Positions 1 to 64,000 of a DNA stretch of 64,000 nucleotides are shown piece by piece. Source of the stretch: Flavisolibacter sp. (lineage in GTDB: Bacteria; Bacteroidota; Bacteroidia; Chitinophagales; Chitinophagaceae). Under the pieces are notes generated by a model. The model was not told where the DNA came from, did not search any database, and saw only the letters and a list, made by a program, of their open reading frames with translations. Where the stretch lies: NCBI GenBank assembly GCA_028288675.1, contig JAQBNG010000146.1, positions 1-64,000 of the forward strand. The letters are read 5' to 3'. Numbering within the stretch: position 1 is the stretch's first letter; the number at the start of each line of letters is the position of its first letter. The position numbers and the translations under genes are program-made.

Positions 1-2373
1 TACTTACATAAATTAGTAAAAGCCGGTTACCGCGTTGCTATTTGCGACCAGCTGGAAGACCCAAAAACCGCTGTAGGAATTGTAAAGCGTGGTGTAACAG
101 AGATGGTTACTCCCGGTACGGCCACGAATGATAAACTGCTTGATTTTAATGCCAATAATTTTTTAGCTGCCATACATTTTACAGATTCAAAATATGGCCT
201 CGCTTTTTTGGATGTTTCCACCGGGGAATTTTTTATTGCGGAAGGCGACCGCGAATATGCCGACAAATTATTAATGGGTTTTAAGCCTGCCGAAGTTATT
301 TTTCAACGGCAAAACGGACGAAGATTTAAAGAGGAATTTGGCTCGCGGTTTTATACCTACACATTGGATGAATGGATCTTCAATTTTCAATATGCAGAAG
401 AAGGATTGCTCAAACATTTTGACACACATTCTTTAAAAGGATATGGTATCGAAGGTTCAGACTTCGGCATTATTGCAGCAGGTGCGGTGCTGCATTATTT
501 AAAAGAAACAGAGCATCCGAACCTGCAACATATCACTTCCATCCACCGCCTTGAACAAAGCGATTATTTATGGATGGACCGGTTTACCATTCGCAACCTG
601 GAACTGATTCATAAAAGCAATGAAGGAAGTCAAACATTGCTTGATGTAATGGACGCAACGGTAACGCCGATGGGTGCAAGAATGCTGAAGCGATGGATTG
701 TTTTTCCATTAAAAGACATTCAAAAAATAAACGAACGGTTAGGCGTGGTAGAGCATTTCATTCTGCAAACCGATCTAAGAAATAAGTTGTTGCAGGCACT
801 GAAACTTTGTGGTGATATGGAAAGGCTGGTTTCTAAAGTTCCCTTGAAAAAGGTTAATCCAAGGGAGCTGTTGCAATTAGGCAGGGCGCTAAAGCAGGTT
901 GAAATTATTAAGAAGGCCTGTACAGAATCGAGCAATGAATACCTGCAACGCTTGGCTGATGGACTAAACCCCTGTCACTATATTTCTGAAAAAATAGCTT
1001 CGGTTATTATTGAAAATCCACCGGCTCTGGCAAGTAAGGGAAGTTTCATCAACAAAGGTGTTCATAGAGAGTTGGATGAGTTGCGAAGCATCGCTCATCA
1101 TGGAAAAGAATACCTTCTGCAACTGCAACAAAAGGAAAGTGAAACCACAGGAATTTCATCATTAAAAATTGGCTACAACAATGTTTTTGGTTATTATTTA
1201 GAAGTAACCAATTCGCATAAAAGCAAAGTACCACCGCAGTGGATGCGCAAGCAAACTTTGGCGAATGCGGAGCGCTATATCACACCTGAATTAAAAGAAT
1301 ACGAAGAAAAAATAACCGGCGCCGAAGAAAAAATATTGGCCATTGAACTGCAATTGTTTGATTCTTTATTAAATGAACTGCATGATTTTATTGCGCCGAT
1401 CCAGGCTGATGCGCACAATGCAGCCATTATAGATTGTCTTTGTTGTTTTTCCAATAATGCACTTCAGTACAATTACAAGAAGCCTGTGCTGCACGAAGGT
1501 GACGAACTAGAAATTAAAGGAGGCCGCCACCCGGTGATTGAGCGTTCGTTGCCTCCTTCGGAACAATACATCAGCAATGATTTATTGCTGAATAAAGAAG
1601 AGCAGCAGATCATTATTTTAACGGGGCCGAATATGAGTGGTAAGTCGGCACTGCTACGGCAAACGGCCCTTATTACCTTGATGGCCCACACCGGAAGTTT
1701 TGTCCCTGCAACGGAAGCCAATATTTCACTTACCGATAAAATATTTACCCGTGTCGGCGCCTCTGATAATTTAAGCGCCGGCGAAAGCACCTTTATGGTG
1801 GAGATGAATGAAACAGCTTCCATCATCAACAATGTTTCATCACGCTGCCTTATTATACTGGATGAAATCGGGCGGGGCACTTCTACCTACGATGGTATTT
1901 CTATTGCGTGGAGCATTGCAGAACATCTGCATAATATTCCGCAACAACCCAAAACTTTTTTTGCTACGCACTACCATGAACTGAATGAATTAGAGAACAA
2001 ATTGCCGAGGGTAAAAAACTTTCATGTCACCAATAAAGAAGTGGGCAACAAGATTATCTTCCTGCGTAAACTCGCACCCGGCGGCAGCACACATAGCTTC
2101 GGTATTCATGTAGCAAAAATGGCTGGCATGCCGGCAAGCCTTGTTCAACGGGCCAACGAAGTTTTAAAAACCCTTGAAGCCAAGCATGTGGATAGTAAAC
2201 TTGGAGAAAATATAAAGAGTCTTTCTGCTCCTAAAATTCAGTTGAGCATTTTTGATGCGCACAGCCAAACCTTTAACGACATCCGTAAAATGCTGGAAGA
2301 TTTTGACATTAACCGGCTTACTCCGGTGGAAGCTTTGCTGAAGCTGAATGAGATAAAGAACCTTTTAAAATAG
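1..2373 (+). CDS. mutS: DNA mismatch repair protein MutS (5'-truncated by window edge)
   Basis: Frame 1 is open from base 1 (YLHKLVKAGYRVAICDQLEDPKTAVGIVKRGVTEMVTPGT...), upstream of the ORF-track Met at 103. Walker A GPNMSGKS and DEIGRGTSTYDG; stop at 2371-2373. Confidence 0.96.
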   Translation, partial: YLHKLVKAGYRVAICDQLEDPKTAVGIVKRGVTEMVTPGTATNDKLLDFNANNFLAAIHFTDSKYGLAFLDVSTGEFFIAEGDREYADKLLMGFKPAEVIFQRQNGRRFKEEFGSRFYTYTLDEWIFNFQYAEEGLLKHFDTHSLKGYGIEGSDFGIIAAGAVLHYLKETEHPNLQHITSIHRLEQSDYLWMDRFTIRNLELIHKSNEGSQTLLDVMDATVTPMGARMLKRWIVFPLKDIQKINERLGVVEHFILQTDLRNKLLQALKLCGDMERLVSKVPLKKVNPRELLQLGRALKQVEIIKKACTESSNEYLQRLADGLNPCHYISEKIASVIIENPPALASKGSFINKGVHRELDELRSIAHHGKEYLLQLQQKESETTGISSLKIGYNNVFGYYLEVTNSHKSKVPPQWMRKQTLANAERYITPELKEYEEKITGAEEKILAIELQLFDSLLNELHDFIAPIQADAHNAAIIDCLCCFSNNALQYNYKKPVLHEGDELEIKGGRHPVIERSLPPSEQYISNDLLLNKEEQQIIILTGPNMSGKSALLRQTALITLMAHTGSFVPATEANISLTDKIFTRVGASDNLSAGESTFMVEMNETASIINNVSSRCLIILDEIGRGTSTYDGISIAWSIAEHLHNIPQQPKTFFATHYHELNELENKLPRVKNFHVTNKEVGNKIIFLRKLAPGGSTHSFGIHVAKMAGMPASLVQRANEVLKTLEAKHVDSKLGENIKSLSAPKIQLSIFDAHSQTFNDIRKMLEDFDINRLTPVEALLKLNEIKNLLK

Positions 2374-2570
2374 CAGACAAATAACCCACACTTCACAATT
2401 GACAGACATCATATAGATTAAGACGAAGTGAAGCTATTTTCTAATGCATTTTGTTGACCAGCTTTGTTACTACTATGAAGCGACATTGGCGACGCTCCAT
2501 TCATGGTTCCGTTCCTCATTCGACAAGCACTCTTCCAATATTTAGCTGAATTGTAATAACTCGGTTTTTG

Positions 2571-2686
2571 CCTTGTCATCCCGACGCAGGAGGGATCTCC
2601 AGGTTGTATTTTGATGAATGCTCCTATCGGTTTTACCCTTTGCAAGGGTCGCTTCAAAGATCCCTCCTGCGTCGGGGATGACAAGG
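2571..2686. repeat. Intergenic inverted repeat (REP/BIME-like palindromic unit)
   Basis: Left arm CCTTGTCATCCCGACGCAGGAGGGATCT (2571-2598) and right arm AGATCCCTCCTGCGTCGGGGATGACAAGG (2658-2686) are reverse complements apart from one extra G. Confidence 0.9.
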
Positions 2687-2728
2687 CGACAGTGTTTATG
2701 ATTACGGATAGATTAAATATTTAAAAAA

Positions 2729-2801
2729 TGGTTGTTATAATGCTGAATAGAATTACAAAGCGTACAAGAGTGCGACGCAACAAAAGCTACATAGATATTC
2801 T
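2729..2801 (+). repeat. Dispersed intergenic repeat copy A (core CGTACAAGAGTGCGACGCAA)
   Basis: 2761-2801 matches the reverse complement of 48424-48464 at 37 of 41 positions; weaker similarity extends upstream to TGGTTG. Confidence 0.75.
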
Positions 2802-2873
2802 GACCGCCGAGTACAAAAAATCATATTACATACCAGGTCTTAACTATTATTTCGGAAGGAGCCTGTGCAACTG

Positions 2874-3299
2874 CTACTTCCCATCAGGGGCTGAGATGTG
2901 CGCCTCAAACCAAACTTTCTCTTTGTTATCCCAGTCGCCATTATAATTCACAAATAACTGCTCCCCTGCTTCAATATCTCTCATTGCTTTTACAGCAATC
3001 ACTTCTTTGCCAAAATGCATTTCATATTCGCAATTTGCTTCGTAAGAATGATTATACATTGGCACCAGGCCTAAAGCCATGCAACAGCGGTCTGCCTTTT
3101 CGCCCCATTCAAAAATGTAATCGTGCAATAAGGTTTTATCAAGCAGGATCCTTTCTTCCGCATTCATTACAATAACCGGGGCGGTCTCTATTAAAGTACC
3201 CGCCTCTATTGCTTGCTGCGTATAAACGCCACGGCCCATTTTCTTTGTGCCCTTAACCGAGACACCTTCCAGCAAAAAGCTCAACTGCGTTACCGCCAT
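2874..3299 (-). CDS. SET domain-containing protein
   Basis: 141 aa; GRGVYTQQAIEAGTLIETAPV, NHSYEANCEYE and AGEQLFVNYNGDW fit SET-domain motifs. Confidence 0.85.
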   Translation of the reverse strand: MAVTQLSFLLEGVSVKGTKKMGRGVYTQQAIEAGTLIETAPVIVMNAEERILLDKTLLHDYIFEWGEKADRCCMALGLVPMYNHSYEANCEYEMHFGKEVIAVKAMRDIEAGEQLFVNYNGDWDNKEKVWFEAHISAPDGK

Positions 3300-3355
3300 A
3301 CTACAAATTGTTTTGCAATATAGGCAGCGTTAAAATACTGCACTAAATTTGGCGC

Positions 3356-4732
3356 ATGACGTTGGAAACTTTGCAAGCGGAATTAGAGCATGTGCTGGAG
3401 AAGGGCGAACCCGAAGAGATTGGACATTTTCTTGACCAGCAAAACATCAGCGATGTAGCAGAGTTGATATACACGGTACCTGAACATGATGCTTCAATTA
3501 TCATGTACATGTCTATCCATCGTGCCTCTGGTGTATTTAAAATTTTAGAAACGCTAACGCAGCAGGATATTATTCAAAAACTGCCACCGGAAAAAACAGC
3601 AGAACTCCTGAATGAACTCCCTCCTGATGACCGAACCTCGCTTTTAGAAGATTTGCCTGGTAGTGTTGTTAGAGAGCTTATCAAATTATTAAATCCTGAA
3701 GAACGTAAAATCACCCTATCGCTTTTAGGCTATCCCGAGAATAGTGTTGGCCGGTTGATGACGCCTGATTATGTATATGTGTATGAAAATAACACGGTGC
3801 AGCAGGTACTCGACGTCATTCGCCGTGTGGGGAAAAACAGCGAAACGATAGATGTGATTTATGTGATCAATGAAAAAGGCGAACTCCTCGATGACATTCG
3901 CATACGGGAGTTTATCCTGGCCTCTCCCAACCAAAAAGTGCTTGAGTTAATGGACGACAGGGTAATTGCTTTAAACGCTTACGCCGACCAGGAAGAAGCT
4001 AATGAAGCTTTTAAAATGAACAACCGCGTAGCCTTGCCTGTGGTAAGCAACAGCAATAAACTGCTGGGCATAGTTACCATAGATGATATTTTGTGGGTGG
4101 CCACAGAGGAGTTTAGCGAGGATATTCAAAAGATTGGTGGTACAGAGGCTTTGGACCAACCCTACCTGGAAATTTCATTGCTTCAGTTATTTAAAAAAAG
4201 AGTTGTCTGGATCATTGTCTTATTCATTGGCGAATTGATAACCATTAGCGCCATGCACCAGTTTGAAGATGAAATAGCAAAAGTGGTATTGCTGGCCACT
4301 TTTATTCCATTGATCATATCAAGCGGTGGAAACAGCGGTTCGCAGGCAGCTACCTTGGTTATACAGGCGATGGCGCTGCGTGAAGTAAGCATTGCCGATT
4401 GGTGGACGATCATGCGAAGGGAAATTATATCGGGTTTACTTTTAGGATTAACGCTTTGCATTCTTGGTATTGCCGTTATTTCTATCTGGCACTCTCTCTC
4501 CCATACATTTGGCGAGTATTATTTAAGCGTCGCTTTTACTATAGGTATTTCTTTAATGGGCGTAGTGCTTTGGGGAACACTGGTTGGCTCTATGCTACCG
4601 CTTATTTTAAAACGTTTGGGGGCAGACCCTGCCGCTTCTTCCACACCTTTTGTGGCTACGCTTGTTGATGTAACCGGGTTGATTATTTATTTTTCTGTAG
4701 CCTTACTGATACTGAAAGGAAAGTTGTTGTAG
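3356..4732 (+). CDS. mgtE: Magnesium transporter MgtE
   Basis: 458 aa; MgtE N-domain, CBS pair (GRLMTPDYVYV...), C-terminal TM region with SGGNSGSQAATLVIQAMALRE. Confidence 0.95.
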   Translation: MTLETLQAELEHVLEKGEPEEIGHFLDQQNISDVAELIYTVPEHDASIIMYMSIHRASGVFKILETLTQQDIIQKLPPEKTAELLNELPPDDRTSLLEDLPGSVVRELIKLLNPEERKITLSLLGYPENSVGRLMTPDYVYVYENNTVQQVLDVIRRVGKNSETIDVIYVINEKGELLDDIRIREFILASPNQKVLELMDDRVIALNAYADQEEANEAFKMNNRVALPVVSNSNKLLGIVTIDDILWVATEEFSEDIQKIGGTEALDQPYLEISLLQLFKKRVVWIIVLFIGELITISAMHQFEDEIAKVVLLATFIPLIISSGGNSGSQAATLVIQAMALREVSIADWWTIMRREIISGLLLGLTLCILGIAVISIWHSLSHTFGEYYLSVAFTIGISLMGVVLWGTLVGSMLPLILKRLGADPAASSTPFVATLVDVTGLIIYFSVALLILKGKLL

Positions 4733-4848
4733 TTGACTTATTGTTACCTGCACCTGGTATAGGAAAGGGAAAACATAAACTAGGTTATGCAAAGGGCGTT
4801 CTCCCTTTAAGCAGCATTGAAATACATCAATTGTATCTAAAGGATGTT

Positions 4849-5328
4849 TTATTTATTCAACCAGAATTCCTGCTCCCAATCCTTATGCTGTTCTGTTTTT
4901 ATCAGTTCGTCATAAATAGTTTCTTTGTCTTTTTGAGGTATCAATGTTTCTGCGTATGGGAAAAGAATTCTTTCTTCAAAACGAATATGCTCATTTAGCG
5001 CATCCGCTATCTGAAGAAAAATATCTTCATCAGGTATCATTCTATTTACATGAATTAGGGCTTCTATATCCTCATGGTCTGCAAACATTTTCATTACCCA
5101 TTCATTTTCATCCGGTAAATGAACAGCAAGCACTTGTTCTTCTTTTTTAAAATGAGCACTTAATTCAGCGTCCCAAAACCATTGAATGTATTGTGAGATC
5201 AATTTATGATCTGTACCATTCTTCAACCCCTGCTTTATTTTCCACCCTAACAATAAACCTTCGTGGTGTTCTCTTGAAAGGGGCGCTAACTCTTTACTTC
5301 GTTTAATGGGCTTTATTTCGTCTGCCAT
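4849..5328 (-). CDS. Hemerythrin HHE domain-containing protein
   Basis: 159 aa; LSREHHEGL, HFKKEEQVL, DHEDIEAL, HIRFEERILFPYAE pattern. Confidence 0.85.
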   Translation of the reverse strand: MADEIKPIKRSKELAPLSREHHEGLLLGWKIKQGLKNGTDHKLISQYIQWFWDAELSAHFKKEEQVLAVHLPDENEWVMKMFADHEDIEALIHVNRMIPDEDIFLQIADALNEHIRFEERILFPYAETLIPQKDKETIYDELIKTEQHKDWEQEFWLNK

Positions 5329-5389
5329 AAAGCAAATCTACAGTGGCCAGGCAAACAAAACCGGTGACAGAGATTAAAAACAGGCAATG

Positions 5390-5416
5390 AAAAAGCCCCC
5401 GGTTGGCGAGGGCTTT
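5390..5416 (-). terminator. Rho-independent terminator for the 5437-6696 gene
   Basis: AAAGCCC...GGGCTTT stem; T tract on the minus strand just downstream of the stop. Confidence 0.7.
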
Positions 5417-5436
5417 CAGTTATTAACTGCTTACTC

Positions 5437-6696
5437 TTATTGAATAATGATCTTGCTAACGTTAGTGTAGGTTCCTGTTTCGTTCATCACTTTCACTAAA
5501 TAATTTCCTGAAGCTATTTTTTGCGGAACTCTGAATTCTTCTACCTGCACTTTATTATTTACGTTCACAAATTGTGTACTGAATATTTTACCCCCAATAT
5601 CCATTAATTGAACCTGGTAACGTCCCGGAGTTTGGTCGGCAAATGATAATTTAAAATAACCATCTGTAACCGGGTTTGGATAAACAGATACAGCATTCCT
5701 TCCAATGACTTCTTCTGTTGGCAGTTTTTTTATAAGAGGAGTTTCGGTTGCAACAACATCCGGCTGTGTTTCCTTTTTCTCTTTCTTTTCAAACGCTAAA
5801 GCCCCATTGGCCAAATCAGAAGCATTAAAGACAGAGCCGCCGCCGGAAACCTTTTCTGCTTCCAATGTATTCAAATCAAAACGGTAATAACCTGCTGTTG
5901 AATTTGAACTGCTCACAATTACTTTGCTGTCACCTTCGGCGATGGCGCCATTGGTACTATAGCCCTTTGGCAAATTCTTGATAGCGCCTAAATAAGTTGC
6001 CACCTTAGTATCAAGACTTATTTTAAATACAACACGGTTAGCTCCAATCAGGTAAATGTTTTTATTTTTATCCGCGATAACATCGCCACCATAAAACCTG
6101 CTGTTGTGTACAGAATTAGATCCATTTGCCCCATCATCAGTTAGTGCACCCAGGTCAATAATTTCTTGTTTTTTCTTTGTCGCAAACTGAATCAAATGAT
6201 TCGCATCATTAGTTAAGGCGTATCCTTTACCATCTGATGCAATTACCATCCGGGTAATTTGAGATCCTGCATCACCCCGGCCTTTTACTACGCCAAAAGC
6301 TTCGTCTTCAAAATAAAAAATCTTTGGCGTTTTGGCTTTCAAATCAATGTACCGGAGTTGCGCAATGCCCATTGGCGTATAGTATAAACGATCGTGTTTT
6401 TTATCGTAAGCGCAAGCGGCGGAATTGGTGGCAAAAGGCTTCTCGATAATCACCTCCAGTTGCAGGTTGGTTCTTTTTTTTACCGGCTTACCAGATCGGG
6501 CATTTAAAATATCTATAGCATCGGCGCTTTTGTAAACAGATTGAACTTCTTCGCCGGTTGAAATATCTATCAAACGCACCTCGGTCCAATTAGAGTTTCC
6601 TTTTTGTACACCGGTGATGGCGTAGGCTGTAGTTTTTTGTGCTTGTGTGAAGGAGATAGCAAGGAGGCTTAATGAGAAGAGTAAAATTCGTTTCAT
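5437..6696 (-). CDS. Secreted protein with T9SS type A sorting domain
   Basis: 419 aa; signal peptide MKRILLFSLSLLAISFTQAQ; C-terminal VYPNPVTDGYFKLSF...SGNYLVKVMNETGTYTNVSKIIIQ. Confidence 0.85.
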   Translation of the reverse strand: MKRILLFSLSLLAISFTQAQKTTAYAITGVQKGNSNWTEVRLIDISTGEEVQSVYKSADAIDILNARSGKPVKKRTNLQLEVIIEKPFATNSAACAYDKKHDRLYYTPMGIAQLRYIDLKAKTPKIFYFEDEAFGVVKGRGDAGSQITRMVIASDGKGYALTNDANHLIQFATKKKQEIIDLGALTDDGANGSNSVHNSRFYGGDVIADKNKNIYLIGANRVVFKISLDTKVATYLGAIKNLPKGYSTNGAIAEGDSKVIVSSSNSTAGYYRFDLNTLEAEKVSGGGSVFNASDLANGALAFEKKEKKETQPDVVATETPLIKKLPTEEVIGRNAVSVYPNPVTDGYFKLSFADQTPGRYQVQLMDIGGKIFSTQFVNVNNKVQVEEFRVPQKIASGNYLVKVMNETGTYTNVSKIIIQ

Positions 6697-7068
6697 GGTA
6701 AATGGTTTTGTACATTTAAATTACGATAAACTTCGTCGTTCTCTCGGTTTTATAGATGAAATAACTAAAAAAAATTATAAGTGGCAATGCTTCGGTTAAG
6801 CAGTTGTTTGGCGAAACCGGCACTTGCCAGGAGTGTATTCTGACTTTTGTTGAGTTCGCTAACGATAGAAGGCTGTAGGACCTTTACCAACCAGCAAAAC
6901 ATCAGTTATTGTTTTAGCTAATGGCAATACTTTGCTGAGTGGTATTACCATGTACGTATAACAAAACAGTAGTTTTTTTGTTAACACCTGCCATTCATCC
7001 GGCACTTTATCTTTGCAGCCTCTTATTTTTTAATATCAATTATTATCTGCCAGAGACAGACTTATTAT

Positions 7069-8166
7069 ATGAGTAGTAAAGGAAAAGTTTTAGTTGCCAT
7101 GAGCGGCGGTATTGACAGCACTGTTACTGCTTTAATGCTTCATCATCAAGGATATGAAGTAGTAGGCATCACCATGAAGACCTGGGATTATGCGGCCAGC
7201 GGCGGATCGAAAAAGGAAACCGGCTGCTGCAACCTTGATTCATTTAACGATGCCCGCATGGCGGCTGTTCAGCATGGGTTCCCGCATTATATTTTAGACA
7301 TACGCGATGAATTCGGCTCTTTTGTGGTTGACAATTTTGTAGAAGAATATTTAGCAGGCCGCACACCAAATCCCTGTGTACTCTGCAATACGCATATCAA
7401 GTGGCGTGCCTTATTAAAAAGGGCTGATGCTTTAGGATGCGAGTTTATCGCCACCGGGCACTATGCCAAAGTGCGACAGCATACCAATGGGCGTTACGTA
7501 ATTAGTAAAGCAGTTGATGAAACCAAAGACCAGAGTTATGTACTCTGGGGCTTACAACAGGACCTATTATCACGAACAATATTACCACTGGGCACTTATC
7601 GCAAAACTGAAATCCGCCAAATGGCCCACGACTTTGGCTACCCGGAATTAGCTAAAAAAGCAGAGAGCTACGAGATTTGTTTTGTTCCTGATAACGACTA
7701 CAGGGGGTTTTTAAAACGTAAGGTAGAAGGGCTTGAAGAAAAAGTTGCCGGCGGATCTTTTGTAAATAAAGAAGGAAAAATTTTAGGGCAGCACAAAGGC
7801 TATCCTTTTTATACTATCGGCCAACGTAAAGGACTGGATATTACATTTGGTAAACCAGCTTATGTTACCGCTATTGACCCAGATACAAATACAGTTGTAT
7901 TAGGCGATGAAGAAGACCTGGAAAAGGAAGATATGAAGGTGGCCCGCGTCAACTGGATAAAGTACGATAGCATGACTGAGCAAATGGAGGCTGTTACCAA
8001 AATCCGTTATAAAGATGGAGGCAGCCATTCCATCATCACCCCTTCCGGCACTGATGTTTCGGTACGGTTTTTTGAAAAAGCCAAAGGCATTGCGCCGGGA
8101 CAAAGCGCAGTTTTCTATGAAGGTGATGATGTGTTGGGGGGTGGGATAATTCAACGAGTGGTTTAA
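7069..8166 (+). CDS. mnmA: tRNA-specific 2-thiouridylase MnmA
   Basis: 365 aa; VAMSGGIDSTVTALML, TPNPCVLCNTHIKW, ATGHYAKV, DQSYVLWGL, FYTIGQRKGL. Confidence 0.96.
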   Translation: MSSKGKVLVAMSGGIDSTVTALMLHHQGYEVVGITMKTWDYAASGGSKKETGCCNLDSFNDARMAAVQHGFPHYILDIRDEFGSFVVDNFVEEYLAGRTPNPCVLCNTHIKWRALLKRADALGCEFIATGHYAKVRQHTNGRYVISKAVDETKDQSYVLWGLQQDLLSRTILPLGTYRKTEIRQMAHDFGYPELAKKAESYEICFVPDNDYRGFLKRKVEGLEEKVAGGSFVNKEGKILGQHKGYPFYTIGQRKGLDITFGKPAYVTAIDPDTNTVVLGDEEDLEKEDMKVARVNWIKYDSMTEQMEAVTKIRYKDGGSHSIITPSGTDVSVRFFEKAKGIAPGQSAVFYEGDDVLGGGIIQRVV

Positions 8167-8314
8167 CAGTTGAAAGGTTTAATAGTTGATTCGTCTAAAT
8201 GTCCCACAGATATATGACTCAACCTACCAACTATTAAACTTTTCAACAATTTATATTAGTTTTATTGCGTTTGCCAATAGTGGTGACTTTTATCCAGAAA
8301 TCCTTAATAAACTT

Positions 8315-9058
8315 ATGAGACCAAATCATCTTTTAGCCTTTTTAACCGTCCTTCTTCTTTTTAGTTGTAAAAAAGAAACCGAAGAATTTCAGGCTGAGGC
8401 AGTTTCCGATTATCTTCTAACTAAACCCGGCAAATACATTACCTACCGTATAGATTCTATGGTTACTAGTAGGGGAGCCGCTTTTGTAGTACATTCTTAC
8501 CAGGAAAAACACCAGGTAGATGCCTTAATCACCGATAACCTCGGACGGTCTTCTTACAGGGTTTTTCGTTACCTGCGCGATACATTAGGCATTGACCCCT
8601 GGAAACCTTCTGGTTCTTACTTTATTACTCCATTAAATAATACCGCAGAAGTGATTGAAGACAACCTTCGCTTCTTAAAACTTGCGGGCCCGATAAAAGA
8701 AAATAATTCCTGGAAAGGAAACCGCTTCTTGCCTGCGGATTTATATTCATCATACGATCTGGATGCAAACGGCATAGAAGAATGGGAGTACAATTATACT
8801 AGTGCCGGAGCTGCGGTTATTCTTGGAGGTAAACCTTATGCCAATGTTGTTGCAATAGAACAGGTGAACGAAAGCATAAATGCGCCAGTAACGAATTTTG
8901 GAGATTATGGCTTTAAAAATTATTCGGTAGAGCAATATGCAAAGGGCCTAGGCTTGATTTACCAGGAACTTATTATTTGGCAATATCAGCCAACAACTGT
9001 GAGCCGGCCCGGTTACAGGGGCTTTGGCGTAAAGCGTTCTATCATTGATCATAATTAA
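8315..9058 (+). CDS. Hypothetical lipoprotein
   Basis: In-frame Met at 8315 gives MRPNHLLAFLTVLLLFSCKKE, a better lipobox start than the ORF-track Met at 8186. Lies 8 nt upstream of the subtilase gene. Confidence 0.75.
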   Translation: MRPNHLLAFLTVLLLFSCKKETEEFQAEAVSDYLLTKPGKYITYRIDSMVTSRGAAFVVHSYQEKHQVDALITDNLGRSSYRVFRYLRDTLGIDPWKPSGSYFITPLNNTAEVIEDNLRFLKLAGPIKENNSWKGNRFLPADLYSSYDLDANGIEEWEYNYTSAGAAVILGGKPYANVVAIEQVNESINAPVTNFGDYGFKNYSVEQYAKGLGLIYQELIIWQYQPTTVSRPGYRGFGVKRSIIDHN

Positions 9059-9066
9059 TAACCTGT

Positions 9067-11055
9067 ATGAAGAAGATTTTTTTGTGCCTTATATTGATAA
9101 TTGCAGTTAAGATAAGTGAGGCGCAATTTAGCCGGTATATTATACAATTCAGAAACAAAGCCGGTTCATCTTTTTCATTAAATAATCCTATTCAGTATTT
9201 ATCTCAAAAAGCTATTGACAGAAGAACAAGATATTCAATAGCAGTTGATAGCACCGACCTTCCAATTACACCAAGATACATTGACAGTATACGGTTAGCT
9301 GGCGCAGTTACTATTTTAAATTCCTCCCGCTGGCTCAACCAGGTTTCCATTCAAACATCTGATGCAGCCGCTTTGTCAAAGATCAATAGCTTTCCGTTTG
9401 TGCAAGTTGTTGCGCCTATCGCTTCAAGAACCGCCGCTACCCTGGCAAATAAGAAACCAGATGCAGAAAGCCAAAGAGTTTTAAATACTGCCGGTACAAC
9501 TAATGTTACCGCCGATTTTTTTAGCTATGGATCCTCTTATAATCAGGTACATATTCACAACGGTGAATTCTTACACAACATTGGCCTGCGAGGGCAGAAC
9601 ATGACAATTGGAATTTTTGATGGTGGTTTTTTTCACTACACCACTTTAAAATCATTTGATAGTGTAAATATCAACGGCCAGGTTTTAGGCACCTATGATT
9701 TTGTGGCAAGGGAGCAAAGTGTAATTGAAGATGATTCGCACGGCATGCAATGCTTCTCTGTTATCGCAGCAAACATTCCCGGGCAATTTGTAGGGACGGC
9801 ACCGAAGGCAAATTTTTATTTATTTCGAAGTGAAGACGGCGCTTCGGAATTTCCAATTGAAGAACATAACTGGGTTTGCGCTGCGGAAAGATTGGATAGT
9901 AGCGGAGGCGATTTAATTTCTTCTTCACTAGGCTATAATACGTTTGACGATCCTGCATTTAATCATACATATGCTGATATGAACGGCAATACAACCATTG
10001 TTACAAGAGGTGCAGACCTCGCTGCTAAAAAAGGATTATTTGTTATCAACTCCGCAGGCAATGAGGGTAATAATTCATGGAAATTTATAGCTGCTCCTGC
10101 AGATGGAGATAGTGTTATGGCTGTAGGCGCCGTTGATGCAAGCGGTGGTGTTGCCCCCTTTTCAAGTTATGGGCCTTCATCAGATAATCAAACAAAACCC
10201 GATGTAGCATCGGTAGGTGTAAATACGGTTGTACAAACTCCTTCAAATACTATCGGCACTAATAGTGGAACTTCTTTTTCCGCCCCCAATATTGCCGGCC
10301 TTACAACCTGCCTATGGCAAGGTTTCCAGGAGTTCAATAACATAAAGATCTTAAATGCACTTCGCCAGTCAGGCAGTAAAGCGGCATCACCCGATAATCG
10401 TGTTGGTTATGGCATACCCGATGTAAAAAAAGCGGTGCTCATTTTATTAAAAGATTTTTCCACAGCATCCGCAACCGCATCTTCCTGTAAGAATACTATC
10501 AGCTGGACAAGCAAGGATGTAAGCTCTATGAAGTATGAAATTGAACGCAAAACCGCAGGTGAAACGGCCTATACAAAAGTGGGTGAGCGCCAAGGGGCAG
10601 GTACTTCATTCAGCAGCAGGACTTATAGTTTTGATGACAGCTTAATTAATGTGCAGGCTGGCCTTATATCCTACCGCATCCGTCAGATAATTGATACCGC
10701 CACCACAACTTTAAGTGCAGATTATATTGATACTGTTTCGGTAAATCTTGCTTCTTCCTGCATCACCACAGCTATTAACCCGGTTACAGGCATTGGCGAA
10801 GAAGTGATTTTAATGCCTAACCCAGTAAAAGAGAGGTTTGCTTTAAAAATTACTACTTCATATCCGGTACAAAAATTAGTTATCAGGGTAATAAATAACA
10901 AGGGCCAGGTTCTTTCTGTTATACGCAATAGCAAAGGCAGTGGTACTACTACCATCGAACTTCCATCTGCTTACCTTGCAAGCGGCCAGTATTATGTAAG
11001 TATATATAATGATGAGAAGCTGATTGCCACAAAAGAGCTGATTAAATTACAATAA
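9067..11055 (+). CDS. S8 family serine peptidase (subtilase) with T9SS type A sorting domain
   Basis: 662 aa; IFDGG, SHGMQCFSVI, GTSFSAPNIAG catalytic blocks; C-terminal MPNPVKERFALKI...GQYYVSIYNDEKLIATKELIKLQ. Confidence 0.92.
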   Translation: MKKIFLCLILIIAVKISEAQFSRYIIQFRNKAGSSFSLNNPIQYLSQKAIDRRTRYSIAVDSTDLPITPRYIDSIRLAGAVTILNSSRWLNQVSIQTSDAAALSKINSFPFVQVVAPIASRTAATLANKKPDAESQRVLNTAGTTNVTADFFSYGSSYNQVHIHNGEFLHNIGLRGQNMTIGIFDGGFFHYTTLKSFDSVNINGQVLGTYDFVAREQSVIEDDSHGMQCFSVIAANIPGQFVGTAPKANFYLFRSEDGASEFPIEEHNWVCAAERLDSSGGDLISSSLGYNTFDDPAFNHTYADMNGNTTIVTRGADLAAKKGLFVINSAGNEGNNSWKFIAAPADGDSVMAVGAVDASGGVAPFSSYGPSSDNQTKPDVASVGVNTVVQTPSNTIGTNSGTSFSAPNIAGLTTCLWQGFQEFNNIKILNALRQSGSKAASPDNRVGYGIPDVKKAVLILLKDFSTASATASSCKNTISWTSKDVSSMKYEIERKTAGETAYTKVGERQGAGTSFSSRTYSFDDSLINVQAGLISYRIRQIIDTATTTLSADYIDTVSVNLASSCITTAINPVTGIGEEVILMPNPVKERFALKITTSYPVQKLVIRVINNKGQVLSVIRNSKGSGTTTIELPSAYLASGQYYVSIYNDEKLIATKELIKLQ

Positions 11056-12198
11056 GAATAAGGCAGCAAAAAGCGTATCGGCTTTATCGGCATAGCCTTT
11101 AAAATATTCCTGCTTTACCAATTTCATCCCCGTCTTTTGAACGATGTAATCCGCTACATCTTCGTTTTCTTTTTTAAAGACAGAACAGGTTATATACAAA
11201 AAGCATCCACCAGCTTTTAACGACCTGGCTGCATTTACCGCAATCTTTTTTTGAAGGCTTGCATAAGCTTCAATCTTCTTTTTTTGGAAAAAGCATAGCT
11301 GCTCCGGTGTACGGCTCCAGGTACCTGAACCACTGCAAGGCGCATCGCAAATGATAACATCAAATTTTTGTTTTGATATAAATGTTGAGGAAGAAACATC
11401 GGCAATAAATGACTGGTACTGTTCGATGCCGGCTCTTTTGAAACGGGCTTTTAAATTATGCAGAATACTTTCTCTTATGTCGGAAACAGTAAGGTGAGCC
11501 TTAGGGAAATGATCGTGCAGCAGGATGGTTTTTCCACCGCTGGCAGCACAACAATCCCAACAAGTAAATAAAGCAGGCAGTTGCTGCTCTTTTAAAGCAT
11601 TTATTACTTGCTGTGAGCTTTTATCCTGTATTACCACTTCGCTATCTACGTGTAATACTTCATCAACCTTAGTCATATTAGGAAGCCTGATACAATCATT
11701 TTCAATAAAAAATTGAAGAGAAGCCGCCTCTAATTTCTGAATGACATTACTTCTTTTGCCTGGCCGTATACGAAGAAATAAATCGGGTTGAATAAGATGC
11801 GATTCAGTAAATGATTGCTTATCTATTTGATTGCCTATCTGATCTGAAAAAGAGAAAATAGAATCTACTTCCTCATAGCCAATAAAATGCAGTTTTTCTT
11901 TTATTGACAGAATAGAATGATCGCTCCATTGCGGCATCAACTCTTTTATGAAAACACTTTCTTTATTGCATAAAAATTGACCAATCAGGAGACGCTCTTC
12001 TGTTGATTTGTTCATCCATCCTTTCCCTATACGGTAATAACAATGACACAGGTCACTAACCACCTTCCGGTCTTTAGAACCAAACTTTTTATTTTCTCTG
12101 AAATAATTTTTTAACCAGGCAGAAAAGGGAAGAGTGCCCTTGTAGTGCACTAAAATTGTTTTAGCCGATTGCAGGTAAGAGTAAAGCCTCATTTGCAA
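11047..12198 (-). CDS. RsmB/NOP family class I SAM-dependent RNA methyltransferase
   Basis: 383 aa; VIQDKSSQQV, CWDCCAASGGKTILL, VIICDAPCSGSGTWSRTPE, LYITCSVFKKENED. Confidence 0.9.
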   Translation of the reverse strand: MQMRLYSYLQSAKTILVHYKGTLPFSAWLKNYFRENKKFGSKDRKVVSDLCHCYYRIGKGWMNKSTEERLLIGQFLCNKESVFIKELMPQWSDHSILSIKEKLHFIGYEEVDSIFSFSDQIGNQIDKQSFTESHLIQPDLFLRIRPGKRSNVIQKLEAASLQFFIENDCIRLPNMTKVDEVLHVDSEVVIQDKSSQQVINALKEQQLPALFTCWDCCAASGGKTILLHDHFPKAHLTVSDIRESILHNLKARFKRAGIEQYQSFIADVSSSTFISKQKFDVIICDAPCSGSGTWSRTPEQLCFFQKKKIEAYASLQKKIAVNAARSLKAGGCFLYITCSVFKKENEDVADYIVQKTGMKLVKQEYFKGYADKADTLFAALFLL

Positions 12199-12287
12199 AT
12201 TTGCAGAAAAAACTTACGGCCTGCCAAGTTGAAATCTTACGAGACCATAAGAAAATATTCTATCGAAATGAATTTCTTCAAAAAAAA

Positions 12288-12314
12288 GACCGTTTCACAA
12301 TTTTTGAAACGGTC
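12288..12314 (-). terminator. Rho-independent terminator for the 12340-13269 gene
   Basis: GACCGTTTCA / TGAAACGGTC stem followed on the minus strand by TTTTTTTT. Confidence 0.8.
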
Positions 12315-12339
12315 TCTTGATAAGAAGATTATATACACT

Positions 12340-13269
12340 TTACTGATAAAAAAAAGTATAGTTGGTAGTTTGTGTAGGTTGTCCGGTTATAACGGCTACG
12401 ACCGTTCCAGACACAGGTTTATTTCCTGCCCCATTAACGTAGGTTGTAGTAATGACGACATTTACGGGCGGCGAAGTCGTCATGGAACTAGTTTCCATTT
12501 TAGTTATAACATGTGTACCGGTATTGGGCAAGCCATTTAGCGCAAAATTTTGCGCTGCGCTGGGAGCCACATACACATTATTAACACTTGATGTCCCATA
12601 GGTATATTTCCATTCTCCATCCAAATCCATCGCACCGTTAGGATTGGCAACATCAGTGTACAGTTTCATATTCATTACTCTGTCCGATGCATCATATGTG
12701 AAGTCATACTTACTATTCATCATAATACTACCGGGCATCACCGTCGAGAACATATACGAGTTATATGACATCATCTTGCCGGATGTATAAGTATAAACCG
12801 AACTATCAATAGTGCCCATAGAAATGCCTCCCATATCCATATTCATGATGTGAACACTATAGTCATAATTCATAGTGGATGCATTTGGATAATGAAACGT
12901 TTTTACAGCCGTATCGGAAGTTGTCCCCGGCATGTCGGCTATTTTCTGAAGCACCTTCGTTATACGGCCTACGCCGTCCCGCATATACTTATGAAAGCTA
13001 TTAACAGGCATTCCGCCGGAAGTTCCGGAAATGGTCATTGTTTCCAGCCTTTTTTGAGAATCGTAGGTGTATAAAGTGGTTTGTGTTTCGGAGCCGGTAA
13101 TGGCCACTGTTTTTACAAGGAGTCCCGAGGTGTTTCCGTTTCCGTTGCCGCCACCAGGACCTGTTCCAGTTCCGCCGCCCCCATTGTTTTGAAGAAGATC
13201 TGAAGAAATTTCCTTTTGGCAGGAAGCCAATAATAGCACAGTGCTCAAAGCAGTTAGTAAACGTTTCAT
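12340..13269 (-). CDS. Hypothetical lipoprotein
   Basis: 309 aa; MKRLLTALSTVLLLASCQKE lipobox followed by a Gly-rich linker. Confidence 0.75.
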   Translation of the reverse strand: MKRLLTALSTVLLLASCQKEISSDLLQNNGGGGTGTGPGGGNGNGNTSGLLVKTVAITGSETQTTLYTYDSQKRLETMTISGTSGGMPVNSFHKYMRDGVGRITKVLQKIADMPGTTSDTAVKTFHYPNASTMNYDYSVHIMNMDMGGISMGTIDSSVYTYTSGKMMSYNSYMFSTVMPGSIMMNSKYDFTYDASDRVMNMKLYTDVANPNGAMDLDGEWKYTYGTSSVNNVYVAPSAAQNFALNGLPNTGTHVITKMETSSMTTSPPVNVVITTTYVNGAGNKPVSGTVVAVITGQPTQTTNYTFFYQ

Positions 13270-13294
13270 AGTTTGGAATTTAGCGGTAAAATAA

Positions 13295-14581
13295 TTATAA
13301 TTCTAACAAAGCCTTCACCGGGTCTTTTCCAAAAAGCAGAAGCTCAGGATTTTCCAGCAATTCTTTTACACGAACAAGAAAAGAAACAGATTCACGTCCG
13401 TCAATAATACGGTGGTCATAACTAAGGGCTAAATACATCATTGGGCGTATAACAATTTGTCCATCTACGACCACAGGACGTTCCTGTATTTTATGCATGC
13501 CTAAAATAGCCGACTGTGGAATATTAATAATTGGCGTACTTAGCAAAGAGCCAAACACACCGCCATTAGTGATGGTAAAAGTGCCGCCCTGCATTTCTTC
13601 CATAGTTAATTTATTATCCCGGGCCTTGGTCGCCAGTTCCACTACTTTCTTTTCTATCCCAGCCATGCTTAAACTTTCAGCATTACGAATTACCGGAACT
13701 ACCAACCCTTTTGGCGCAGATACAGCTATAGAAATATCGCAGTAGTTATGATGCAAAATTGAGTCGCCATCAATATAGGCATTTACCTTAGGCCACTCAG
13801 CCAGACCAAAACAACAGGCTTTAACAAAGAACGACATGAAGCCAAGGTTCACTCCATTTTTCTCTTTGAACTTGTCCTTGTTTGCAGTGCGTATTGCCAT
13901 GATCTTACTCATATCCACTTCGTTAAAAGTGGTAAGCATAGCGGTTGTATTTTTTGCTTCAACCAGGCGCCGGCTGACTGTTTTCCGCAGGTTGCTCATC
14001 TTCTCGCGGCCTTCGGTGCGATTGAATAATTCAACGCCGGGCTTTGTACCAGGATGCTCTAATGCGTTTAGCACATCGTCTTTTAGAATCTTTCCGTTAG
14101 GGCCGCTTGGTTGAATATTTTTTGGGTCAACTTTTTTATCAGCAATAATGGCGGAGGCAATGGGAGTTGCTTTGAGGTCTGTTTGGGGCTTGGGGGCTTG
14201 GGGTTGGGCCGCTGCCACTGCATCTGTTTTACTTATTGCCGGTTGCCCATTGCCGGTTGCCTGTACATTTTCAACTGCAGGCACTGTTCCTTTTTCTTCT
14301 TGCTTATTGCCCATTGCCTGTTGCCCATTGCCTCCCTCCGGTTTAGCGGCTTTATCATCAATCTGCGCTACCGTGTCCCCAATATTTAAAGTATCTCCTT
14401 CCTTACCTACTGTTTTTAATATGCCGGCTTGTTCCGCATTTAATTCAAAGGTGGCTTTTTCACTTTCCAGTTCGGCAATCACTTCATCACGCTCTACATA
14501 ATCGCCATCGGCTTTCAACCATTTCACAAGGGTTACTTCGTTTATGGATTCGCCAACGGTTGGTACTTTAATTTCAATCAT
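13295..14581 (-). CDS. odhB: 2-oxoglutarate dehydrogenase E2, dihydrolipoyllysine-residue succinyltransferase
   Basis: 428 aa; lipoyl domain with [12 protein letters not shown]1/E3-binding domain, catalytic [16 protein letters not shown]. Confidence 0.95.
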
Positions 14582-14632
14582 AACTTTAATCTAAGTGTCG
14601 CAAATTTCGGGTAAAAAAGATAATAAAAAAGA

Positions 14633-14669
14633 AAGCCCTTTGCTTTATTCGTGTTTCGGCAAAGGGCTT
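14633..14669 (-). terminator. Rho-independent terminator downstream of sucA
   Basis: Perfect 11-bp stem AAGCCCTTTGC / GCAAAGGGCTT with T-rich tail on the minus strand. Confidence 0.85.
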
Positions 14670-14690
14670 ACAATTTATTTTCTATAATTA

Positions 14691-17447
14691 TCAAATACTG
14701 AACGCCGTCTCTACAATTTCCGCCTGCTCCTGCGCATGAACTTTACTGTACCCTGTCGCCGTAGAGGCACTTGGCTGACGGCTGATGATGCCATAATTGA
14801 TAGTCTTTAAGTTCATTTGCAAGAAAGAGGCTGCACCCATATTCAGCGGCTCTTCCTGCACCCAGAACCAGGTTGCCTTGTTGTACTTTTTATAAAGTTC
14901 CTCCAGTTGCTTATACGGCAATGGGTAGATTTGTTCAAGCCTGATAACGGCTACATCTTTTCTTCCTTCTTTTTGCTGATGATCCGCTAAATCAAAATAC
15001 ACTTTACCACTGCAGAATAAAACTTTCTTTACGCTTGCTGCATCGCCTGCAAAAGTATCATCAATCACTTCCTTAAACCCTCCGGTTGTAAACTCGGTTA
15101 TATGAGAGTAAGTAGCAGGTAAACGAAGGTTAGCCTTTGGTGAAAAATTGATAAGTGGCTTACGGAAAGCCCATGTCATCTGGCGGCGAAGCGCATGAAA
15201 CAAATTGGCAGAAGTAGTAATGTTGGTTACTACCATATTCAGCTCAGCACATAGTTGTAAAAAGCGTTCAATTCTGCCACTGCTATGCTCAGGACCCTGG
15301 CCTTCGTAACCGTGTGGCAATAACATTACCACACCGCTCATGCGCTGCCACTTTTGTTCGGATGAAGAAATGAATTGGTCAATGATGATTTGTGCGCCAT
15401 TGGCAAAATCGCCAAACTGCGCTTCCCACAAAACAAGGTTGTTAGGGTTAGCCATGGCATAACCATATTCAAAGCCCAGCACCCCATATTCGCTTAGCAA
15501 AGAATTATAAATTTTAAATTTTGACTGGCCTTCCTGAAAATGATCTAAGCGGTTATATTCTTCATTTGTTTTTTCATCGTAAAGAACAGAATGACGGTGC
15601 GAGAAAGTGCCTCGTTTTACATCCTGCCCACTCATACGAACCTGTTTATTTTCGACTAACAAGCTGCTATAGCCTAATAATTCGCCTGTAGCCCAATCTA
15701 CTTTTTGTTCAGCTTCAAACAGCTTGACTTTATCCTGGAGAATTTTATCCACTTTACGCAGAGGAGTAAAACCTTCGGGATATTTCATCAGGCCATTGAA
15801 CAACTTTCTAAAGCTTTCTTCGCTTATCGCTGTTACCGGCGACCTGTCAAAATCTTCTTCGGTAGCCCTGCGTAAACTCTTCCACCACATTTCCGGCTGC
15901 TGATAATTGTATGGCAACGGATTTTGTTTTATTTCATCCAGGCGCTCCTGCAAATCGGTCCAGAATTGCTTTTCCATGTCCTTCGCCATTTGCTGCGCAT
16001 CGCTTTCACCATTTTGCAAAAGATAAGCTACATACGTTTCCCGCGGATTGGCATGCTTGTCAATCATAGCATACAACTGCGGCTGTGTAAACTTTGGATC
16101 ATCGCCCTCATTGTGCCCATGCCTGCGATAGCAAACCATGTCAATAAAAATATCTGAGTTGAATTCCTGCCTGTACCTTGTTGCAATCTCAACACATTTT
16201 ACTACGGCCTCCGGATCGTCACCATTTACATGGATAACCGGCGCCTGGATGGTCGCTGCCACTGAGGTTGAATAGTCAGAACTTCTCGCATCATCAAAAT
16301 CGGTGGTAAAACCAATCTGGTTATTGATAACAAAATGGATGGTTCCGCCGGTGTAATAACCATCCAGTTTACTCATTTGCACAATCTCGTAAACGATTCC
16401 TTGCCCTGCGTGTGAGGCATCACCATGAATTAATATGGGCAATACGGCATCAAATTCTGAATCGTATAAACAATCTGCCTTTGCTCTTGAATAGCCCAAC
16501 ACAACAGGATTCACCGCTTCCAGATGCGAAGGGTTCGGGGCTAATTTTAAATGTACTTTTTTGCCTGATGGCGTATCAACTTCTGAGCTAAAGCCGAGGT
16601 GATATTTTACATCGCCGCTTCCCATCGTTTGGTCCGGAATGGAAGTGCCTTCGAACTCACTGAAAATAGTTTCGTAGGTTTTCCCTAAAATGTTAGCCAG
16701 TACATTCAACCGCCCACGATGCGCCATGCCAATCACTACTTCTTTTACGCCTGATTCTGCACCTGTATTAATGATGGCATCCAACGCGGCAATTGTAGTC
16801 TCGCCGCCTTCCAATGAAAACCGTTTTTGGCCGATATATTTTGTATGAAGAAACTTTTCGAAAATGACACCCTGATTCAACTTTTGCAGGATGCGCTTCT
16901 TTTTATCTAGGGAAAGAGTTTGTTCAGCACCACCTTCAAATTCTTTCTGTATCCACTCTACCCTTTCCGATGTTAAAATATAGTCGTACTCAATTCCTAT
17001 ATGCTGTGTATATATTTTTTGAAGTTTATCTAAGATTTGCTGAAGTGTAGCTGATTCGAGGCCAATGAATTTCCCTGCTTCGAATTTGGTTGCCAGATCG
17101 GCGTCTGTTAAGCCAAAATATTTTAAATGGAGATTCGCTCCCCTGTCTTTTCTTTTACGAATTGGATTTGTATCTGCTACCAGGTGGCCTTTATTACGAT
17201 AAGCTGTAATAAGGCTGTAAACAGCAAACTCTTTTGCCAGTCCGGCTGAATCGACAGGCGCCGCTTTAACCTGTTCCGAAACAGGAGTTGCCGTATGTCC
17301 ATTAGTGGGCTGGCTGATGGCAAAATCGAAACCTTCAAAAAAGCGCCGGAAATCGGGATCAACACTTTCGGGATTTTGAACAAAATCGTTGTAAAGGCCT
17401 TCAATATAAGCCGGGTGTGACTGGGTGATGTAAGAAAAATCCTTCAT
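14691..17447 (-). CDS. sucA: 2-oxoglutarate dehydrogenase E1 component
   Basis: Internal in-frame Met at 17447 (MKDFSYITQSHPAYIEGLYNDF) is more plausible than the ORF-track start at 17516. IGMAHRGRLNVLANI, HGDASHAGQGIVYE, LPHGYEGQGPEHSSGRIER. Confidence 0.95.
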   Translation of the reverse strand: MKDFSYITQSHPAYIEGLYNDFVQNPESVDPDFRRFFEGFDFAISQPTNGHTATPVSEQVKAAPVDSAGLAKEFAVYSLITAYRNKGHLVADTNPIRKRKDRGANLHLKYFGLTDADLATKFEAGKFIGLESATLQQILDKLQKIYTQHIGIEYDYILTSERVEWIQKEFEGGAEQTLSLDKKKRILQKLNQGVIFEKFLHTKYIGQKRFSLEGGETTIAALDAIINTGAESGVKEVVIGMAHRGRLNVLANILGKTYETIFSEFEGTSIPDQTMGSGDVKYHLGFSSEVDTPSGKKVHLKLAPNPSHLEAVNPVVLGYSRAKADCLYDSEFDAVLPILIHGDASHAGQGIVYEIVQMSKLDGYYTGGTIHFVINNQIGFTTDFDDARSSDYSTSVAATIQAPVIHVNGDDPEAVVKCVEIATRYRQEFNSDIFIDMVCYRRHGHNEGDDPKFTQPQLYAMIDKHANPRETYVAYLLQNGESDAQQMAKDMEKQFWTDLQERLDEIKQNPLPYNYQQPEMWWKSLRRATEEDFDRSPVTAISEESFRKLFNGLMKYPEGFTPLRKVDKILQDKVKLFEAEQKVDWATGELLGYSSLLVENKQVRMSGQDVKRGTFSHRHSVLYDEKTNEEYNRLDHFQEGQSKFKIYNSLLSEYGVLGFEYGYAMANPNNLVLWEAQFGDFANGAQIIIDQFISSSEQKWQRMSGVVMLLPHGYEGQGPEHSSGRIERFLQLCAELNMVVTNITTSANLFHALRRQMTWAFRKPLINFSPKANLRLPATYSHITEFTTGGFKEVIDDTFAGDAASVKKVLFCSGKVYFDLADHQQKEGRKDVAVIRLEQIYPLPYKQLEELYKKYNKATWFWVQEEPLNMGAASFLQMNLKTINYGIISRQPSASTATGYSKVHAQEQAEIVETAFSI

Positions 17448-17660
17448 GAAGAATAGTTGAATTAAGGCCCGCAAATATACCACGTATATGTTTACAGTTA
17501 CGGGGTCAGGCTCCATGTTTTGAGGTGGTAATTCTGCTGTAAATTTTCCTGAACAACTGTGGCCTTATAAACCTAAACATGCGCTTAACAAAAAAATTGG
17601 GCTTCCCTTCCCTATTTTAAATTGTTTCCCCTACATTTGCCCTCCGAAATTTAAAAGAAC

Positions 17661-17918
17661 ATGGCTAATCATAAGGCAACAAAAAAAGACATGCGCCAAT
17701 CGGCTAAGCGTCGCGAAAGTAACCGTTATAATGGCAAAACAACCCGTAATGCTATAAGAGATTTTAAAGTTATTACCGATGCTTCTGCAGCCGGTGAAAA
17801 ACTTCCCGGTGTATCTTCCATGCTTGATAAATTAGCAAAGCGTGGTGTGATACATAAAAACAAGGCGGCTAACTTAAAAAGTAAGCTGGCAAGAAAGGCG
17901 AATAAATTAGCGAAGTAA
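17661..17918 (+). CDS. rpsT: 30S ribosomal protein S20
   Basis: 85 aa; MANHKATKKDMRQSAKRRESNRYNGKTTRNAIRDF...LDKLAKRGVIHKNKAANLKSKLARKANKL. Confidence 0.95.
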   Translation: MANHKATKKDMRQSAKRRESNRYNGKTTRNAIRDFKVITDASAAGEKLPGVSSMLDKLAKRGVIHKNKAANLKSKLARKANKLAK

Positions 17919-17938
17919 GATTTCAGTCCCAAATATTT

Positions 17939-17973
17939 AAAAGCACCCTGTAATTGCAGGGTGCTTTTCGTTT
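17939..17973 (+). terminator. Rho-independent terminator of rpsT
   Basis: AAAAGCACCCTG / CAGGGTGCTTTT perfect stem, then CGTTTTT. Confidence 0.9.
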
Positions 17974-18020
17974 TTAATTGCTTCATGTAAATTGGGCTGC
18001 ATTTTGTGTAAGTTGGTGTC

Positions 18021-18314
18021 ATGTACACTCGTGAAAAAATCCTTCAGTTATTAAGAACTAAAAAGCCAGAACTGGAGCAGAAATATTCCGTTTCCGAACT
18101 TGGGCTGTTTGGCTCTTATGCCAGGGGAGATCAAACCGAACAAAGTGATATTGATATTCTAGTGGACTTCAGAAAAAAAATCGATGGCTTTCAATACGTC
18201 CGTTTAGCTCACGAATTAGAAGATTTGTTCTCTCATAAAATTGATGTTGTTTCCCGTGGTTGTATAAAATCGCAATACTTGCCTTATGTTGAAAATTGCC
18301 TGATCCATGTCTGA
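18021..18314 (+). CDS. MntA-type minimal nucleotidyltransferase (antitoxin of a MntA/HepT module)
   Basis: 97 aa; GLFGSYARGDQTEQSDIDILVDF nucleotidyltransferase signature; next to a HepT-like reading frame. Confidence 0.88.
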   Translation: MYTREKILQLLRTKKPELEQKYSVSELGLFGSYARGDQTEQSDIDILVDFRKKIDGFQYVRLAHELEDLFSHKIDVVSRGCIKSQYLPYVENCLIHV

Positions 18315-18652
18315 ACGGAGTACACTCTTACTTCTTGGTGATATAGAAAACGCTATAGCAAAAATTCTTCTTTACACAAAAGATTATACTCTTGCAGATT
18401 ACAAAAATGACAGCAAAACAAAAGAAGCGGTTGAGCGGAACTTTGAAATAAATTATTGGAAGCCGCCAGCAGACTTTCAACAAATTACAAGCTTACATAC
18501 TCTTCCATTAATGGCGCATTCTCAAAGATTTCAGAAACTTTATCATTCATGAGTATTTCGGCATAAACGGTGATATAGTTTGGGAAACTATTGAAGTTCG
18601 TCTTCCGGAATTATTAAAACTGCTAAGAGTTCAAATTGAAGAAATGTCTTAA
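18307..18652 (+). pseudogene. HepT-like HEPN toxin, disrupted by two frameshifts
   Basis: Homology runs through three frames: MSERSTLLLLGDIENAIAKIL...VERNFEI (frame mod 1), EAASRLSTNYKLTYSSIN (mod 0), RILKDFRNFIIHEYFGINGDIVWETIEVRLPELLKLLRVQIEEMS* (mod 2). RNFIIHEY fits RX4HXY. Confidence 0.8.
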
Positions 18653-18692
18653 GCCATCACCATCCCGCACTCCCCTTTTCTTACATTCGCCT

Positions 18693-20420
18693 ATGCGAAT
18701 GTCTATACTGCTTTTTCTTCTCCTGTCAAACCTTTCTTCCTACAGTCAAAAGTTCATCACACAGTACGAAGCGTCGGGCGGCACAGAATCGCCAACGTAT
18801 GATAAGATCATTCAATGGTGGAAGGTATTAGACGCCGCTTCTCCAATCGTAAAAATTATGGAGATGGGACCTACTGATGCCGGCTTTCCTTTACATCTTA
18901 TCGTTGTTTCAGGCGATAAAAACTTCGACATCAAATCAATAAAAGCGGCGAAAAAGAACATCATTTTTATCAATAATGGCATTCATCCCGGTGAGCCTGA
19001 TGGCATAGATGCCAGTATGCTTTTAGTAAGGGATATTGTTCAGAATAAATACAAGCTTCCCTCATCAATTGTTCTTGCCATCATACCCGTTTATAATATT
19101 GGCGGTGCTTTAAACCGTAGTGCGGCTTATCGTATAGACCAGGCCGGGCCTGTTGAAAAAGGCTTTCGCGGCAATGCGCAAAACCTCGACTTGAATCGTG
19201 ACTTTATAAAGATGGATTCAAAAAACGCTATGTCGTTCGCCAAAATATTTCGCTTCTTAGACCCTGATGTTTTTATTGATAACCATGTAAGTAATGGAGC
19301 CGACTTTCAGCATGTAATGACGCTCCTCGTTTCGCAGCACAATAAATTAGGGGGCCCAATGGGAGAATACCTGAACAAAACATTCGAACCGGCGCTTTAC
19401 CCACTGATGAAAAGTAAAGGCTTTGATTTAGTCCCTTATGTAAATCATTTTGGTGATACACCGGATAAAGGATGGCCGGAGTTTTGGGACAGTCCACGCT
19501 ACAGCAGCGGGTTTGGAACGCTATGGAATACATTTTCTTTTGTGCCCGAAACGCACATGCTGAAACCTTATAAACAACGTGTACAAGCCACCAAAGCGAT
19601 GATGGAAAGCTTTATAGAATTTACGACACAACATGGCAAAGAAATTACTGGATTAAGAGATAAAATCCGAAAAGAGCAAACAACGCAAAGCTTATTTCCT
19701 GTTGCCTGGAAATTGGACCGTACAAAGTGGACTGACATTACATTTAAAGGCTATGAAGCAGACCAAAAAATGAGCGAGGTATCGGGATTACCAAGGTTAT
19801 ATTATGACAGGGCTAAACCTTACGAGAAAAAGATTCCTTTTTACAATACTTACAGGGATACCTTGTTTATACAAAAGCCAAAAGCCTATATTATTTCACA
19901 AGGTTGGTGGAAAGTTATTGAACGATTAGAAGCGGTCGGGATTGTAACGCAACGACTAAAAAAGGATACAAGTATAGAAGTTGAAGCTTACCGTATTGAA
20001 AATTTTACTGCCAGTGCACGTCCTTACGAAGGCCATCATATTAACCGTGATGTGAAAATCTCTAAAACAACCAAAAAAGTATCTTTCAGAAAAGGCGATT
20101 ACATTATTTTCTTAAACCAGGCAGGCAACCGTTTTTTAATAGAAGTGTTGGAACCGCAAGCTGAAGACAGCTATTTTGCCTGGAACTTCTTTGATGCTAT
20201 CCTTGGACAAAAAGAAGGCTTTTCTGACTATGTGTTTGAAGAAACCGCCAGCCGGTTTTTAAAAACCAATCCTGCGGTAAAACAAAAGCTGGAAGAAAGA
20301 AAAAAGACAGATTCCACCTTTGCTAAAAATGCGGCTGCACAATTAGATTTCGTTTATAAAGCATCGCCTTACTACGAGCCATCGCACAATCAATACCCGG
20401 TTTACCGGGTAGTAAAGTAA
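18693..20420 (+). CDS. M14 family zinc carboxypeptidase-like metallopeptidase
   Basis: In-frame Met at 18693 starts a signal peptide (MRMSILLFLLLSNLSSYSQ). NNGIHPGEPDGIDASM, LDLNRDFIKMDS, VFIDNHVSNGAD. Confidence 0.88.
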   Translation: MRMSILLFLLLSNLSSYSQKFITQYEASGGTESPTYDKIIQWWKVLDAASPIVKIMEMGPTDAGFPLHLIVVSGDKNFDIKSIKAAKKNIIFINNGIHPGEPDGIDASMLLVRDIVQNKYKLPSSIVLAIIPVYNIGGALNRSAAYRIDQAGPVEKGFRGNAQNLDLNRDFIKMDSKNAMSFAKIFRFLDPDVFIDNHVSNGADFQHVMTLLVSQHNKLGGPMGEYLNKTFEPALYPLMKSKGFDLVPYVNHFGDTPDKGWPEFWDSPRYSSGFGTLWNTFSFVPETHMLKPYKQRVQATKAMMESFIEFTTQHGKEITGLRDKIRKEQTTQSLFPVAWKLDRTKWTDITFKGYEADQKMSEVSGLPRLYYDRAKPYEKKIPFYNTYRDTLFIQKPKAYIISQGWWKVIERLEAVGIVTQRLKKDTSIEVEAYRIENFTASARPYEGHHINRDVKISKTTKKVSFRKGDYIIFLNQAGNRFLIEVLEPQAEDSYFAWNFFDAILGQKEGFSDYVFEETASRFLKTNPAVKQKLEERKKTDSTFAKNAAAQLDFVYKASPYYEPSHNQYPVYRVVK

Positions 20421-20429
20421 AAATTCAAC

Positions 20430-21635
20430 TTATTTCAGTTCCTGCTTTTTAGCTAACAGGTTACCGATAAAAAGGCAGCAAAAAACAATGGCTACACTTA
20501 AATAGCCAACCCAGTTATAATGATAAATTTTACCAGCTTCATCCCGCACTACAATTAAGCCGGCAATGATAGAAGCGGCGCCGGTAAATAATTGTTGAAA
20601 GCTGGAATTGAAACTCATAAAACGTCCCCGTTCTGCAGGGTTTACTACTGTACTTATCATGGCTTGCGCCGGAATGTTGCGGCCTGTAGTAAACGTAAAC
20701 CAAAAGCCGAATATGGCTAACACAGCGTAAAAGGAAATGCTGGGCATATTGGTAATAAAAAAGATAGGCAATAAGGAAAGCAGCAGGCAGATTGTAAAGA
20801 TTTTAAACTTGCCATATTTATCAGCCATCTTGCCAATAAAGTTAGAAGAGATCAAGGCACATACCCCGCCAACCATATAAATCATGGGCGTTTGCTCTTT
20901 GGTAAATCCTACATTAAATTCTAAATACGGATTAATAAAAGGAATAATTAAAAAATGACCGAGCATTAATGAGCCCGACAAAATAAGTGCTAATGTTTGA
21001 CTGCGGTTAGAGAAAACAGTGCGAAAAACCTCCCTGACATTAACAGAGGCACGAGGTCCTTCGCTATTAATATGCCCGGATACAGATGGCATAAATTTTT
21101 GCAGAAAGGGCAGTAATACAACTCCTAAAATACCAATAAAAATAAATGGCGCATGCCAGGTAATAAGCCGGGCCAGGTACAAACTAAAAGGCACGCCAAA
21201 TACAGACGCAATTGAAAAAGCCATAAAAACGGAAGCCATAGCACGGCCCCTTTTTTCGTAGGGAAATGTATCACCAATAATAGAGAGTACCTGCGCACCA
21301 ATTAAGCCCCCAAACAACCCGGTAAGCAAACGGGCGAACAACAATAAAAATGCGGTGGGTGCTATGCCGCAGGAGATAGTGCCAACAATAAAGCCGGTGT
21401 AAGCAAAGAGCAATACTTTTTTACGATCAAACCGGTCAACATAAAAGGCGGCAACCATTCCCGAAACGAATGCAGCAACCGGGTAAGCCGCTACAATCAA
21501 ACTAAAGTATTGTGCGGTGATATTAAAATGCGGCATCAGGAAATTTCCTAATGGCATCATGATCATGAAATCAAGTATATGGGTGAAGTTGATTGTAGAT
21601 AATAAAAACAGCAGCACTTTTTCTTTCCGACTCAT
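20430..21635 (-). CDS. MFS transporter
   Basis: 401 aa; multiple hydrophobic helices, VDRFDRKKVLLFAYTGF, GRAMASVFMAFSIASVFGVP. Confidence 0.88.
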   Translation of the reverse strand: MSRKEKVLLFLLSTINFTHILDFMIMMPLGNFLMPHFNITAQYFSLIVAAYPVAAFVSGMVAAFYVDRFDRKKVLLFAYTGFIVGTISCGIAPTAFLLLFARLLTGLFGGLIGAQVLSIIGDTFPYEKRGRAMASVFMAFSIASVFGVPFSLYLARLITWHAPFIFIGILGVVLLPFLQKFMPSVSGHINSEGPRASVNVREVFRTVFSNRSQTLALILSGSLMLGHFLIIPFINPYLEFNVGFTKEQTPMIYMVGGVCALISSNFIGKMADKYGKFKIFTICLLLSLLPIFFITNMPSISFYAVLAIFGFWFTFTTGRNIPAQAMISTVVNPAERGRFMSFNSSFQQLFTGAASIIAGLIVVRDEAGKIYHYNWVGYLSVAIVFCCLFIGNLLAKKQELK

Positions 21636-21715
21636 AAGTGAGCAAAGATACCCGTTGCAATCTTTTATAAGAAAGCAGTAAACACAATTTCACTGGCTTT
21701 GTAAATGGGAAGACT

Positions 21716-21845
21716 GTTTGCGTGAGGGATAGTAGCGAAAATCCTTTTTGGTGCGTTGTCATGCTGAGCCTGTCGAAGCATTGTGCGTAGGCCAAAAAGA
21801 TTGCAGCAAATAGCCCGGCCCGAGGCTTTGCGAGGGACACGCCCA
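21716..21845 (+). repeat. Dispersed structured intergenic element, copy R1
   Basis: GTTTGCGTGAGGGATAGTAGCGAAAATCCTTTTTGG...CCAAAAAGATTGCAGCAAATAGCCCGGCCCGAGG...GGGACACGCCC; same boxes occur at 26471, 28205 and 42316. Confidence 0.85.
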
Positions 21846-21846
21846 A

Positions 21847-22971
21847 TTAATTATTTCCATTAAGTGTTGCCTCCAGAAACCTCTTCACCGTCCATGTGCT
21901 TAATTGTCCTCCTGGACCATTTAAGGTATAATCAAATCCATGCGTAGCCCATGGCAGGTATAACTCAAAGAATTTAATGTGTTGCTCCTTTAGTTTGATG
22001 CTTAAACGGGTACCGTGCCGCGGTGACACCAGGGGGTCGTTTTCGCCATATATAAGAAGCGTAGGAGGTGTGTCAGCGGTAACGGTTTCTGTGGCAGAGC
22101 TATTGATGTATTTGGCGTCTTGCTGACTTAAAGTGCCACCTAAATAATCTTCCATTATTTTACGACTATCAAGCACCAGGGGACTGGTTGGATTTTGATA
22201 ACCCCACACCATATCTGATGGTCCATAGAAACAAATTACCCCTTTTATACCGGGGTCATTCAACAGGTATCCAGCAGATAAAGCTATCTGTCCACCAGCG
22301 CTACGTCCAAGGAGAATGAAGTTGTTTGTGTCAATAGAAAAGGTGGCGGCATTACTTCTTAAAAAGCGCAAAGCGCCCTGCACATCCTCGGTGGTAGAGG
22401 GATAAATATGGCCAGGTGCCAGCCTGTAATTAATGCTGGCGACATGATAACCCGATTTGGCAAGTTCACTGTTTAACTCAGGTAATTGCCGGCTATCGCC
22501 ACCTGCCCATGAACCGCCATGAATAACAACAACGCATGGTTTTTTACCGGGTAAAACGCCATGATAAAAATCAAGACTAAGTTGATGAATTGGATCGTAA
22601 GTAATGGTTTTATAATTGACCTTTTTTGCGTTGATACCGGTCAGCATTTTTAATAGATTGAAAGGCGCTTCTGCAGAAGGTGCTGCTTTAAATACGGCGC
22701 TAAAATCTTTACCGAGCTTTTGAGAAATGCGAAAAGCCTGGAGCAACGGAAGCAGAAATAATATAATACCTGCTATGCCAATTATAGTTGTTGCCAGGTT
22801 GTATTTATCGCTGCCAAATTTCGAAAATAAGAGGAGACAGATCAGCATAAAAAAGATCCAGCAAAATTCTGTCACTAAAATAGATACATACCATAATAAG
22901 CTGGTTGGAGCACGGAATACAGTGAGCAGTGATAGTAAAAAAAGAATCGTTACCAATATCAATCTTGCCAT
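21847..22971 (-). CDS. Alpha/beta hydrolase (esterase/lipase-like)
   Basis: 374 aa; N-terminal TM segments, VVIHGGSWAGGDS, LLGRSAGGQIALSAGY, TLLIYGENDPLVSP, ATHGFDY. Confidence 0.88.
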   Translation of the reverse strand: MARLILVTILFLLSLLTVFRAPTSLLWYVSILVTEFCWIFFMLICLLLFSKFGSDKYNLATTIIGIAGIILFLLPLLQAFRISQKLGKDFSAVFKAAPSAEAPFNLLKMLTGINAKKVNYKTITYDPIHQLSLDFYHGVLPGKKPCVVVIHGGSWAGGDSRQLPELNSELAKSGYHVASINYRLAPGHIYPSTTEDVQGALRFLRSNAATFSIDTNNFILLGRSAGGQIALSAGYLLNDPGIKGVICFYGPSDMVWGYQNPTSPLVLDSRKIMEDYLGGTLSQQDAKYINSSATETVTADTPPTLLIYGENDPLVSPRHGTRLSIKLKEQHIKFFELYLPWATHGFDYTLNGPGGQLSTWTVKRFLEATLNGNN

Positions 22972-23457
22972 TCTAATTAATTGTAATCGTGATATGAAAT
23001 TTCCTGCGAAGTAAAATCATGTTTCAGTTGTAAGACTGATTTAAAATAATAGCTGCCAGGTTCAACTTATAACCCAAAGAAGAATAGCGAAAGTTAGTTT
23101 TTTGCAGGCTTCTGTATTATCCTGGCTTTTTATTTCGGCTTACACCATGCGTAAAAACCCCATCCGCCTCTTCGTTAATCTACCATTTGTAGTGTAAATA
23201 CCATATGCATAAAATAGGGCAATCTTGCCATTGTTCACCCTACCCAAATGGGGTAGTTTTGTTTTAGAAGTTGATTGATACAGTATCAATCCATCCAATG
23301 TCTGAAACACCGTCCTTTAAGTTATTAGAATCCTGTTCCTTTAGAAAGCCAACATAATCCAATATCAGTCAACTTCTTTCTTTTCATTTTGTCTGTTTTT
23401 CATAGCCCGTGTATAATCCTGCGATCCAACGAAATTGTAATTCCTATTTAAAGCCAC

Positions 23458-23541
23458 AAGACGCCTGTTTGTATTGAAGTAATGCGATACAATTATCAGC
23501 GTCTTTACAAGATTATCCCCCGCCATAAGCAGGGGATTTTT
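23458..23541 (+). ncRNA. Candidate structured leader/sRNA: bulged two-part hairpin followed by a terminator hairpin
   Basis: AAGACGC(23458-64)/GCGTCTT(23499-505) encloses TTGTAT(23469-74)/ATACAA(23487-92); then ATCCCC(23515-20)/GGGGAT(23532-37) and TTTTT. Confidence 0.4.
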
Positions 23542-23603
23542 GCTTTATCGTATATGAAGCTTAAAAGAATAACTTTGATAGCTTACAAAATGGAAAGCAA
23601 ACT

Positions 23604-24020
23604 ATGGGCGAGGTAGATGTAGTTAGTGATATTTTATCGGCAGCCATGAGAGCATATCCCGATTCTGATTTTGTGCAAAGCCTTTCGCACCAGTACCTGG
23701 TTAGGGGCAGCTTAAGCAAACGTCAGTTGGAGGGATTATATAAAAAGGCGGAGCGGATAAAAGAACTTCCACATAATAAACTGGCTACACTGGAGGCACT
23801 GATTTTAAAACGTCCCAAAAAATATAAATCACCTTTGCCGCCTTCGGAACCCTTATATAAAAAAGATGAAGTTGTTGGAAAATTGATTGATGATATACTC
23901 TTAAAATATCCCCACCATAAACGGGTCGTATATTTTCTTTCCAAGTATCAAAGCAACGAGCCTTTTTCAACCACTGAAAGAGCGGAGCTGGAAAAATTTC
24001 ATAAACTGCTCATTAAGTAA
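23604..24020 (+). CDS. Hypothetical protein
   Basis: 138 aa helical, charged; not recognised. Confidence 0.6.
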   Translation: MGEVDVVSDILSAAMRAYPDSDFVQSLSHQYLVRGSLSKRQLEGLYKKAERIKELPHNKLATLEALILKRPKKYKSPLPPSEPLYKKDEVVGKLIDDILLKYPHHKRVVYFLSKYQSNEPFSTTERAELEKFHKLLIK

Positions 24021-24074
24021 TCAGATTTAATTTCTGAATTACCGTATTACATTAATTACAACCGGGGCAATAAT

Positions 24075-24770
24075 TTGTATTTCTTACCTATCATAATAAT
24101 CCTGGTTTGTGCAGCCGCCGCAGTAGCATTTAATAAACTAACTATTGCCGGAGCAGCAACCGGTTGCGTAATTGGTTTCGCAATTTTTTCAGGCGTTGGC
24201 TGGCCAGGTATCGCTTTTATGAGCGCCTTCTTTTTATTGGGTACTGCTGCAACTTCCCGGGGTAGAATAGAAAAAGAAAATATCGGAATGGCGCAGAAAG
24301 CGAAAGGAAAAAGAAATGCGGGACAGGTAATTGCAAACGGCGGTGCTGGTGGACTGCTGGGATTGGCGGCTTATTATTTTCCGCAGCACATCGAATTGTT
24401 GACTGTGATGACTGCCGCAGCGTTTTCTTCCGCTAGTGCAGATACATTGTCATCCGAATTAGGAACCATTTACGGCAAACGCTTTTACGATATACTTAGT
24501 TTTAAAAAAGGAGTCAGGGGAAAGGATGGAGTGATAAGCATTGAAGGACTTCTTTTTGGTATTGCGGGCAGTACCATAATAGGGATGATTTATACAATGG
24601 CTTTTGAATGGGGCCCTGCTCTATTTTGGATCATCATCGCCGGCACTGTTGGAAACCTTACTGATTCTTTACTTGGCGCTACACTGGAACGAAAGGGTAC
24701 AATAGGTAACGACGCCGTAAATTTTTTAAATACAGCAGTTGCCGCTTTATTTCTACTGCTTATATTTTAA
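24075..24770 (+). CDS. DUF92 domain-containing integral membrane protein
   Basis: 231 aa, TTG start; GFAIFSGVGWPGIAF, ASADTLSSELGTIYGKR, GTVGNLTDSLLGATLERKG. Confidence 0.85.
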   Translation: MYFLPIIIILVCAAAAVAFNKLTIAGAATGCVIGFAIFSGVGWPGIAFMSAFFLLGTAATSRGRIEKENIGMAQKAKGKRNAGQVIANGGAGGLLGLAAYYFPQHIELLTVMTAAAFSSASADTLSSELGTIYGKRFYDILSFKKGVRGKDGVISIEGLLFGIAGSTIIGMIYTMAFEWGPALFWIIIAGTVGNLTDSLLGATLERKGTIGNDAVNFLNTAVAALFLLLIF

Positions 24771-25107
24771 AAAGCTAAGCAGGACTATTGATCAACACAT
24801 ATAAAGTGAGAATTATAAAAGCGAAGAAAAGTGCGGAAAGGGCAATTGTACGAAATGCAGGAAGAATTCTGGCAGGGGTACGTTTTTTAAAAATGGTATT
24901 CATCAGATACGGTTTTACTGGATTTGGAACTTCAAAATAATACACAAATTTTAAATTACAAATAATCTCAACACTATATTTTCTACTCGCTGCAATAAAA
25001 GTTTGTTTACTAAGTGATTTCATTTAGTAGGCACCTTAGCGTATAGCCTTACTAACTGTCTAAAGCTTTCAGCACCTATTCATTTACCTTCGCCGTTTTC
25101 TTTTTAT

Positions 25108-26436
25108 ATGCGTAAAGAAGCAGTTAGCACATTGCGGTTAGCAGGACCCATCATCATTGGAGAATTAGCACAAATGGCCTTGCATATTATCGACACGGCT
25201 ATGGTTGGCGCGGTTAGCTATAAGCAACTGGCAGCTGCCGCACTTGTGATCAATGCTATGAACATTCCTTTTGTATTTGGTATCGGCATGACCATCTCCG
25301 TATCTCAAATGGTATCCCTTTCGCATGGTAAAAAAAACGACAGGGCAGTATCCCATTACCTGTTTAACGGGTTTTGTTTGTGTGCAGTCACAGCGATTCT
25401 TATTTCTCTTTTGCTCGTTTTCGGCAGGGGCTTTCTAAAGCATTTAGGACAAGACCCCGAAGTAGTTTCACTTGCATTACCCTTTATGCAACTCATGGGC
25501 TTTTCTATTATACCCATGCTGTTGTTTATGACGCTTAAACAATTTGCCGATGGATTGGAATATACCCGTACCGCCATGGTTCTTTCAGTAGCCTCCATGC
25601 CTCTCAACATATTTTTAAACTGGCTTCTCATTTACGGGAACTGGGGTTTTCCAAGGTTAGAATTATTGGGTGCAGGCTGGGCGACGTTAATAACACGATC
25701 ACTTATTTTTATAGCACTTCTGCTTGTTATCTTAAAGCATAAAACATTCAGCACTTATGTTGCTTTGCGAAAAGAAGAATGGAACCTTCGCAAAAAAACT
25801 TTGCAGGAGCTGTTAGGTATCGGCATTCCAAGCAGCTTGCAAATAGGAATGGAAGCAGGAGCTTTTGCTGTATCAGGAATCATTATCGGCACCATTAGCG
25901 CAGTAGCACAGGCGGCACATCAAATTGCTTTAAGCTGCGCATCATTCACGTTCATGGTTTCAATGGGTTTGGCGCAGGCCGGTTCTATACGGGTAAGCAA
26001 TGCCTATGGCAGGGCGGACTGGCCGAAGATTTCGCTTATTGGAAAAAGTACTTTGGTGACAGCGTTTATTTACGGGTTATTGTGTGCCATACTCTTTGTA
26101 TTATTCCGCTACCTGTTACCCGGGTTGTTTACAAAAAATACAGAGGTGCAAACCCTTGCAGCTACCTTATTGCTTTTTGCTGGTCTCTTCCAAATTTCCG
26201 ATAGCACACAAGCTATCGGCGCCGGCTTACTTCGTGGAATCAAAGATGTAAAAACACCAACTATCTTAATTGGCGTGGCTTATTGGGCCATCGGTATTCC
26301 TGTTGGGTATGTTCTTGCTTTTAATGCCGGCATGGGTCCATCGGGTATGTGGACAGGATTAATACTTGGCCTTACGTTCGCTTCTTTATTTTTATTTAGA
26401 AGGTTTATGAAAATGGCCAAAAAGAATAACCACTAG
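25108..26436 (+). CDS. MATE family efflux transporter
   Basis: 442 aa; AGPIIIGELAQMALHIIDTAMVG, 12-TM pattern. Confidence 0.93.
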   Translation: MRKEAVSTLRLAGPIIIGELAQMALHIIDTAMVGAVSYKQLAAAALVINAMNIPFVFGIGMTISVSQMVSLSHGKKNDRAVSHYLFNGFCLCAVTAILISLLLVFGRGFLKHLGQDPEVVSLALPFMQLMGFSIIPMLLFMTLKQFADGLEYTRTAMVLSVASMPLNIFLNWLLIYGNWGFPRLELLGAGWATLITRSLIFIALLLVILKHKTFSTYVALRKEEWNLRKKTLQELLGIGIPSSLQIGMEAGAFAVSGIIIGTISAVAQAAHQIALSCASFTFMVSMGLAQAGSIRVSNAYGRADWPKISLIGKSTLVTAFIYGLLCAILFVLFRYLLPGLFTKNTEVQTLAATLLLFAGLFQISDSTQAIGAGLLRGIKDVKTPTILIGVAYWAIGIPVGYVLAFNAGMGPSGMWTGLILGLTFASLFLFRRFMKMAKKNNH

Positions 26437-26470
26437 GTTTCATTTATTGTAAGCGTTCTGATAAATATTT

Positions 26471-26593
26471 TTGAGCGTGCCCGAGGCGGGCCGGGCTATC
26501 CGCTATTATCTTTTTTGCCTTGGCAGTTTCTTTTTTTCTATAGCTTGATACCGAAGGCAAAAAAGGATAACCGCTTCTATCCCTCACGCAAAC
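26471..26593 (-). repeat. Dispersed structured intergenic element, copy R3
   Basis: Reverse complement: GTTTGCGTGAGGGATAGAAGCGGTTATCCTTTTTTGCC...GGCAAAAAAGATAATAGCGGATAGCCCGGCCCGCCTCGGGCACGCTCAA. Confidence 0.85.
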
Positions 26594-26636
26594 GGCCAGT
26601 ACATCTCAAATACAGAACTACACTTCACTGCATAAA

Positions 26637-26660
26637 AAAAGCCCCGGATACGGAGCTTTG
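26637..26660 (-). terminator. Rho-independent terminator of the RRM protein gene
   Basis: CAAAGCTCCGTATCCGGGGCTTTTTTT on the minus strand. Confidence 0.8.
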
Positions 26661-26677
26661 AATTTTTTTGGAATAGC

Positions 26678-27019
26678 TTACCACTTTTTCTTGTTATAAC
26701 CACCGCCGCCACCGCCGGAGTTATTATCGCGGTAGCCACCGCCGCCGCCGCCGCCACCACTTCTGGCTGGCCTGTCTTCTTTAGGCTTGGCTTCCATTAC
26801 TTTGATGGTTCTGCCTTCTACTGAAGCGTCATTCAGTTCTTGAATGGCTTTTTGGGCAGCCGCATCATCCGGCATTTCCACAAACCCAAAGCCCCTGGAT
26901 CTTCCGGACTCCCTGTCATTAATAATTTTTGCTGACGATACTTCTCCATAAGGAGTAAAAAATTCTTTCAGGTCTTCATCCTGTACGTTGAAGCCTAAAT
27001 TGGAAACATAAATGTTCAT
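26678..27019 (-). CDS. RNA recognition motif (RRM) RNA-binding protein with Gly-rich tail
   Basis: 113 aa; MNIYVSNLGF, SRGFGFVEMPD, tail RSGGGGGGGGYRDNNSGGGGGGYNKKKW. Confidence 0.95.
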   Translation of the reverse strand: MNIYVSNLGFNVQDEDLKEFFTPYGEVSSAKIINDRESGRSRGFGFVEMPDDAAAQKAIQELNDASVEGRTIKVMEAKPKEDRPARSGGGGGGGGYRDNNSGGGGGGYNKKKW

Positions 27020-27250
27020 AAAAACTGATTAAAGAATAAAAAATGCTTGAGTAGGCAACCAGTAAGAGACTAACTAAATATGCACCAAAAAGAAGCAGAT
27101 ACTAATTAACGATTACTAATGCGAGGCTCAAATATCAATTTAAAGGTAAGAGAATTTGAAATAAAAAATGGGAACTATGTGTTAAGGCCTGCATACCAAA
27201 TATTGGCTTAAAACCGTTGACAGTAAGCCCACTATCAGGACAGTTACCCT

Positions 27251-28195
27251 ATGAACCCCAAAAAAGCGTTGCTTATTTTACATTCGGATAAATTTTTAGA
27301 ACTTGCATTCCCGATGACTATCAATCCCGCTTTGCTCCGCTATTCTTCCCTTTTAGCTGTAATCATTTTATTAATCACATGTTCTACCTGCCAGCGGGAA
27401 TCTGGTTCAGGCACTAAAAGCACGCCTTTATTTGATAGCATACCCGTTGTTGTTCCTGTTATACCGCTAATTGCTGAGGCCTCGGGGATCGCAGATAGCA
27501 AAAAAATTGCCGGCAACTTATGGGTGCAGGAAGACAGTGGTAACCCTCCGCAGTTAACGCTGTTAAAACACAATGGCGCTGTACAAAGAACAGTTTATAT
27601 CAAAGGTGCTGTTAACCGCGATTGGGAAGATATCGTCTTAGCGGGCACGGATATTTACATTGGGGATGTCGGCGACAATAATGCTGTTTATCCTGATTAT
27701 ACTTTTTATAAATTCCCCGAACCAGGTTTGAATATTGATACAGTAACAGCTTTTGAAACGATCCGGTTCCGTTATGCTGATGGCGCACATGATGCTGAAG
27801 CATTTTTAGTGGAACCGTCTGCCAAAAATATTTATATTATTACTAAGCGGGATGTCCCTTCCCGCATTTTTAAACTGACAGCGCCCTTTATCTCAGGCAC
27901 CATTTATACAGCAGAAGAAGTAGGGCGGTTAAGTTATACAGGTGTGGTAAGTGCTGCCCTTTCTGCCGATGCAAAAGAGATCATCATCAAAACATATCTG
28001 TCTTTAAATTATTATAAAATAGGGGCTGGCGAAAAGATAGAAACTGCCTTGCAAAAAGCTCCTGCAATTATTCCTTATCAAATAGAGCCGCAAGGGGAGG
28101 CAGTTTGTTTTAGTAATGATAATAACGGCTATTTTACGGTAAGTGAAAAGGGTTTTGGCAGCGATGTGAAATTATATTTTTATAAACGTAATTAG
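27251..28195 (+). CDS. Hypothetical secreted/lipoprotein, probably beta-propeller-like
   Basis: Up to 314 aa, start uncertain (MTINPALLRYSSLLAVIILLITCSTCQRES is a more likely N-terminus); ASGIADSKKIAGNLWVQEDSGNPPQL. Confidence 0.65.
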   Translation: MNPKKALLILHSDKFLELAFPMTINPALLRYSSLLAVIILLITCSTCQRESGSGTKSTPLFDSIPVVVPVIPLIAEASGIADSKKIAGNLWVQEDSGNPPQLTLLKHNGAVQRTVYIKGAVNRDWEDIVLAGTDIYIGDVGDNNAVYPDYTFYKFPEPGLNIDTVTAFETIRFRYADGAHDAEAFLVEPSAKNIYIITKRDVPSRIFKLTAPFISGTIYTAEEVGRLSYTGVVSAALSADAKEIIIKTYLSLNYYKIGAGEKIETALQKAPAIIPYQIEPQGEAVCFSNDNNGYFTVSEKGFGSDVKLYFYKRN

Positions 28196-28204
28196 TGAAG
28201 TGGC

Positions 28205-28347
28205 AGGCGTGTCCATCGCAAAGCCCCGTTCCGCCTACATAGATTCATCTTTTCTTTTGCACCATACTTTGACAAATCTTCGCGAGCCCGGAGTGACAAG
28301 TCTGCCAACGCAGCAAAAGAGTTTAAGCTTCTATACCTAACGCAAAC
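28205..28347 (-). repeat. Dispersed structured intergenic element, diverged copy R4
   Basis: Reverse complement: GTTTGCGTTAGGTATAGAAGCTTAAACTCTTTTGCTGC...GTGCAAAAGAAAAGATGAATCTATGTAGGCGGAACGGGGCTTTGCGATGGACACGCC. Confidence 0.65.
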
Positions 28348-28377
28348 ATCACTCGTCTTAGCGGTAGTGATCAAATC

Positions 28378-28761
28378 CTAAAGTACTAATTGAGTATATA
28401 ACTGTTGAAGTGTTTCGTCTGCATCAGTACAAAACCCCGGATGTACTTTTGAACTTTGCACTACCGTACTTCTGGTTGCCGTTAACCAGCGAAAACGGGA
28501 TGCGACATCAAGTGCTCCAATTGGCCCGCTCCCTTTAGCTCCCCTGCATATCCGTTCAAAGGAAGCAAGGTTTTTTTCTATTTCAACCGCATCTGCAACG
28601 GGACAAAATACCCTCAGCCTTTCCACATCTAATTTATAAAGGCATTGCAAAAATTTTGTTTGCCTGCAATACAGAATGATCCCAACATTAAGAAACTCTT
28701 CCCTCTCCACCCTGGGCACAACACGAATAACAGCGTACTCAAATAACTGCTTCTCTTGCAT
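28378..28761 (-). CDS. DUF3037 family protein
   Basis: 127 aa; FEYAVIRVVPRVEREEFLNVGIILYCRQTKFL; start overlaps the upstream HipA-like gene. Confidence 0.82.
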   Translation of the reverse strand: MQEKQLFEYAVIRVVPRVEREEFLNVGIILYCRQTKFLQCLYKLDVERLRVFCPVADAVEIEKNLASFERICRGAKGSGPIGALDVASRFRWLTATRSTVVQSSKVHPGFCTDADETLQQLYTQLVL

Positions 28762-29569
28762 GCTGTGCTTCTTTTAAAAAGGTTTGAGAGGCTGCAAGCC
28801 TGCCGGTTAAAAACTGCTGGTAAACAGCACGGCTTTCACCAGGTGATGGCGATGAATCTGTGATCAACCATTCATCAGGTATAAGCGAAACAATGGAACG
28901 AAATTTCTCAGGGGTGAGGAGAGACCGAAAGGTGTTATCCACCGCTTCCAGCTCAGTTGCCCATGGCAACAAAACATGATCTTTTACTTGTACAAATGGA
29001 CGCTGGCTTTGTTCTTCCCATGCTGTCCATGAATGATGAAAATATAACGAGGCACCATGATCAATCAGCCAGAGTTCTTTATGCCACATCAGCATATTTG
29101 TGTTTCTAACTGTACGATCTACATTAGTTATAAAGCAATCGAGCCAAACAATTTGCGAAGCTAATGTTGCATCAATTTCTGTAACAGTAGGGTCAAATGT
29201 AATAGCGCCGGATAGGTAGTGAAGTGCAAGATTCAGCCCCGCACTCCTTTTTAATAAATCCTGTATTTCTTCATCGGGCTCGGTTCTGCCAAACGCAGGA
29301 TCAACAGTTGCGAAAACAATTTCAGGAACCTTCAAACCTACTGCACGGGCGATTTCGCCACCAATAACTTCTGCAATTAAAGCCTTGATTCCCTGTCCGG
29401 CACCGCGAAATTTAAGTACATATAAAAAGCCGTCATCTGCTTCTACAATAGCTGGCAATGAGCCGCCCTCCCGCAACGGCGTAACGTAACGAATTATATC
29501 AACGGTTCTTATTTCCGGTTGAGTATCGTTGCTGTTAGTATCTTCTTTTGTTTCTTTTCCCATAATCAA
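28739..29569 (-). CDS. HipA-like kinase family protein
   Basis: 276 aa; YVLKFRGAGQGIKALIAEVIGGEIARAVGL, WLDCFITNVDRTVRNTNML catalytic loop, LWLIDHGASLYFHH. Confidence 0.85.
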   Translation of the reverse strand: MIMGKETKEDTNSNDTQPEIRTVDIIRYVTPLREGGSLPAIVEADDGFLYVLKFRGAGQGIKALIAEVIGGEIARAVGLKVPEIVFATVDPAFGRTEPDEEIQDLLKRSAGLNLALHYLSGAITFDPTVTEIDATLASQIVWLDCFITNVDRTVRNTNMLMWHKELWLIDHGASLYFHHSWTAWEEQSQRPFVQVKDHVLLPWATELEAVDNTFRSLLTPEKFRSIVSLIPDEWLITDSSPSPGESRAVYQQFLTGRLAASQTFLKEAQHAREAVI

Positions 29570-29671
29570 CAGAATGGCGGAAAATTAGACAGATTTTTTG
29601 AGAAGCCGTCACTTCATAAATAGTAAGTGTAGTACCCGCAACAACGACGATTGCGGTAAGCAGGCAGGCAT

Positions 29672-29702
29672 AAAAAAGCCATCCGCTTTTGGCAGAATGG
29701 CT
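29672..29702 (-). terminator. Rho-independent terminator
   Basis: AGCCATTCTGCC...GGATGGCTTTTTT on the minus strand, downstream of 29724-30389. Confidence 0.7.
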
Positions 29703-29723
29703 AACACAACTTAATAAAGCTCT

Positions 29724-30389
29724 TTAAAATTGAAAACCTATCCCAACTTTAAACGCCCTGTTATAAGAATCAAAGTTCTTATTCGCATCCACTTTTGATA
29801 AACCATGATCGTAAGCAGCACTGATATTTACACCATTGCCAAACTGGTACCCAATGCCACCGGTTAGGGCTATATCCCATTGGTTGAACTGGCTTTTTGC
29901 ATCCATTGTTTTATCCAGGATATTGAAACCCAAAGCCCCTGCCGTTGTACGCAACTTAGCATCTGCCAAATAAGAAATCTGTGGTCCGGCAAAAATTTGA
30001 AAACCACTAAAATTTGCTTTGGCTACAACAGGGATATCAATATAAGTAGTACTTAATTGTGCTTTTGCACCCGCGGTTAAAAATTCAGCGCCCTTAATAT
30101 TCAGGTCTCCTTTAAGCTCATAGCCTTTTTGAGAATAGTACAACGCCGGTTCAATTGAAAACTGATCAGATAACGGAACAGACACATAACCACCGCCAAA
30201 AAAACCTGTACTTCCTGAAGTGGTAATAGCACCGTTTGAAAAGCTTAATAAATTTTGAAGACTATTGACTGCTTCGCCTTGTATGCCTGCATGACTAACA
30301 CCCGCTCTTATGCCAAAGGAAGGCTTTGTTTGTGCTAATACGATTGTAGAAACTGCGAGAGAAGCTAAGAGTAGAATATTTTTTTTCAT
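29724..30389 (-). CDS. Outer membrane beta-barrel protein (PorT-like)
   Basis: 221 aa; signal peptide, FGIRAGVSHAGIQG, LSDQFSIEPALYYSQKGYEL, terminal FKVGIGFQF. Confidence 0.85.
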   Translation of the reverse strand: MKKNILLLASLAVSTIVLAQTKPSFGIRAGVSHAGIQGEAVNSLQNLLSFSNGAITTSGSTGFFGGGYVSVPLSDQFSIEPALYYSQKGYELKGDLNIKGAEFLTAGAKAQLSTTYIDIPVVAKANFSGFQIFAGPQISYLADAKLRTTAGALGFNILDKTMDAKSQFNQWDIALTGGIGYQFGNGVNISAAYDHGLSKVDANKNFDSYNRAFKVGIGFQF

Positions 30390-30431
30390 AAAGAAAAGAA
30401 CGTGGTTTACAGCCGTTCTTCTCCGTGGAAG

Positions 30432-30484
30432 GCAAATGAAAAACGGCGTTTAATCAGTGTTTGTTAAAGCCGTTTTTCATTTGC
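30432..30484. terminator. Perfect 16-bp inverted repeat, possible bidirectional terminator
   Basis: GCAAATGAAAAACGGC (30432-30447) / GCCGTTTTTCATTTGC (30469-30484). Confidence 0.55.
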
Positions 30485-30611
30485 TATACTTTAACAGGCG
30501 TAACTAAAAATCAGAACATCATCATCAATTGAAACGCAGAAAAAACTTACTAAGCTACCAGGTTTATTGTTACTGCAATGCTTGGCTCAGTATTTACACC
30601 AGCTTATATAT

Positions 30612-32159
30612 TTACTTAACCGCAGATGATTTTAGCAAGTCCATTTGTTTTTGCATTTGCAGCAACATGGCTTTCATAGCATCAATTTCCTGTTGCTGGC
30701 GGTCTATCTGTGCCTGTTGTTTTACAATTGTATTTTCAATATTGTTTTGGCTGTCGGCGCTCTTTATTGAGCTATTCTTATCTTGTAAATCCTGCAATTT
30801 TTTATTCAGTTCCTGCACCGCCTTTACCAAGGGCACTACAAACTCCGCATAGCGTAAACCATAAAAATCCTTACTGTTTTTGGGAGCATCTACCCCACTG
30901 AATTGATAACCGAGGCCCTTTGCTGCTGCTTCAACTTCCTGCGCTATAAAACCAGTATAAATAACAGATGCTTTTTCCTGTTTGGATTTTATTTCTTCAG
31001 CCGTTACTTCTTTTTTATTTCCTAAAGCATCCGGACGTTTTTTTGTACCCGCTACTGGTGGCCTTAAGGTTTTGTCTATATCATCTACATCAAGGTTATA
31101 GGTAACCGGGCGAAGCTGATTGATGAAGTCAAGCCCCGGAACGTTTTCCATTACATTTCTTTTAAAGCGGCCATCAGAAAAGTTTGTCCAGCCCACATTG
31201 CCACCTATAGATGCTACAGATGTATTGCCTATCCGTACAGAATTAGAGCCGGTAACTATGGCCTGGTATCCAACAGCAGTAGCATTAAACAAAGGCGTGC
31301 CCTCGGGTGCATCGGCAAAGGCTCCTAGTAAAGTATTGTTGTCTCCTGCTGGCAGGTTGCTGCCGGCAGAAAAACCAATAGCTGAATTAAAGTTGCCTTT
31401 ACTTAAAAAGAGTGCACTAACGCCGTGGGCCGAATTACCTGTACCTATAGCATTGGAACTTAAGGCTGAAACACCCGTAGCCGAGTTGAGGCTGCCAGTG
31501 GTATTAGCAACCAGGGACTCGAAGCCTACCCCTGTGTTACTATTGCCATTGTTGGTGTTTAACAAAGCATCACGGCCGTTTGCGGTATTCCATTTTCCGC
31601 CTATGTTAGATGTTAAAGCAGCATACCCGGTAGCCGTATTAAAATCTCCCGTAACGGAAGGATTACCTGCAAAAATTCCAAAGAAAGAATTTGTTGCTCT
31701 GGCGCCTATAAATCTATTTCCTTGCAGGTAAACATCTCCAAAAAGATAAATATCCTTCCAGCTTAAAGAAGCAGAACCCAGGCTATTTGAAGCTGAGCTG
31801 CCGGGCAGCAGATCTTTATTTATGGCTGTAGTTTGCAGATTGGATAGCGTAAGGTTTGCCCCACCGCCGGATGAAGAAGCGAGAGGTTGCCAGCCACCTC
31901 GATAAAAGTAAAAACCGGGAGCCACATCCCACTGGTAAATTAATAAGCCGGTTGCAGGTGATGGAATTGCATCTCTTTCGTTCATTGTCATTCTTGGAAG
32001 GAGGACACCTTTGGTGGTAGAAGTGATATCTAATAGCGAAGAAGGATCTGGTGTGGTTGTGCCAATTCCTACACTGCTTGTTTGGGCCCCTGCTTTCTGA
32101 TTAGAAAAAAGAAGCACCATTGTAACTAAAAGATAGAAAGCATAAAACGTTGTCTTCAT
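30612..32159 (-). CDS. Tail fiber domain-containing protein with C-terminal intramolecular chaperone (peptidase S74-like)
   Basis: 515 aa; SSVGIGTTTPDPSSLLDITS, repetitive NTATGYAALTSN...NSATGVSALSSN head, SDGRFKRNV...DFINQLRPVTYNLD...GFIAQEVEAAAKGLGY. Confidence 0.88.
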   Translation of the reverse strand: MKTTFYAFYLLVTMVLLFSNQKAGAQTSSVGIGTTTPDPSSLLDITSTTKGVLLPRMTMNERDAIPSPATGLLIYQWDVAPGFYFYRGGWQPLASSSGGGANLTLSNLQTTAINKDLLPGSSASNSLGSASLSWKDIYLFGDVYLQGNRFIGARATNSFFGIFAGNPSVTGDFNTATGYAALTSNIGGKWNTANGRDALLNTNNGNSNTGVGFESLVANTTGSLNSATGVSALSSNAIGTGNSAHGVSALFLSKGNFNSAIGFSAGSNLPAGDNNTLLGAFADAPEGTPLFNATAVGYQAIVTGSNSVRIGNTSVASIGGNVGWTNFSDGRFKRNVMENVPGLDFINQLRPVTYNLDVDDIDKTLRPPVAGTKKRPDALGNKKEVTAEEIKSKQEKASVIYTGFIAQEVEAAAKGLGYQFSGVDAPKNSKDFYGLRYAEFVVPLVKAVQELNKKLQDLQDKNSSIKSADSQNNIENTIVKQQAQIDRQQQEIDAMKAMLLQMQKQMDLLKSSAVK

Positions 32160-32302
32160 AAAAGAACATTTGAGTAGTATAAAGAAAGTAGAACCGAACT
32201 GACTGCTTTACGTAGAAAATATTGTTTACAAATTTCGAACAGGAAAATGGGCCTGGAATATTATTGCTTATTTAAAAGGCGGTTAACTTTTTACTTCATA
32301 TG

Positions 32303-33178
32303 CTAAAACTGTATTTTCAAGCCCGCCGCTGTGCGATAAAACTTTAAAGGCTGCGTAATGGTATAATTAATTCCTTTTCCATTTTCTAAAGCAGGTTTCC
32401 ATTCAGGCATCCTTTTTAAAATCCGCAGTAATTCATTATCAAGTGCAATGCCTGCTGATTGCTTTACCTGTAAATCTGTTATACTGCCATCCGCCGCCAC
32501 CATGAACTGTACAACCGCTGTTTTATTCTCACCAACTTTAAGATCAGGTAAAAGCTTTAGGTTTCTATTTAAAAAATTAAGCAACACGTCATTACCTCCA
32601 GGAAAGCCGGGTGGTATTAAGATAACCTTTTGAGGCAGGGGTTTTACTTTTTTCAGTTCTGTTATAAAAAAGTTCGCCAATGCTCTAAGCTTTACCTCGT
32701 TTTTCTTCTCTATATAAATATCATCAAATCCTCCTATCGAATACTTCCGCAGAGCCTGCAGGTTATGCTGGCCCAGGCTTTCTATATCGCTAAAAGAAAT
32801 CAGATATTCATGCCGGTAGGCAGGGCTTATGTTACCATAATCAATTGATTGTAATGAGGAAGACTTTACAGTAACCGTGCTGTCATTATCTAATAAAAAA
32901 ACTACCTCGCTATTCTTATCTACGGTATTGGTGCCAATACCGGAACCCATTAACTGAAGAAAAAAAGCAGTATCGGCAGAAGCAAAAGAGATATCCATTT
33001 TAATATCTGGCGTGGATTTTAAATTGACAGGATAAGTTTCAATCCGCCATTTCCTTAAGTATTTATCGTATCCGTTGGTTTTTAATTTTTGAGAAGCTGA
33101 ATCCAAAGAAAAGAGCAACAATATAAAAACAAAAACTTTCATAAGGAGTGGATGTAGCTTCCGTGTTTTTAATACCAT
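32303..33178 (-). CDS. Energy transducer TonB-like protein
   Basis: 291 aa; C-terminal VVQFMVAADGSITDLQVKQSAGIALDNELLRILKRMPEWKPALENGKGINYTITQPLKF. Confidence 0.82.
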   Translation of the reverse strand: MVLKTRKLHPLLMKVFVFILLLFSLDSASQKLKTNGYDKYLRKWRIETYPVNLKSTPDIKMDISFASADTAFFLQLMGSGIGTNTVDKNSEVVFLLDNDSTVTVKSSSLQSIDYGNISPAYRHEYLISFSDIESLGQHNLQALRKYSIGGFDDIYIEKKNEVKLRALANFFITELKKVKPLPQKVILIPPGFPGGNDVLLNFLNRNLKLLPDLKVGENKTAVVQFMVAADGSITDLQVKQSAGIALDNELLRILKRMPEWKPALENGKGINYTITQPLKFYRTAAGLKIQF

Positions 33179-34164
33179 GGAATATGTGTTTTCAATTCCC
33201 TTACATCAGCTGCTTTATATACTAAAGTCAACTCAAAACCGTTCTTGATTTGCGAAGCTGTCTTAACCGCGGAGATAGTATAATCATACGAAAGCCCAAC
33301 CTGAAAGTTATTGTACCGATAACCCAGATAAGGAATTAAAGCATCTTTATACCGATACCAGACACCCCCCATCAGTTCATTTTTTTCTCCATCGGTCAGT
33401 TGCTGGCCATAGCCGCCACCAATAGTAATCTCGTTCGCTTTTGCCTGTGCCATAGTCGTTAAAGATGTATATATCTTGCCATAGCTTCCAATAAAAAATT
33501 GCGCACCACCTTGGAAGGCAAAACGGGAGGGCATTTTAAATTCATCAGCTGTTATATTTTCCTTGTGCCCTAAAATATTGTACACCGCAAAGCCAGCAAA
33601 AAATGATTTATCATCTAAAAAGGTGTTGTAGATAATACCCGCGTTCAGGTCGAAAAAACTTTTATTATCAAAATTCGTTGGCTCTCCAATTGGTAAAGAA
33701 GCATCATATCCGCCTGGCCCGTATTGGTTCTCGAAACTTAGTTTGCTGTAATCAAGTTTTCTTTGATTATAGGTTCCCTGTACCCCTACTCCAAAACTGC
33801 TTTCACCGTACGCATCTAATCCAACATGGTAAGCAGCGCTCATACCAACTGAGTTTGTTTGCAAGGCACTATTTAACGAACGATCATTCATGACATAAAA
33901 CCCTAGCCCGGCCTTGTGTCCATCGGCTAGTTGATCTCGTAAAGGACTAAAATCTGCTGACAGGTAGCCGGTAAAATAAGGGTTGCCCCCCTGTAACCCC
34001 TGCGACCTGAAATTTGAAGCTATACGGTACGGCCCTTCTGTAAAGCCGGTATTAGCCGGATTGGTAAGAAGCGGTGTAGAAAAAAACTGCGATAGATGGT
34101 AAGATTGCGCCCATACAGCATCAACCGAAAGTAGTAAACACAAATGGAGCACAAACTTTTTCAT
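33169..34164 (-). CDS. PorP/SprF family type IX secretion system membrane protein
   Basis: 331 aa; YHLSQFFSTPLLTNPANTGFTEGPYRIASNFRSQ; PYLGYRYNNFQVGLSYDYTIS. Confidence 0.93.
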   Translation of the reverse strand: MKKFVLHLCLLLSVDAVWAQSYHLSQFFSTPLLTNPANTGFTEGPYRIASNFRSQGLQGGNPYFTGYLSADFSPLRDQLADGHKAGLGFYVMNDRSLNSALQTNSVGMSAAYHVGLDAYGESSFGVGVQGTYNQRKLDYSKLSFENQYGPGGYDASLPIGEPTNFDNKSFFDLNAGIIYNTFLDDKSFFAGFAVYNILGHKENITADEFKMPSRFAFQGGAQFFIGSYGKIYTSLTTMAQAKANEITIGGGYGQQLTDGEKNELMGGVWYRYKDALIPYLGYRYNNFQVGLSYDYTISAVKTASQIKNGFELTLVYKAADVRELKTHIPWY

Positions 34165-34174
34165 GATGTATAAA

Positions 34175-37024
34175 TTATCGTATCAAAAGGCTTCTGCCGC
34201 TTTGCTTACTTGTTTCGCCATTCCTATCAATGCATTCTAAAATCCAGGAATAGGTTTCTGCCGGTTGTGGCAATCCTTTTACTGTTCCATCCCACCCTTT
34301 ACCTTTTACAGCCGTTTGAAAAACCTCCTGCCCCCAGCGATTATATACTTTGAAATACCGTAGCTCGGTTACGTTATACAAAACGGGCCTCAACACATCA
34401 TTAGCTCCGTTTTTATTTGGAGTAAAGGCAGTGGGTACAAATATTTTCATTTCCGGACAGTCCTGAAAATCTAATCGTACCGTGTCAGACGCACGGAAAG
34501 AACAGGTTCCGTTATTTATAGAGACTGAATAAACACCTGATGTCATTGCGATATAATTTATAAGGGTAGCCCCACTGATGATGGTGTCATTTCGAAACCA
34601 TTGATAGGCAGTACCAGCGCTTGATGTTAGAGTAATAGATTTACCCAGGCATGCGGACCGGGGCCCCGTAGTAGTGATGTTTCCTGCGGTTGCCGTGTGA
34701 AAAATAACTTTTACCGGTTTTATGGTAAAGCACCCGGCCGCGTTAGCAGCTTTAATATAATAAGTGCCTTCGGTAACAGCTCCGGGGTTTGGCAACGGAG
34801 TAATTGCACCGGTATCTCTCCAGTAAGTAAAAAGAAGCCCTGCATCCGATCCGGAAGTAATAGTTGATGCTTGTAAATTAGCTGTAAGATCAGGGCAGAT
34901 AGCTGGCGGAGACGTAATAACCAGGTTCGGGATAGTTCCGGTTTGATTGATTACAAAAGCAGCGTCGATAAGGCACCCTGCCGCATCTTTGACGGTTGCC
35001 TTATGATTACCTACAGCAATATTGCTAAAAGAATTGGATGCTTGATAAGCACCATTATCAAGGCTATAAGAGTAATTGGGCGCACCACCGGCAGCCTGAA
35101 TACTAACAGACCCATTAGGCTGCCCACACCTGGCGTTAGTAGCAGTTGCTGTTGCTGTAAGAGTTGATATAAATTGATTAATGACTACTGGGTTAGGTGG
35201 GCTGTTGCAACCGGCTGTATCCTTTATTACAACCTGGTAGGTTCCAGGTACTAACCCTGTAAATGTATTTCCTGTTTGAAAATTAATACCGTTGTCTTTT
35301 GAATATTGATAGGCGTTTCCACTTCCCCCGGCAGGGTTCGTGATGGTTATACTTCCAGTTAGCGTAGTACAACCCGGGTTGGTAGAAGCGGTAGTAAATG
35401 AGATAGCCGTTGGGGTAACCGCGACAGTATTTGCCGCAGGACCACTGCAAATATTATTGAAAATAATAACGCTATAACTACCTGTTTGGGCAGCATTATA
35501 AACTGCTGCAGTAGCTCCCGGTATGATGTTGCCATTAAAATACCATTGGTACGTATTTATGCCGCTTGCAGTGGTGGTAGTAAGGTTTATGGTATTACCT
35601 GGACAAATAGATCCTGATGCCGGGGTAATAAAGCCGGACGGCGTAGTACCCTGTGTTATAACTACAGCATTTGCAGCAGGGTTACTGCACGTTCCGGATA
35701 TGATAGTAGCTGTGTAAGTTCCAGGTGTAGTTACGCTATAAGTAGCCGCTGTTGCACCAGTAATTGCTACCCCGTTTTTAAACCATTGGTAAGAAGAGCC
35801 ACCCGATACAGTCAATGTTAAAGAACCATTGGCGCATACTACTCCGGAAGATGGAGTAATTGAACCAGAAGGCAAGCTTGTTAACGTAACAACACTAACA
35901 TTAGAAGCTTTTGCTTTGCACCCGCCGCTGGTAATAATATCAGCAGAATATGTTCCCTGCTGATTAGCAGAATAAGTAGCGGCGGTAGCACCTGTGATAA
36001 GAATATTGTCTTTGTACCATTGATACGAGCTTCCTCCATTAGCAGTTAACGTTGTGGAACTTCCCCCGCAAATGGTTGCGGTTGCAGGCGTAATGCTTCC
36101 GGTGGGAAGAGGTGTAACGGTTACAGTTGAACTGTTGGAAGCGGCCCCAGTGCAGGTACTGTTTATAATGTTTGCCGTATAAGTTCCTGAAGTAGTGGCA
36201 GTATAAGTAGCAGACGTAGCACCTGCAATCAGTGTTCCGTTTCTAAACCATTGGTAAGATGTGCCGCCATTGACGGTAAGCACTTGGCTGCTGCCCGTGC
36301 AGAAAGTAACTGTGGCAGGAGAAATAGTTCCGGTAACAGTGGGCACGGAATTGATTGTTTCTGATTTAGCCGGAGAAATACAGCCAGCCGGATATTTTGC
36401 AGTAACACTGTATGTCCCCGGACTAAGAGCGGTAAAGACACCGGTTGTATTTGTATAAGTACTGCCGTTGATACTATAAGAAATACCAGCAGCCGGCGCA
36501 GGGCTTGTTACAGTTATAGTTCCTGTGCCTACAGTACATGTTGGCTGAACGACGGTTGTTGCAGGAGGTGCAGGAGTTGTTCTATCCTGCAAGGTAACTT
36601 TGCTGGTACCCGAAGCACTTGGTGTACAGTTTCCGGAAATTACCACTCTTCTAAAGCAGTCATTAGGATCTGCCGCTGCCGGCACCGCGTAATCTTTTGC
36701 AGTTGCACCCGGAATGGGTTGAAAGTTATTTTGACCACAATTGCCCAAAGACATCTCCCACCGGTAGGTATAGTTACCAATTCCTCCAAGCGGTGTTGAA
36801 CCTTGCAATGTTGCTACGGTGCCGGCACAGGTGGCCGGTTTTATTTCAAAAGAATTATTGATAATTGGGATTATACAAGGCTGTGCAAGGGCCGATGAAT
36901 AAGAAAGAAAAATAAAAATAAATAAAAAACTAATACGCGATATAGCCCTCAAAGGGAGCAAGATTGTAATACCATTTTTAGGTATTGAAAAAGATATGTT
37001 TGCAACAGGCTTCAATAAAAACAT
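34175..37024 (-). CDS. Large surface protein with Ig-like repeats and gliding motility-associated C-terminal (T9SS type B) domain
   Basis: 949 aa; repeats of SxYQWFxNGxxIxGATxAxY; C-terminal FVPTAFTPNKNGANDVLRPVLYNVTELRYFKVYNRWGQEVFQT. Confidence 0.92.
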   Translation of the reverse strand: MFLLKPVANISFSIPKNGITILLPLRAISRISFLFIFIFLSYSSALAQPCIIPIINNSFEIKPATCAGTVATLQGSTPLGGIGNYTYRWEMSLGNCGQNNFQPIPGATAKDYAVPAAADPNDCFRRVVISGNCTPSASGTSKVTLQDRTTPAPPATTVVQPTCTVGTGTITVTSPAPAAGISYSINGSTYTNTTGVFTALSPGTYSVTAKYPAGCISPAKSETINSVPTVTGTISPATVTFCTGSSQVLTVNGGTSYQWFRNGTLIAGATSATYTATTSGTYTANIINSTCTGAASNSSTVTVTPLPTGSITPATATICGGSSTTLTANGGSSYQWYKDNILITGATAATYSANQQGTYSADIITSGGCKAKASNVSVVTLTSLPSGSITPSSGVVCANGSLTLTVSGGSSYQWFKNGVAITGATAATYSVTTPGTYTATIISGTCSNPAANAVVITQGTTPSGFITPASGSICPGNTINLTTTTASGINTYQWYFNGNIIPGATAAVYNAAQTGSYSVIIFNNICSGPAANTVAVTPTAISFTTASTNPGCTTLTGSITITNPAGGSGNAYQYSKDNGINFQTGNTFTGLVPGTYQVVIKDTAGCNSPPNPVVINQFISTLTATATATNARCGQPNGSVSIQAAGGAPNYSYSLDNGAYQASNSFSNIAVGNHKATVKDAAGCLIDAAFVINQTGTIPNLVITSPPAICPDLTANLQASTITSGSDAGLLFTYWRDTGAITPLPNPGAVTEGTYYIKAANAAGCFTIKPVKVIFHTATAGNITTTGPRSACLGKSITLTSSAGTAYQWFRNDTIISGATLINYIAMTSGVYSVSINNGTCSFRASDTVRLDFQDCPEMKIFVPTAFTPNKNGANDVLRPVLYNVTELRYFKVYNRWGQEVFQTAVKGKGWDGTVKGLPQPAETYSWILECIDRNGETSKQSGRSLLIR

Positions 37025-37477
37025 TAGTTAGCATTAACAAGTCATCAAAAGGAACAGGAATCAATAGTAACCGCTGGTATAAGGTAGCAGTTAAGCCAAT
37101 ACCAGGATTGAACTTTCTGACAGTTACATTTTAATTCAAACAAAGCGATTAAAAGTTTAATTCTACAGCAAGACCAGTCTTGAAAAATCACACCTTGTAA
37201 TTTAGATACGGACGGTTCTAAATTAACCTGCCAATTTTAATAAAAATTTGCAATCCGGATATCAATCACAGCAGCTAAACCGGTTGTTTTAGGTTGGTAA
37301 AATAAATTTACAGGTTATTACTATACAATCGGGAAAACGGATAAATTTTTTTATTTTCTCAGGCACACCATCGTGGAAATATTGAAGATTTTTTACCGGA
37401 ATTTTTAAAGAATAAATAGTGGGTAGCAATAAAGTAAAGTGACGAATGACCATAAGAGAAAGGTCTTTCAGCGGAGC

Positions 37478-38716
37478 TTAGTTGCCTGTATCCAACACCA
37501 GCCTAAAACCAACTTCGTTGCTTTTTTCAAGAGGGTTCTTCTTATTTCTAAACGAAGGGCGGAAACGGTCGCCCTGGTAATCTTTAAAATTCCCTCCTCT
37601 TATTACTTTTTCCTTACCTAACGGCGGACCTTCGGGGTTTAACTGGTTAAAATCTTCTTTGTAATAATAAGCTCCATACCAATCTAAACACCATTCAGAT
37701 ACATTACCCATCAGGTCATAGATCCCTGCAACGTTAGGTTGCTTAATACCTACCGGATGTGCTTTTTTATCAGCGTTAGAAAAATACCAGGCTGTTTTAT
37801 TTATATACTTTTCCTGCCCGCCGGCCGTATCCACTTCCATCTTTCCGCCAATCCTGGCTACATATTCCCATTCGGCTTCTGTTGGCAATCTGAATTTTTT
37901 ATTACTGATGACATTTAACTTCCGGATAAATTTCATGGCATCCTCCCAACTTACATTTTCTACCGGGCAGGTAGCACAATCTTTATTAATGCCACTTGGA
38001 TTGTAGCCCATAAGTGTTTCCCATTGATGCCGGGTAACTTCGTATTTACTAAAAAACACGGGCTTGATAGTGACCGAATGTTCTGTTTCATCGGCAGCAG
38101 GAGCTCTATTATTCCCCATGGTAAACTTGCCACCTTCAATCAGGACCATATTGGCGACCAAAGAATTGATTGCCACTAATTCTTTATCGAAAAAAATCTG
38201 ATTTCTTATGGTACCTGGTTGATTATCCGGTGATTTTTTTTCATTTAATACCACAGGCGTAGTGTTTGCCACTTTTTTGTTTTTAAGGCTTTCACGTTGC
38301 GCATTATTCTCATCTACCACATATAACAGGTCAATAAAAATTTCATTGTTTCCTTCTTCTTTAACTCTGAATGTATCTTTCATTTCATCATGTGTTGCCT
38401 TGCTTACCGCTTTGTATGAATATTTGCCCGGAGGTATTTCCAGGTAAAGAAATTCAGTTTTGAAAAGCTGCCCTCGCAATTCTTCATTTACGTATAAATC
38501 GCAATTTTCATTGGTGGCAAAAAGAACTTTTAAATCGGGTTTTCGTACGGTAACAGAATATTTCCCGGCAGTGCTGCCTCCCCTATCTCCATTAAAATTA
38601 TTTTCTGTTTTTGTAAGCCTGTTATTAGTTGTTCTGCCCTTTAGACTATTGGGCTGGGAAAAACAATAATCACAGGAAAGCAAGCATAAAAACAGTATAA
38701 CTATGCACTTTATCAT
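37478..38716 (-). CDS. Formylglycine-generating enzyme (SUMF1) family protein
   Basis: 412 aa; VLIEGGKFTMGNNRAPAADETEHSVTIKPVFFSKYEVTRHQWETLMG, VENVSWEDAMKFIRKLN, FRLPTEAEWEYVARIGG, VIRGGNFKD. Confidence 0.92.
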   Translation of the reverse strand: MIKCIVILFLCLLSCDYCFSQPNSLKGRTTNNRLTKTENNFNGDRGGSTAGKYSVTVRKPDLKVLFATNENCDLYVNEELRGQLFKTEFLYLEIPPGKYSYKAVSKATHDEMKDTFRVKEEGNNEIFIDLLYVVDENNAQRESLKNKKVANTTPVVLNEKKSPDNQPGTIRNQIFFDKELVAINSLVANMVLIEGGKFTMGNNRAPAADETEHSVTIKPVFFSKYEVTRHQWETLMGYNPSGINKDCATCPVENVSWEDAMKFIRKLNVISNKKFRLPTEAEWEYVARIGGKMEVDTAGGQEKYINKTAWYFSNADKKAHPVGIKQPNVAGIYDLMGNVSEWCLDWYGAYYYKEDFNQLNPEGPPLGKEKVIRGGNFKDYQGDRFRPSFRNKKNPLEKSNEVGFRLVLDTGN

Positions 38717-39128
38717 GCCTGAAAATTATTGCTTTTTGATCTAAATCAGGTGTGTAAAAATTCCGTTGCGACAAAAAATTAAGGAATGATAGCAGTATTT
38801 TATCTCACCTACTTAAAGCTTATAGCATTTTTCATTTTGTAAAACAGAAATGCGGTTTATGGCCGTACTTCTTCAAAAGCAAATGCAAGCCATGTTTAGT
38901 TTTTGCTAGTATGTTTCATCTGCTTAAAACAAGAAGCAAAGGTTTAATAAAAGCAGGATGAAAAATTCCTATATGCAGAGATTCATAAAACTGTCAATTA
39001 TTATTATATGACAGCACTCAGAATTACTACCTATACCAACAACTTTTACAGAAAACAAACCATTGCCCAAAAAGCTTTGCAACAGCTTATAATATCGTTA
39101 GTAGTATGCAGCTTTGTAGTAGCAACAA

Positions 39129-41972
39129 TTAATCAGCCGGCAGCAGTAGTTTAAATACCGATCCCTGGCCTGGGTTACTAAGGGCTGCAATGCGGCCATT
39201 ATGGTTTTCGATTACTTTTCGCACTATGGCAAGACCAACTCCGGAACCCTGGTATTCGCTCCTGCCATGTAGCCGCTGAAACATCTGGAAGATGCGTTCG
39301 GCGTGCTCCTGGTCAAACCCGATACCGTTATCCTGAACCTGGATGAGATGATATAAACTCTCCTTGTTTTCTTCCGGCAGATCGAATGTAGATTGACTGC
39401 CTTTTACAACTTCCGATGTTATTATAATTTGAGGAGCAACGTCACTTTTGCTGTACTTCAAAGCATTTTGAATTAGGTTATGAAAGAGCTGCTGTAACTG
39501 GCGCCTGTGCCCTGTAACTGTTGGTAAGTTTTTTATGACGACAGTTGCGCCTTTCTCTGCAATTGCAACTTCAAGATCATTGACCACTATTTGCAATTTT
39601 TTATTCAGGTCAATCTTTTCAAGAAGGTCCACACCCATACTTACGTGTGAGTAATCCAACAGGTCATCAATTAATAAACTCATTCGTGCAGTGGCATCCT
39701 CTACCCTCGCGAACAGGTTTTGCTGTTCATTACTCAGTGAGCCAAGGCTGCCTTTTAAACGATCAGAAAAAACCTGGACTTTTCTTACAGGTTCTTTCAG
39801 ATCATGTGAAGCTGCATGTGCAAATTCTTCTAAGTTGGCGTTAGAACGTTTAAGTTCCTCTATATGTTTTTCCAGCTGAAATTGGGCTGTTTTCAATAGC
39901 GTATAATCCGTGAAAGTAACCAGCACTTCGTCACCCACTTTCGTACTCATAAGATCCAGGTACAAATCATGTCCATCTACATTATAATGAACGTCTTTTT
40001 GCTGTGTTTTCCCTGTGAGGAACGTTTCTTTATACATTCCGAATACACCATTGTTCATGTATCCAGGAAACCAGGTACTGCCCAATGCGCCTTTCAAAAC
40101 ATCGGGAGTCTGCCCTACATAAGCCGCAAAGTTGGTGTTAGTAATCACGAAGCGGAAATCAACAATTTCACCATCATCATATACTGGCGAAAAAGTAAAC
40201 ATTCCAGATTGAGCGGCATTGAAAACAGCAGCTAACCGCTCAACCGTTTGTACAATTTCCAGTTGTGTATTTTTCGTTGTGGTTATATCGGTAAAAACAT
40301 TTATCAAACAATCATCGTTCATTTTTGCAACAGACAGTTCCAGCCACCTGCTTGTAGGCTCTAAATAGTATTGCATGATAAACGGATCACCTGTTGCAAG
40401 TGTTTCTAAAGCTTTTTGAAAGACCGGGCTGCTTAGTATGTTGGGGTCGTTCTGTGATATTTTATTATTGAGCATCTGCTCCATAGACATACCTACATAC
40501 TTTCCCGATATGGCGTTGGCAACAATTGTTCTGCCATCAATCACCTCTCCTGACTCATTACGAATTACTTCGGTTACAGTTATACCACTGGGCGAATGCT
40601 CCAAGATATTATCCAGCAGGTTTCGCTGTAGCTCGATCTGAAGAGTTGCCAGTTTTTGTTCTGTGATGTCCTGCGTGGTAACCACAATCGTTTCTTTATC
40701 TGTGGGCACAACTACATAGTCATACCAATTATTAATATCCTGCGCAACAAAATGCGTTTCATTATGTACTGCCTGCCCTGTATGCAAAACATCACAGAAA
40801 ATGTCAAAAAATCCATTGGTTTTATTCTCGGGAATCAATGCTAACATAGAAGTTCCAATAATCCCATCCGCACTCAGATTTAAGAGTTTTGCAATATTGT
40901 TGTTGACAAATAAATAGCGAAAGTCAACTATAGTTCCTTTTTTATCACGTACAGCTTTAAGTGCGTAAATACCATTAAAAGAAGCATCCAGGATACTGCC
41001 TATAAACCTTTTTTGTTGCGCTAACTCAGCTGTTCTTTCTTCTACTCTTCGCTGTAGCTCAGCCTCATTTTCTTCGAGTCTTTTTCGTATACCTACCTGC
41101 TCCGTTACATTATGCGCCACACAAAAAATACTACTTACTTCTTTAGTTGAAGTAGTTTGATGATACGGTTTGAAGACAAGATCAAAATACCGTGTTTCTC
41201 TTATTCCTTCAATTAATAAGGTGGCTGGAAATGTAGAAATATAGTAGGGCTCGCCTGTTTGCCTTACTTTTTCTAATATTTCAACCAAGCCCTGCATCTT
41301 AGCTTCAGGCAGAGCTTCGACTATAGGTTCACCAATAATCTCAGCAGCTCTGCCTAAAAAATGGAGCATCCGCTCGTTGGCAACTTCCACTATAAAGTCT
41401 GCTCCTTTAACAAGGCAGATAGCAACAGGAGCCTGCATTAGCAAATGACGAAGGTTATATTCACTTTCCTTAAGCCTCCTTGTGGCCAACACCTTTTCAG
41501 TTGTTTCTGTGCAGGCACAAAAAACACCGCCAATTTTGCCTGATTCATCAAACACCGGGCTGTAGGAAAAAGTAAAATAACTTTCCTCCCGATGGCCACG
41601 CCTGTTAATATATAATAGCTGATCCTCAGACCAATTGGATATTCCTTCGATCATAACCTGTTCAGCCAACGGCCCCACAACATCCCATATTTCTGACCAT
41701 ACTTCAAGCCCTGGCCTACCTAATGCCCCAGGATGTTTTTCTCCTGCAATCTCACAGTAAGCATCATTATAGATTGTTATAAGCTCCGGCCCCCACCATA
41801 TAAACATGGGAAACCGAGAATTTAAAAGTATGCTTACAGCAGTTTGTAAACTTGACGGCCAGGCATAAGGTGCACCAAGTGCTGTCTCACTCCAATCTTT
41901 TGCACGAACAAGTTTACCCATTTCACCTCCCCCTTTTAAAAAAGGAAGTCCTTTCGCTTCATGTAGTACCAT
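39129..41972 (-). CDS. PAS domain-containing sensor histidine kinase (multi-PAS)
   Basis: 947 aa; several PAS-like segments, H-box EEFAHAASHDLKEPVRKVQVF, N-box HNLIQNALKYS, QVQDNGIGFDQEHAERIFQMFQRLHGRSEYQGSGVGLAIVRK. Confidence 0.93.
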   Translation of the reverse strand: MVLHEAKGLPFLKGGGEMGKLVRAKDWSETALGAPYAWPSSLQTAVSILLNSRFPMFIWWGPELITIYNDAYCEIAGEKHPGALGRPGLEVWSEIWDVVGPLAEQVMIEGISNWSEDQLLYINRRGHREESYFTFSYSPVFDESGKIGGVFCACTETTEKVLATRRLKESEYNLRHLLMQAPVAICLVKGADFIVEVANERMLHFLGRAAEIIGEPIVEALPEAKMQGLVEILEKVRQTGEPYYISTFPATLLIEGIRETRYFDLVFKPYHQTTSTKEVSSIFCVAHNVTEQVGIRKRLEENEAELQRRVEERTAELAQQKRFIGSILDASFNGIYALKAVRDKKGTIVDFRYLFVNNNIAKLLNLSADGIIGTSMLALIPENKTNGFFDIFCDVLHTGQAVHNETHFVAQDINNWYDYVVVPTDKETIVVTTQDITEQKLATLQIELQRNLLDNILEHSPSGITVTEVIRNESGEVIDGRTIVANAISGKYVGMSMEQMLNNKISQNDPNILSSPVFQKALETLATGDPFIMQYYLEPTSRWLELSVAKMNDDCLINVFTDITTTKNTQLEIVQTVERLAAVFNAAQSGMFTFSPVYDDGEIVDFRFVITNTNFAAYVGQTPDVLKGALGSTWFPGYMNNGVFGMYKETFLTGKTQQKDVHYNVDGHDLYLDLMSTKVGDEVLVTFTDYTLLKTAQFQLEKHIEELKRSNANLEEFAHAASHDLKEPVRKVQVFSDRLKGSLGSLSNEQQNLFARVEDATARMSLLIDDLLDYSHVSMGVDLLEKIDLNKKLQIVVNDLEVAIAEKGATVVIKNLPTVTGHRRQLQQLFHNLIQNALKYSKSDVAPQIIITSEVVKGSQSTFDLPEENKESLYHLIQVQDNGIGFDQEHAERIFQMFQRLHGRSEYQGSGVGLAIVRKVIENHNGRIAALSNPGQGSVFKLLLPAD

Positions 41973-42315
41973 CTAATGAATATGATTAAAGAATAACCTC
42001 AAAAATATATAATAATGTACGCTCTGGTCAAAATTAGAGTTTCATTCCAATTGTGAAAATGAACAATAATTGGTATGCCTGAGAAAGATTAGATAGTATT
42101 GAAACCTATTAAATAAAACCTTCTTACTATCGTCAAACTATTTTATGCTTATGTAACCATAAGCATAAACAGCAAGAGATGCCCCTAATGCGTTCTTGCT
42201 GTTTAAGCATGTTAGTCAAAACCGGTTGAAATATAAGATTGAACATCGGCTCATACTTTTTGAAAATATGTTTTGGCTGTTGCACTAACTATCCTCATGT
42301 TAGTTATGAAATGTC

Positions 42316-42438
42316 TTTTGCGTGAGGGATAGAAGTGAAAATCCTTTTTTTCCCTTTGCCTGATGCTTCGATAGGCTTACCATGACAAAGAGCAAAAAAG
42401 ATTGCAGCAGACAGCCCCGCCCCAAGGGACACGTCCAA
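42316..42438 (+). repeat. Dispersed structured intergenic element, copy R2
   Basis: TTTTGCGTGAGGGATAGAAGTGAAAATCCTTTTTTTCCC...GCAAAAAAGATTGCAGCAGACAGCCCCGCCCCAAGGGACACGTCC. Confidence 0.85.
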
Positions 42439-42589
42439 CTAAAGATTCGTGACTTTCACAAAATGAATTCAATTTTACATATTTAGCTTTTTCACTATAG
42501 TTCATTATCTTGTAATATAACTGCAGTAAGATATCCTCTATATCTACTCACCAGACTAACGTAATTTTTAAAACTTCAACATAGTCAAT

Positions 42590-42973
42590 ATGGAAAAATC
42601 GATCAAAATAATTTTGTTCATTATTGTTGGTATCGTCATTGTAAATTTTGTGGCAACTATTTTTGGCAACAACAACATCAAGGGCATCCGAATCAACCTC
42701 GAAAAAGCTAAGCTTACCACAGACTCCGCACTGAATGAATTAAAATATTCAAAAAGCAAGCTTGATTCAATTAAAGCAGACATGCTTGTATTTCAATCTT
42801 ACATTAATAATATTCAAAAAACCGTAGAGCTGAACGATAATGAAAAAAGGCTCAAAGAAGAAAAGAACACAGTCAAGGTAACAGAGTTGAAAGAAAATAT
42901 AAAGAAGCTACGGTCAGAAATTGAAAATGACAGCCTTCCCGATATTGAAGTAATTACTACAAAAAATAATTAA
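42590..42973 (+). CDS. Hypothetical membrane-anchored coiled-coil protein
   Basis: 127 aa; N-terminal TM (IIKIILFIIVGIVIVNFVATIF-like), heptad-rich remainder. Confidence 0.65.
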   Translation: MEKSIKIILFIIVGIVIVNFVATIFGNNNIKGIRINLEKAKLTTDSALNELKYSKSKLDSIKADMLVFQSYINNIQKTVELNDNEKRLKEEKNTVKVTELKENIKKLRSEIENDSLPDIEVITTKNN

Positions 42974-42975
42974 TT

Positions 42976-43545
42976 ATGCAAACCTCTAAATACCTGGTTT
43001 ACCTGCTGCTGGTTGCAACAGTAACATTGCTTTCGTCTGTATGTTTTTCGCAGAGTCAAATTATGGAAATGAAGGATTCTATAGGATTGCGTTCTTATGG
43101 AAAAGGAAGAGGTGACACCATATTAATTCAATTAGACTCCGCATTTATATTGAACAAAAAAACATTCAAGCTTTACCAGGACACTTATAAAAGGGTTCAA
43201 GCAGGCAACCCGCAAGCGAAAAAAATGGTAGAAGAATATGAACGCCTGGTTGCTTTGCAGGATAGTATGCTAAAAGAAAAGGAAGTTTACTACCAGGGCT
43301 TAAAATCCAGTTTTGATTCCCTTGCTACCGGTTCGAATGATTTTCTAAAACGTACCGATGTCAATATTACTGCGATAAATCAATCCCTTTCAAATGCCAC
43401 CGGGCAATTGAATAATATAAAAGTGTTATTAGACGATTCTCTTGATAAATTAAAGCTGGTGAACAAACAAAAGTTTAAATGGGCGGTTGGAGGATTTACG
43501 GTAGGAATTGGTGTTGCGTCGCTGGTTTTTCTGATTGCCAAATAA
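42976..43545 (+). CDS. Hypothetical coiled-coil protein with signal peptide and C-terminal TM
   Basis: 189 aa; 2 nt after the previous stop; C-terminal KWAVGGFTVGIGVASLVFLIAK. Confidence 0.7.
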   Translation: MQTSKYLVYLLLVATVTLLSSVCFSQSQIMEMKDSIGLRSYGKGRGDTILIQLDSAFILNKKTFKLYQDTYKRVQAGNPQAKKMVEEYERLVALQDSMLKEKEVYYQGLKSSFDSLATGSNDFLKRTDVNITAINQSLSNATGQLNNIKVLLDDSLDKLKLVNKQKFKWAVGGFTVGIGVASLVFLIAK

Positions 43546-43841
43546 TAACCGGGTGCTAACTACAATGGCCGCTGGCGTGCCCATAGACATTGCTACAAAC
43601 CGAAGAAAAGGAACTATTACACCAAATTAAAGTGCTCTTTAAGCTGGTAGCTCGTAGCCAACACAGGCCGGTCCTAAGCGTGTTTAAAATACGCAACTAT
43701 TCCAATCATTATTACATAAGACCACTACCTGTTTCTAAAGAACCTGCTTAACCATTCAGGTAAAAAGCGGCATGAAGTTTTTATACCTGGTAACAAATGA
43801 ATTCCTGCTATACTTATTACTCACCACTAAAAACCCGGTTT

Positions 43842-44072
43842 ATGAATCCGCTTCAAAACGATAACCAACCCCAGGACGATACACCTTTAGCAGAAACAGG
43901 CAATGCCTCCAATCCATCGCCGCGGCCTGATAATTTAGAAGCTATGAATGATAACCAATTCTTAGGTGCAGGCGCCGAAAAATACTTGCGGGAAGTTGCC
44001 AGCATCGAAGACGTTCCAGATCCACAAGACCAACAGGATATGGACGAAATGATAGAAGCAGAAAAGGGATAG
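43842..44072 (+). CDS. Small acidic hypothetical protein
   Basis: In-frame Met at 43842: MNPLQNDNQPQDDTPLAETGNASNPSPRPDNLEAMNDNQF... Confidence 0.5.
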   Translation: MNPLQNDNQPQDDTPLAETGNASNPSPRPDNLEAMNDNQFLGAGAEKYLREVASIEDVPDPQDQQDMDEMIEAEKG

Positions 44073-44155
44073 CCGGCTATTTTTATGCATTGATAACGGA
44101 AAGGAAATCTGGCTGCATCACCCTCATGTAAATCCGGTCATTTGCACTTATGAAG

Positions 44156-45220
44156 TCATTTCTTTGCTCTTTCATACTGTACCGGCCATGATACATCTAC
44201 ACCAACTTCTTTAGCGGCGTGTAAACTAAAATACGGTTCCCGCAAAAGCTGCCGGGCCAGGAATATTAAATCAGCCTGTCCATCGGCGAGTATGCCTTCC
44301 GCTTCTTTAGCAGTTGTAATGAGGCCAACAGCACCCGTCATAATTCCTGCTTCTTTTTTTATGCGTTCGGCAAATGATGTTTGATACAAAGGGCCAGGAG
44401 TAATTTTTTGCTGTGGTGAGTTGCCACCGCTTGAGCAATCAATTAAATCAACACCTTTCTCTTTTAAAACTTTCGATAGTGCCACTGATTCTTCAATTGT
44501 CCAGCCGCCGGGTACCCAATCGGTAGCAGAGATGCGGACAAACAGCGGCATTTCATTGCCCCATACTTCTCTTATTGCTGCTATTATTTCTATAACAAAT
44601 CGTGTTCTGTTTTCAAAGGAGCCTCCATATTCATCTTGCCGGTGGTTACTAAGGGGCGATAAAAATTCGTGAAGAAGGTAACCATGTGCTCCATGCAGTT
44701 CAATAATTTGAAAGCCTGCTTCTTTTGCACGAATAGCACCCTGCCTGAACTCTTCTATTATCCTTTTAACTTCTTCTTTTGTTAGTTCATGAGGCACCGG
44801 TTCTCCCTCTTTATATGGAACGGCACTTGGTGCTTCTGTTACCCAGGGCTGCTCGTCTTCGGCCAAAGAGGCATTGCCTTCCCACGGGCGGTGATGACTG
44901 GCCTTGCGACCTGCATGAGCTAATTGAATACCCACAACAGCTCCTTGCGCTTTTATAAAATCGGTAATTCTCTTCAGACCTTCAATATGGTCATTTTTAT
45001 AAATACCAAGGTCGTGTGGGGTAATTCTTCCGGCTGCGGAAATGGCTGCTGCTTCGGTAAAAACAAGCGCCGCACCACCCACGGCCCTGCTACCTAAATG
45101 CACCAGGTGCCAGTCATTTGCAAAACCATCAACACTGCTGTACTGGCACATGGGCGAAACCACAATTCTATTTTTTAAAACGATTGATTTGATTGTAAGC
45201 GGTTGAAACAAATTTGCCAT
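44156..45220 (-). CDS. NADH:flavin oxidoreductase / NADPH dehydrogenase (Old Yellow Enzyme, YqjM/NamA-like)
   Basis: 354 aa; LKNRIVVSPMCQYSSVDGFANDWHLVHLGSRAVGGAALVFTEA, QLAHAGRKASHHRPW, ELHGAHGYLLHEFLSPLSNHRQDEYGGSFENR. Confidence 0.95.
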   Translation of the reverse strand: MANLFQPLTIKSIVLKNRIVVSPMCQYSSVDGFANDWHLVHLGSRAVGGAALVFTEAAAISAAGRITPHDLGIYKNDHIEGLKRITDFIKAQGAVVGIQLAHAGRKASHHRPWEGNASLAEDEQPWVTEAPSAVPYKEGEPVPHELTKEEVKRIIEEFRQGAIRAKEAGFQIIELHGAHGYLLHEFLSPLSNHRQDEYGGSFENRTRFVIEIIAAIREVWGNEMPLFVRISATDWVPGGWTIEESVALSKVLKEKGVDLIDCSSGGNSPQQKITPGPLYQTSFAERIKKEAGIMTGAVGLITTAKEAEGILADGQADLIFLARQLLREPYFSLHAAKEVGVDVSWPVQYERAKK

Positions 45221-45478
45221 AGTAAACAGTTGGATTGCAAAGTTGCGGCCACAACTTTTACAGTGCCGGAAGTGAGTAAAATTTACTGGTTTCCACTTAC
45301 ATTTTATTATGGAATTATGTACTGGATAAACAAAAATTACTTAGATAAGAGAAACAGGCCCAGGTACTATTGCAATTCTCCAAGCCTGGAAATACATTGT
45401 AACGGAAGACTTTTACCGACTTGAAAGTCACAGCATTACAATCCAACGCATCATCCTAACACTAAAAAAACGCCTTCC

Positions 45479-46900
45479 ATGAAAACCAGGATTCTTTTAT
45501 CTATTTCCCTATTGCTTGCTATTGCACACTCTTATGCACAGGTAAAAATCGGCAATAACCCGAACTCAATTAATGCCAACTCGCTTTTTGAAATGGAGAG
45601 TACCAATAAAGGCTTGCTGGCCCCGAGAGTTGCTCTGAACAGTGTTTCGTCGGCGTCTCCTTTAACCGCCCCGGTTCCATCAGGCATGCTTGTGTACAGC
45701 AGTGGCGGAACATTGCCAGATGGTTTTTATTTCTGGAACGGCACTAAGTGGTTAGCCATTCAATCTGCTGGTAATACCCGTACAAATTATGTTTTGGTAA
45801 AATCACCTGCCGACTTGCCGGCACCCATTAGTGGCGTTATTACACTTGTAGCAGGCACTACTTACGAGGTAAACGGAACCATCGCATTAACCAGCAAAAT
45901 CAATTTAAATGGTTGTTACATGGTGGGTATGGATGCCAACAATGATAAATTAGTTTATACACCTGGCACCGGTGAATTATTTACCGGCACGAAAGGCGGT
46001 ACCATAAAAACATTGACCCTTGTAGCAAATACAGCGGGTTCGAAATTGTTTAATGTCAGCCTTGTGGCAACTGAAAATCTTTTGGTACGGGATGTTATTA
46101 TTGCCAACTGTGCTGATGTGGGATTAGTAAGGGGAGGAAATATTATCTTCTTCAGCGTTATTAATTATGCAGGCAACACAACTGGCATTACTTACCAGGA
46201 TAATATCAATCTATTGCTTGACAACACAGCATGGTTTTCGACTAACTCCGGAACTTTTGAAAAGATCATTGGGACGTTCACTATCATAGAAAAATTGGGT
46301 GGCTTTAGCCAGGCGGGAACAGGTACTATTGCTATGGATATCACAGGTATTACCACAATCAATGAAGTAGGCAATTTAAAGAATACTGCTTTCGTTGGAA
46401 CAGGTACAAGGATTAATGGAATTTTTTCAAAGAAATGGGAAGTGGAAGCAGCTGGCATCAACACCGAAAAAGATGCTTCGGCTACAGGCAGTTTATACAT
46501 CTCCACAGCTGCTTCCACAAATATTACTAACATTAATACACCTGTAAAAGTTGCCGGCACAACAACAGCAACAGAACTGGTTCGTTTTACATCGCCAACC
46601 AGCAACCGGTTGTTATATGATGGCACTAAAACAAGAACTTTTCAAGTGTCAGTTGCCCTATCAGCTACCGCTGCCAGCGGCACTTATATATACTCTTTTT
46701 ATATCTACAAAAACGGTGTACAGGTACCTTCTTCCCGGCAAAGAGTGAAAGTGTATTCTTCATTAGGAGATATACAATCCCTCCCGATTGTTTGCACCGT
46801 TACCCTGGCTGCTGGTGATTATATTGAGCTATGGGCAGAAAACAATGATGATGCCGTTACAGACATTACTGCTCAGAATATGACACTGACAGTCAAGTAA
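45479..46900 (+). CDS. Hypothetical secreted surface protein
   Basis: 473 aa; signal peptide; QVKIGNNPNSINANSLFEMESTNKGLLAPRV resembles the N-terminus of the 30612 protein. Confidence 0.75.
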   Translation: MKTRILLSISLLLAIAHSYAQVKIGNNPNSINANSLFEMESTNKGLLAPRVALNSVSSASPLTAPVPSGMLVYSSGGTLPDGFYFWNGTKWLAIQSAGNTRTNYVLVKSPADLPAPISGVITLVAGTTYEVNGTIALTSKINLNGCYMVGMDANNDKLVYTPGTGELFTGTKGGTIKTLTLVANTAGSKLFNVSLVATENLLVRDVIIANCADVGLVRGGNIIFFSVINYAGNTTGITYQDNINLLLDNTAWFSTNSGTFEKIIGTFTIIEKLGGFSQAGTGTIAMDITGITTINEVGNLKNTAFVGTGTRINGIFSKKWEVEAAGINTEKDASATGSLYISTAASTNITNINTPVKVAGTTTATELVRFTSPTSNRLLYDGTKTRTFQVSVALSATAASGTYIYSFYIYKNGVQVPSSRQRVKVYSSLGDIQSLPIVCTVTLAAGDYIELWAENNDDAVTDITAQNMTLTVK

Positions 46901-46930
46901 CACCACAAATTCAAGCAACAAATTCGTCCC

Positions 46931-48349
46931 ATGAAAATTAAAATTTTACAGGCCCTATTATATATTTTTTGCTTACAAGGATTGGCCCAGCAGCCGGTAA
47001 CCAATTCCGGCAACTGGCAAATACATCCTGGCGGCTCTTTAAGCATAGCAGGAAGTTTTACCAATACCGCATCAGCCAACTTTTTAAATAACGGAAGTGT
47101 TTATGCAAAGGGCAGCATCACTTCAGACCAGCCTGCTATGATTGCAGGTACCGGTACTATTTTTCTAAATGGCAGCACTACACAAACAATAGCTGGCACA
47201 ACTTCATTCAGAACGAACCATATTACCACAGATAACGCCGGTGGATTCATACTGAACACAGATTTAAGTATTAGCGGCGTTCATACATTTACCAATGGCA
47301 TCATCAATACATCTGTAACGCCTACCTATATAATTTATGAGAACGGCGCTACCTACACTGGTGATAATGATGCCCGCCATATAGCCGGGTGGGCAAAAAA
47401 AGTGGGGGCAACTGATTTTATTTTTCCTGTTGGAAATGGCACCGTAGAAAGAACAATAAGACTTAATAGTTTAACTGCACCAAGCGAGTTCGCGGTTAGA
47501 CATAATGCTCCCTCTCCAAACCCCTACCAATTAATTACCCCTCTTATGGCAGTAAACTCTGACGAAAATTGGGAGGTGACTAAAACGTATGGAGGCAACG
47601 CAAGTGTTACTCTAACTTGGGATAATAGCAAGGTTCCTTTTTTTAATTGGACAGTAGCAGACGTACGCGTAGCCGCTTACAACGGAAGCAACTATTGGTT
47701 TAATGCAGGCGGGAGCGCCACCGGTGATGCAAGCACTGGAACCATCACTTCAAATGTTGTCTCCTTATTTAACCGGTTTACGTTTGCTGGCACTTCGGAT
47801 GTTCTTCCGGTAACACTTATCGGTTTTAATGCAAAGAGGAACAATAAATACACAGAGATATTATGGAAGACAGCTAATGAGAATAATATAGAATACTATA
47901 CAACAGAGCGAAGTGATAACGGCAGTTATTTTTATAGTCTTACCCAGGTAAGAGCACATAATTTACCGGACATACAAGACTACTTTGTTGCAGATAAAAA
48001 AACAGTAAACCAGTATGCTTATTATCGTTTAAAGATCGTTAGTACCGGGGGCAATATTCAGTATTCATCTGTTATAAAAGTTAGCAACCTCAACCCGGTT
48101 ACATCGTTACACTTGCAAAGCAACCCGGTTAAAAGCAGGCTTACACTTGTACCGCTTAACGGGTTAAACGGATCGTTCGATTATCACATTTTTTCTGCCG
48201 GCGCACAACTGGTTCAAAAGGGAAAAATAAATATTCAAAGTGGTGGGCAGGTTGAATTGCCGCTTCGTATCAATGCAAAGCCAGGCAGCTATACTTTAAC
48301 GGTTAGTAGCAAGGAACAGAACTTTACTATCAGGTTTATAGTGCAATAA
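46931..48349 (+). CDS. Secreted protein with T9SS type A-like C-terminus
   Basis: 472 aa; LPVTLIGFNAKRNNKYTEILWKTANENNIEYYTTERSDNG...LQSNPVKSRLTL...PGSYTLTVSSKEQNFTIRFIVQ. Confidence 0.8.
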   Translation: MKIKILQALLYIFCLQGLAQQPVTNSGNWQIHPGGSLSIAGSFTNTASANFLNNGSVYAKGSITSDQPAMIAGTGTIFLNGSTTQTIAGTTSFRTNHITTDNAGGFILNTDLSISGVHTFTNGIINTSVTPTYIIYENGATYTGDNDARHIAGWAKKVGATDFIFPVGNGTVERTIRLNSLTAPSEFAVRHNAPSPNPYQLITPLMAVNSDENWEVTKTYGGNASVTLTWDNSKVPFFNWTVADVRVAAYNGSNYWFNAGGSATGDASTGTITSNVVSLFNRFTFAGTSDVLPVTLIGFNAKRNNKYTEILWKTANENNIEYYTTERSDNGSYFYSLTQVRAHNLPDIQDYFVADKKTVNQYAYYRLKIVSTGGNIQYSSVIKVSNLNPVTSLHLQSNPVKSRLTLVPLNGLNGSFDYHIFSAGAQLVQKGKINIQSGGQVELPLRINAKPGSYTLTVSSKEQNFTIRFIVQ

Positions 48350-48423
48350 ATAACTGGTATTTGTAAAATTTTAATTGATCCCCCCTTTTGTAAAAGAAAG
48401 GGGATTCTTTTGAACCAGGAGGA

Positions 48424-48494
48424 AGAATATCTATTTGGCTTTACTTGCGTCGCACTCTTGTACGTCCGTATTACTATGCAGCAATTTTCAACCA
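48424..48494 (-). repeat. Dispersed intergenic repeat copy B
   Basis: Reverse complement CGTACAAGAGTGCGACGCAAGTAAAGCCAAATAGATATTCT matches 2761-2801 at 37/41. Confidence 0.75.
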
Positions 48495-48571
48495 CGGTTT
48501 AAATTTGCGATTTACAAAAATTAAAAAATGGCTGACTCATTTACGGCTGCACTCTTAAATTACTCAATCAT

Positions 48572-49345
48572 TTAATTATACCATTTTATCGCAAAATAGG
48601 TACAAGGTTCGGCGCCTGCATTTGTCACATTGTGTAATACATTAGGCCGGGCTAAAATCAAAGAGCCAGGCGCCGCTTTCAATTTTTCTTCACCCATACT
48701 TACAATGACATTCCCTTTTATGAGGAACATAATTTCTTCGGCCCTGTGCTCATGAGGCGGATGGCTTTCCTGCGATCCATTGAGTGTTGTAACATGTGTT
48801 TCAAAACGGGTAAACATAGATGAAGGCCGGTCAAAAACCGGCCGCGATTCTCCTTTGGCGGTCTTCTTCACCGTAAGTTCATTCCAGTCTTTTACTAAAG
48901 ACCCACCGCCATCTTTCCCACGGGCAATATTGACCGTGGATTTGGACCTGAACCCCAATACATAATACGTTACCGGAAGCGCCGAACTATTTTGAAAGCT
49001 TTGTGTATCGCCGGCAACTATCAGCGCAAGGCTTCCAGGGCCTATCATTTTACTGCTGTCATTTATGGTGATGGTTAGCTGCCCATCTTTTACAATGATC
49101 AATTCTTCACGGTCATTTATGGCACGGGGTGGATGATTTGTTTTTCCAGGCGCCAATGTCGAAACATGAACGCTTAAGTTTTCTAGGTCAGTGGTGGATC
49201 CTTCCCATTTTACTTTTTTCTTAAATGCTGTATCTATCCTTCCATTGATGTTATCTAAATTATAAACTCCAGATAGTAAAGGAAGTAATTGTGCTTTTAC
49301 TAATGATGTTATTGATAGTAAGAAAAGAAAGAATAGTGGTTTCAT
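48572..49345 (-). CDS. Bicupin domain-containing protein
   Basis: 257 aa; two cupin halves (NDREELIIVKDGQLTITIND...; HPPHEHRAEEIMFLIKGNVIVSMGEE); signal peptide. Confidence 0.88.
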   Translation of the reverse strand: MKPLFFLFLLSITSLVKAQLLPLLSGVYNLDNINGRIDTAFKKKVKWEGSTTDLENLSVHVSTLAPGKTNHPPRAINDREELIIVKDGQLTITINDSSKMIGPGSLALIVAGDTQSFQNSSALPVTYYVLGFRSKSTVNIARGKDGGGSLVKDWNELTVKKTAKGESRPVFDRPSSMFTRFETHVTTLNGSQESHPPHEHRAEEIMFLIKGNVIVSMGEEKLKAAPGSLILARPNVLHNVTNAGAEPCTYFAIKWYN

Positions 49346-49484
49346 AAATAGAAAATTACAATAGAAAATGCAACTGCTGACAGATGTCTTTACTTTTTAC
49401 TATGCAGATAAAAGGCAAAGCATCATCTTGATATTACTGCGCATAACTATATTTTGATTTACTTTTCACATCATACATTTTAAA

Positions 49485-51821
49485 ATGATTCGGATGACCA
49501 TCGTAACGAATGCTGCAATTGGAAACATTACTCGTGCTGTTACTAACAAAGAACTACTAAGTCTAAACCATAAAAATTGTCATCCGCCACTCAGCCTTCT
49601 AAGGATGTATGAATATCTAACAGCGCCTGTTTTAAAAAGTATCAAGGCAATTACCAGCAGCAGTAGTAAAAACATACTGGCAATTCTATCCATTTCACTG
49701 CTGGTTCTTTCTGCCTGCAAACAAAAGAAGGCTTATACGGGATGGGCAACCGCCAAAGGCTCTGCAGAAGCTATTCATTACTCCTCGCTTACCGAGATAG
49801 ATACAACTAATGTTACACAATTAGAAGTGTCCTGGGAATATCATACAGGTGATGCTGACACGGTTCATCATTCGCAAATACAATGCAACCCAATAGTTAT
49901 TGACGGCATACTTTACGGCACATCGCCACAAATGAAATTGTTTGCAATTGATGCAGCAAGCGGCAAGGAAAAGTGGGTGTTCAATCCGTTTGATACACTG
50001 GCAGGTAACAAGGTGGCTTTTTTTATTATGAATAATTCACGGGGTGTTGCTTACTGGACAGATGGTGCCGAAGACAAGCGAATCTATTATACAGCAGGCT
50101 CACAGCTTTACTGCATCAATGCCGCAAATGGCAAGCCTGTAGCCACTTTTGGTGATAGCGGCAGGCTTGATTTGCACGATGGTCTTGACCGTGATGTGAA
50201 AGATTTATTCGTCACTTCTACCTCCGCTCCTACTATTTACAAAGACCTGCTGATTACCGGAACACGGGTCGATGAAGGCCCTGCCGCTGCACCGGGACAC
50301 ATCCGGGCCTTTGATGTGCGTACCGGTAAGCGCCGCTGGATATTTCATACCATACCATATCCCGGCGAACCCGGTTTTGAAAGTTGGGAAGACACGACCG
50401 CCTATAAATTTATTGGCGGCGCCAATGCATGGAGTGGCTTTAGCTTAGATGTGGAGCGGGGTATTTTATTCGCTCCTATCGGTTCTGCTTCCTATGATTT
50501 TTATGGAGGTAAGCGGCTTGGAAATAACTTATTTGCCAACTCCTTATTGGCGCTTGATGCTGGCACAGGAAAGCGTTTATGGCATTTTCAGCAAATTCAT
50601 CACGATGTTTGGGACAGGGACTTATCATCACCTCCCGCCTTGGTTCAACTAAAAAAAGAAGGCAAAACAATTGATGCCGTAGCACTTACAACAAAGTCAG
50701 GTTTTGTTTTTTTATTTGAAAGGGAAACCGGTAAATCAATCTATCCTATTGAAGAAAGACCAGTGCCAACTACATCCGATCTTACAGGTGAAAAACTGTC
50801 GCCTACACAACCCTACCCTACCAAACCTTCGCCCTTTATGAGGCAGTCTATGACAGAAGGCGACATCAATCTTTTTCTCTCCGACAGTTCTTATGCCGAT
50901 ATAAAAACCCGTCGGGCATCTTATAAAAACGACAACATGTGGCACCCGCCATCGTTACAGGGAACTATTATGTTTCCGGGCCTTGATGGCGGTAGCGAAT
51001 GGGGTGGCCCATCGTATGACCCTGAAACTAATATGCTGTATGTAAATGCCAACGAAATGCCTTGGTTAATTACTTCCATTGCTGTAAAAAACAAAGCAGC
51101 GGCAAAAGAAAATTATGGACAGGCAGGCATGCGGCTGTATCAATCTAACTGTATGACCTGCCATGGCCGGGAGCAGCAAGGGTCGGGTAATTTTCCAGCA
51201 TTGACAGGTGCTGAGAAAAAATATTCACTGGCGGCATTCGATGCACTCCTCCAATCGGGCAGGCGCATGATGCCAGCCTTCAAACAATTAAATACCGGCG
51301 AACGGGAAGCAATTGCCTCCTTTGTATTAAATGAAACTGCTTTAAAAAACAAACCTTTCGTGGCCACGATAAAAGACGACCCTACCAGCCTGCCTTACTC
51401 TATCACCGGCTATCACAAATTTTTAAGCAAGGAAGGGTACCCTGCAATTTCACCACCCTGGGGTACATTAAATGCGCTGGACTTAAATACCGGCGAGTGG
51501 ATTTGGAAAAAGACACTTGGCAACGACACCAGTTTCAAAAAAGCAAAGGCACCAACAGGCACTGAGAATTACGGCGCCTCTGTAGTAACGGCCGGCGGCT
51601 TGCTGTTTATTGGTGCTACTAAAGATGGAAAGTTCAGGGCTTTCAATAAACGGACCGGCACATTGTTATGGGAGTATAATTTACCGGCTCCTGCTTATGC
51701 AACACCGGCTGTTTATGAATTGGCTGGAAGGCAGTACATCGTAATCGCCTGCGGCGGTGGAAAGATGGGAACAAAATCAGGTGATAGCTATGTGGCTTTT
51801 GCATTACCTCATGAAAAATGA
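49485..51821 (+). CDS. PQQ-dependent dehydrogenase (quinoprotein) with inserted cytochrome c domain, lipoprotein
   Basis: Likely start at MYEYLTAPVLKSIK... with ILSISLLVLSACKQK lipobox; beta-propeller W motifs; YQSNCMTCHGREQQGSGNFPALTG haem c site. Confidence 0.88.
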   Translation: MIRMTIVTNAAIGNITRAVTNKELLSLNHKNCHPPLSLLRMYEYLTAPVLKSIKAITSSSSKNILAILSISLLVLSACKQKKAYTGWATAKGSAEAIHYSSLTEIDTTNVTQLEVSWEYHTGDADTVHHSQIQCNPIVIDGILYGTSPQMKLFAIDAASGKEKWVFNPFDTLAGNKVAFFIMNNSRGVAYWTDGAEDKRIYYTAGSQLYCINAANGKPVATFGDSGRLDLHDGLDRDVKDLFVTSTSAPTIYKDLLITGTRVDEGPAAAPGHIRAFDVRTGKRRWIFHTIPYPGEPGFESWEDTTAYKFIGGANAWSGFSLDVERGILFAPIGSASYDFYGGKRLGNNLFANSLLALDAGTGKRLWHFQQIHHDVWDRDLSSPPALVQLKKEGKTIDAVALTTKSGFVFLFERETGKSIYPIEERPVPTTSDLTGEKLSPTQPYPTKPSPFMRQSMTEGDINLFLSDSSYADIKTRRASYKNDNMWHPPSLQGTIMFPGLDGGSEWGGPSYDPETNMLYVNANEMPWLITSIAVKNKAAAKENYGQAGMRLYQSNCMTCHGREQQGSGNFPALTGAEKKYSLAAFDALLQSGRRMMPAFKQLNTGEREAIASFVLNETALKNKPFVATIKDDPTSLPYSITGYHKFLSKEGYPAISPPWGTLNALDLNTGEWIWKKTLGNDTSFKKAKAPTGTENYGASVVTAGGLLFIGATKDGKFRAFNKRTGTLLWEYNLPAPAYATPAVYELAGRQYIVIACGGGKMGTKSGDSYVAFALPHEK

Positions 51822-52361
51822 GGCAGCGCTTACTTCCGGATTCTTCAATAAAATAGCGTTGCTCCCTGTTTACATTGTGAAAAATTAATTCTATCGAAAC
51901 CGGGTTCAACATCCTTCTTTATCCAATCAATATGCTTGCCTTCATCGGCTGGATAGGAATCATTTTCTAACGGCTTCTTTTTACAAATTCACCCATAGCA
52001 TCAAACTGCTGCACCCGCCGTGTCCCGCAAAGCTGTGCTTAACAATCTGCTGGGTAAATTGTTCGTGTGAGGCCGGGTATGCCGGTATTATAAGAATTTA
52101 TTTTGCTGTAGTATAGAAAGTAAAACGCTGTAGAATATATCTCTGCTACAGATTTTATTACCCGGAAGGAAAACAAAAGCAACTATCGAAACATTTCCGG
52201 GAAGGCGCCTGATACGGCATAGTTTTTTAGCTGTTAATCTACATGGTTTTTTGCATTGACAAGCGACGGTAAAAACTGCAGGATAACAAATACACGTGGT
52301 ACCTGCAAACCGGGTTGACAGTGTAAAAAATTTTTATTATTCACCCCTAAATTTTTGTGTT

Positions 52362-52745
52362 ATGAACAGCGACAACAATAGCAGCCAGGAACAGAGAACC
52401 GGCGATGAGGATCAATTAAGAAGCAGTACCATGAATGAGACGATCAGGGAAGTAAACGGCGATACTAACATGGATTTAAACGACCTGAAAGATTCAGACC
52501 AGGTAAGCAAAAGTAGCAATCAAATGGGCTCAGGAGGCTCACACGATTCAGATCTTACACAGGGAATGAGCTACAATCCCAATGATGCTTCCGCCGTAAG
52601 AAGCGGTGGCACAACCGATATGGATAGCCAGACTTCGGGTGGTGCGGGATTGAACGATGGTGTCAGAAGTGGCATGGGATCGACCCTGACAACAAAAAGA
52701 AATGTAACAGGAAGTGACTTTGATGGACAAGACGCTTTTTCTTAG
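52362..52745 (+). CDS. Low-complexity, probably disordered hypothetical protein
   Basis: In-frame Met at 52362: MNSDNNSSQEQRTGDEDQLRSSTMNE...; followed by a strong terminator. Confidence 0.55.
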   Translation: MNSDNNSSQEQRTGDEDQLRSSTMNETIREVNGDTNMDLNDLKDSDQVSKSSNQMGSGGSHDSDLTQGMSYNPNDASAVRSGGTTDMDSQTSGGAGLNDGVRSGMGSTLTTKRNVTGSDFDGQDAFS

Positions 52746-52785
52746 AAATTTTATATAGCAGAAATCCGGATTTGCGGACGATTTT

Positions 52786-52834
52786 GCAGGGTTATGCTTT
52801 TGTAGTAATACGATGGTATAACCCTGCTTTTTTA
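52786..52834 (+). terminator. Rho-independent terminator
   Basis: GCAGGGTTAT / ATAACCCTGC perfect 10-bp stem then TTTTTTT. Confidence 0.8.
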
Positions 52835-53027
52835 TTGCCTAAGCTCCGCACTATAAGCAACGGGTATCTTTATTTAGTGACTGTTGTCAAATGTTTTTGC
52901 TATAATTATCTCCAGCAGCGTGGAGCAAATGCTGCATTAGATTAAAATTTATAGTCAGAAAGGATATAGAAACCCACACGTGTACTATCAATAGCAACGA
53001 ACTTCATGCAACTGTAAACTATAACGC

Positions 53028-54116
53028 ATGAATAAATTCCGGCTTGGTATCATGTTAGCACTTTTGACCCATAGTGCAGCTTACTGCCAGGATACACCTA
53101 TCAATTTTGAAACGTACAATCACATCAACCCTTGTGGTACCGCAACATTTATTGAAGCACGCAAAATATCCCTTTATAGATGTTCATAATCATCAGGCCG
53201 CAATGGCAAGGCAAAACCTTTTTGCATTGATTAAGGATATGGATAGTATGAATATGAAAGTGATGGTGAACCTTACGGGTTATGGCGGTGATGTATTAAA
53301 GGCAATGACTGATAATGTGCAGAAAAATTATCAGGAGCGATTCATCATTTTTACCAACCTTGACTTTCGGGGTTTTGGAGAAAAAGACTGGACAGAAAAC
53401 GCCGTAAAGCGATTACGGAATGATGTACAGAATGCAGCAAAGGGCCTCAAAATATTTAAAGAGCTGGGCTGTCTTACAAGGATAATTCAGGGAGGCGTAT
53501 TCCTGTTGATGATAACCGGCTTGATCCTATATGGTTGGCTTGTGGTGAGCTGCATATTCCAGTGCTCATTCATTCGGCTGCGCCGAAGTCGTTCTGGGAT
53601 TCTATGGATAATAACAATGAACGATTGTTGGAGATGAAATTATATGCTGACAGAAGGTACGGAAATGAAAATTTTGTATCCTGGGATATGATCATACGGG
53701 AGCAACACCAGGTGTTTAAAAAGCATCCGGGGACAACGTTTATCAATGCGCATTTTGGATGGATGGCCAATAACCTGCAGGAACTTTCTAACCTGATGAA
53801 TGGGCTTCCAAACATGTATGGTGAATTCGGCGCCATGATAGCTGGATTGGGATGGCAGCCAATTGCTGCGAGGGCTTTCTTTGAAAAATACCAGGACCGT
53901 ATTTTATTCGGCAAAGATTCTTGGGTGCCGGTGGAATACACTACATATTTCAGAGTGCTTGAAACGGCTGATGAATACTTTCCTTACCATAAAAAATACC
54001 ATGCATTCCGGGCCATGTATGGCATGAGCCTTCCGGATGAAATTTTAAAAAAGATCTACTACAAAAATGCTTTGAAAATTCTACCGCGAATAGATAAGAG
54101 GTTGTTTCCTGAATAG
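53028..54116 (+). pseudogene. Amidohydrolase family protein disrupted by two frameshifts
   Basis: Signal peptide frame MNKFRLGIMLALLTHSAAYCQDTPINFETYN (53028), then STLVVPQHLLKHAKYPFIDVHNHQ (frame mod 1), then LSYKDNSGRRIPVDDNRLDPIWLACGELHIPVLIHSAAPKSFWD (frame mod 0) to 54116. Confidence 0.82.
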
Positions 54117-54381
54117 AAAGTATCGCTTCCTCTTACAGACATCTTGCTTGCGAGGAAATACCGAAACACATTGTTTAAATTTCAGACGAGGTTGTTATGA
54201 TCAACCTTGCTTGTCATCCGATGAAGACAAGTATTTCATAACGACCAGGTTGAATGCTTAAAGATGGACTGTCTCTATTGAATAGAATGGTTAGTTCATG
54301 TTGTTAAGCATAAACCTGCAACAAAAGCAGATAGTGATACTGTCTGTCAGGCTTAAAAAGTCTGCATGCACATAATAAAAA

Positions 54382-54403
54382 AAGTCTCGCAAATGCAAGA
54401 CTT
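54382..54403 (-). terminator. Rho-independent terminator
   Basis: AAGTCTTGCATTTGCGAGACTTTTTTT on the minus strand, downstream of 54424-54984. Confidence 0.8.
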
Positions 54404-54423
54404 CTTTTTGGTTTATACATAGG

Positions 54424-54984
54424 TTATTGTTGCGAGGCCGGAGGCGCAACAGTAGTATTTACATCGGTTTTAACACCGGTGTACTGCCATACTTTTGTTT
54501 TTGCCTTCGCATCGCTTGTTAAAAACGAAGTGGGATCCGCATCATCAAATGGGCGGCCCAATGCAATGGTTAATTCTTTGGACTCTGGATTGAAAAACAG
54601 GGCTCCCTCTGCAACAGCTTTTCCGCTTTCGGTTTGCTGGGCAGGAACTTTATACGTGGACGGAGACTTTTTCATGAGGGCTTTGAACTTGCCTTGCGGT
54701 AAGCCTTCTACCCACACAATACCTTTATTGGTTTCATCTAATGTTATAGTAATATCGGCGGTTGATGTGCCGGAAGCTTTAAAACTGCCTAGCGCCGGGA
54801 AAGAATGTTCGGGACGTAAAGTTTCAGATGTAAGGCCTTTCAGGTGTTCAGGAATTGCTACCGGGGTTGTAAGAGTAGTTAAAGGAGTAGGCTTAGCGGT
54901 AGAGTCCGGTGTAGTTGTTTGGGCGCCAGCGGCTGAAGCCACTAAAATCGCCAAAACAAGAAAGGTGTTGTTTTTCATGATCAT
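54424..54984 (-). CDS. Hypothetical secreted protein
   Basis: 186 aa; signal peptide MKNNTFLVLAILVASAAGAQ, Thr/Pro-rich linker. Confidence 0.7.
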   Translation of the reverse strand: MIMKNNTFLVLAILVASAAGAQTTTPDSTAKPTPLTTLTTPVAIPEHLKGLTSETLRPEHSFPALGSFKASGTSTADITITLDETNKGIVWVEGLPQGKFKALMKKSPSTYKVPAQQTESGKAVAEGALFFNPESKELTIALGRPFDDADPTSFLTSDAKAKTKVWQYTGVKTDVNTTVAPPASQQ

Positions 54985-55138
54985 AAAATTTTAGGTTTGA
55001 AGGAGTTTGCACATCTTACTGAAAACTGTGCCAAAAAGCTAAAAAACATTAACAGCGCTAAACTTTATTTTGCTGCCTAAATTTTTTAGCACCGTTTCAA
55101 CCTTATGTATCTTCGCCGGCCTTGATTGGAGACGATAA

Positions 55139-58135
55139 ATGAAAAAACAAGTACAGCCTTTGAACAGCGCAAACGGCGAAGAATTTATAGAGGTGTTCGG
55201 CGCCAAAGAACACAACCTCAAAAACATTGACATCTCTATTCCTAAAAATAAATTGGTTGTTATTACAGGCATATCGGGCAGTGGTAAATCATCGCTTGAC
55301 TTTGATACCATTTTTGCCGAGGTCCAGCGCCGCTATATGGAAACTTTCGGTGCATATGCCCGGCAGTTTATTGGCGAGATGGAGCGTCCGGACGTTGATA
55401 AGATAACTGGCCTCTCCCCCGTAATTTCCATTGAGCAGAAAACTACTAATAAAAACCCCCGCTCAACGGTAGGTACCGTCACGGAGATTTATGATTTCCT
55501 GCGCCTTCTTTATGCCCGTGCATCCGAAGCCTACTCCTATAATACAGGGAAGAAGATGGTGCGGTGGAGCGAAGATGAAATAGTAAATAATATTTACAAA
55601 CGCTTTGATGGAGCAAAAATCACTTTATTAGCGCCTTTGGTAAGAGGCCGCAAAGGGCACTACCGCGAGCTTTTTGAAGAAGTAAGAAAGAAAGGATTTT
55701 TGAAAGTACGGGTTGATGGCGAGATAAAAGACCTTTCGCCCAAGATGCAGTTAGACCGTTACAAAATTCATGATATAGAATTGGTGGTAGACAGGCTACA
55801 GGTTACAAGAGACATGCGTACCCGCATCAGCCAGAGTGTGCAGCAGTCGCTAAAGTTGGGAAAGGATCTGATGTTTGTGCAGGGAGAGGCCACAGCCAGC
55901 ACTGCATCCCCTGCCCCTAAAGGTGAGCGTCAGCGCACAAAGCCGGCAGCTGAAAAATTGGATGAGAACCTTTTTAAATCCGAAGAGTCAAGCATGGGAT
56001 CCTCTGCCTTAGGCGGACCGGGAATGAGCGGGGCCCTTGCAATTTATTCCCGTGCTCTTATGTGCGAAGACACTGGCATCTCTTATGAAGAACCTTCGCC
56101 AAACGCTTTTTCGTTCAATTCACCTTATGGGGCCTGCCCAACCTGCAAAGGATTAGGACAGGTTTATACAGTTGACATGAAAGCCATCATTCCCGATGAC
56201 AGCTTAAGCATCAATGAAAGTGGGATTGCTCCATTAGGCGGCGAGCGGGAAGCATATATTTTCAGGCAGGTTCAGCAGCTATCCCGTAAGGAAAAGTTTA
56301 GTCTTGATAAGCCTGTGAAAGACTTGCCGCCACGGGCTCTAAACCTTGTGCTTTACGGCAAGGAAGAAGCAGCTACTGAAGAATTGCAATATGATGATGA
56401 ACAAATAGATGGTAGTGTTTACAGCGGAGAGTTTGAAGGTGTAGTAAACCAGGTAAAACGTTGGTTTGCTACCAGCCAGAGCGAAGCTATTCAGCGATGG
56501 GCCGAAGGCTTTATGGAACTCACTACCTGCAAGACCTGCAATGGCACCCGGTTGAAAAAAGAAAGCCTCTGGTTTAAGGTAGACGAGAAAAATATCGCAG
56601 ACCTGAGTAACATGGACTTGACTGAATTGTTGCAATGGTTTACCGGTATTGAAAGCCGGATGAATACAACGCAAAATCTTATTGCCAAAGAAATCAATAA
56701 AGAGATAAGGGATCGCTTGCAGTTTTTATTAGATGTAGGTCTAACGTATCTAACATTATACCGCCCCACCAGGACCCTTAGTGGTGGCGAATCGCAGCGG
56801 ATCCGGCTGGCAACACAAATTGGTTCGCAGCTGCAAGGCATTACTTATGTGTTAGATGAACCTTCTATTGGTTTGCATCAGCGGGACAACCAGCGGCTGA
56901 TCACAGCCTTAAAAAACCTTAGAGATATTGGTAACTCCGTTATAGTTGTGGAACACGATAAAGACATTATGCTGGCTGCCGATTACCTGATTGATGTTGG
57001 CCCTAAAGCCGGCTTTCATGGCGGGCATATTATGGCACAGGGCACACCGCAGGAAGTGTTGAAACAAGATACCTTAACAGCCCATTTTTTAAATGGTGAA
57101 CGGGAGATTGCTGTACCAAAAGAACGCCGTAAGGGCAATGGAAAATTCATTGAGATAAAAGGCGCTAATGGTAATAACCTTACTAAGGTGAATGTAAAAT
57201 TTCCATTGGGTAAAATGATTGTCGTAACAGGTGTAAGCGGCAGCGGAAAGTCAACGTTGATCAATGAAACGCTGTATCCCTTGCTATCGCAGTACTGCTA
57301 TAAAAGCAAGACAGCGCCGATGGAATATAAAAGCAGTACTGGGGTTGAAGAAATAGATAAAGTGATTGAGATAGACCAATCGCCAATTGGCCGTACGCCT
57401 CGGAGTAACCCCGCAACTTATTGCGGATTTTTTACTGAGATACGCACCCTGTATTCTACCATTCCTGAAGCGAAAATTCGTGGTTATACAGCAGGACGGT
57501 TTTCCTTCAATGTAAAAAGTGGACGTTGTGAAGTATGTGAAGGCAGCGGCTTACGAACTATCGAAATGAACTTTCTTCCTGATGTATATGTGCATTGTGA
57601 AAAATGCAATGGCAAACGTTACAACAGGGAAACATTAGAGATTCGCTACAAAGGCAAATCTATTTCCGATGTGTTGAACATGACCGTGGAAGAAGCGGTG
57701 GAATTTTTTCAACCCATACCTTTCCTATACCGCAAAATAAAAGTGCTGGAAGATGTTGGCCTGGGTTATATCACCTTGGGGCAATCGGCTGTAACGCTTA
57801 GTGGTGGCGAAGCGCAAAGGGTGAAACTGGCAACCGAATTAGCCAAAAGAGATACAGGCAAAACATTTTATATACTGGATGAACCAACAACAGGTTTGCA
57901 CTTTGAAGACATCCATCACCTGCTGGAAGTATTAAATAAATTAGTGGACCGGGGTAACACAGTTTTAGTGATTGAGCACAACATGGACGTAATAAAAGTT
58001 GCCGACCATATTATTGACCTGGGCCCTGAAGGTGGTGGTGGTGGTGGAAAAATTTTGTTTGAAGGAACGCCTGAGAAATTGTTGGGAGTAAAGGGAAGTT
58101 TTACCGCGCAGTTTTTAAAGGAAGAGTTGAAGTGA
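55139..58135 (+). CDS. uvrA: Excinuclease ABC subunit UvrA
   Basis: 998 aa; GISGSGKSSL and GVSGSGKSTL Walker A motifs, CPTCKGLG and CEVCEGSG zinc motifs, LSGGESQRIRLATQIGS, LSGGEAQRVKLATEL. Confidence 0.95.
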   Translation: MKKQVQPLNSANGEEFIEVFGAKEHNLKNIDISIPKNKLVVITGISGSGKSSLDFDTIFAEVQRRYMETFGAYARQFIGEMERPDVDKITGLSPVISIEQKTTNKNPRSTVGTVTEIYDFLRLLYARASEAYSYNTGKKMVRWSEDEIVNNIYKRFDGAKITLLAPLVRGRKGHYRELFEEVRKKGFLKVRVDGEIKDLSPKMQLDRYKIHDIELVVDRLQVTRDMRTRISQSVQQSLKLGKDLMFVQGEATASTASPAPKGERQRTKPAAEKLDENLFKSEESSMGSSALGGPGMSGALAIYSRALMCEDTGISYEEPSPNAFSFNSPYGACPTCKGLGQVYTVDMKAIIPDDSLSINESGIAPLGGEREAYIFRQVQQLSRKEKFSLDKPVKDLPPRALNLVLYGKEEAATEELQYDDEQIDGSVYSGEFEGVVNQVKRWFATSQSEAIQRWAEGFMELTTCKTCNGTRLKKESLWFKVDEKNIADLSNMDLTELLQWFTGIESRMNTTQNLIAKEINKEIRDRLQFLLDVGLTYLTLYRPTRTLSGGESQRIRLATQIGSQLQGITYVLDEPSIGLHQRDNQRLITALKNLRDIGNSVIVVEHDKDIMLAADYLIDVGPKAGFHGGHIMAQGTPQEVLKQDTLTAHFLNGEREIAVPKERRKGNGKFIEIKGANGNNLTKVNVKFPLGKMIVVTGVSGSGKSTLINETLYPLLSQYCYKSKTAPMEYKSSTGVEEIDKVIEIDQSPIGRTPRSNPATYCGFFTEIRTLYSTIPEAKIRGYTAGRFSFNVKSGRCEVCEGSGLRTIEMNFLPDVYVHCEKCNGKRYNRETLEIRYKGKSISDVLNMTVEEAVEFFQPIPFLYRKIKVLEDVGLGYITLGQSAVTLSGGEAQRVKLATELAKRDTGKTFYILDEPTTGLHFEDIHHLLEVLNKLVDRGNTVLVIEHNMDVIKVADHIIDLGPEGGGGGGKILFEGTPEKLLGVKGSFTAQFLKEELK

Positions 58136-58153
58136 AATAAATAAAAAGAAGGT

Positions 58154-58633
58154 TTAGAACCCAAATATGGAGTTGTTGCTTTTAGTACCGTCTGGTAAAC
58201 CATTTAATTTTTCATGAATCTGCCCGGTTGTAGTGAAATGAACAGAAATGTCTGTAGCCTCTAGGTTGTCCGCAGAATATGCACCTCCAAATTCCGGTAA
58301 AATTTTAAAACTGTAAACCTCATTTTCTTTTAACGTTTGATCATTCAAGATTAACTGCTCAACAAGGGTAGCTAAAAACCAATTGTCAACATTGATTTCA
58401 TCAGTAAGAAGTTGTTCAAATTCTTCTGAATCTTTAGCAACATTTATTACCTCCCCCAAACTTGTATTTAGCCAAAAAATTGCGCCGTCTTTATCTGTGA
58501 AGAACATATCACCTACACTGGAAATTAGAATAATAGATGTTGGGGGGTCTAAACGCCATTTCCATGATGAACAAATATCCTCTAAGTCAACGTTGCTTAA
58601 TTCTTTAACCAGTTGATGAAATTGCAATGCCAT
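58154..58633 (-). CDS. DUF1851 / T6SS immunity protein Tdi1-like domain protein
   Basis: 159 aa; GDMFFTDKDGAIFWLNTSLGEVINVAKDSEEFEQLL, DISVHFTTTGQIHEKLNGLPDGTKSNN. Confidence 0.7.
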   Translation of the reverse strand: MALQFHQLVKELSNVDLEDICSSWKWRLDPPTSIILISSVGDMFFTDKDGAIFWLNTSLGEVINVAKDSEEFEQLLTDEINVDNWFLATLVEQLILNDQTLKENEVYSFKILPEFGGAYSADNLEATDISVHFTTTGQIHEKLNGLPDGTKSNNSIFGF

Positions 58634-58775
58634 AGTACTCTGTTTTAAAATCTAAGAAGAGGTTCAAAAGAAATATTTGTTACTATACCTTTTGTTGAAT
58701 TTGGAACTATCTAAACTCGTATCAAAACCTACACAACGATATTTTTTATACCAATGATAATTCCTGTTTACGACA

Positions 58776-59681
58776 TCAATGAATATTATACGTTACCCCT
58801 TCAATTGCCAATTCCGTTTCCGGAAAAACTTCCTTTGCTTCCTGTAAGAACATTTCCAGCGTACTGTATTTAGAAGAAAAATGGCCGATCAATAATTTAC
58901 GGACCATTGCTTTACGGGCAATTAAAGCTGCTTGTTTGGTAGTGCTATGAAAACGTTCTTCGGCTTTGTCCCGCATGTTATCCAAATAGGTTGTCTCGTG
59001 GTAGATCATGTCAGCGCCATAAATATGTGGGATGATACTTTCATCATATTTGGTATCAGCGCAAAAAGCATATTTCTTTCCTCTCTCCGGGCTTTCGGTT
59101 ACATCGGCGTTAGGTATGCGTTTGCCTTTGGTTGTTATGTAATCTAATCCTGCCTGCAGACTTCCATAGAACGACACCGGTATTTCGAGTTTTCTTACTT
59201 TATCAATCAATAGTCTTCTCTTGCCCGCCTTCTCTTCAAACAAAAATCCATAGCATTCTATCCGATGTGTTGTACGAAAGCAGGAAATTTTTATTTTATC
59301 ATTATCAACCAAAATACCGGGTTCAGATAACGTATGAAAATGTAAAGGATAAGAGAGTGTATTATCAGCAACCTTTAACTGGATTTCAATAATTTCCTGC
59401 AATGGTGCCGGCGCATACACATGCATCTCCTGCAGGTGCGAAAGCAACGAGAAAGAATTGATTAAACCAACCAAACCAAAGTAATGATCACCATGAAGAT
59501 GTGAAATAAAAATGTGTGTGATTTTGCCGCGGCGAATTTTGTACTTGATCATTTGAATCTGCGTTCCTTCGCCGCAATCCACTAAATAGTTAGTGCCATC
59601 GTGAGATACGACCTGGCTGGTAGGATGCCGGTTAAAGGCTGGCACTGCGGAGTTATTTCCCAGGATAGTGACTGATAACAT
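58776..59681 (-). CDS. rnz: Ribonuclease Z
   Basis: 301 aa; VDCGEGTQIQMIKY, HIFISHLHGDHYFGLVGLI, ADMIYHETTYLD, LLIGHFSSKY. Confidence 0.94.
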   Translation of the reverse strand: MLSVTILGNNSAVPAFNRHPTSQVVSHDGTNYLVDCGEGTQIQMIKYKIRRGKITHIFISHLHGDHYFGLVGLINSFSLLSHLQEMHVYAPAPLQEIIEIQLKVADNTLSYPLHFHTLSEPGILVDNDKIKISCFRTTHRIECYGFLFEEKAGKRRLLIDKVRKLEIPVSFYGSLQAGLDYITTKGKRIPNADVTESPERGKKYAFCADTKYDESIIPHIYGADMIYHETTYLDNMRDKAEERFHSTTKQAALIARKAMVRKLLIGHFSSKYSTLEMFLQEAKEVFPETELAIEGVTYNIH

Positions 59682-59767
59682 GGGAGCAAATTTAGTTGAC
59701 TAGTGGATTAGTTGATAGGTTAATGGTTGACAGGTTTACAAATAGATTGCCTTGTGAGTTGAAAAAG

Positions 59768-60646
59768 TTATTTAAACCGGATTAATGTTTGTTCTATCTG
59801 TGGCAGGTAGCTGCGGCCAAACAGATACAGATGAATGAGGAGCGGATAGAGATTACAAACTGCCCATTGCTCTTTGTAGTTAGCAGGGAAGGGAAAATGA
59901 TAATCATACGTTTCGTAAAAAGATTTGTGAAAGCCACCGAATAAAGTTGTCATAGCTAAATCCATACAACGATGGCCGTAGTAAACCGCCGGATCAATTA
60001 AAACAGGTTCCTTGTTTTGGTTGCACATAAAATTGCCGCTCCATAAATCGCCGTGAAGCAGAGAAGGCTTTTCCGTTGGTTCAAAAATGTCGGGAAGTTT
60101 TACAAATAGTTTTTCGAATTGTTGATGGTGAGTTGAAGCTAATAGGTTTTTCTCACTGCATCTGTTTATCATAGGATGTAGTCGCTGGTGAATAAAAAAT
60201 GTTATCCAACCTGTTTCCGTATTATTTTGCTGTGGCACGCTGCCCATATAATTGTCTTCATCTAAACCAAAACTGTTATTTGTTAGCTGATGCAAAGCTG
60301 CTAACTGTTCACCAAACTTTTTCCAAAATCCTTGTGTGCGTTCTCCTTCTTCAATCCATTCCAGCAAAAGTATTTGGTAGCCTGATGCTTCAAAACAATC
60401 AATAGCTGATGGCGTTTTAATGATACCCTGCTTTGCGATCAATGCAAGACCAGCCTGTTCTTTTAAAAATAACCGGGGATACATTGTAGCTGAATTAAGC
60501 TTGCAGAAGATTTTTCTATCGCCAAAGTTTAACTGGTAAGTTTCATTAATACTGCCTCCACCAACAGCAGCTACAGTCATGTTTTCACTCAGGGAAAGCT
60601 GTTCTGAGAGTTTTTGTTTAATAGCATTTTGTAGTTGCGGCTGCAT
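59768..60646 (-). CDS. Fructosamine kinase family protein
   Basis: 292 aa; AVGGGSINETYQL, LLHGDLWSGNFM, VLIDPAVYYGHRCMDLAMTTLFGGF. Confidence 0.92.
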   Translation of the reverse strand: MQPQLQNAIKQKLSEQLSLSENMTVAAVGGGSINETYQLNFGDRKIFCKLNSATMYPRLFLKEQAGLALIAKQGIIKTPSAIDCFEASGYQILLLEWIEEGERTQGFWKKFGEQLAALHQLTNNSFGLDEDNYMGSVPQQNNTETGWITFFIHQRLHPMINRCSEKNLLASTHHQQFEKLFVKLPDIFEPTEKPSLLHGDLWSGNFMCNQNKEPVLIDPAVYYGHRCMDLAMTTLFGGFHKSFYETYDYHFPFPANYKEQWAVCNLYPLLIHLYLFGRSYLPQIEQTLIRFK

Positions 60647-60866
60647 ATCATGATTTTACTTTATTGCAATACTACTACCAGTCATCACTCATGTTTCAAC
60701 ATTTTAAGAATTACCAGAACCCGGTTTTTACCTTAGAAAAAAATCTTTTTAGCACACATGAAACTTTTTCTGCATCTCTTAAAGCTTTCAGAAAATCCAA
60801 ATTTATTAAATGAGCGGCACTGGGGAATGGTACAGTAATTGGAAACTCATCTGCAAACAAACAATT

Positions 60867-61538
60867 ATGAAAACAATTAAACAATTTGGATTGATCGCGG
60901 CATTTGCAGGATTAGTAGCATCGGGTTGTAGCACCGCAACCAAATCGCAAAAAGGCGCAGTTATAGGCACGGGCGGCGGCGCTGTAATTGGTGCTGTAAT
61001 TGGTAAAGCAACAGGTAACACAGCCCGTGGCGCTATCATTGGCGCTGTACTTGGTGGTGTTGGTGGTGCTGTAATCGGCAAAAAAATGGATAAGCAGGCC
61101 GAGGAAATGAAGAAAGTGTTAGGCGATGCTGAAGTGCGCAGGGAAGGTGAAGGCATCATCATCAATTTTAAAGAAAAAGTTTTATTCGCTTATGATAAAG
61201 CTGATTTGGGTGCAAGTGCTTCTGGCAACTTAACGAAGCTGGTTGAAATTTTAAACCGCTATCCTGATACCGATATTCAAATCATTGGCCATACCGATAG
61301 TAAAGGAAGTGATGAATACAATCAAGGCTTATCAGAAAGAAGAGCTAATGCTGTTGTAAATTATTTACGTGGCAATAATATAAATAGTAGTCGTTTATCT
61401 GCCGTTGGCAAAGGTGAAACTGACCCTATCGCTACCAATGATACCGAAGATGACCGTGCTCAAAATCGTCGTGTAGAATTTGTAATTACCGCTAATGAAA
61501 AAATGAAAGCAGAAGCGAAGAAAGAAGCAGGACAATAG
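60867..61538 (+). CDS. OmpA family lipoprotein with glycine-zipper domain
   Basis: In-frame Met at 60867: MKTIKQFGLIAAFAGLVASGCST; GGGAVIGAVIGKATGNTARGAIIGA; IIGHTDSKGSDEYNQGLSERRANAVVNYL. Confidence 0.92.
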   Translation: MKTIKQFGLIAAFAGLVASGCSTATKSQKGAVIGTGGGAVIGAVIGKATGNTARGAIIGAVLGGVGGAVIGKKMDKQAEEMKKVLGDAEVRREGEGIIINFKEKVLFAYDKADLGASASGNLTKLVEILNRYPDTDIQIIGHTDSKGSDEYNQGLSERRANAVVNYLRGNNINSSRLSAVGKGETDPIATNDTEDDRAQNRRVEFVITANEKMKAEAKKEAGQ

Positions 61539-61618
61539 AACAGTTTGCAATTTGCAAAAAATGAAATAAGCAATTGATAATAGGTAACGCCTAAATTTTT
61601 AATCTTAATAGAAACTTT

Positions 61619-62296
61619 ATGAAGAAGATCGTGTTAACAGCAAGCGTAGTAAGCGCATTGATTTTAAATGCATCAGCACAAAGTACTGTGAGCATGGTAA
61701 GAACAGCTCCTAAAACAACCTTTGGCATTCATGGTGGTGTAAACTTTTTTAATATCACTGGTAAAAGTGCGGATGGCGGTGATGTAAGTAATGATGTAGT
61801 TACCGGTTTTAGCGGTGGCGTAAATGCAGAAATACCATTAGGTGCCGGTGCTTACCTGCAACCTGGTGTAGACTTTACCCGTAAAGGGGCAGAGAACGGG
61901 AATAATAAAGTCACGCTCAATTATATTGACATACCGGTGACCTTTATTTACAAGCCCATTTTAGGCAGAGGTAATTTAGTATTAGGTGCAGGACCTTATG
62001 TAGGAATTGGTGTTGGTGGTAAAAGCAAATTCTCCAATTCAGGTAACACAGCCGCTATTGAGCAGGATGTTGTATTTACCAACGACTACAATACTAATAC
62101 ACCTTCGGTACCGCAGTTTAGTAAGCTTGATGCCGGTGCTAATTTTTTAGCAGGATATGAATTTGCTAACAAAGTATCGTTGAATTTAAAAGCACAGTTA
62201 GGATTAAAGAAAATTAATCCTGAAACGAATAATAGCAACGATGAAACAAGCTTGAAAAACACAGGTTTTGGTTTGAGTGTTGGCTATAGGTTTTAA
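61619..62296 (+). CDS. PorT family outer membrane beta-barrel protein
   Basis: 225 aa; FGIHGGVNFFNITG, GAYLQPGVDFTRKGAENG, terminal GFGLSVGYRF. Confidence 0.85.
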   Translation: MKKIVLTASVVSALILNASAQSTVSMVRTAPKTTFGIHGGVNFFNITGKSADGGDVSNDVVTGFSGGVNAEIPLGAGAYLQPGVDFTRKGAENGNNKVTLNYIDIPVTFIYKPILGRGNLVLGAGPYVGIGVGGKSKFSNSGNTAAIEQDVVFTNDYNTNTPSVPQFSKLDAGANFLAGYEFANKVSLNLKAQLGLKKINPETNNSNDETSLKNTGFGLSVGYRF

Positions 62297-62322
62297 GTAG
62301 AAACGATTAAAATAAATTTGAG

Positions 62323-62348
62323 AGCCGCTTTTAAAGCGGCTTTTTTTT
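62323..62348 (+). terminator. Rho-independent terminator
   Basis: AGCCGCTTT / AAAGCGGCT stem then TTTTTTT. Confidence 0.88.
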
Positions 62349-62461
62349 ACATACATCAGCTGGGAAGCAATTAAAATAAATTTACTCCACGTTGACAATA
62401 TAAAAATTTACAAACTGACCCCCTTACTATTTTTGCTGGTCAATAAAAGACTACTTCACGC

Positions 62462-63415
62462 ATGAGCAAACTTATTGGCATTTTTTACGAACATCCCGAA
62501 TGGTTTCGTAAGCTATTTGAACGCCTGGACGAACGTCATCTTCCATACAGTAAATTACATGCAGGCTTTCACAACTTTAACCCGGCCGAGGTTGAACAGC
62601 AGTATAGTGTAGTACTAAACCGTGTAAGTTCCTCATCCTATCTGCGCGGCCATGGACAAAGCATTTTTTATGCAAAAGCATTTATTGGTCACTTAGAGCA
62701 AAGCGGCATCAGGGTAATTAATGGCTCAAAAGCTACCGAGGTTGAAACTTCAAAGGCACTACAATTGGTGCTATTAAAAAAGCTAGGATTTGCTTTTCCC
62801 AAAACCATTGTAGTTAATCATACTTCGCAAATTTTAGAAGCAGCGAAGACCCTGCAATTTCCTATTGCTGTAAAGCCTAATATAGGAGGTGCCGGCGCAG
62901 GCATCATCCGTTTTAATTCAATAGCAAGTTTAGAGGAAGCGCTGGATAATAATGCTATTGAATTAGGTATTGATGAGACCGGCCTGGTGCAGGAATTTAT
63001 CCCGGCTCGCGGTGGACATATTAATCGTGTAGAAACCCTTAACGGAAAATTTTTATACGCGATAAAAGTATTCACCACCGGCGAAAGCTTTAATCTTTGT
63101 CCGGCAGAGATTTGCCAGGTGCCGGAAGCACCCCAGGAGATTGGCGATGTATGCCTGACCACCGCTGTAAAGAAAGGATTGAAGGTTGAGGCATTCACAC
63201 CACCGCAGCAAGTAATAGCAGCAGTCGAGAAGATTGTGAAGGAAGCAAAGATCGACGTCGGCGGTATTGAATACATAGTGGACGACAGAAACGGCGATAT
63301 TCTATATTATGATATCAATGCCCTTTCTAATTTCATTGCCGATGCGGAAAATGTTATCGGCTTTGATCCGTTTGTAAACCTGGTTGACTTTATTGAATCA
63401 TTTGTAAAAAAATAA
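62462..63415 (+). CDS. RimK-like ATP-grasp ligase
   Basis: 317 aa; FPIAVKPNIGGAGAGIIRF, LVQEFIPARGGHINRVETLNGKFLYAIKV, DVGGIEYIVDDRNGDILYYDINALSNF. Confidence 0.87.
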   Translation: MSKLIGIFYEHPEWFRKLFERLDERHLPYSKLHAGFHNFNPAEVEQQYSVVLNRVSSSSYLRGHGQSIFYAKAFIGHLEQSGIRVINGSKATEVETSKALQLVLLKKLGFAFPKTIVVNHTSQILEAAKTLQFPIAVKPNIGGAGAGIIRFNSIASLEEALDNNAIELGIDETGLVQEFIPARGGHINRVETLNGKFLYAIKVFTTGESFNLCPAEICQVPEAPQEIGDVCLTTAVKKGLKVEAFTPPQQVIAAVEKIVKEAKIDVGGIEYIVDDRNGDILYYDINALSNFIADAENVIGFDPFVNLVDFIESFVKK

Positions 63416-63417
63416 GT

Positions 63418-64000
63418 ATGCGTTTTGGATATTGGTTGCCCGTATTTGGTGGATGGTTGAGAAATGTAGAAGATGAGCAAATGGAGACCAGCTGGGCTTA
63501 TGTAAAAAAACTGGCGCAGCGCAGTGAGCAAATTGGCTTTGATCTTACTTTGATTGCGGAACTTTTTTTAAATGATATTAAGGGAGAAGAAGCACCGTCC
63601 TTAGATGCGTGGAGCACTACCGCAGCCTTAGCTGCTGTTACCGAAAAATTAGAGCTGATGGTAGCCGTGCGGCCTACATTTCATAATCCCGCAATTTTAG
63701 CAAAGCAGGCAGCCAACATCGCTGAGATTTGCAATGGACGTTTATCATTAAATGTTGTATCATCCTGGTGGGAACAGGAAGCAATAAAATATGGTATTCA
63801 GTTTGAAAAACATGATGACCGTTATGCCCGCATGAAGGAATGGTTAGCAGTGATTACATCTGCCTGGGAAAAAGATCACTTTTCATTCGACGGTAAATAT
63901 TATAAAGTTACTGACACGGTGCTTCAGCCAAAACCTGCAGTGAAGCCATTAATATATGCAGGCGGGGAATCAGACGCTGGCAAGAATCTTATTGCGGAAG
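63418..64000 (+). CDS. LLM class flavin-dependent oxidoreductase (alkanesulfonate monooxygenase-like), 3'-truncated
   Basis: Open from ATG 63418 to the window end: MRFGYWLPVFGGWLRNVEDEQMETSWAYVKKLAQRSEQIGFD...RLSLNVVSSWWEQEAIKYG. Not in the ORF track because it runs off the edge. Confidence 0.9.
   Translation, partial: MRFGYWLPVFGGWLRNVEDEQMETSWAYVKKLAQRSEQIGFDLTLIAELFLNDIKGEEAPSLDAWSTTAALAAVTEKLELMVAVRPTFHNPAILAKQAANIAEICNGRLSLNVVSSWWEQEAIKYGIQFEKHDDRYARMKEWLAVITSAWEKDHFSFDGKYYKVTDTVLQPKPAVKPLIYAGGESDAGKNLIAE

Follow-up and report, generated by a model that had tools for sequence, protein, structure and literature searches.

Identity and Extent of the Elements

The locus considered here raises the question of what a set of dispersed, structured elements lying between genes represents, and whether the structure that they share is maintained in RNA or in DNA. 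An earlier note had picked out four such elements, R1 to R4, in the window (the whole stretch of 64,000 nucleotides of Flavisolibacter sp. DNA that was analysed), and had put them forward as a four-copy family and an undescribed or poorly described system. All four were found where they had been placed, with ends corrected to 21717–21845 (+) for R1, 42317–42437 (+) for R2, 26472–26592 (−) for R3 and 28204–28346 (−) for R4. The 5′ and 3′ boxes that they had been said to share proved to be real: with up to three mismatches allowed, the 5′ box TTTGCGTGAGGGATAGAAGC gave exactly four matches in the window, corresponding to R1, R2, R3 and R4, where none was expected and none of 100 shuffles reached four, and the box GGCTTTGCGAGGGACACGCC (P3/P1′) recovered R1 without mismatch and R4 with one, the expectation again being zero.

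An Rfam cmscan bore out the suggestion, made at the outset as a guess, that the elements correspond to the Flavo-1 motif (RF01705). Relative to the Rfam gathering cut-off of 42 bits, R3 (54.6 bits) and R1 (47.2 bits) scored above, R2 fell just under (36.1 bits, E 5.5e-4) and R4 was not listed. Scores with our own covariance model were 81.8 bits for R1, 72.9 bits for R2 and 85.3 bits for R3, all three belonging to the training set of that model; R4, in which the 5′ box and the P3/P1′ box are recognisable and the arm P2 is mostly gone, gave 9.4 bits (E = 4.8), a score not separable from noise. Because both of its boxes match where none is expected, R4 is judged to be a true but decayed relative, R1, R2 and R3 being full copies.

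Searching the genome with the Rfam profile returned 48 Flavo-1 matches, 43 of them at or above the cut-off, and the extended model returned about 50, including the 24 copies of its training set, one of these copies lying just beyond the end of the window at contig position 76088–76225. The description as a four-copy family therefore holds within the window and not for the genome. On these profile matches the family is Flavo-1 and hence not undescribed, although it has no known function and the form seen here has two stems beyond those of the Rfam model.

As a separate observation, a hairpin resembling an intrinsic terminator, complete with T run (26630–26665, −), lies between R3 and the gene for an RRM-type RNA-binding protein (26678–27019, −), and R3 may consequently be situated beyond the end of the transcript of that gene. 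The elements themselves were considered as intrinsic terminators and rejected as such, the order being wrong on both strands with a T run before the hairpin and an A run after it.

Anatomy and Covariation

Alignment of the copies in this genome defined a unit, TTT-GCGTG-A-[P2]-GG-[P3]-CACGC-CCA, that is longer than the Rfam model. In R1, the outer stem P1 is formed by GCGTG at 21720–21724, where the shared sequence stops, pairing with CACGC at 21838–21842; the arm P2 (21726–21816), the part modelled by Rfam, is a long, conserved stem interrupted by G-A-rich internal loops, and its variable tip carries an insert around TCATGCTGAGCCTGTCGAAGCATTG (21758–21783); and the second hairpin P3, CCCGAGGCTTTGCGAGGG (21819–21836), is supported by covariation, pair counts and folding. 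Alignment to the Rfam covariance model and pair counts confirmed that the arm P2 and its conserved internal loops are the same in both forms, the difference being that the form found here adds P1 and P3. Neither of these stems is in the Rfam model, since at the position of P1 the flanks of that model are unpaired (uuuUAGCC...) and R3 can be aligned there only with a 10-nt insertion.

The earlier claim that the outer GCGTG/CACGC pairing persists while inner stems change in sequence was upheld. The outer stem (TT-GCGNN/NNCGC-C) changes jointly on its two sides, occurring as GCGTG/CACGC, GCGTA/TACGC, GCAAG/CTTGC and GCGTT/AACGC, and among 24 copies from this genome 10 of 27 pairs had changed on both sides, a figure equalled by none of 500 shuffles. 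Pairing was recorded in 95.6% of cells in these 24 copies, as against 40–49% in slid versions, although the structure was drawn from the same 24 sequences and the slid controls therefore flatter the pairing figure. A comparison independent of the structure drawing was provided by 41 elements of other genomes anchored by sequence alone, in which the two variable P1 pairs were Watson-Crick in 89% of cases compared with 37% after shuffling (the maximum of 2000 shuffles being 55%). The three lower pairs of P2 in other genomes were likewise paired in 93–96% of cases versus 46–51%. Covariation of this kind shows P1, P2 and P3 to close a three-way junction.

Folding of single sequences was not decisive: the energies were unremarkable for R1, R2 and R4 and low for R3, which on its own folds into the junction (RNA z −2.68; DNA z −2.90), and for one short copy, which folds unaided into the exact junction shape with both RNA and DNA parameters.

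Two copies (L015:1501–1583 and L062:1501–1603) have a different outer part, with GGCTGC preceding the arm and TTAGCC or GTAGCC following it, and may represent a third architecture; comparison of the two loci for conserved synteny indicated that they are not syntenic. An outer inverted repeat beyond P1 (TGTTATGTTAAG...CTTAACATAACA) was not accepted as belonging to the unit in general, too few copies having it: exact pairing of at least 9 nt was present in 3 of 35 copies, compared with 3.1% of mismatched flank pairs.

Unit Ends, Copying and Interchangeable Tips

Information content drops from about 1.5–2 bits to no more than 0.7 bits directly outside TTGCG...CGCC. L023 and L027, two copies in unrelated flanks, share 98.4% identity over 124 nt, which shows that the P1-bounded unit has recently been copied. 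All 46 copies examined were intergenic, with genes called by a simple ORF rule; together with the covariation, this gene context supports the original description of the elements as dispersed, structured, intergenic and subject to compensatory change. Their orientation relative to genes exhibited no preference (12 same strand, 11 opposite, 9 convergent and 9 divergent), and a consistent sense orientation upstream of one gene class, as for a cis-regulatory leader RNA, was likewise not seen among the 12 same-strand and 11 opposite-strand copies. A weak preference for the opposite strand was recorded in two other genomes.

Short non-coding units with inverted ends and lineage-specific bursts of copies invite comparison with MITEs. 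The Flavo-1 units differ from these in having an internal structure that is conserved and covarying, and in that neither a transposase nor a target-site duplication was identified: inspection of the copy flanks by eye revealed no clear target-site duplication, and all-against-all comparison of the ORFs near copies revealed no recurrent transposase, the only recurrences being a longer repeat in one metagenome-assembled genome (MAG) and orthologous neighbourhoods. Nor was a common gene seen when clusters of copies were inspected. At three loci of this genome (L001, L007 and L021, on contigs C23, C92 and C166 respectively), the 5′ flank of L007 is that of L021 and its 3′ flank that of L001, a mosaic attributable either to recombination between copies or to the assembly.

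The tip of P2, and less often that of P3, is interchangeable, several tip classes recurring in this genome and combining with different P3 classes. A palindromic repeat, TGCTTCGACAGGCTCAGCATGAC, occurs in the tips of many Flavo-1 arms in either orientation, the REP-like insert of R1 being an interchangeable palindrome that is similarly found both ways round in other copies, and repeats similar to TGCTTCGACAGGCTCAGCATGAC also stand alone beside some copies. The hairpin tips may thus be targets for insertion of this repeat.

Copy Number and Host Range

Among 18 congeners of the window organism, 15 had no copies and the other three had from one to three, high numbers being again recorded in more distant members (74 and 84 matches). 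A census of the class found Flavo-1 matches in 99 of 248 genomes, with counts that differ within genera and that are lower bounds, the best 18 candidates having been scored in each genome. Among the matches listed in an exact-pattern scan of GTDB were Spirochaetota, Leptospirales and one record from Thermodesulfovibrionia in addition to Bacteroidota. A model constructed from this genome only, with at most 150 candidates scored, gave at least 142 and at least 139 matches in two spirochaete MAGs, those listed being full-length, and the same model found 88 matches in a MAG of Leptospirales and 51 in the genome of Flavobacterium pectinovorum, subject to the possibility of contamination in any individual MAG. 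The complete genome of Treponema putidum contained eight matches, the two copies read there having a different outer part. Searches of plasmids and phages gave no match. The form described here is accordingly a variant of Flavo-1 with a structure absent from the Rfam model, in a range of hosts broader than that implied by the Rfam summary.

A longer repeat adjoins copies of Flavo-1 at roughly a dozen loci (e.g. L166, L170, L179 and L187) in one of the spirochaete MAGs (JAISXE01, G435) and in others.

Retention at Orthologous Sites

Evidence on the persistence of individual copies was obtained from a large Flavo-1-rich genus of the same class as the window organism, probably Flavobacterium because the flanks resemble named Flavobacterium loci. 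Comparison of two of its species (G210 and G384) placed a Flavo-1 match at the orthologous position for 12 of 17 sites, a thirteenth (L302/L303) having a recognisable but poor copy. The cores of orthologous copies were 92% and 89% identical, as compared with about 80–90% for the aligned DNA on either side, most of it coding, and 62% for the tips; this difference suggests that the Flavo-1 core is under selection. When one site was followed through 12 species, the element was kept by and recognisable in most of them (~68–83% identity), the tips differing strongly and mostly still being paired.

RNA or DNA

Flavo-1 was listed in 2010 by Weinberg et al. as a probable RNA that is not cis-regulatory (PMC2864571), and Rfam classes it as an sRNA. 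If it were a real RNA, whether an sRNA or an element embedded in mRNA that protects 3′ ends or binds protein, selection would act on the strand that Rfam models, with dispersal a secondary matter. The strong covariation, the conserved internal loops, which would suit tandem G-A pairs, and the conservation of cores at orthologous sites are all in keeping with such a role. Against it stand the absence of an orientation preference in this genome and the weak opposite-strand preference in two others, the patchy presence within genera, and a transcriptome of F. psychrophilum in which Flavo-1 matches lie on the sense strand, on the antisense strand and also where nothing is transcribed, with no function assignable (PMC9723704). 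The RNA explanation is, on balance, a distinctly less probable one, though it deserves to be taken seriously, and a further argument bearing on it comes from the mismatches within the stems.

Stems in RNA tolerate G-U and do not tolerate A-C, the two being equivalent in stems of DNA. Summed over apical, P3, P1 and lower P2 pairs, G-T exceeded A-C by a factor of only about 1.5 (approximately 47 to 31), whereas the acceptor stems of 14 tRNAs from the same loci, a small control, gave nine G-T and no A-C; the test is an indirect one, unselected decaying copies being symmetric also. Apical stems of other genomes leaned towards G-T (22 versus 10). The proposal of the earlier note that compensatory change reflects selection on an RNA is accordingly not established, and because of the unbiased orientation, the near-symmetry of G-T and A-C and the transcriptome data, a structure acting at the level of DNA is favoured over an sRNA at about even odds.

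Near-symmetry of this kind would also be expected of a selfish or neutral repeat without function, the perfect stems of which would arise by quasi-palindrome correction through template switching in replication. Such a process would account for tips that are swapped and yet always paired, and both the burst of copies in the lineage itself and decayed copies such as R4 would fit. It is nevertheless improbable, since the internal loops remain imperfect and hardly vary from one phylum to another, orthologous cores are conserved as much as, or more than, the DNA that flanks them, and most of the 12 species followed at a single site have a recognisable element.

Relationship to REP Elements and RAYT Transposases

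Among the closest analogues of Flavo-1 as a DNA element are the REP and BIME sequences associated with RAYT (PMC2817692, PMC6006769), which are likewise numerous, short, imperfect palindromes, intergenic and in both orientations, and are built from mosaic combinations of modules. The Flavo-1 elements differ in having no GT[AG]G or CGTC end tag, in forming a three-way junction rather than a single hairpin, and in being independent of a RAYT gene.

The last point bears on the possibility that these are classical REPs or REPINs moved by a RAYT (TnpA-REP, a Y1 transposase), for instance one of the Bacteroidetes subclass 2.6, whose genes have atypical structures on either side (PMC6006769). The size, copy number and intergenic hairpins, the association with REP-like palindromes, and the location of one of the five Y1 matches of the genome about 0.5 kb from a Flavo-1 copy would all be consistent with mobilisation of this type. 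That nearby RAYT, however, has another palindromic repeat on either side of it; the unit ends, TTGCG...CGCC, are without the GT[AG]G foot; and two genomes with at least 18 Flavo-1 matches each (G255 and G200) have no Y1 transposase, nor does G435 with its 142 or more matches, absence from a MAG being weaker evidence. A search for Y1_Tnp that covered 41 relatives as well as genomes rich in Flavo-1 revealed no required association, and dependence on RAYT was rejected as a candidate, the explanation by classical REPs being correspondingly hard to sustain.

A 148-aa RAYT gene of this genome (L156:827–1273, contig C153, −) was observed to have on both sides a multi-hairpin repeat, AAGCCTGAAGGGCTT..CCGGGTGCAACCCGG..AACCCTGAAAGGGTT, which may be the atypical REP that goes with Bacteroidetes RAYT subclass 2.6.

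The reading preferred here, to which a probability of roughly one half is given, is that Flavo-1 in its extended form acts as a REP/BIME-like DNA element whose junction is read by a protein. The structure, either single-stranded or extruded as a cruciform, would be bound by a putative trans-acting protein recognising the conserved junction and internal loops; such binding would have driven the spread of copies through some lineages, and copies would be kept between genes where it was useful or tolerated, RAYT transposases not being required. This DNA-element interpretation has to be set against the failure to find a mobilising protein, a target-site duplication or an empty site, the fact that conserved G-A-rich internal loops are typical of RNA too, and the unremarkable single-sequence folding of R1, R2 and R4. 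A more far-reaching version, in which Flavo-1 is not an sRNA and forms the core of mobile DNA junction elements that cross phyla, exchange their tips, employ a putative non-RAYT structure-specific enzyme and serve a chromosome-level role at fixed sites, is put forward only tentatively.

Implications for the Flavo-1 Family

Ever since it was described in 2010, Flavo-1 has been classed by Rfam among the sRNAs with no known function. A bounded and copied junction that is neutral with respect to orientation, carries swappable tips and occurs in more than one phylum suggests that Flavo-1 may instead be a DNA repeat, and the most useful message of the present analysis is that the sRNA label deserves testing. 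Testable handles are now provided by the unit ends, the junction and relatives that are without Flavo-1, and, if a protein does read the element, it could prove to be a new factor specific for DNA structure.

Follow-up and report, generated by a model that had tools for sequence, protein, structure and literature searches.

How do two copies of the same repeat come to carry the same inner hairpin in opposite directions? This question is raised by a 64,000-nucleotide stretch of DNA from Flavisolibacter sp. (hereafter, the window), which contains two copies, R1 and R2, of one hairpin element. The frames of the two copies run in the same direction and align plus/plus in BLAST (E 9e-12), whereas their cores are opposed: that of R1 reads TGTCATGCTGAGCCTGTCGAAGCATT and that of R2 is the reverse complement of TGTCATGGTAAGCCTATCGAAGCATC, with 22 of 26 positions identical, and the core region aligns plus/minus (35/42, E 6e-8). 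Both the count and the alignment bear out the original prediction on this point. The R1 core, at ≤3 mismatches, had zero matches in shuffled windows, so chance would produce none in the window. In addition to this pair, the window holds two further frames, R3 and a degenerate copy, R4. The features are listed below.

Table 1. Flavo-1 copies in the window and their parts. Class A, core in the R1 orientation; class B, core in the R2 orientation.
Feature	Position	Strand	Basis
R1: Flavo-1 (RF01705) with class A tip cassette and 3' hairpin GGCCCGAGGCTTTGCGAGGG	21715..21848	+	cmscan 21715-21824, 47.2 bits; 3' hairpin read from sequence
R1 frame 5' arm (TTTGCGTGAGGGATAGTAGCGAAAATCCTTTTT)	21717..21749	+	94% identity to R2 arm; conserved genome-wide
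R1 5' linker GGTGCGT, class A-specific	21750..21756	+	class comparison
R1 core: REP-like hairpin TGTC-ATGCT-(GAGCCTGTCGA)-AGCAT, same direction as frame	21757..21782	+	
R1 3' linker GTGCGTAGG, class A-specific; direct repeat of 5' linker	21783..21791	+	
R1 frame 3' arm (CCAAAAAGATTGCAGCAAATAGCCCGGCCC)	21792..21821	+	
R2: degenerate Flavo-1 with class B tip cassette	42316..42440	+	cmscan 42326-42417, 36.1 bits, E 3e-6 (local search); BLAST to R1
R2 frame 5' arm	42317..42349	+	94% identity to R1 arm
R2 5' linker TTCCCTTTGCCT, class B	42350..42361	+	class comparison
R2 core, reverse complement of that of R1; stem partly broken	42362..42387	-	
R2 3' linker AAGAGC, class B (AAGGGC in intact copies)	42388..42393	+	class comparison
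R2 frame 3' arm	42394..42422	+	
R3: Flavo-1, tip without core	26485..26601	-	cmscan 54.6 bits; tip read from sequence
R4: degenerate Flavo-1-like copy with a different tip	28206..28348	-	BLAST to R1; sequence

The frame shared by R1 and R2 is Flavo-1 (Rfam RF01705), a known but unexplained hairpin element of Bacteroidota, and in this genome it is a dispersed intergenic hairpin repeat. R1 and R3 score above the gathering score of the family (42 bits), whereas R2 falls below it; because one pair of the R2 core stem is also broken, R2 is regarded as a decaying copy. We gathered Flavo-1 copies with a search pattern, Rfam matches and region fetches, and parsed 50 of them, comprising the 48 Flavo-1 matches in the genome and 2 copies added by pattern. 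By a crude ORF test, 47 of the parsed copies are intergenic, and among tandem gene pairs the frame runs along the genes in 15 cases and against them in 10. Base variants of the P2 stem (AAAT/ATTG, CTAT/ATAGT and TTAT/ATAAT), which were read by eye rather than with a formal covariation statistic on the frame, suggest that P2 is maintained by compensatory change, as in members of the family.

Flavo-1 was put forward as a structured RNA of Bacteroidetes (Weinberg et al. 2010, PMC2864571). In a Flavobacterium transcriptome, its matches occurred in both sense and antisense, many of them beyond transcribed regions, and the literature on its expression as a structured RNA is ambiguous (PMC9723704). 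The copies described here agree with RF01705 in their arms, P2 stem and taxon. However, the Rfam model has a short, poorly conserved apical loop, whereas in this genome and in many other species this place is taken by a separate repeat in either orientation. In addition, some 50 mostly intergenic copies with no clear strand preference behave more like a dispersed repeat than like a single sRNA gene; automated annotation by RNA family may call such a mobile composite an sRNA gene. Single-sequence folding lends no support here, because the whole R1 and R2 elements fold no better than shuffled sequences (z of 0.11 and -0.70 as RNA, and -0.37 and 0.65 as DNA). When the apical part was folded alone, z was -2.0 for R1, -3.6 for the intact class B tip B2 and -0.06 for another class A tip. 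Some Flavo-1 copies (e.g., L009, L013 and L054) are flanked by imperfect inverted outer arms of ~20 nt (TGTTATGTTAAGTATG / CATAGTACGCTTAACATAACA), which reach past the Rfam model and are MITE-like.

Collecting the copies and scoring the orientation of their cores, as had been proposed, revealed that orientation is not fixed. Among the 50 parsed copies, the TGTCATGCTGAGCCTGTCGAAGCAT core was present in the R1 orientation (class A) in 9 and in the R2 orientation (class B) in 13, and the remaining 28 had a short or unrelated tip or no tip. Cores were also detected beyond Flavo-1 tips, at 29 sites with ≤2 mismatches, some of which may be chance matches at this threshold (the reversed control pattern gave 2 matches in the whole genome). 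At these outside sites the loop TGAGCNTGTCGAA is constant and the stems vary (ATCCT/AGGAT, ACTCT/AGAGT, AGGCT/AGCCT, ATGTT/AACAT). Among variable stem pairs, 73 of 87 are Watson-Crick, compared with a mean of 38 and a maximum of 56 in 5000 shuffles of the partners. A constant loop with compensating stems outside Flavo-1 identifies the core as a separate hairpin repeat. This independent REP-like hairpin of ~25 nt (TGTCA-stem-TGAGCNTGTCGAA-stem) is the commonest guest of Flavo-1 tips, which agrees with the suggestion in the original prediction that a second REP-like repeat had been inserted within the first.

Among known repeats, the core resembles the CGTC/TGTC-tagged REPs, a superfamily present in Bacteroidetes and Chlorobi that is reported to lack a dedicated transposase and whose members have also been found lodged within palindromes (Di Nocera et al. 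2013, PMC3733652). Like these, the core is dispersed. Its short stem starts with A and adjoins an apparent TGTC tag; TGTC occurs in the core and in most matches, although GTCA was required by the search pattern itself. The dispersed copies also display a palindromic stem under pairing constraint, as expected of such REPs (the stem pairs counted above). The core differs, however, in lacking their stem of 8-9 bp starting with AT and their loop of 4-5 nt (PMC3733652): it has five Watson-Crick pairs, its conserved apical part is 11 nt long, its N1 position varies, T is not the rule at its second stem position, and it would reach eight stem steps only if two G-A mismatches were counted. Its host palindrome also sets it apart, since it is Flavo-1, which we found nowhere described as a host. 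A literature search with the core letters returned no relevant paper, and none of the papers naming RF01705 dealt, by title, with guests in its tip.

The composite of frame and class A core extends far beyond this species. A scan of a genome collection for it yielded 91 stretches, nearly all in Bacteroidota, against a chance estimate of well under one; this wider scan overturned an initial assignment of the composite as species-specific, which was based on 399 genomes of the order. Among 50 of the genomes so found, taken because they bear class A, there were ~80 occurrences of the A pattern and seven of the B pattern, the latter spread over six genomes; this ratio is biased by the selection on A. 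Flavo-1 composites of the Bacteroidota type also turned up on contigs assigned to Bifidobacterium breve and Candidatus Nitrotoga, which were probably misbinned.

Several explanations of the two orientations need to be weighed against these data. The reversal could be merely apparent if near-palindromic hairpins look alike both ways round, and the five-base stem ATGCT/AGCAT is indeed self-complementary; but the loop GAGCCTGTCGA is asymmetric, with about 4 of 11 positions agreeing unreversed (hand count) and nearly all agreeing reversed, and the TGTC tag is reversed as well, which leaves such an accident scarcely credible. Alternatively, two founding Flavo-1 elements may have taken up the core, one forward and one reversed, and each may have spread with its frame with no later exchange of tips. 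The linkers are in fact class-specific (GGTGCGT/TGTGCGTTGG in class A and CCTTTGCCTG/CAAAGGG in class B), and frame variants are common to several B copies. Yet A and B copies were not distinguished by their frames (permutation p 0.16); one identical 47-nt frame occurs in seven copies with B (4), K (2) and A (1) tips; a distinctive GGCTATCC/GATAGTAG frame bears A in some copies and B in others; and tips of either class are found with each of the two common 3' hairpin classes (X and Y). Tips thus move among frames, and two closed subfamilies are quite improbable. The third possibility is that the apical hairpin was flipped in place, by recombination or by cleavage and religation between the arms, which are inverted repeats, so that orientation toggles at fixed loci. 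Such an arm-to-arm inversion would drag the linkers along. A and B tips have nothing in common but the core. When A tips were compared with reverse-complemented B tips, identity was ~0.85-1.0 across TGAGCNTGTCGAAG but ~0-0.5 at most positions of the 3' linker, and hybrids (A core and B linkers, or vice versa) were found in 0 of 22 copies. R1 and R2 are therefore not related by a simple in-place flip, and inversion of the core, one option in the original prediction, is not supported for this pair. Data from other species point both ways. In Flavobacterium cauense, a B tip, once reversed, matches two A tips over its full length, linkers included (44/53 and 42/51 identical), for which whole-tip inversion is possible and fits as well as insertion; a reversed tip in FEMGT703F matches at 31 of 36 positions. 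Upstream of metF in the syntenic metH-metF locus, Aquimarina algiphila has a nested A tip and Flavicella a B tip, but orientation is not the sole difference between these tips. Orthologous copies at one locus of four Aquimarina species (in one species with a core nested in the core) all retain orientation A, with changes in the stem letters. On balance, inversion of the whole tip seems an unlikely source of the two orientations.

Mobilization of the core by a RAYT encoded in the genome, as in a REPtron, was also considered. Four loci with PF01797 (Y1 transposase) are present in the genome, on contigs C11, C33, C69 and C153. The C153 gene has a Flavo-1, itself adjoined by a core, about 500 bp away and is the only one of the four with a core nearby; in C11, C33 and C69, cores and Flavo-1 were absent within about 1 kb, and REPtron-like flanking by either repeat was found at none of the four, so that the search for a REP-associated tyrosine transposase suggested earlier did not yield a partner for the core. 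REP/RAYT REPtrons and TnpA subclass 2.6 are known in Bacteroidetes, and NHVH and YIHNNP are the motifs given for this subclass (PMC6006769). The C69 transposase (L093, 1243-1794) has both motifs, with several hairpins GGCCTGAGTTTGCAACTCAGGCC upstream and a 17-bp perfect inverted repeat CTTTCCCCGATGAGTCT downstream, and the locus resembles a REPtron that has a repeat family of its own. Thus, such a transposase lies beside atypical hairpins in this genome too, but these hairpins are neither the core nor Flavo-1. Considering also that CGTC/TGTC repeats were reported without a dedicated transposase, we regard mobilization by a resident RAYT as very improbable.

We consider it likely instead that the Flavo-1 tip hosts a second, separately spreading hairpin repeat in either orientation, and that the tips of R1 and R2 were acquired separately and not flipped. 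The apical hairpin tip, and sometimes the tip of the 3' hairpin or the 3' border, would serve as a lodging site for other hairpin repeats. A hairpin placed in a hairpin tip would keep its fold both ways round, so guests could be retained in either orientation, the fold presumably being the property that is retained. The two orientations in this genome would reflect separate acquisitions with different linkers, followed by shuffling of tips among frames; the tips behave like cassettes that can be gained, replaced and exchanged. The conserved frame with an exchangeable core predicted for a modular element is supported, whereas the invertible core is not supported for R1 and R2. The guest may have been inserted by an enzyme as a single-stranded hairpin, or else palindromes may have undergone template switching or gene conversion with one another. 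In this genome, the A and B cores have one stem-loop variant in common and resemble each other more than they do any core outside Flavo-1; because this variant has no exact match elsewhere in the genome, the two classes probably have a common source, and one may have been derived from the other by inversion, with later change of linkers.

The turnover of tips is visible at metF. Flavo-1 was present there in only a handful of ~70 genomes examined, and across genera these copies would be orthologous by synteny. In a close relative of the Flavicella above (metF protein 86% identical), the frame and the 3' hairpin align but the tip, having been replaced, is unalignable, and in other genomes the metF copies have a different repeat or a minimal tip. 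One Flavo-1 tip upstream of metF contains a different repeat, TGTCAGTTCGAGTG...TATCGAGAAC. Hairpin tips would be places where a TGTC-tagged REP-like hairpin lands, either way round, and is turned over. A bolder and tentative proposal, which we hold to be rather doubtful, is that hairpin tips in Bacteroidota are actively targeted by single-stranded hairpin insertion. REP-like hairpins would then enter, in either direction, not only Flavo-1 loops but also one another's and those of further hairpins, and the resulting nested composites would be renewed at fixed loci within a host frame that persists. The variable loop of Flavo-1 is recast by our reading as the lodging site of a separate repeat family, which accounts for the unfixed orientation of the core, and loci that are orthologous and share a frame but not a tip, together with nested cores, offer natural experiments on how REP-like hairpins with no known transposase spread.

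Nesting of one core within another was observed in Aquimarina, Flavobacterium and this genome. The instance in this genome involves a duplicated segment (C109:20-104 and C153:242-326), in which 196 nt of the 3' flank are ~90% identical; 3' of Flavo-1, C153 has a simple core, whereas the core of C109 encloses a second one. Both segments are near contig ends and may be either paralogues or strain variants. In another case, the 5' flank of the copy at C92:6792-6893 equals that of C166:23717-23819 and its 3' flank that of C23:1367-1476, as if recombined at Flavo-1, although two of these three copies sit at contig ends and an assembly chimera is possible. The class A core lies between eight-base direct repeats (GTGCGTTG), which might at first sight be taken for a target duplication. 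Besides apical tips, the core was found in the tip of the 3' hairpin in two copies and directly 3' of Flavo-1 in seven (C5, C90, C109 twice, C129, C153 and C231). The latter are all in a single orientation though their stems differ, which suggests a preferred landing site.
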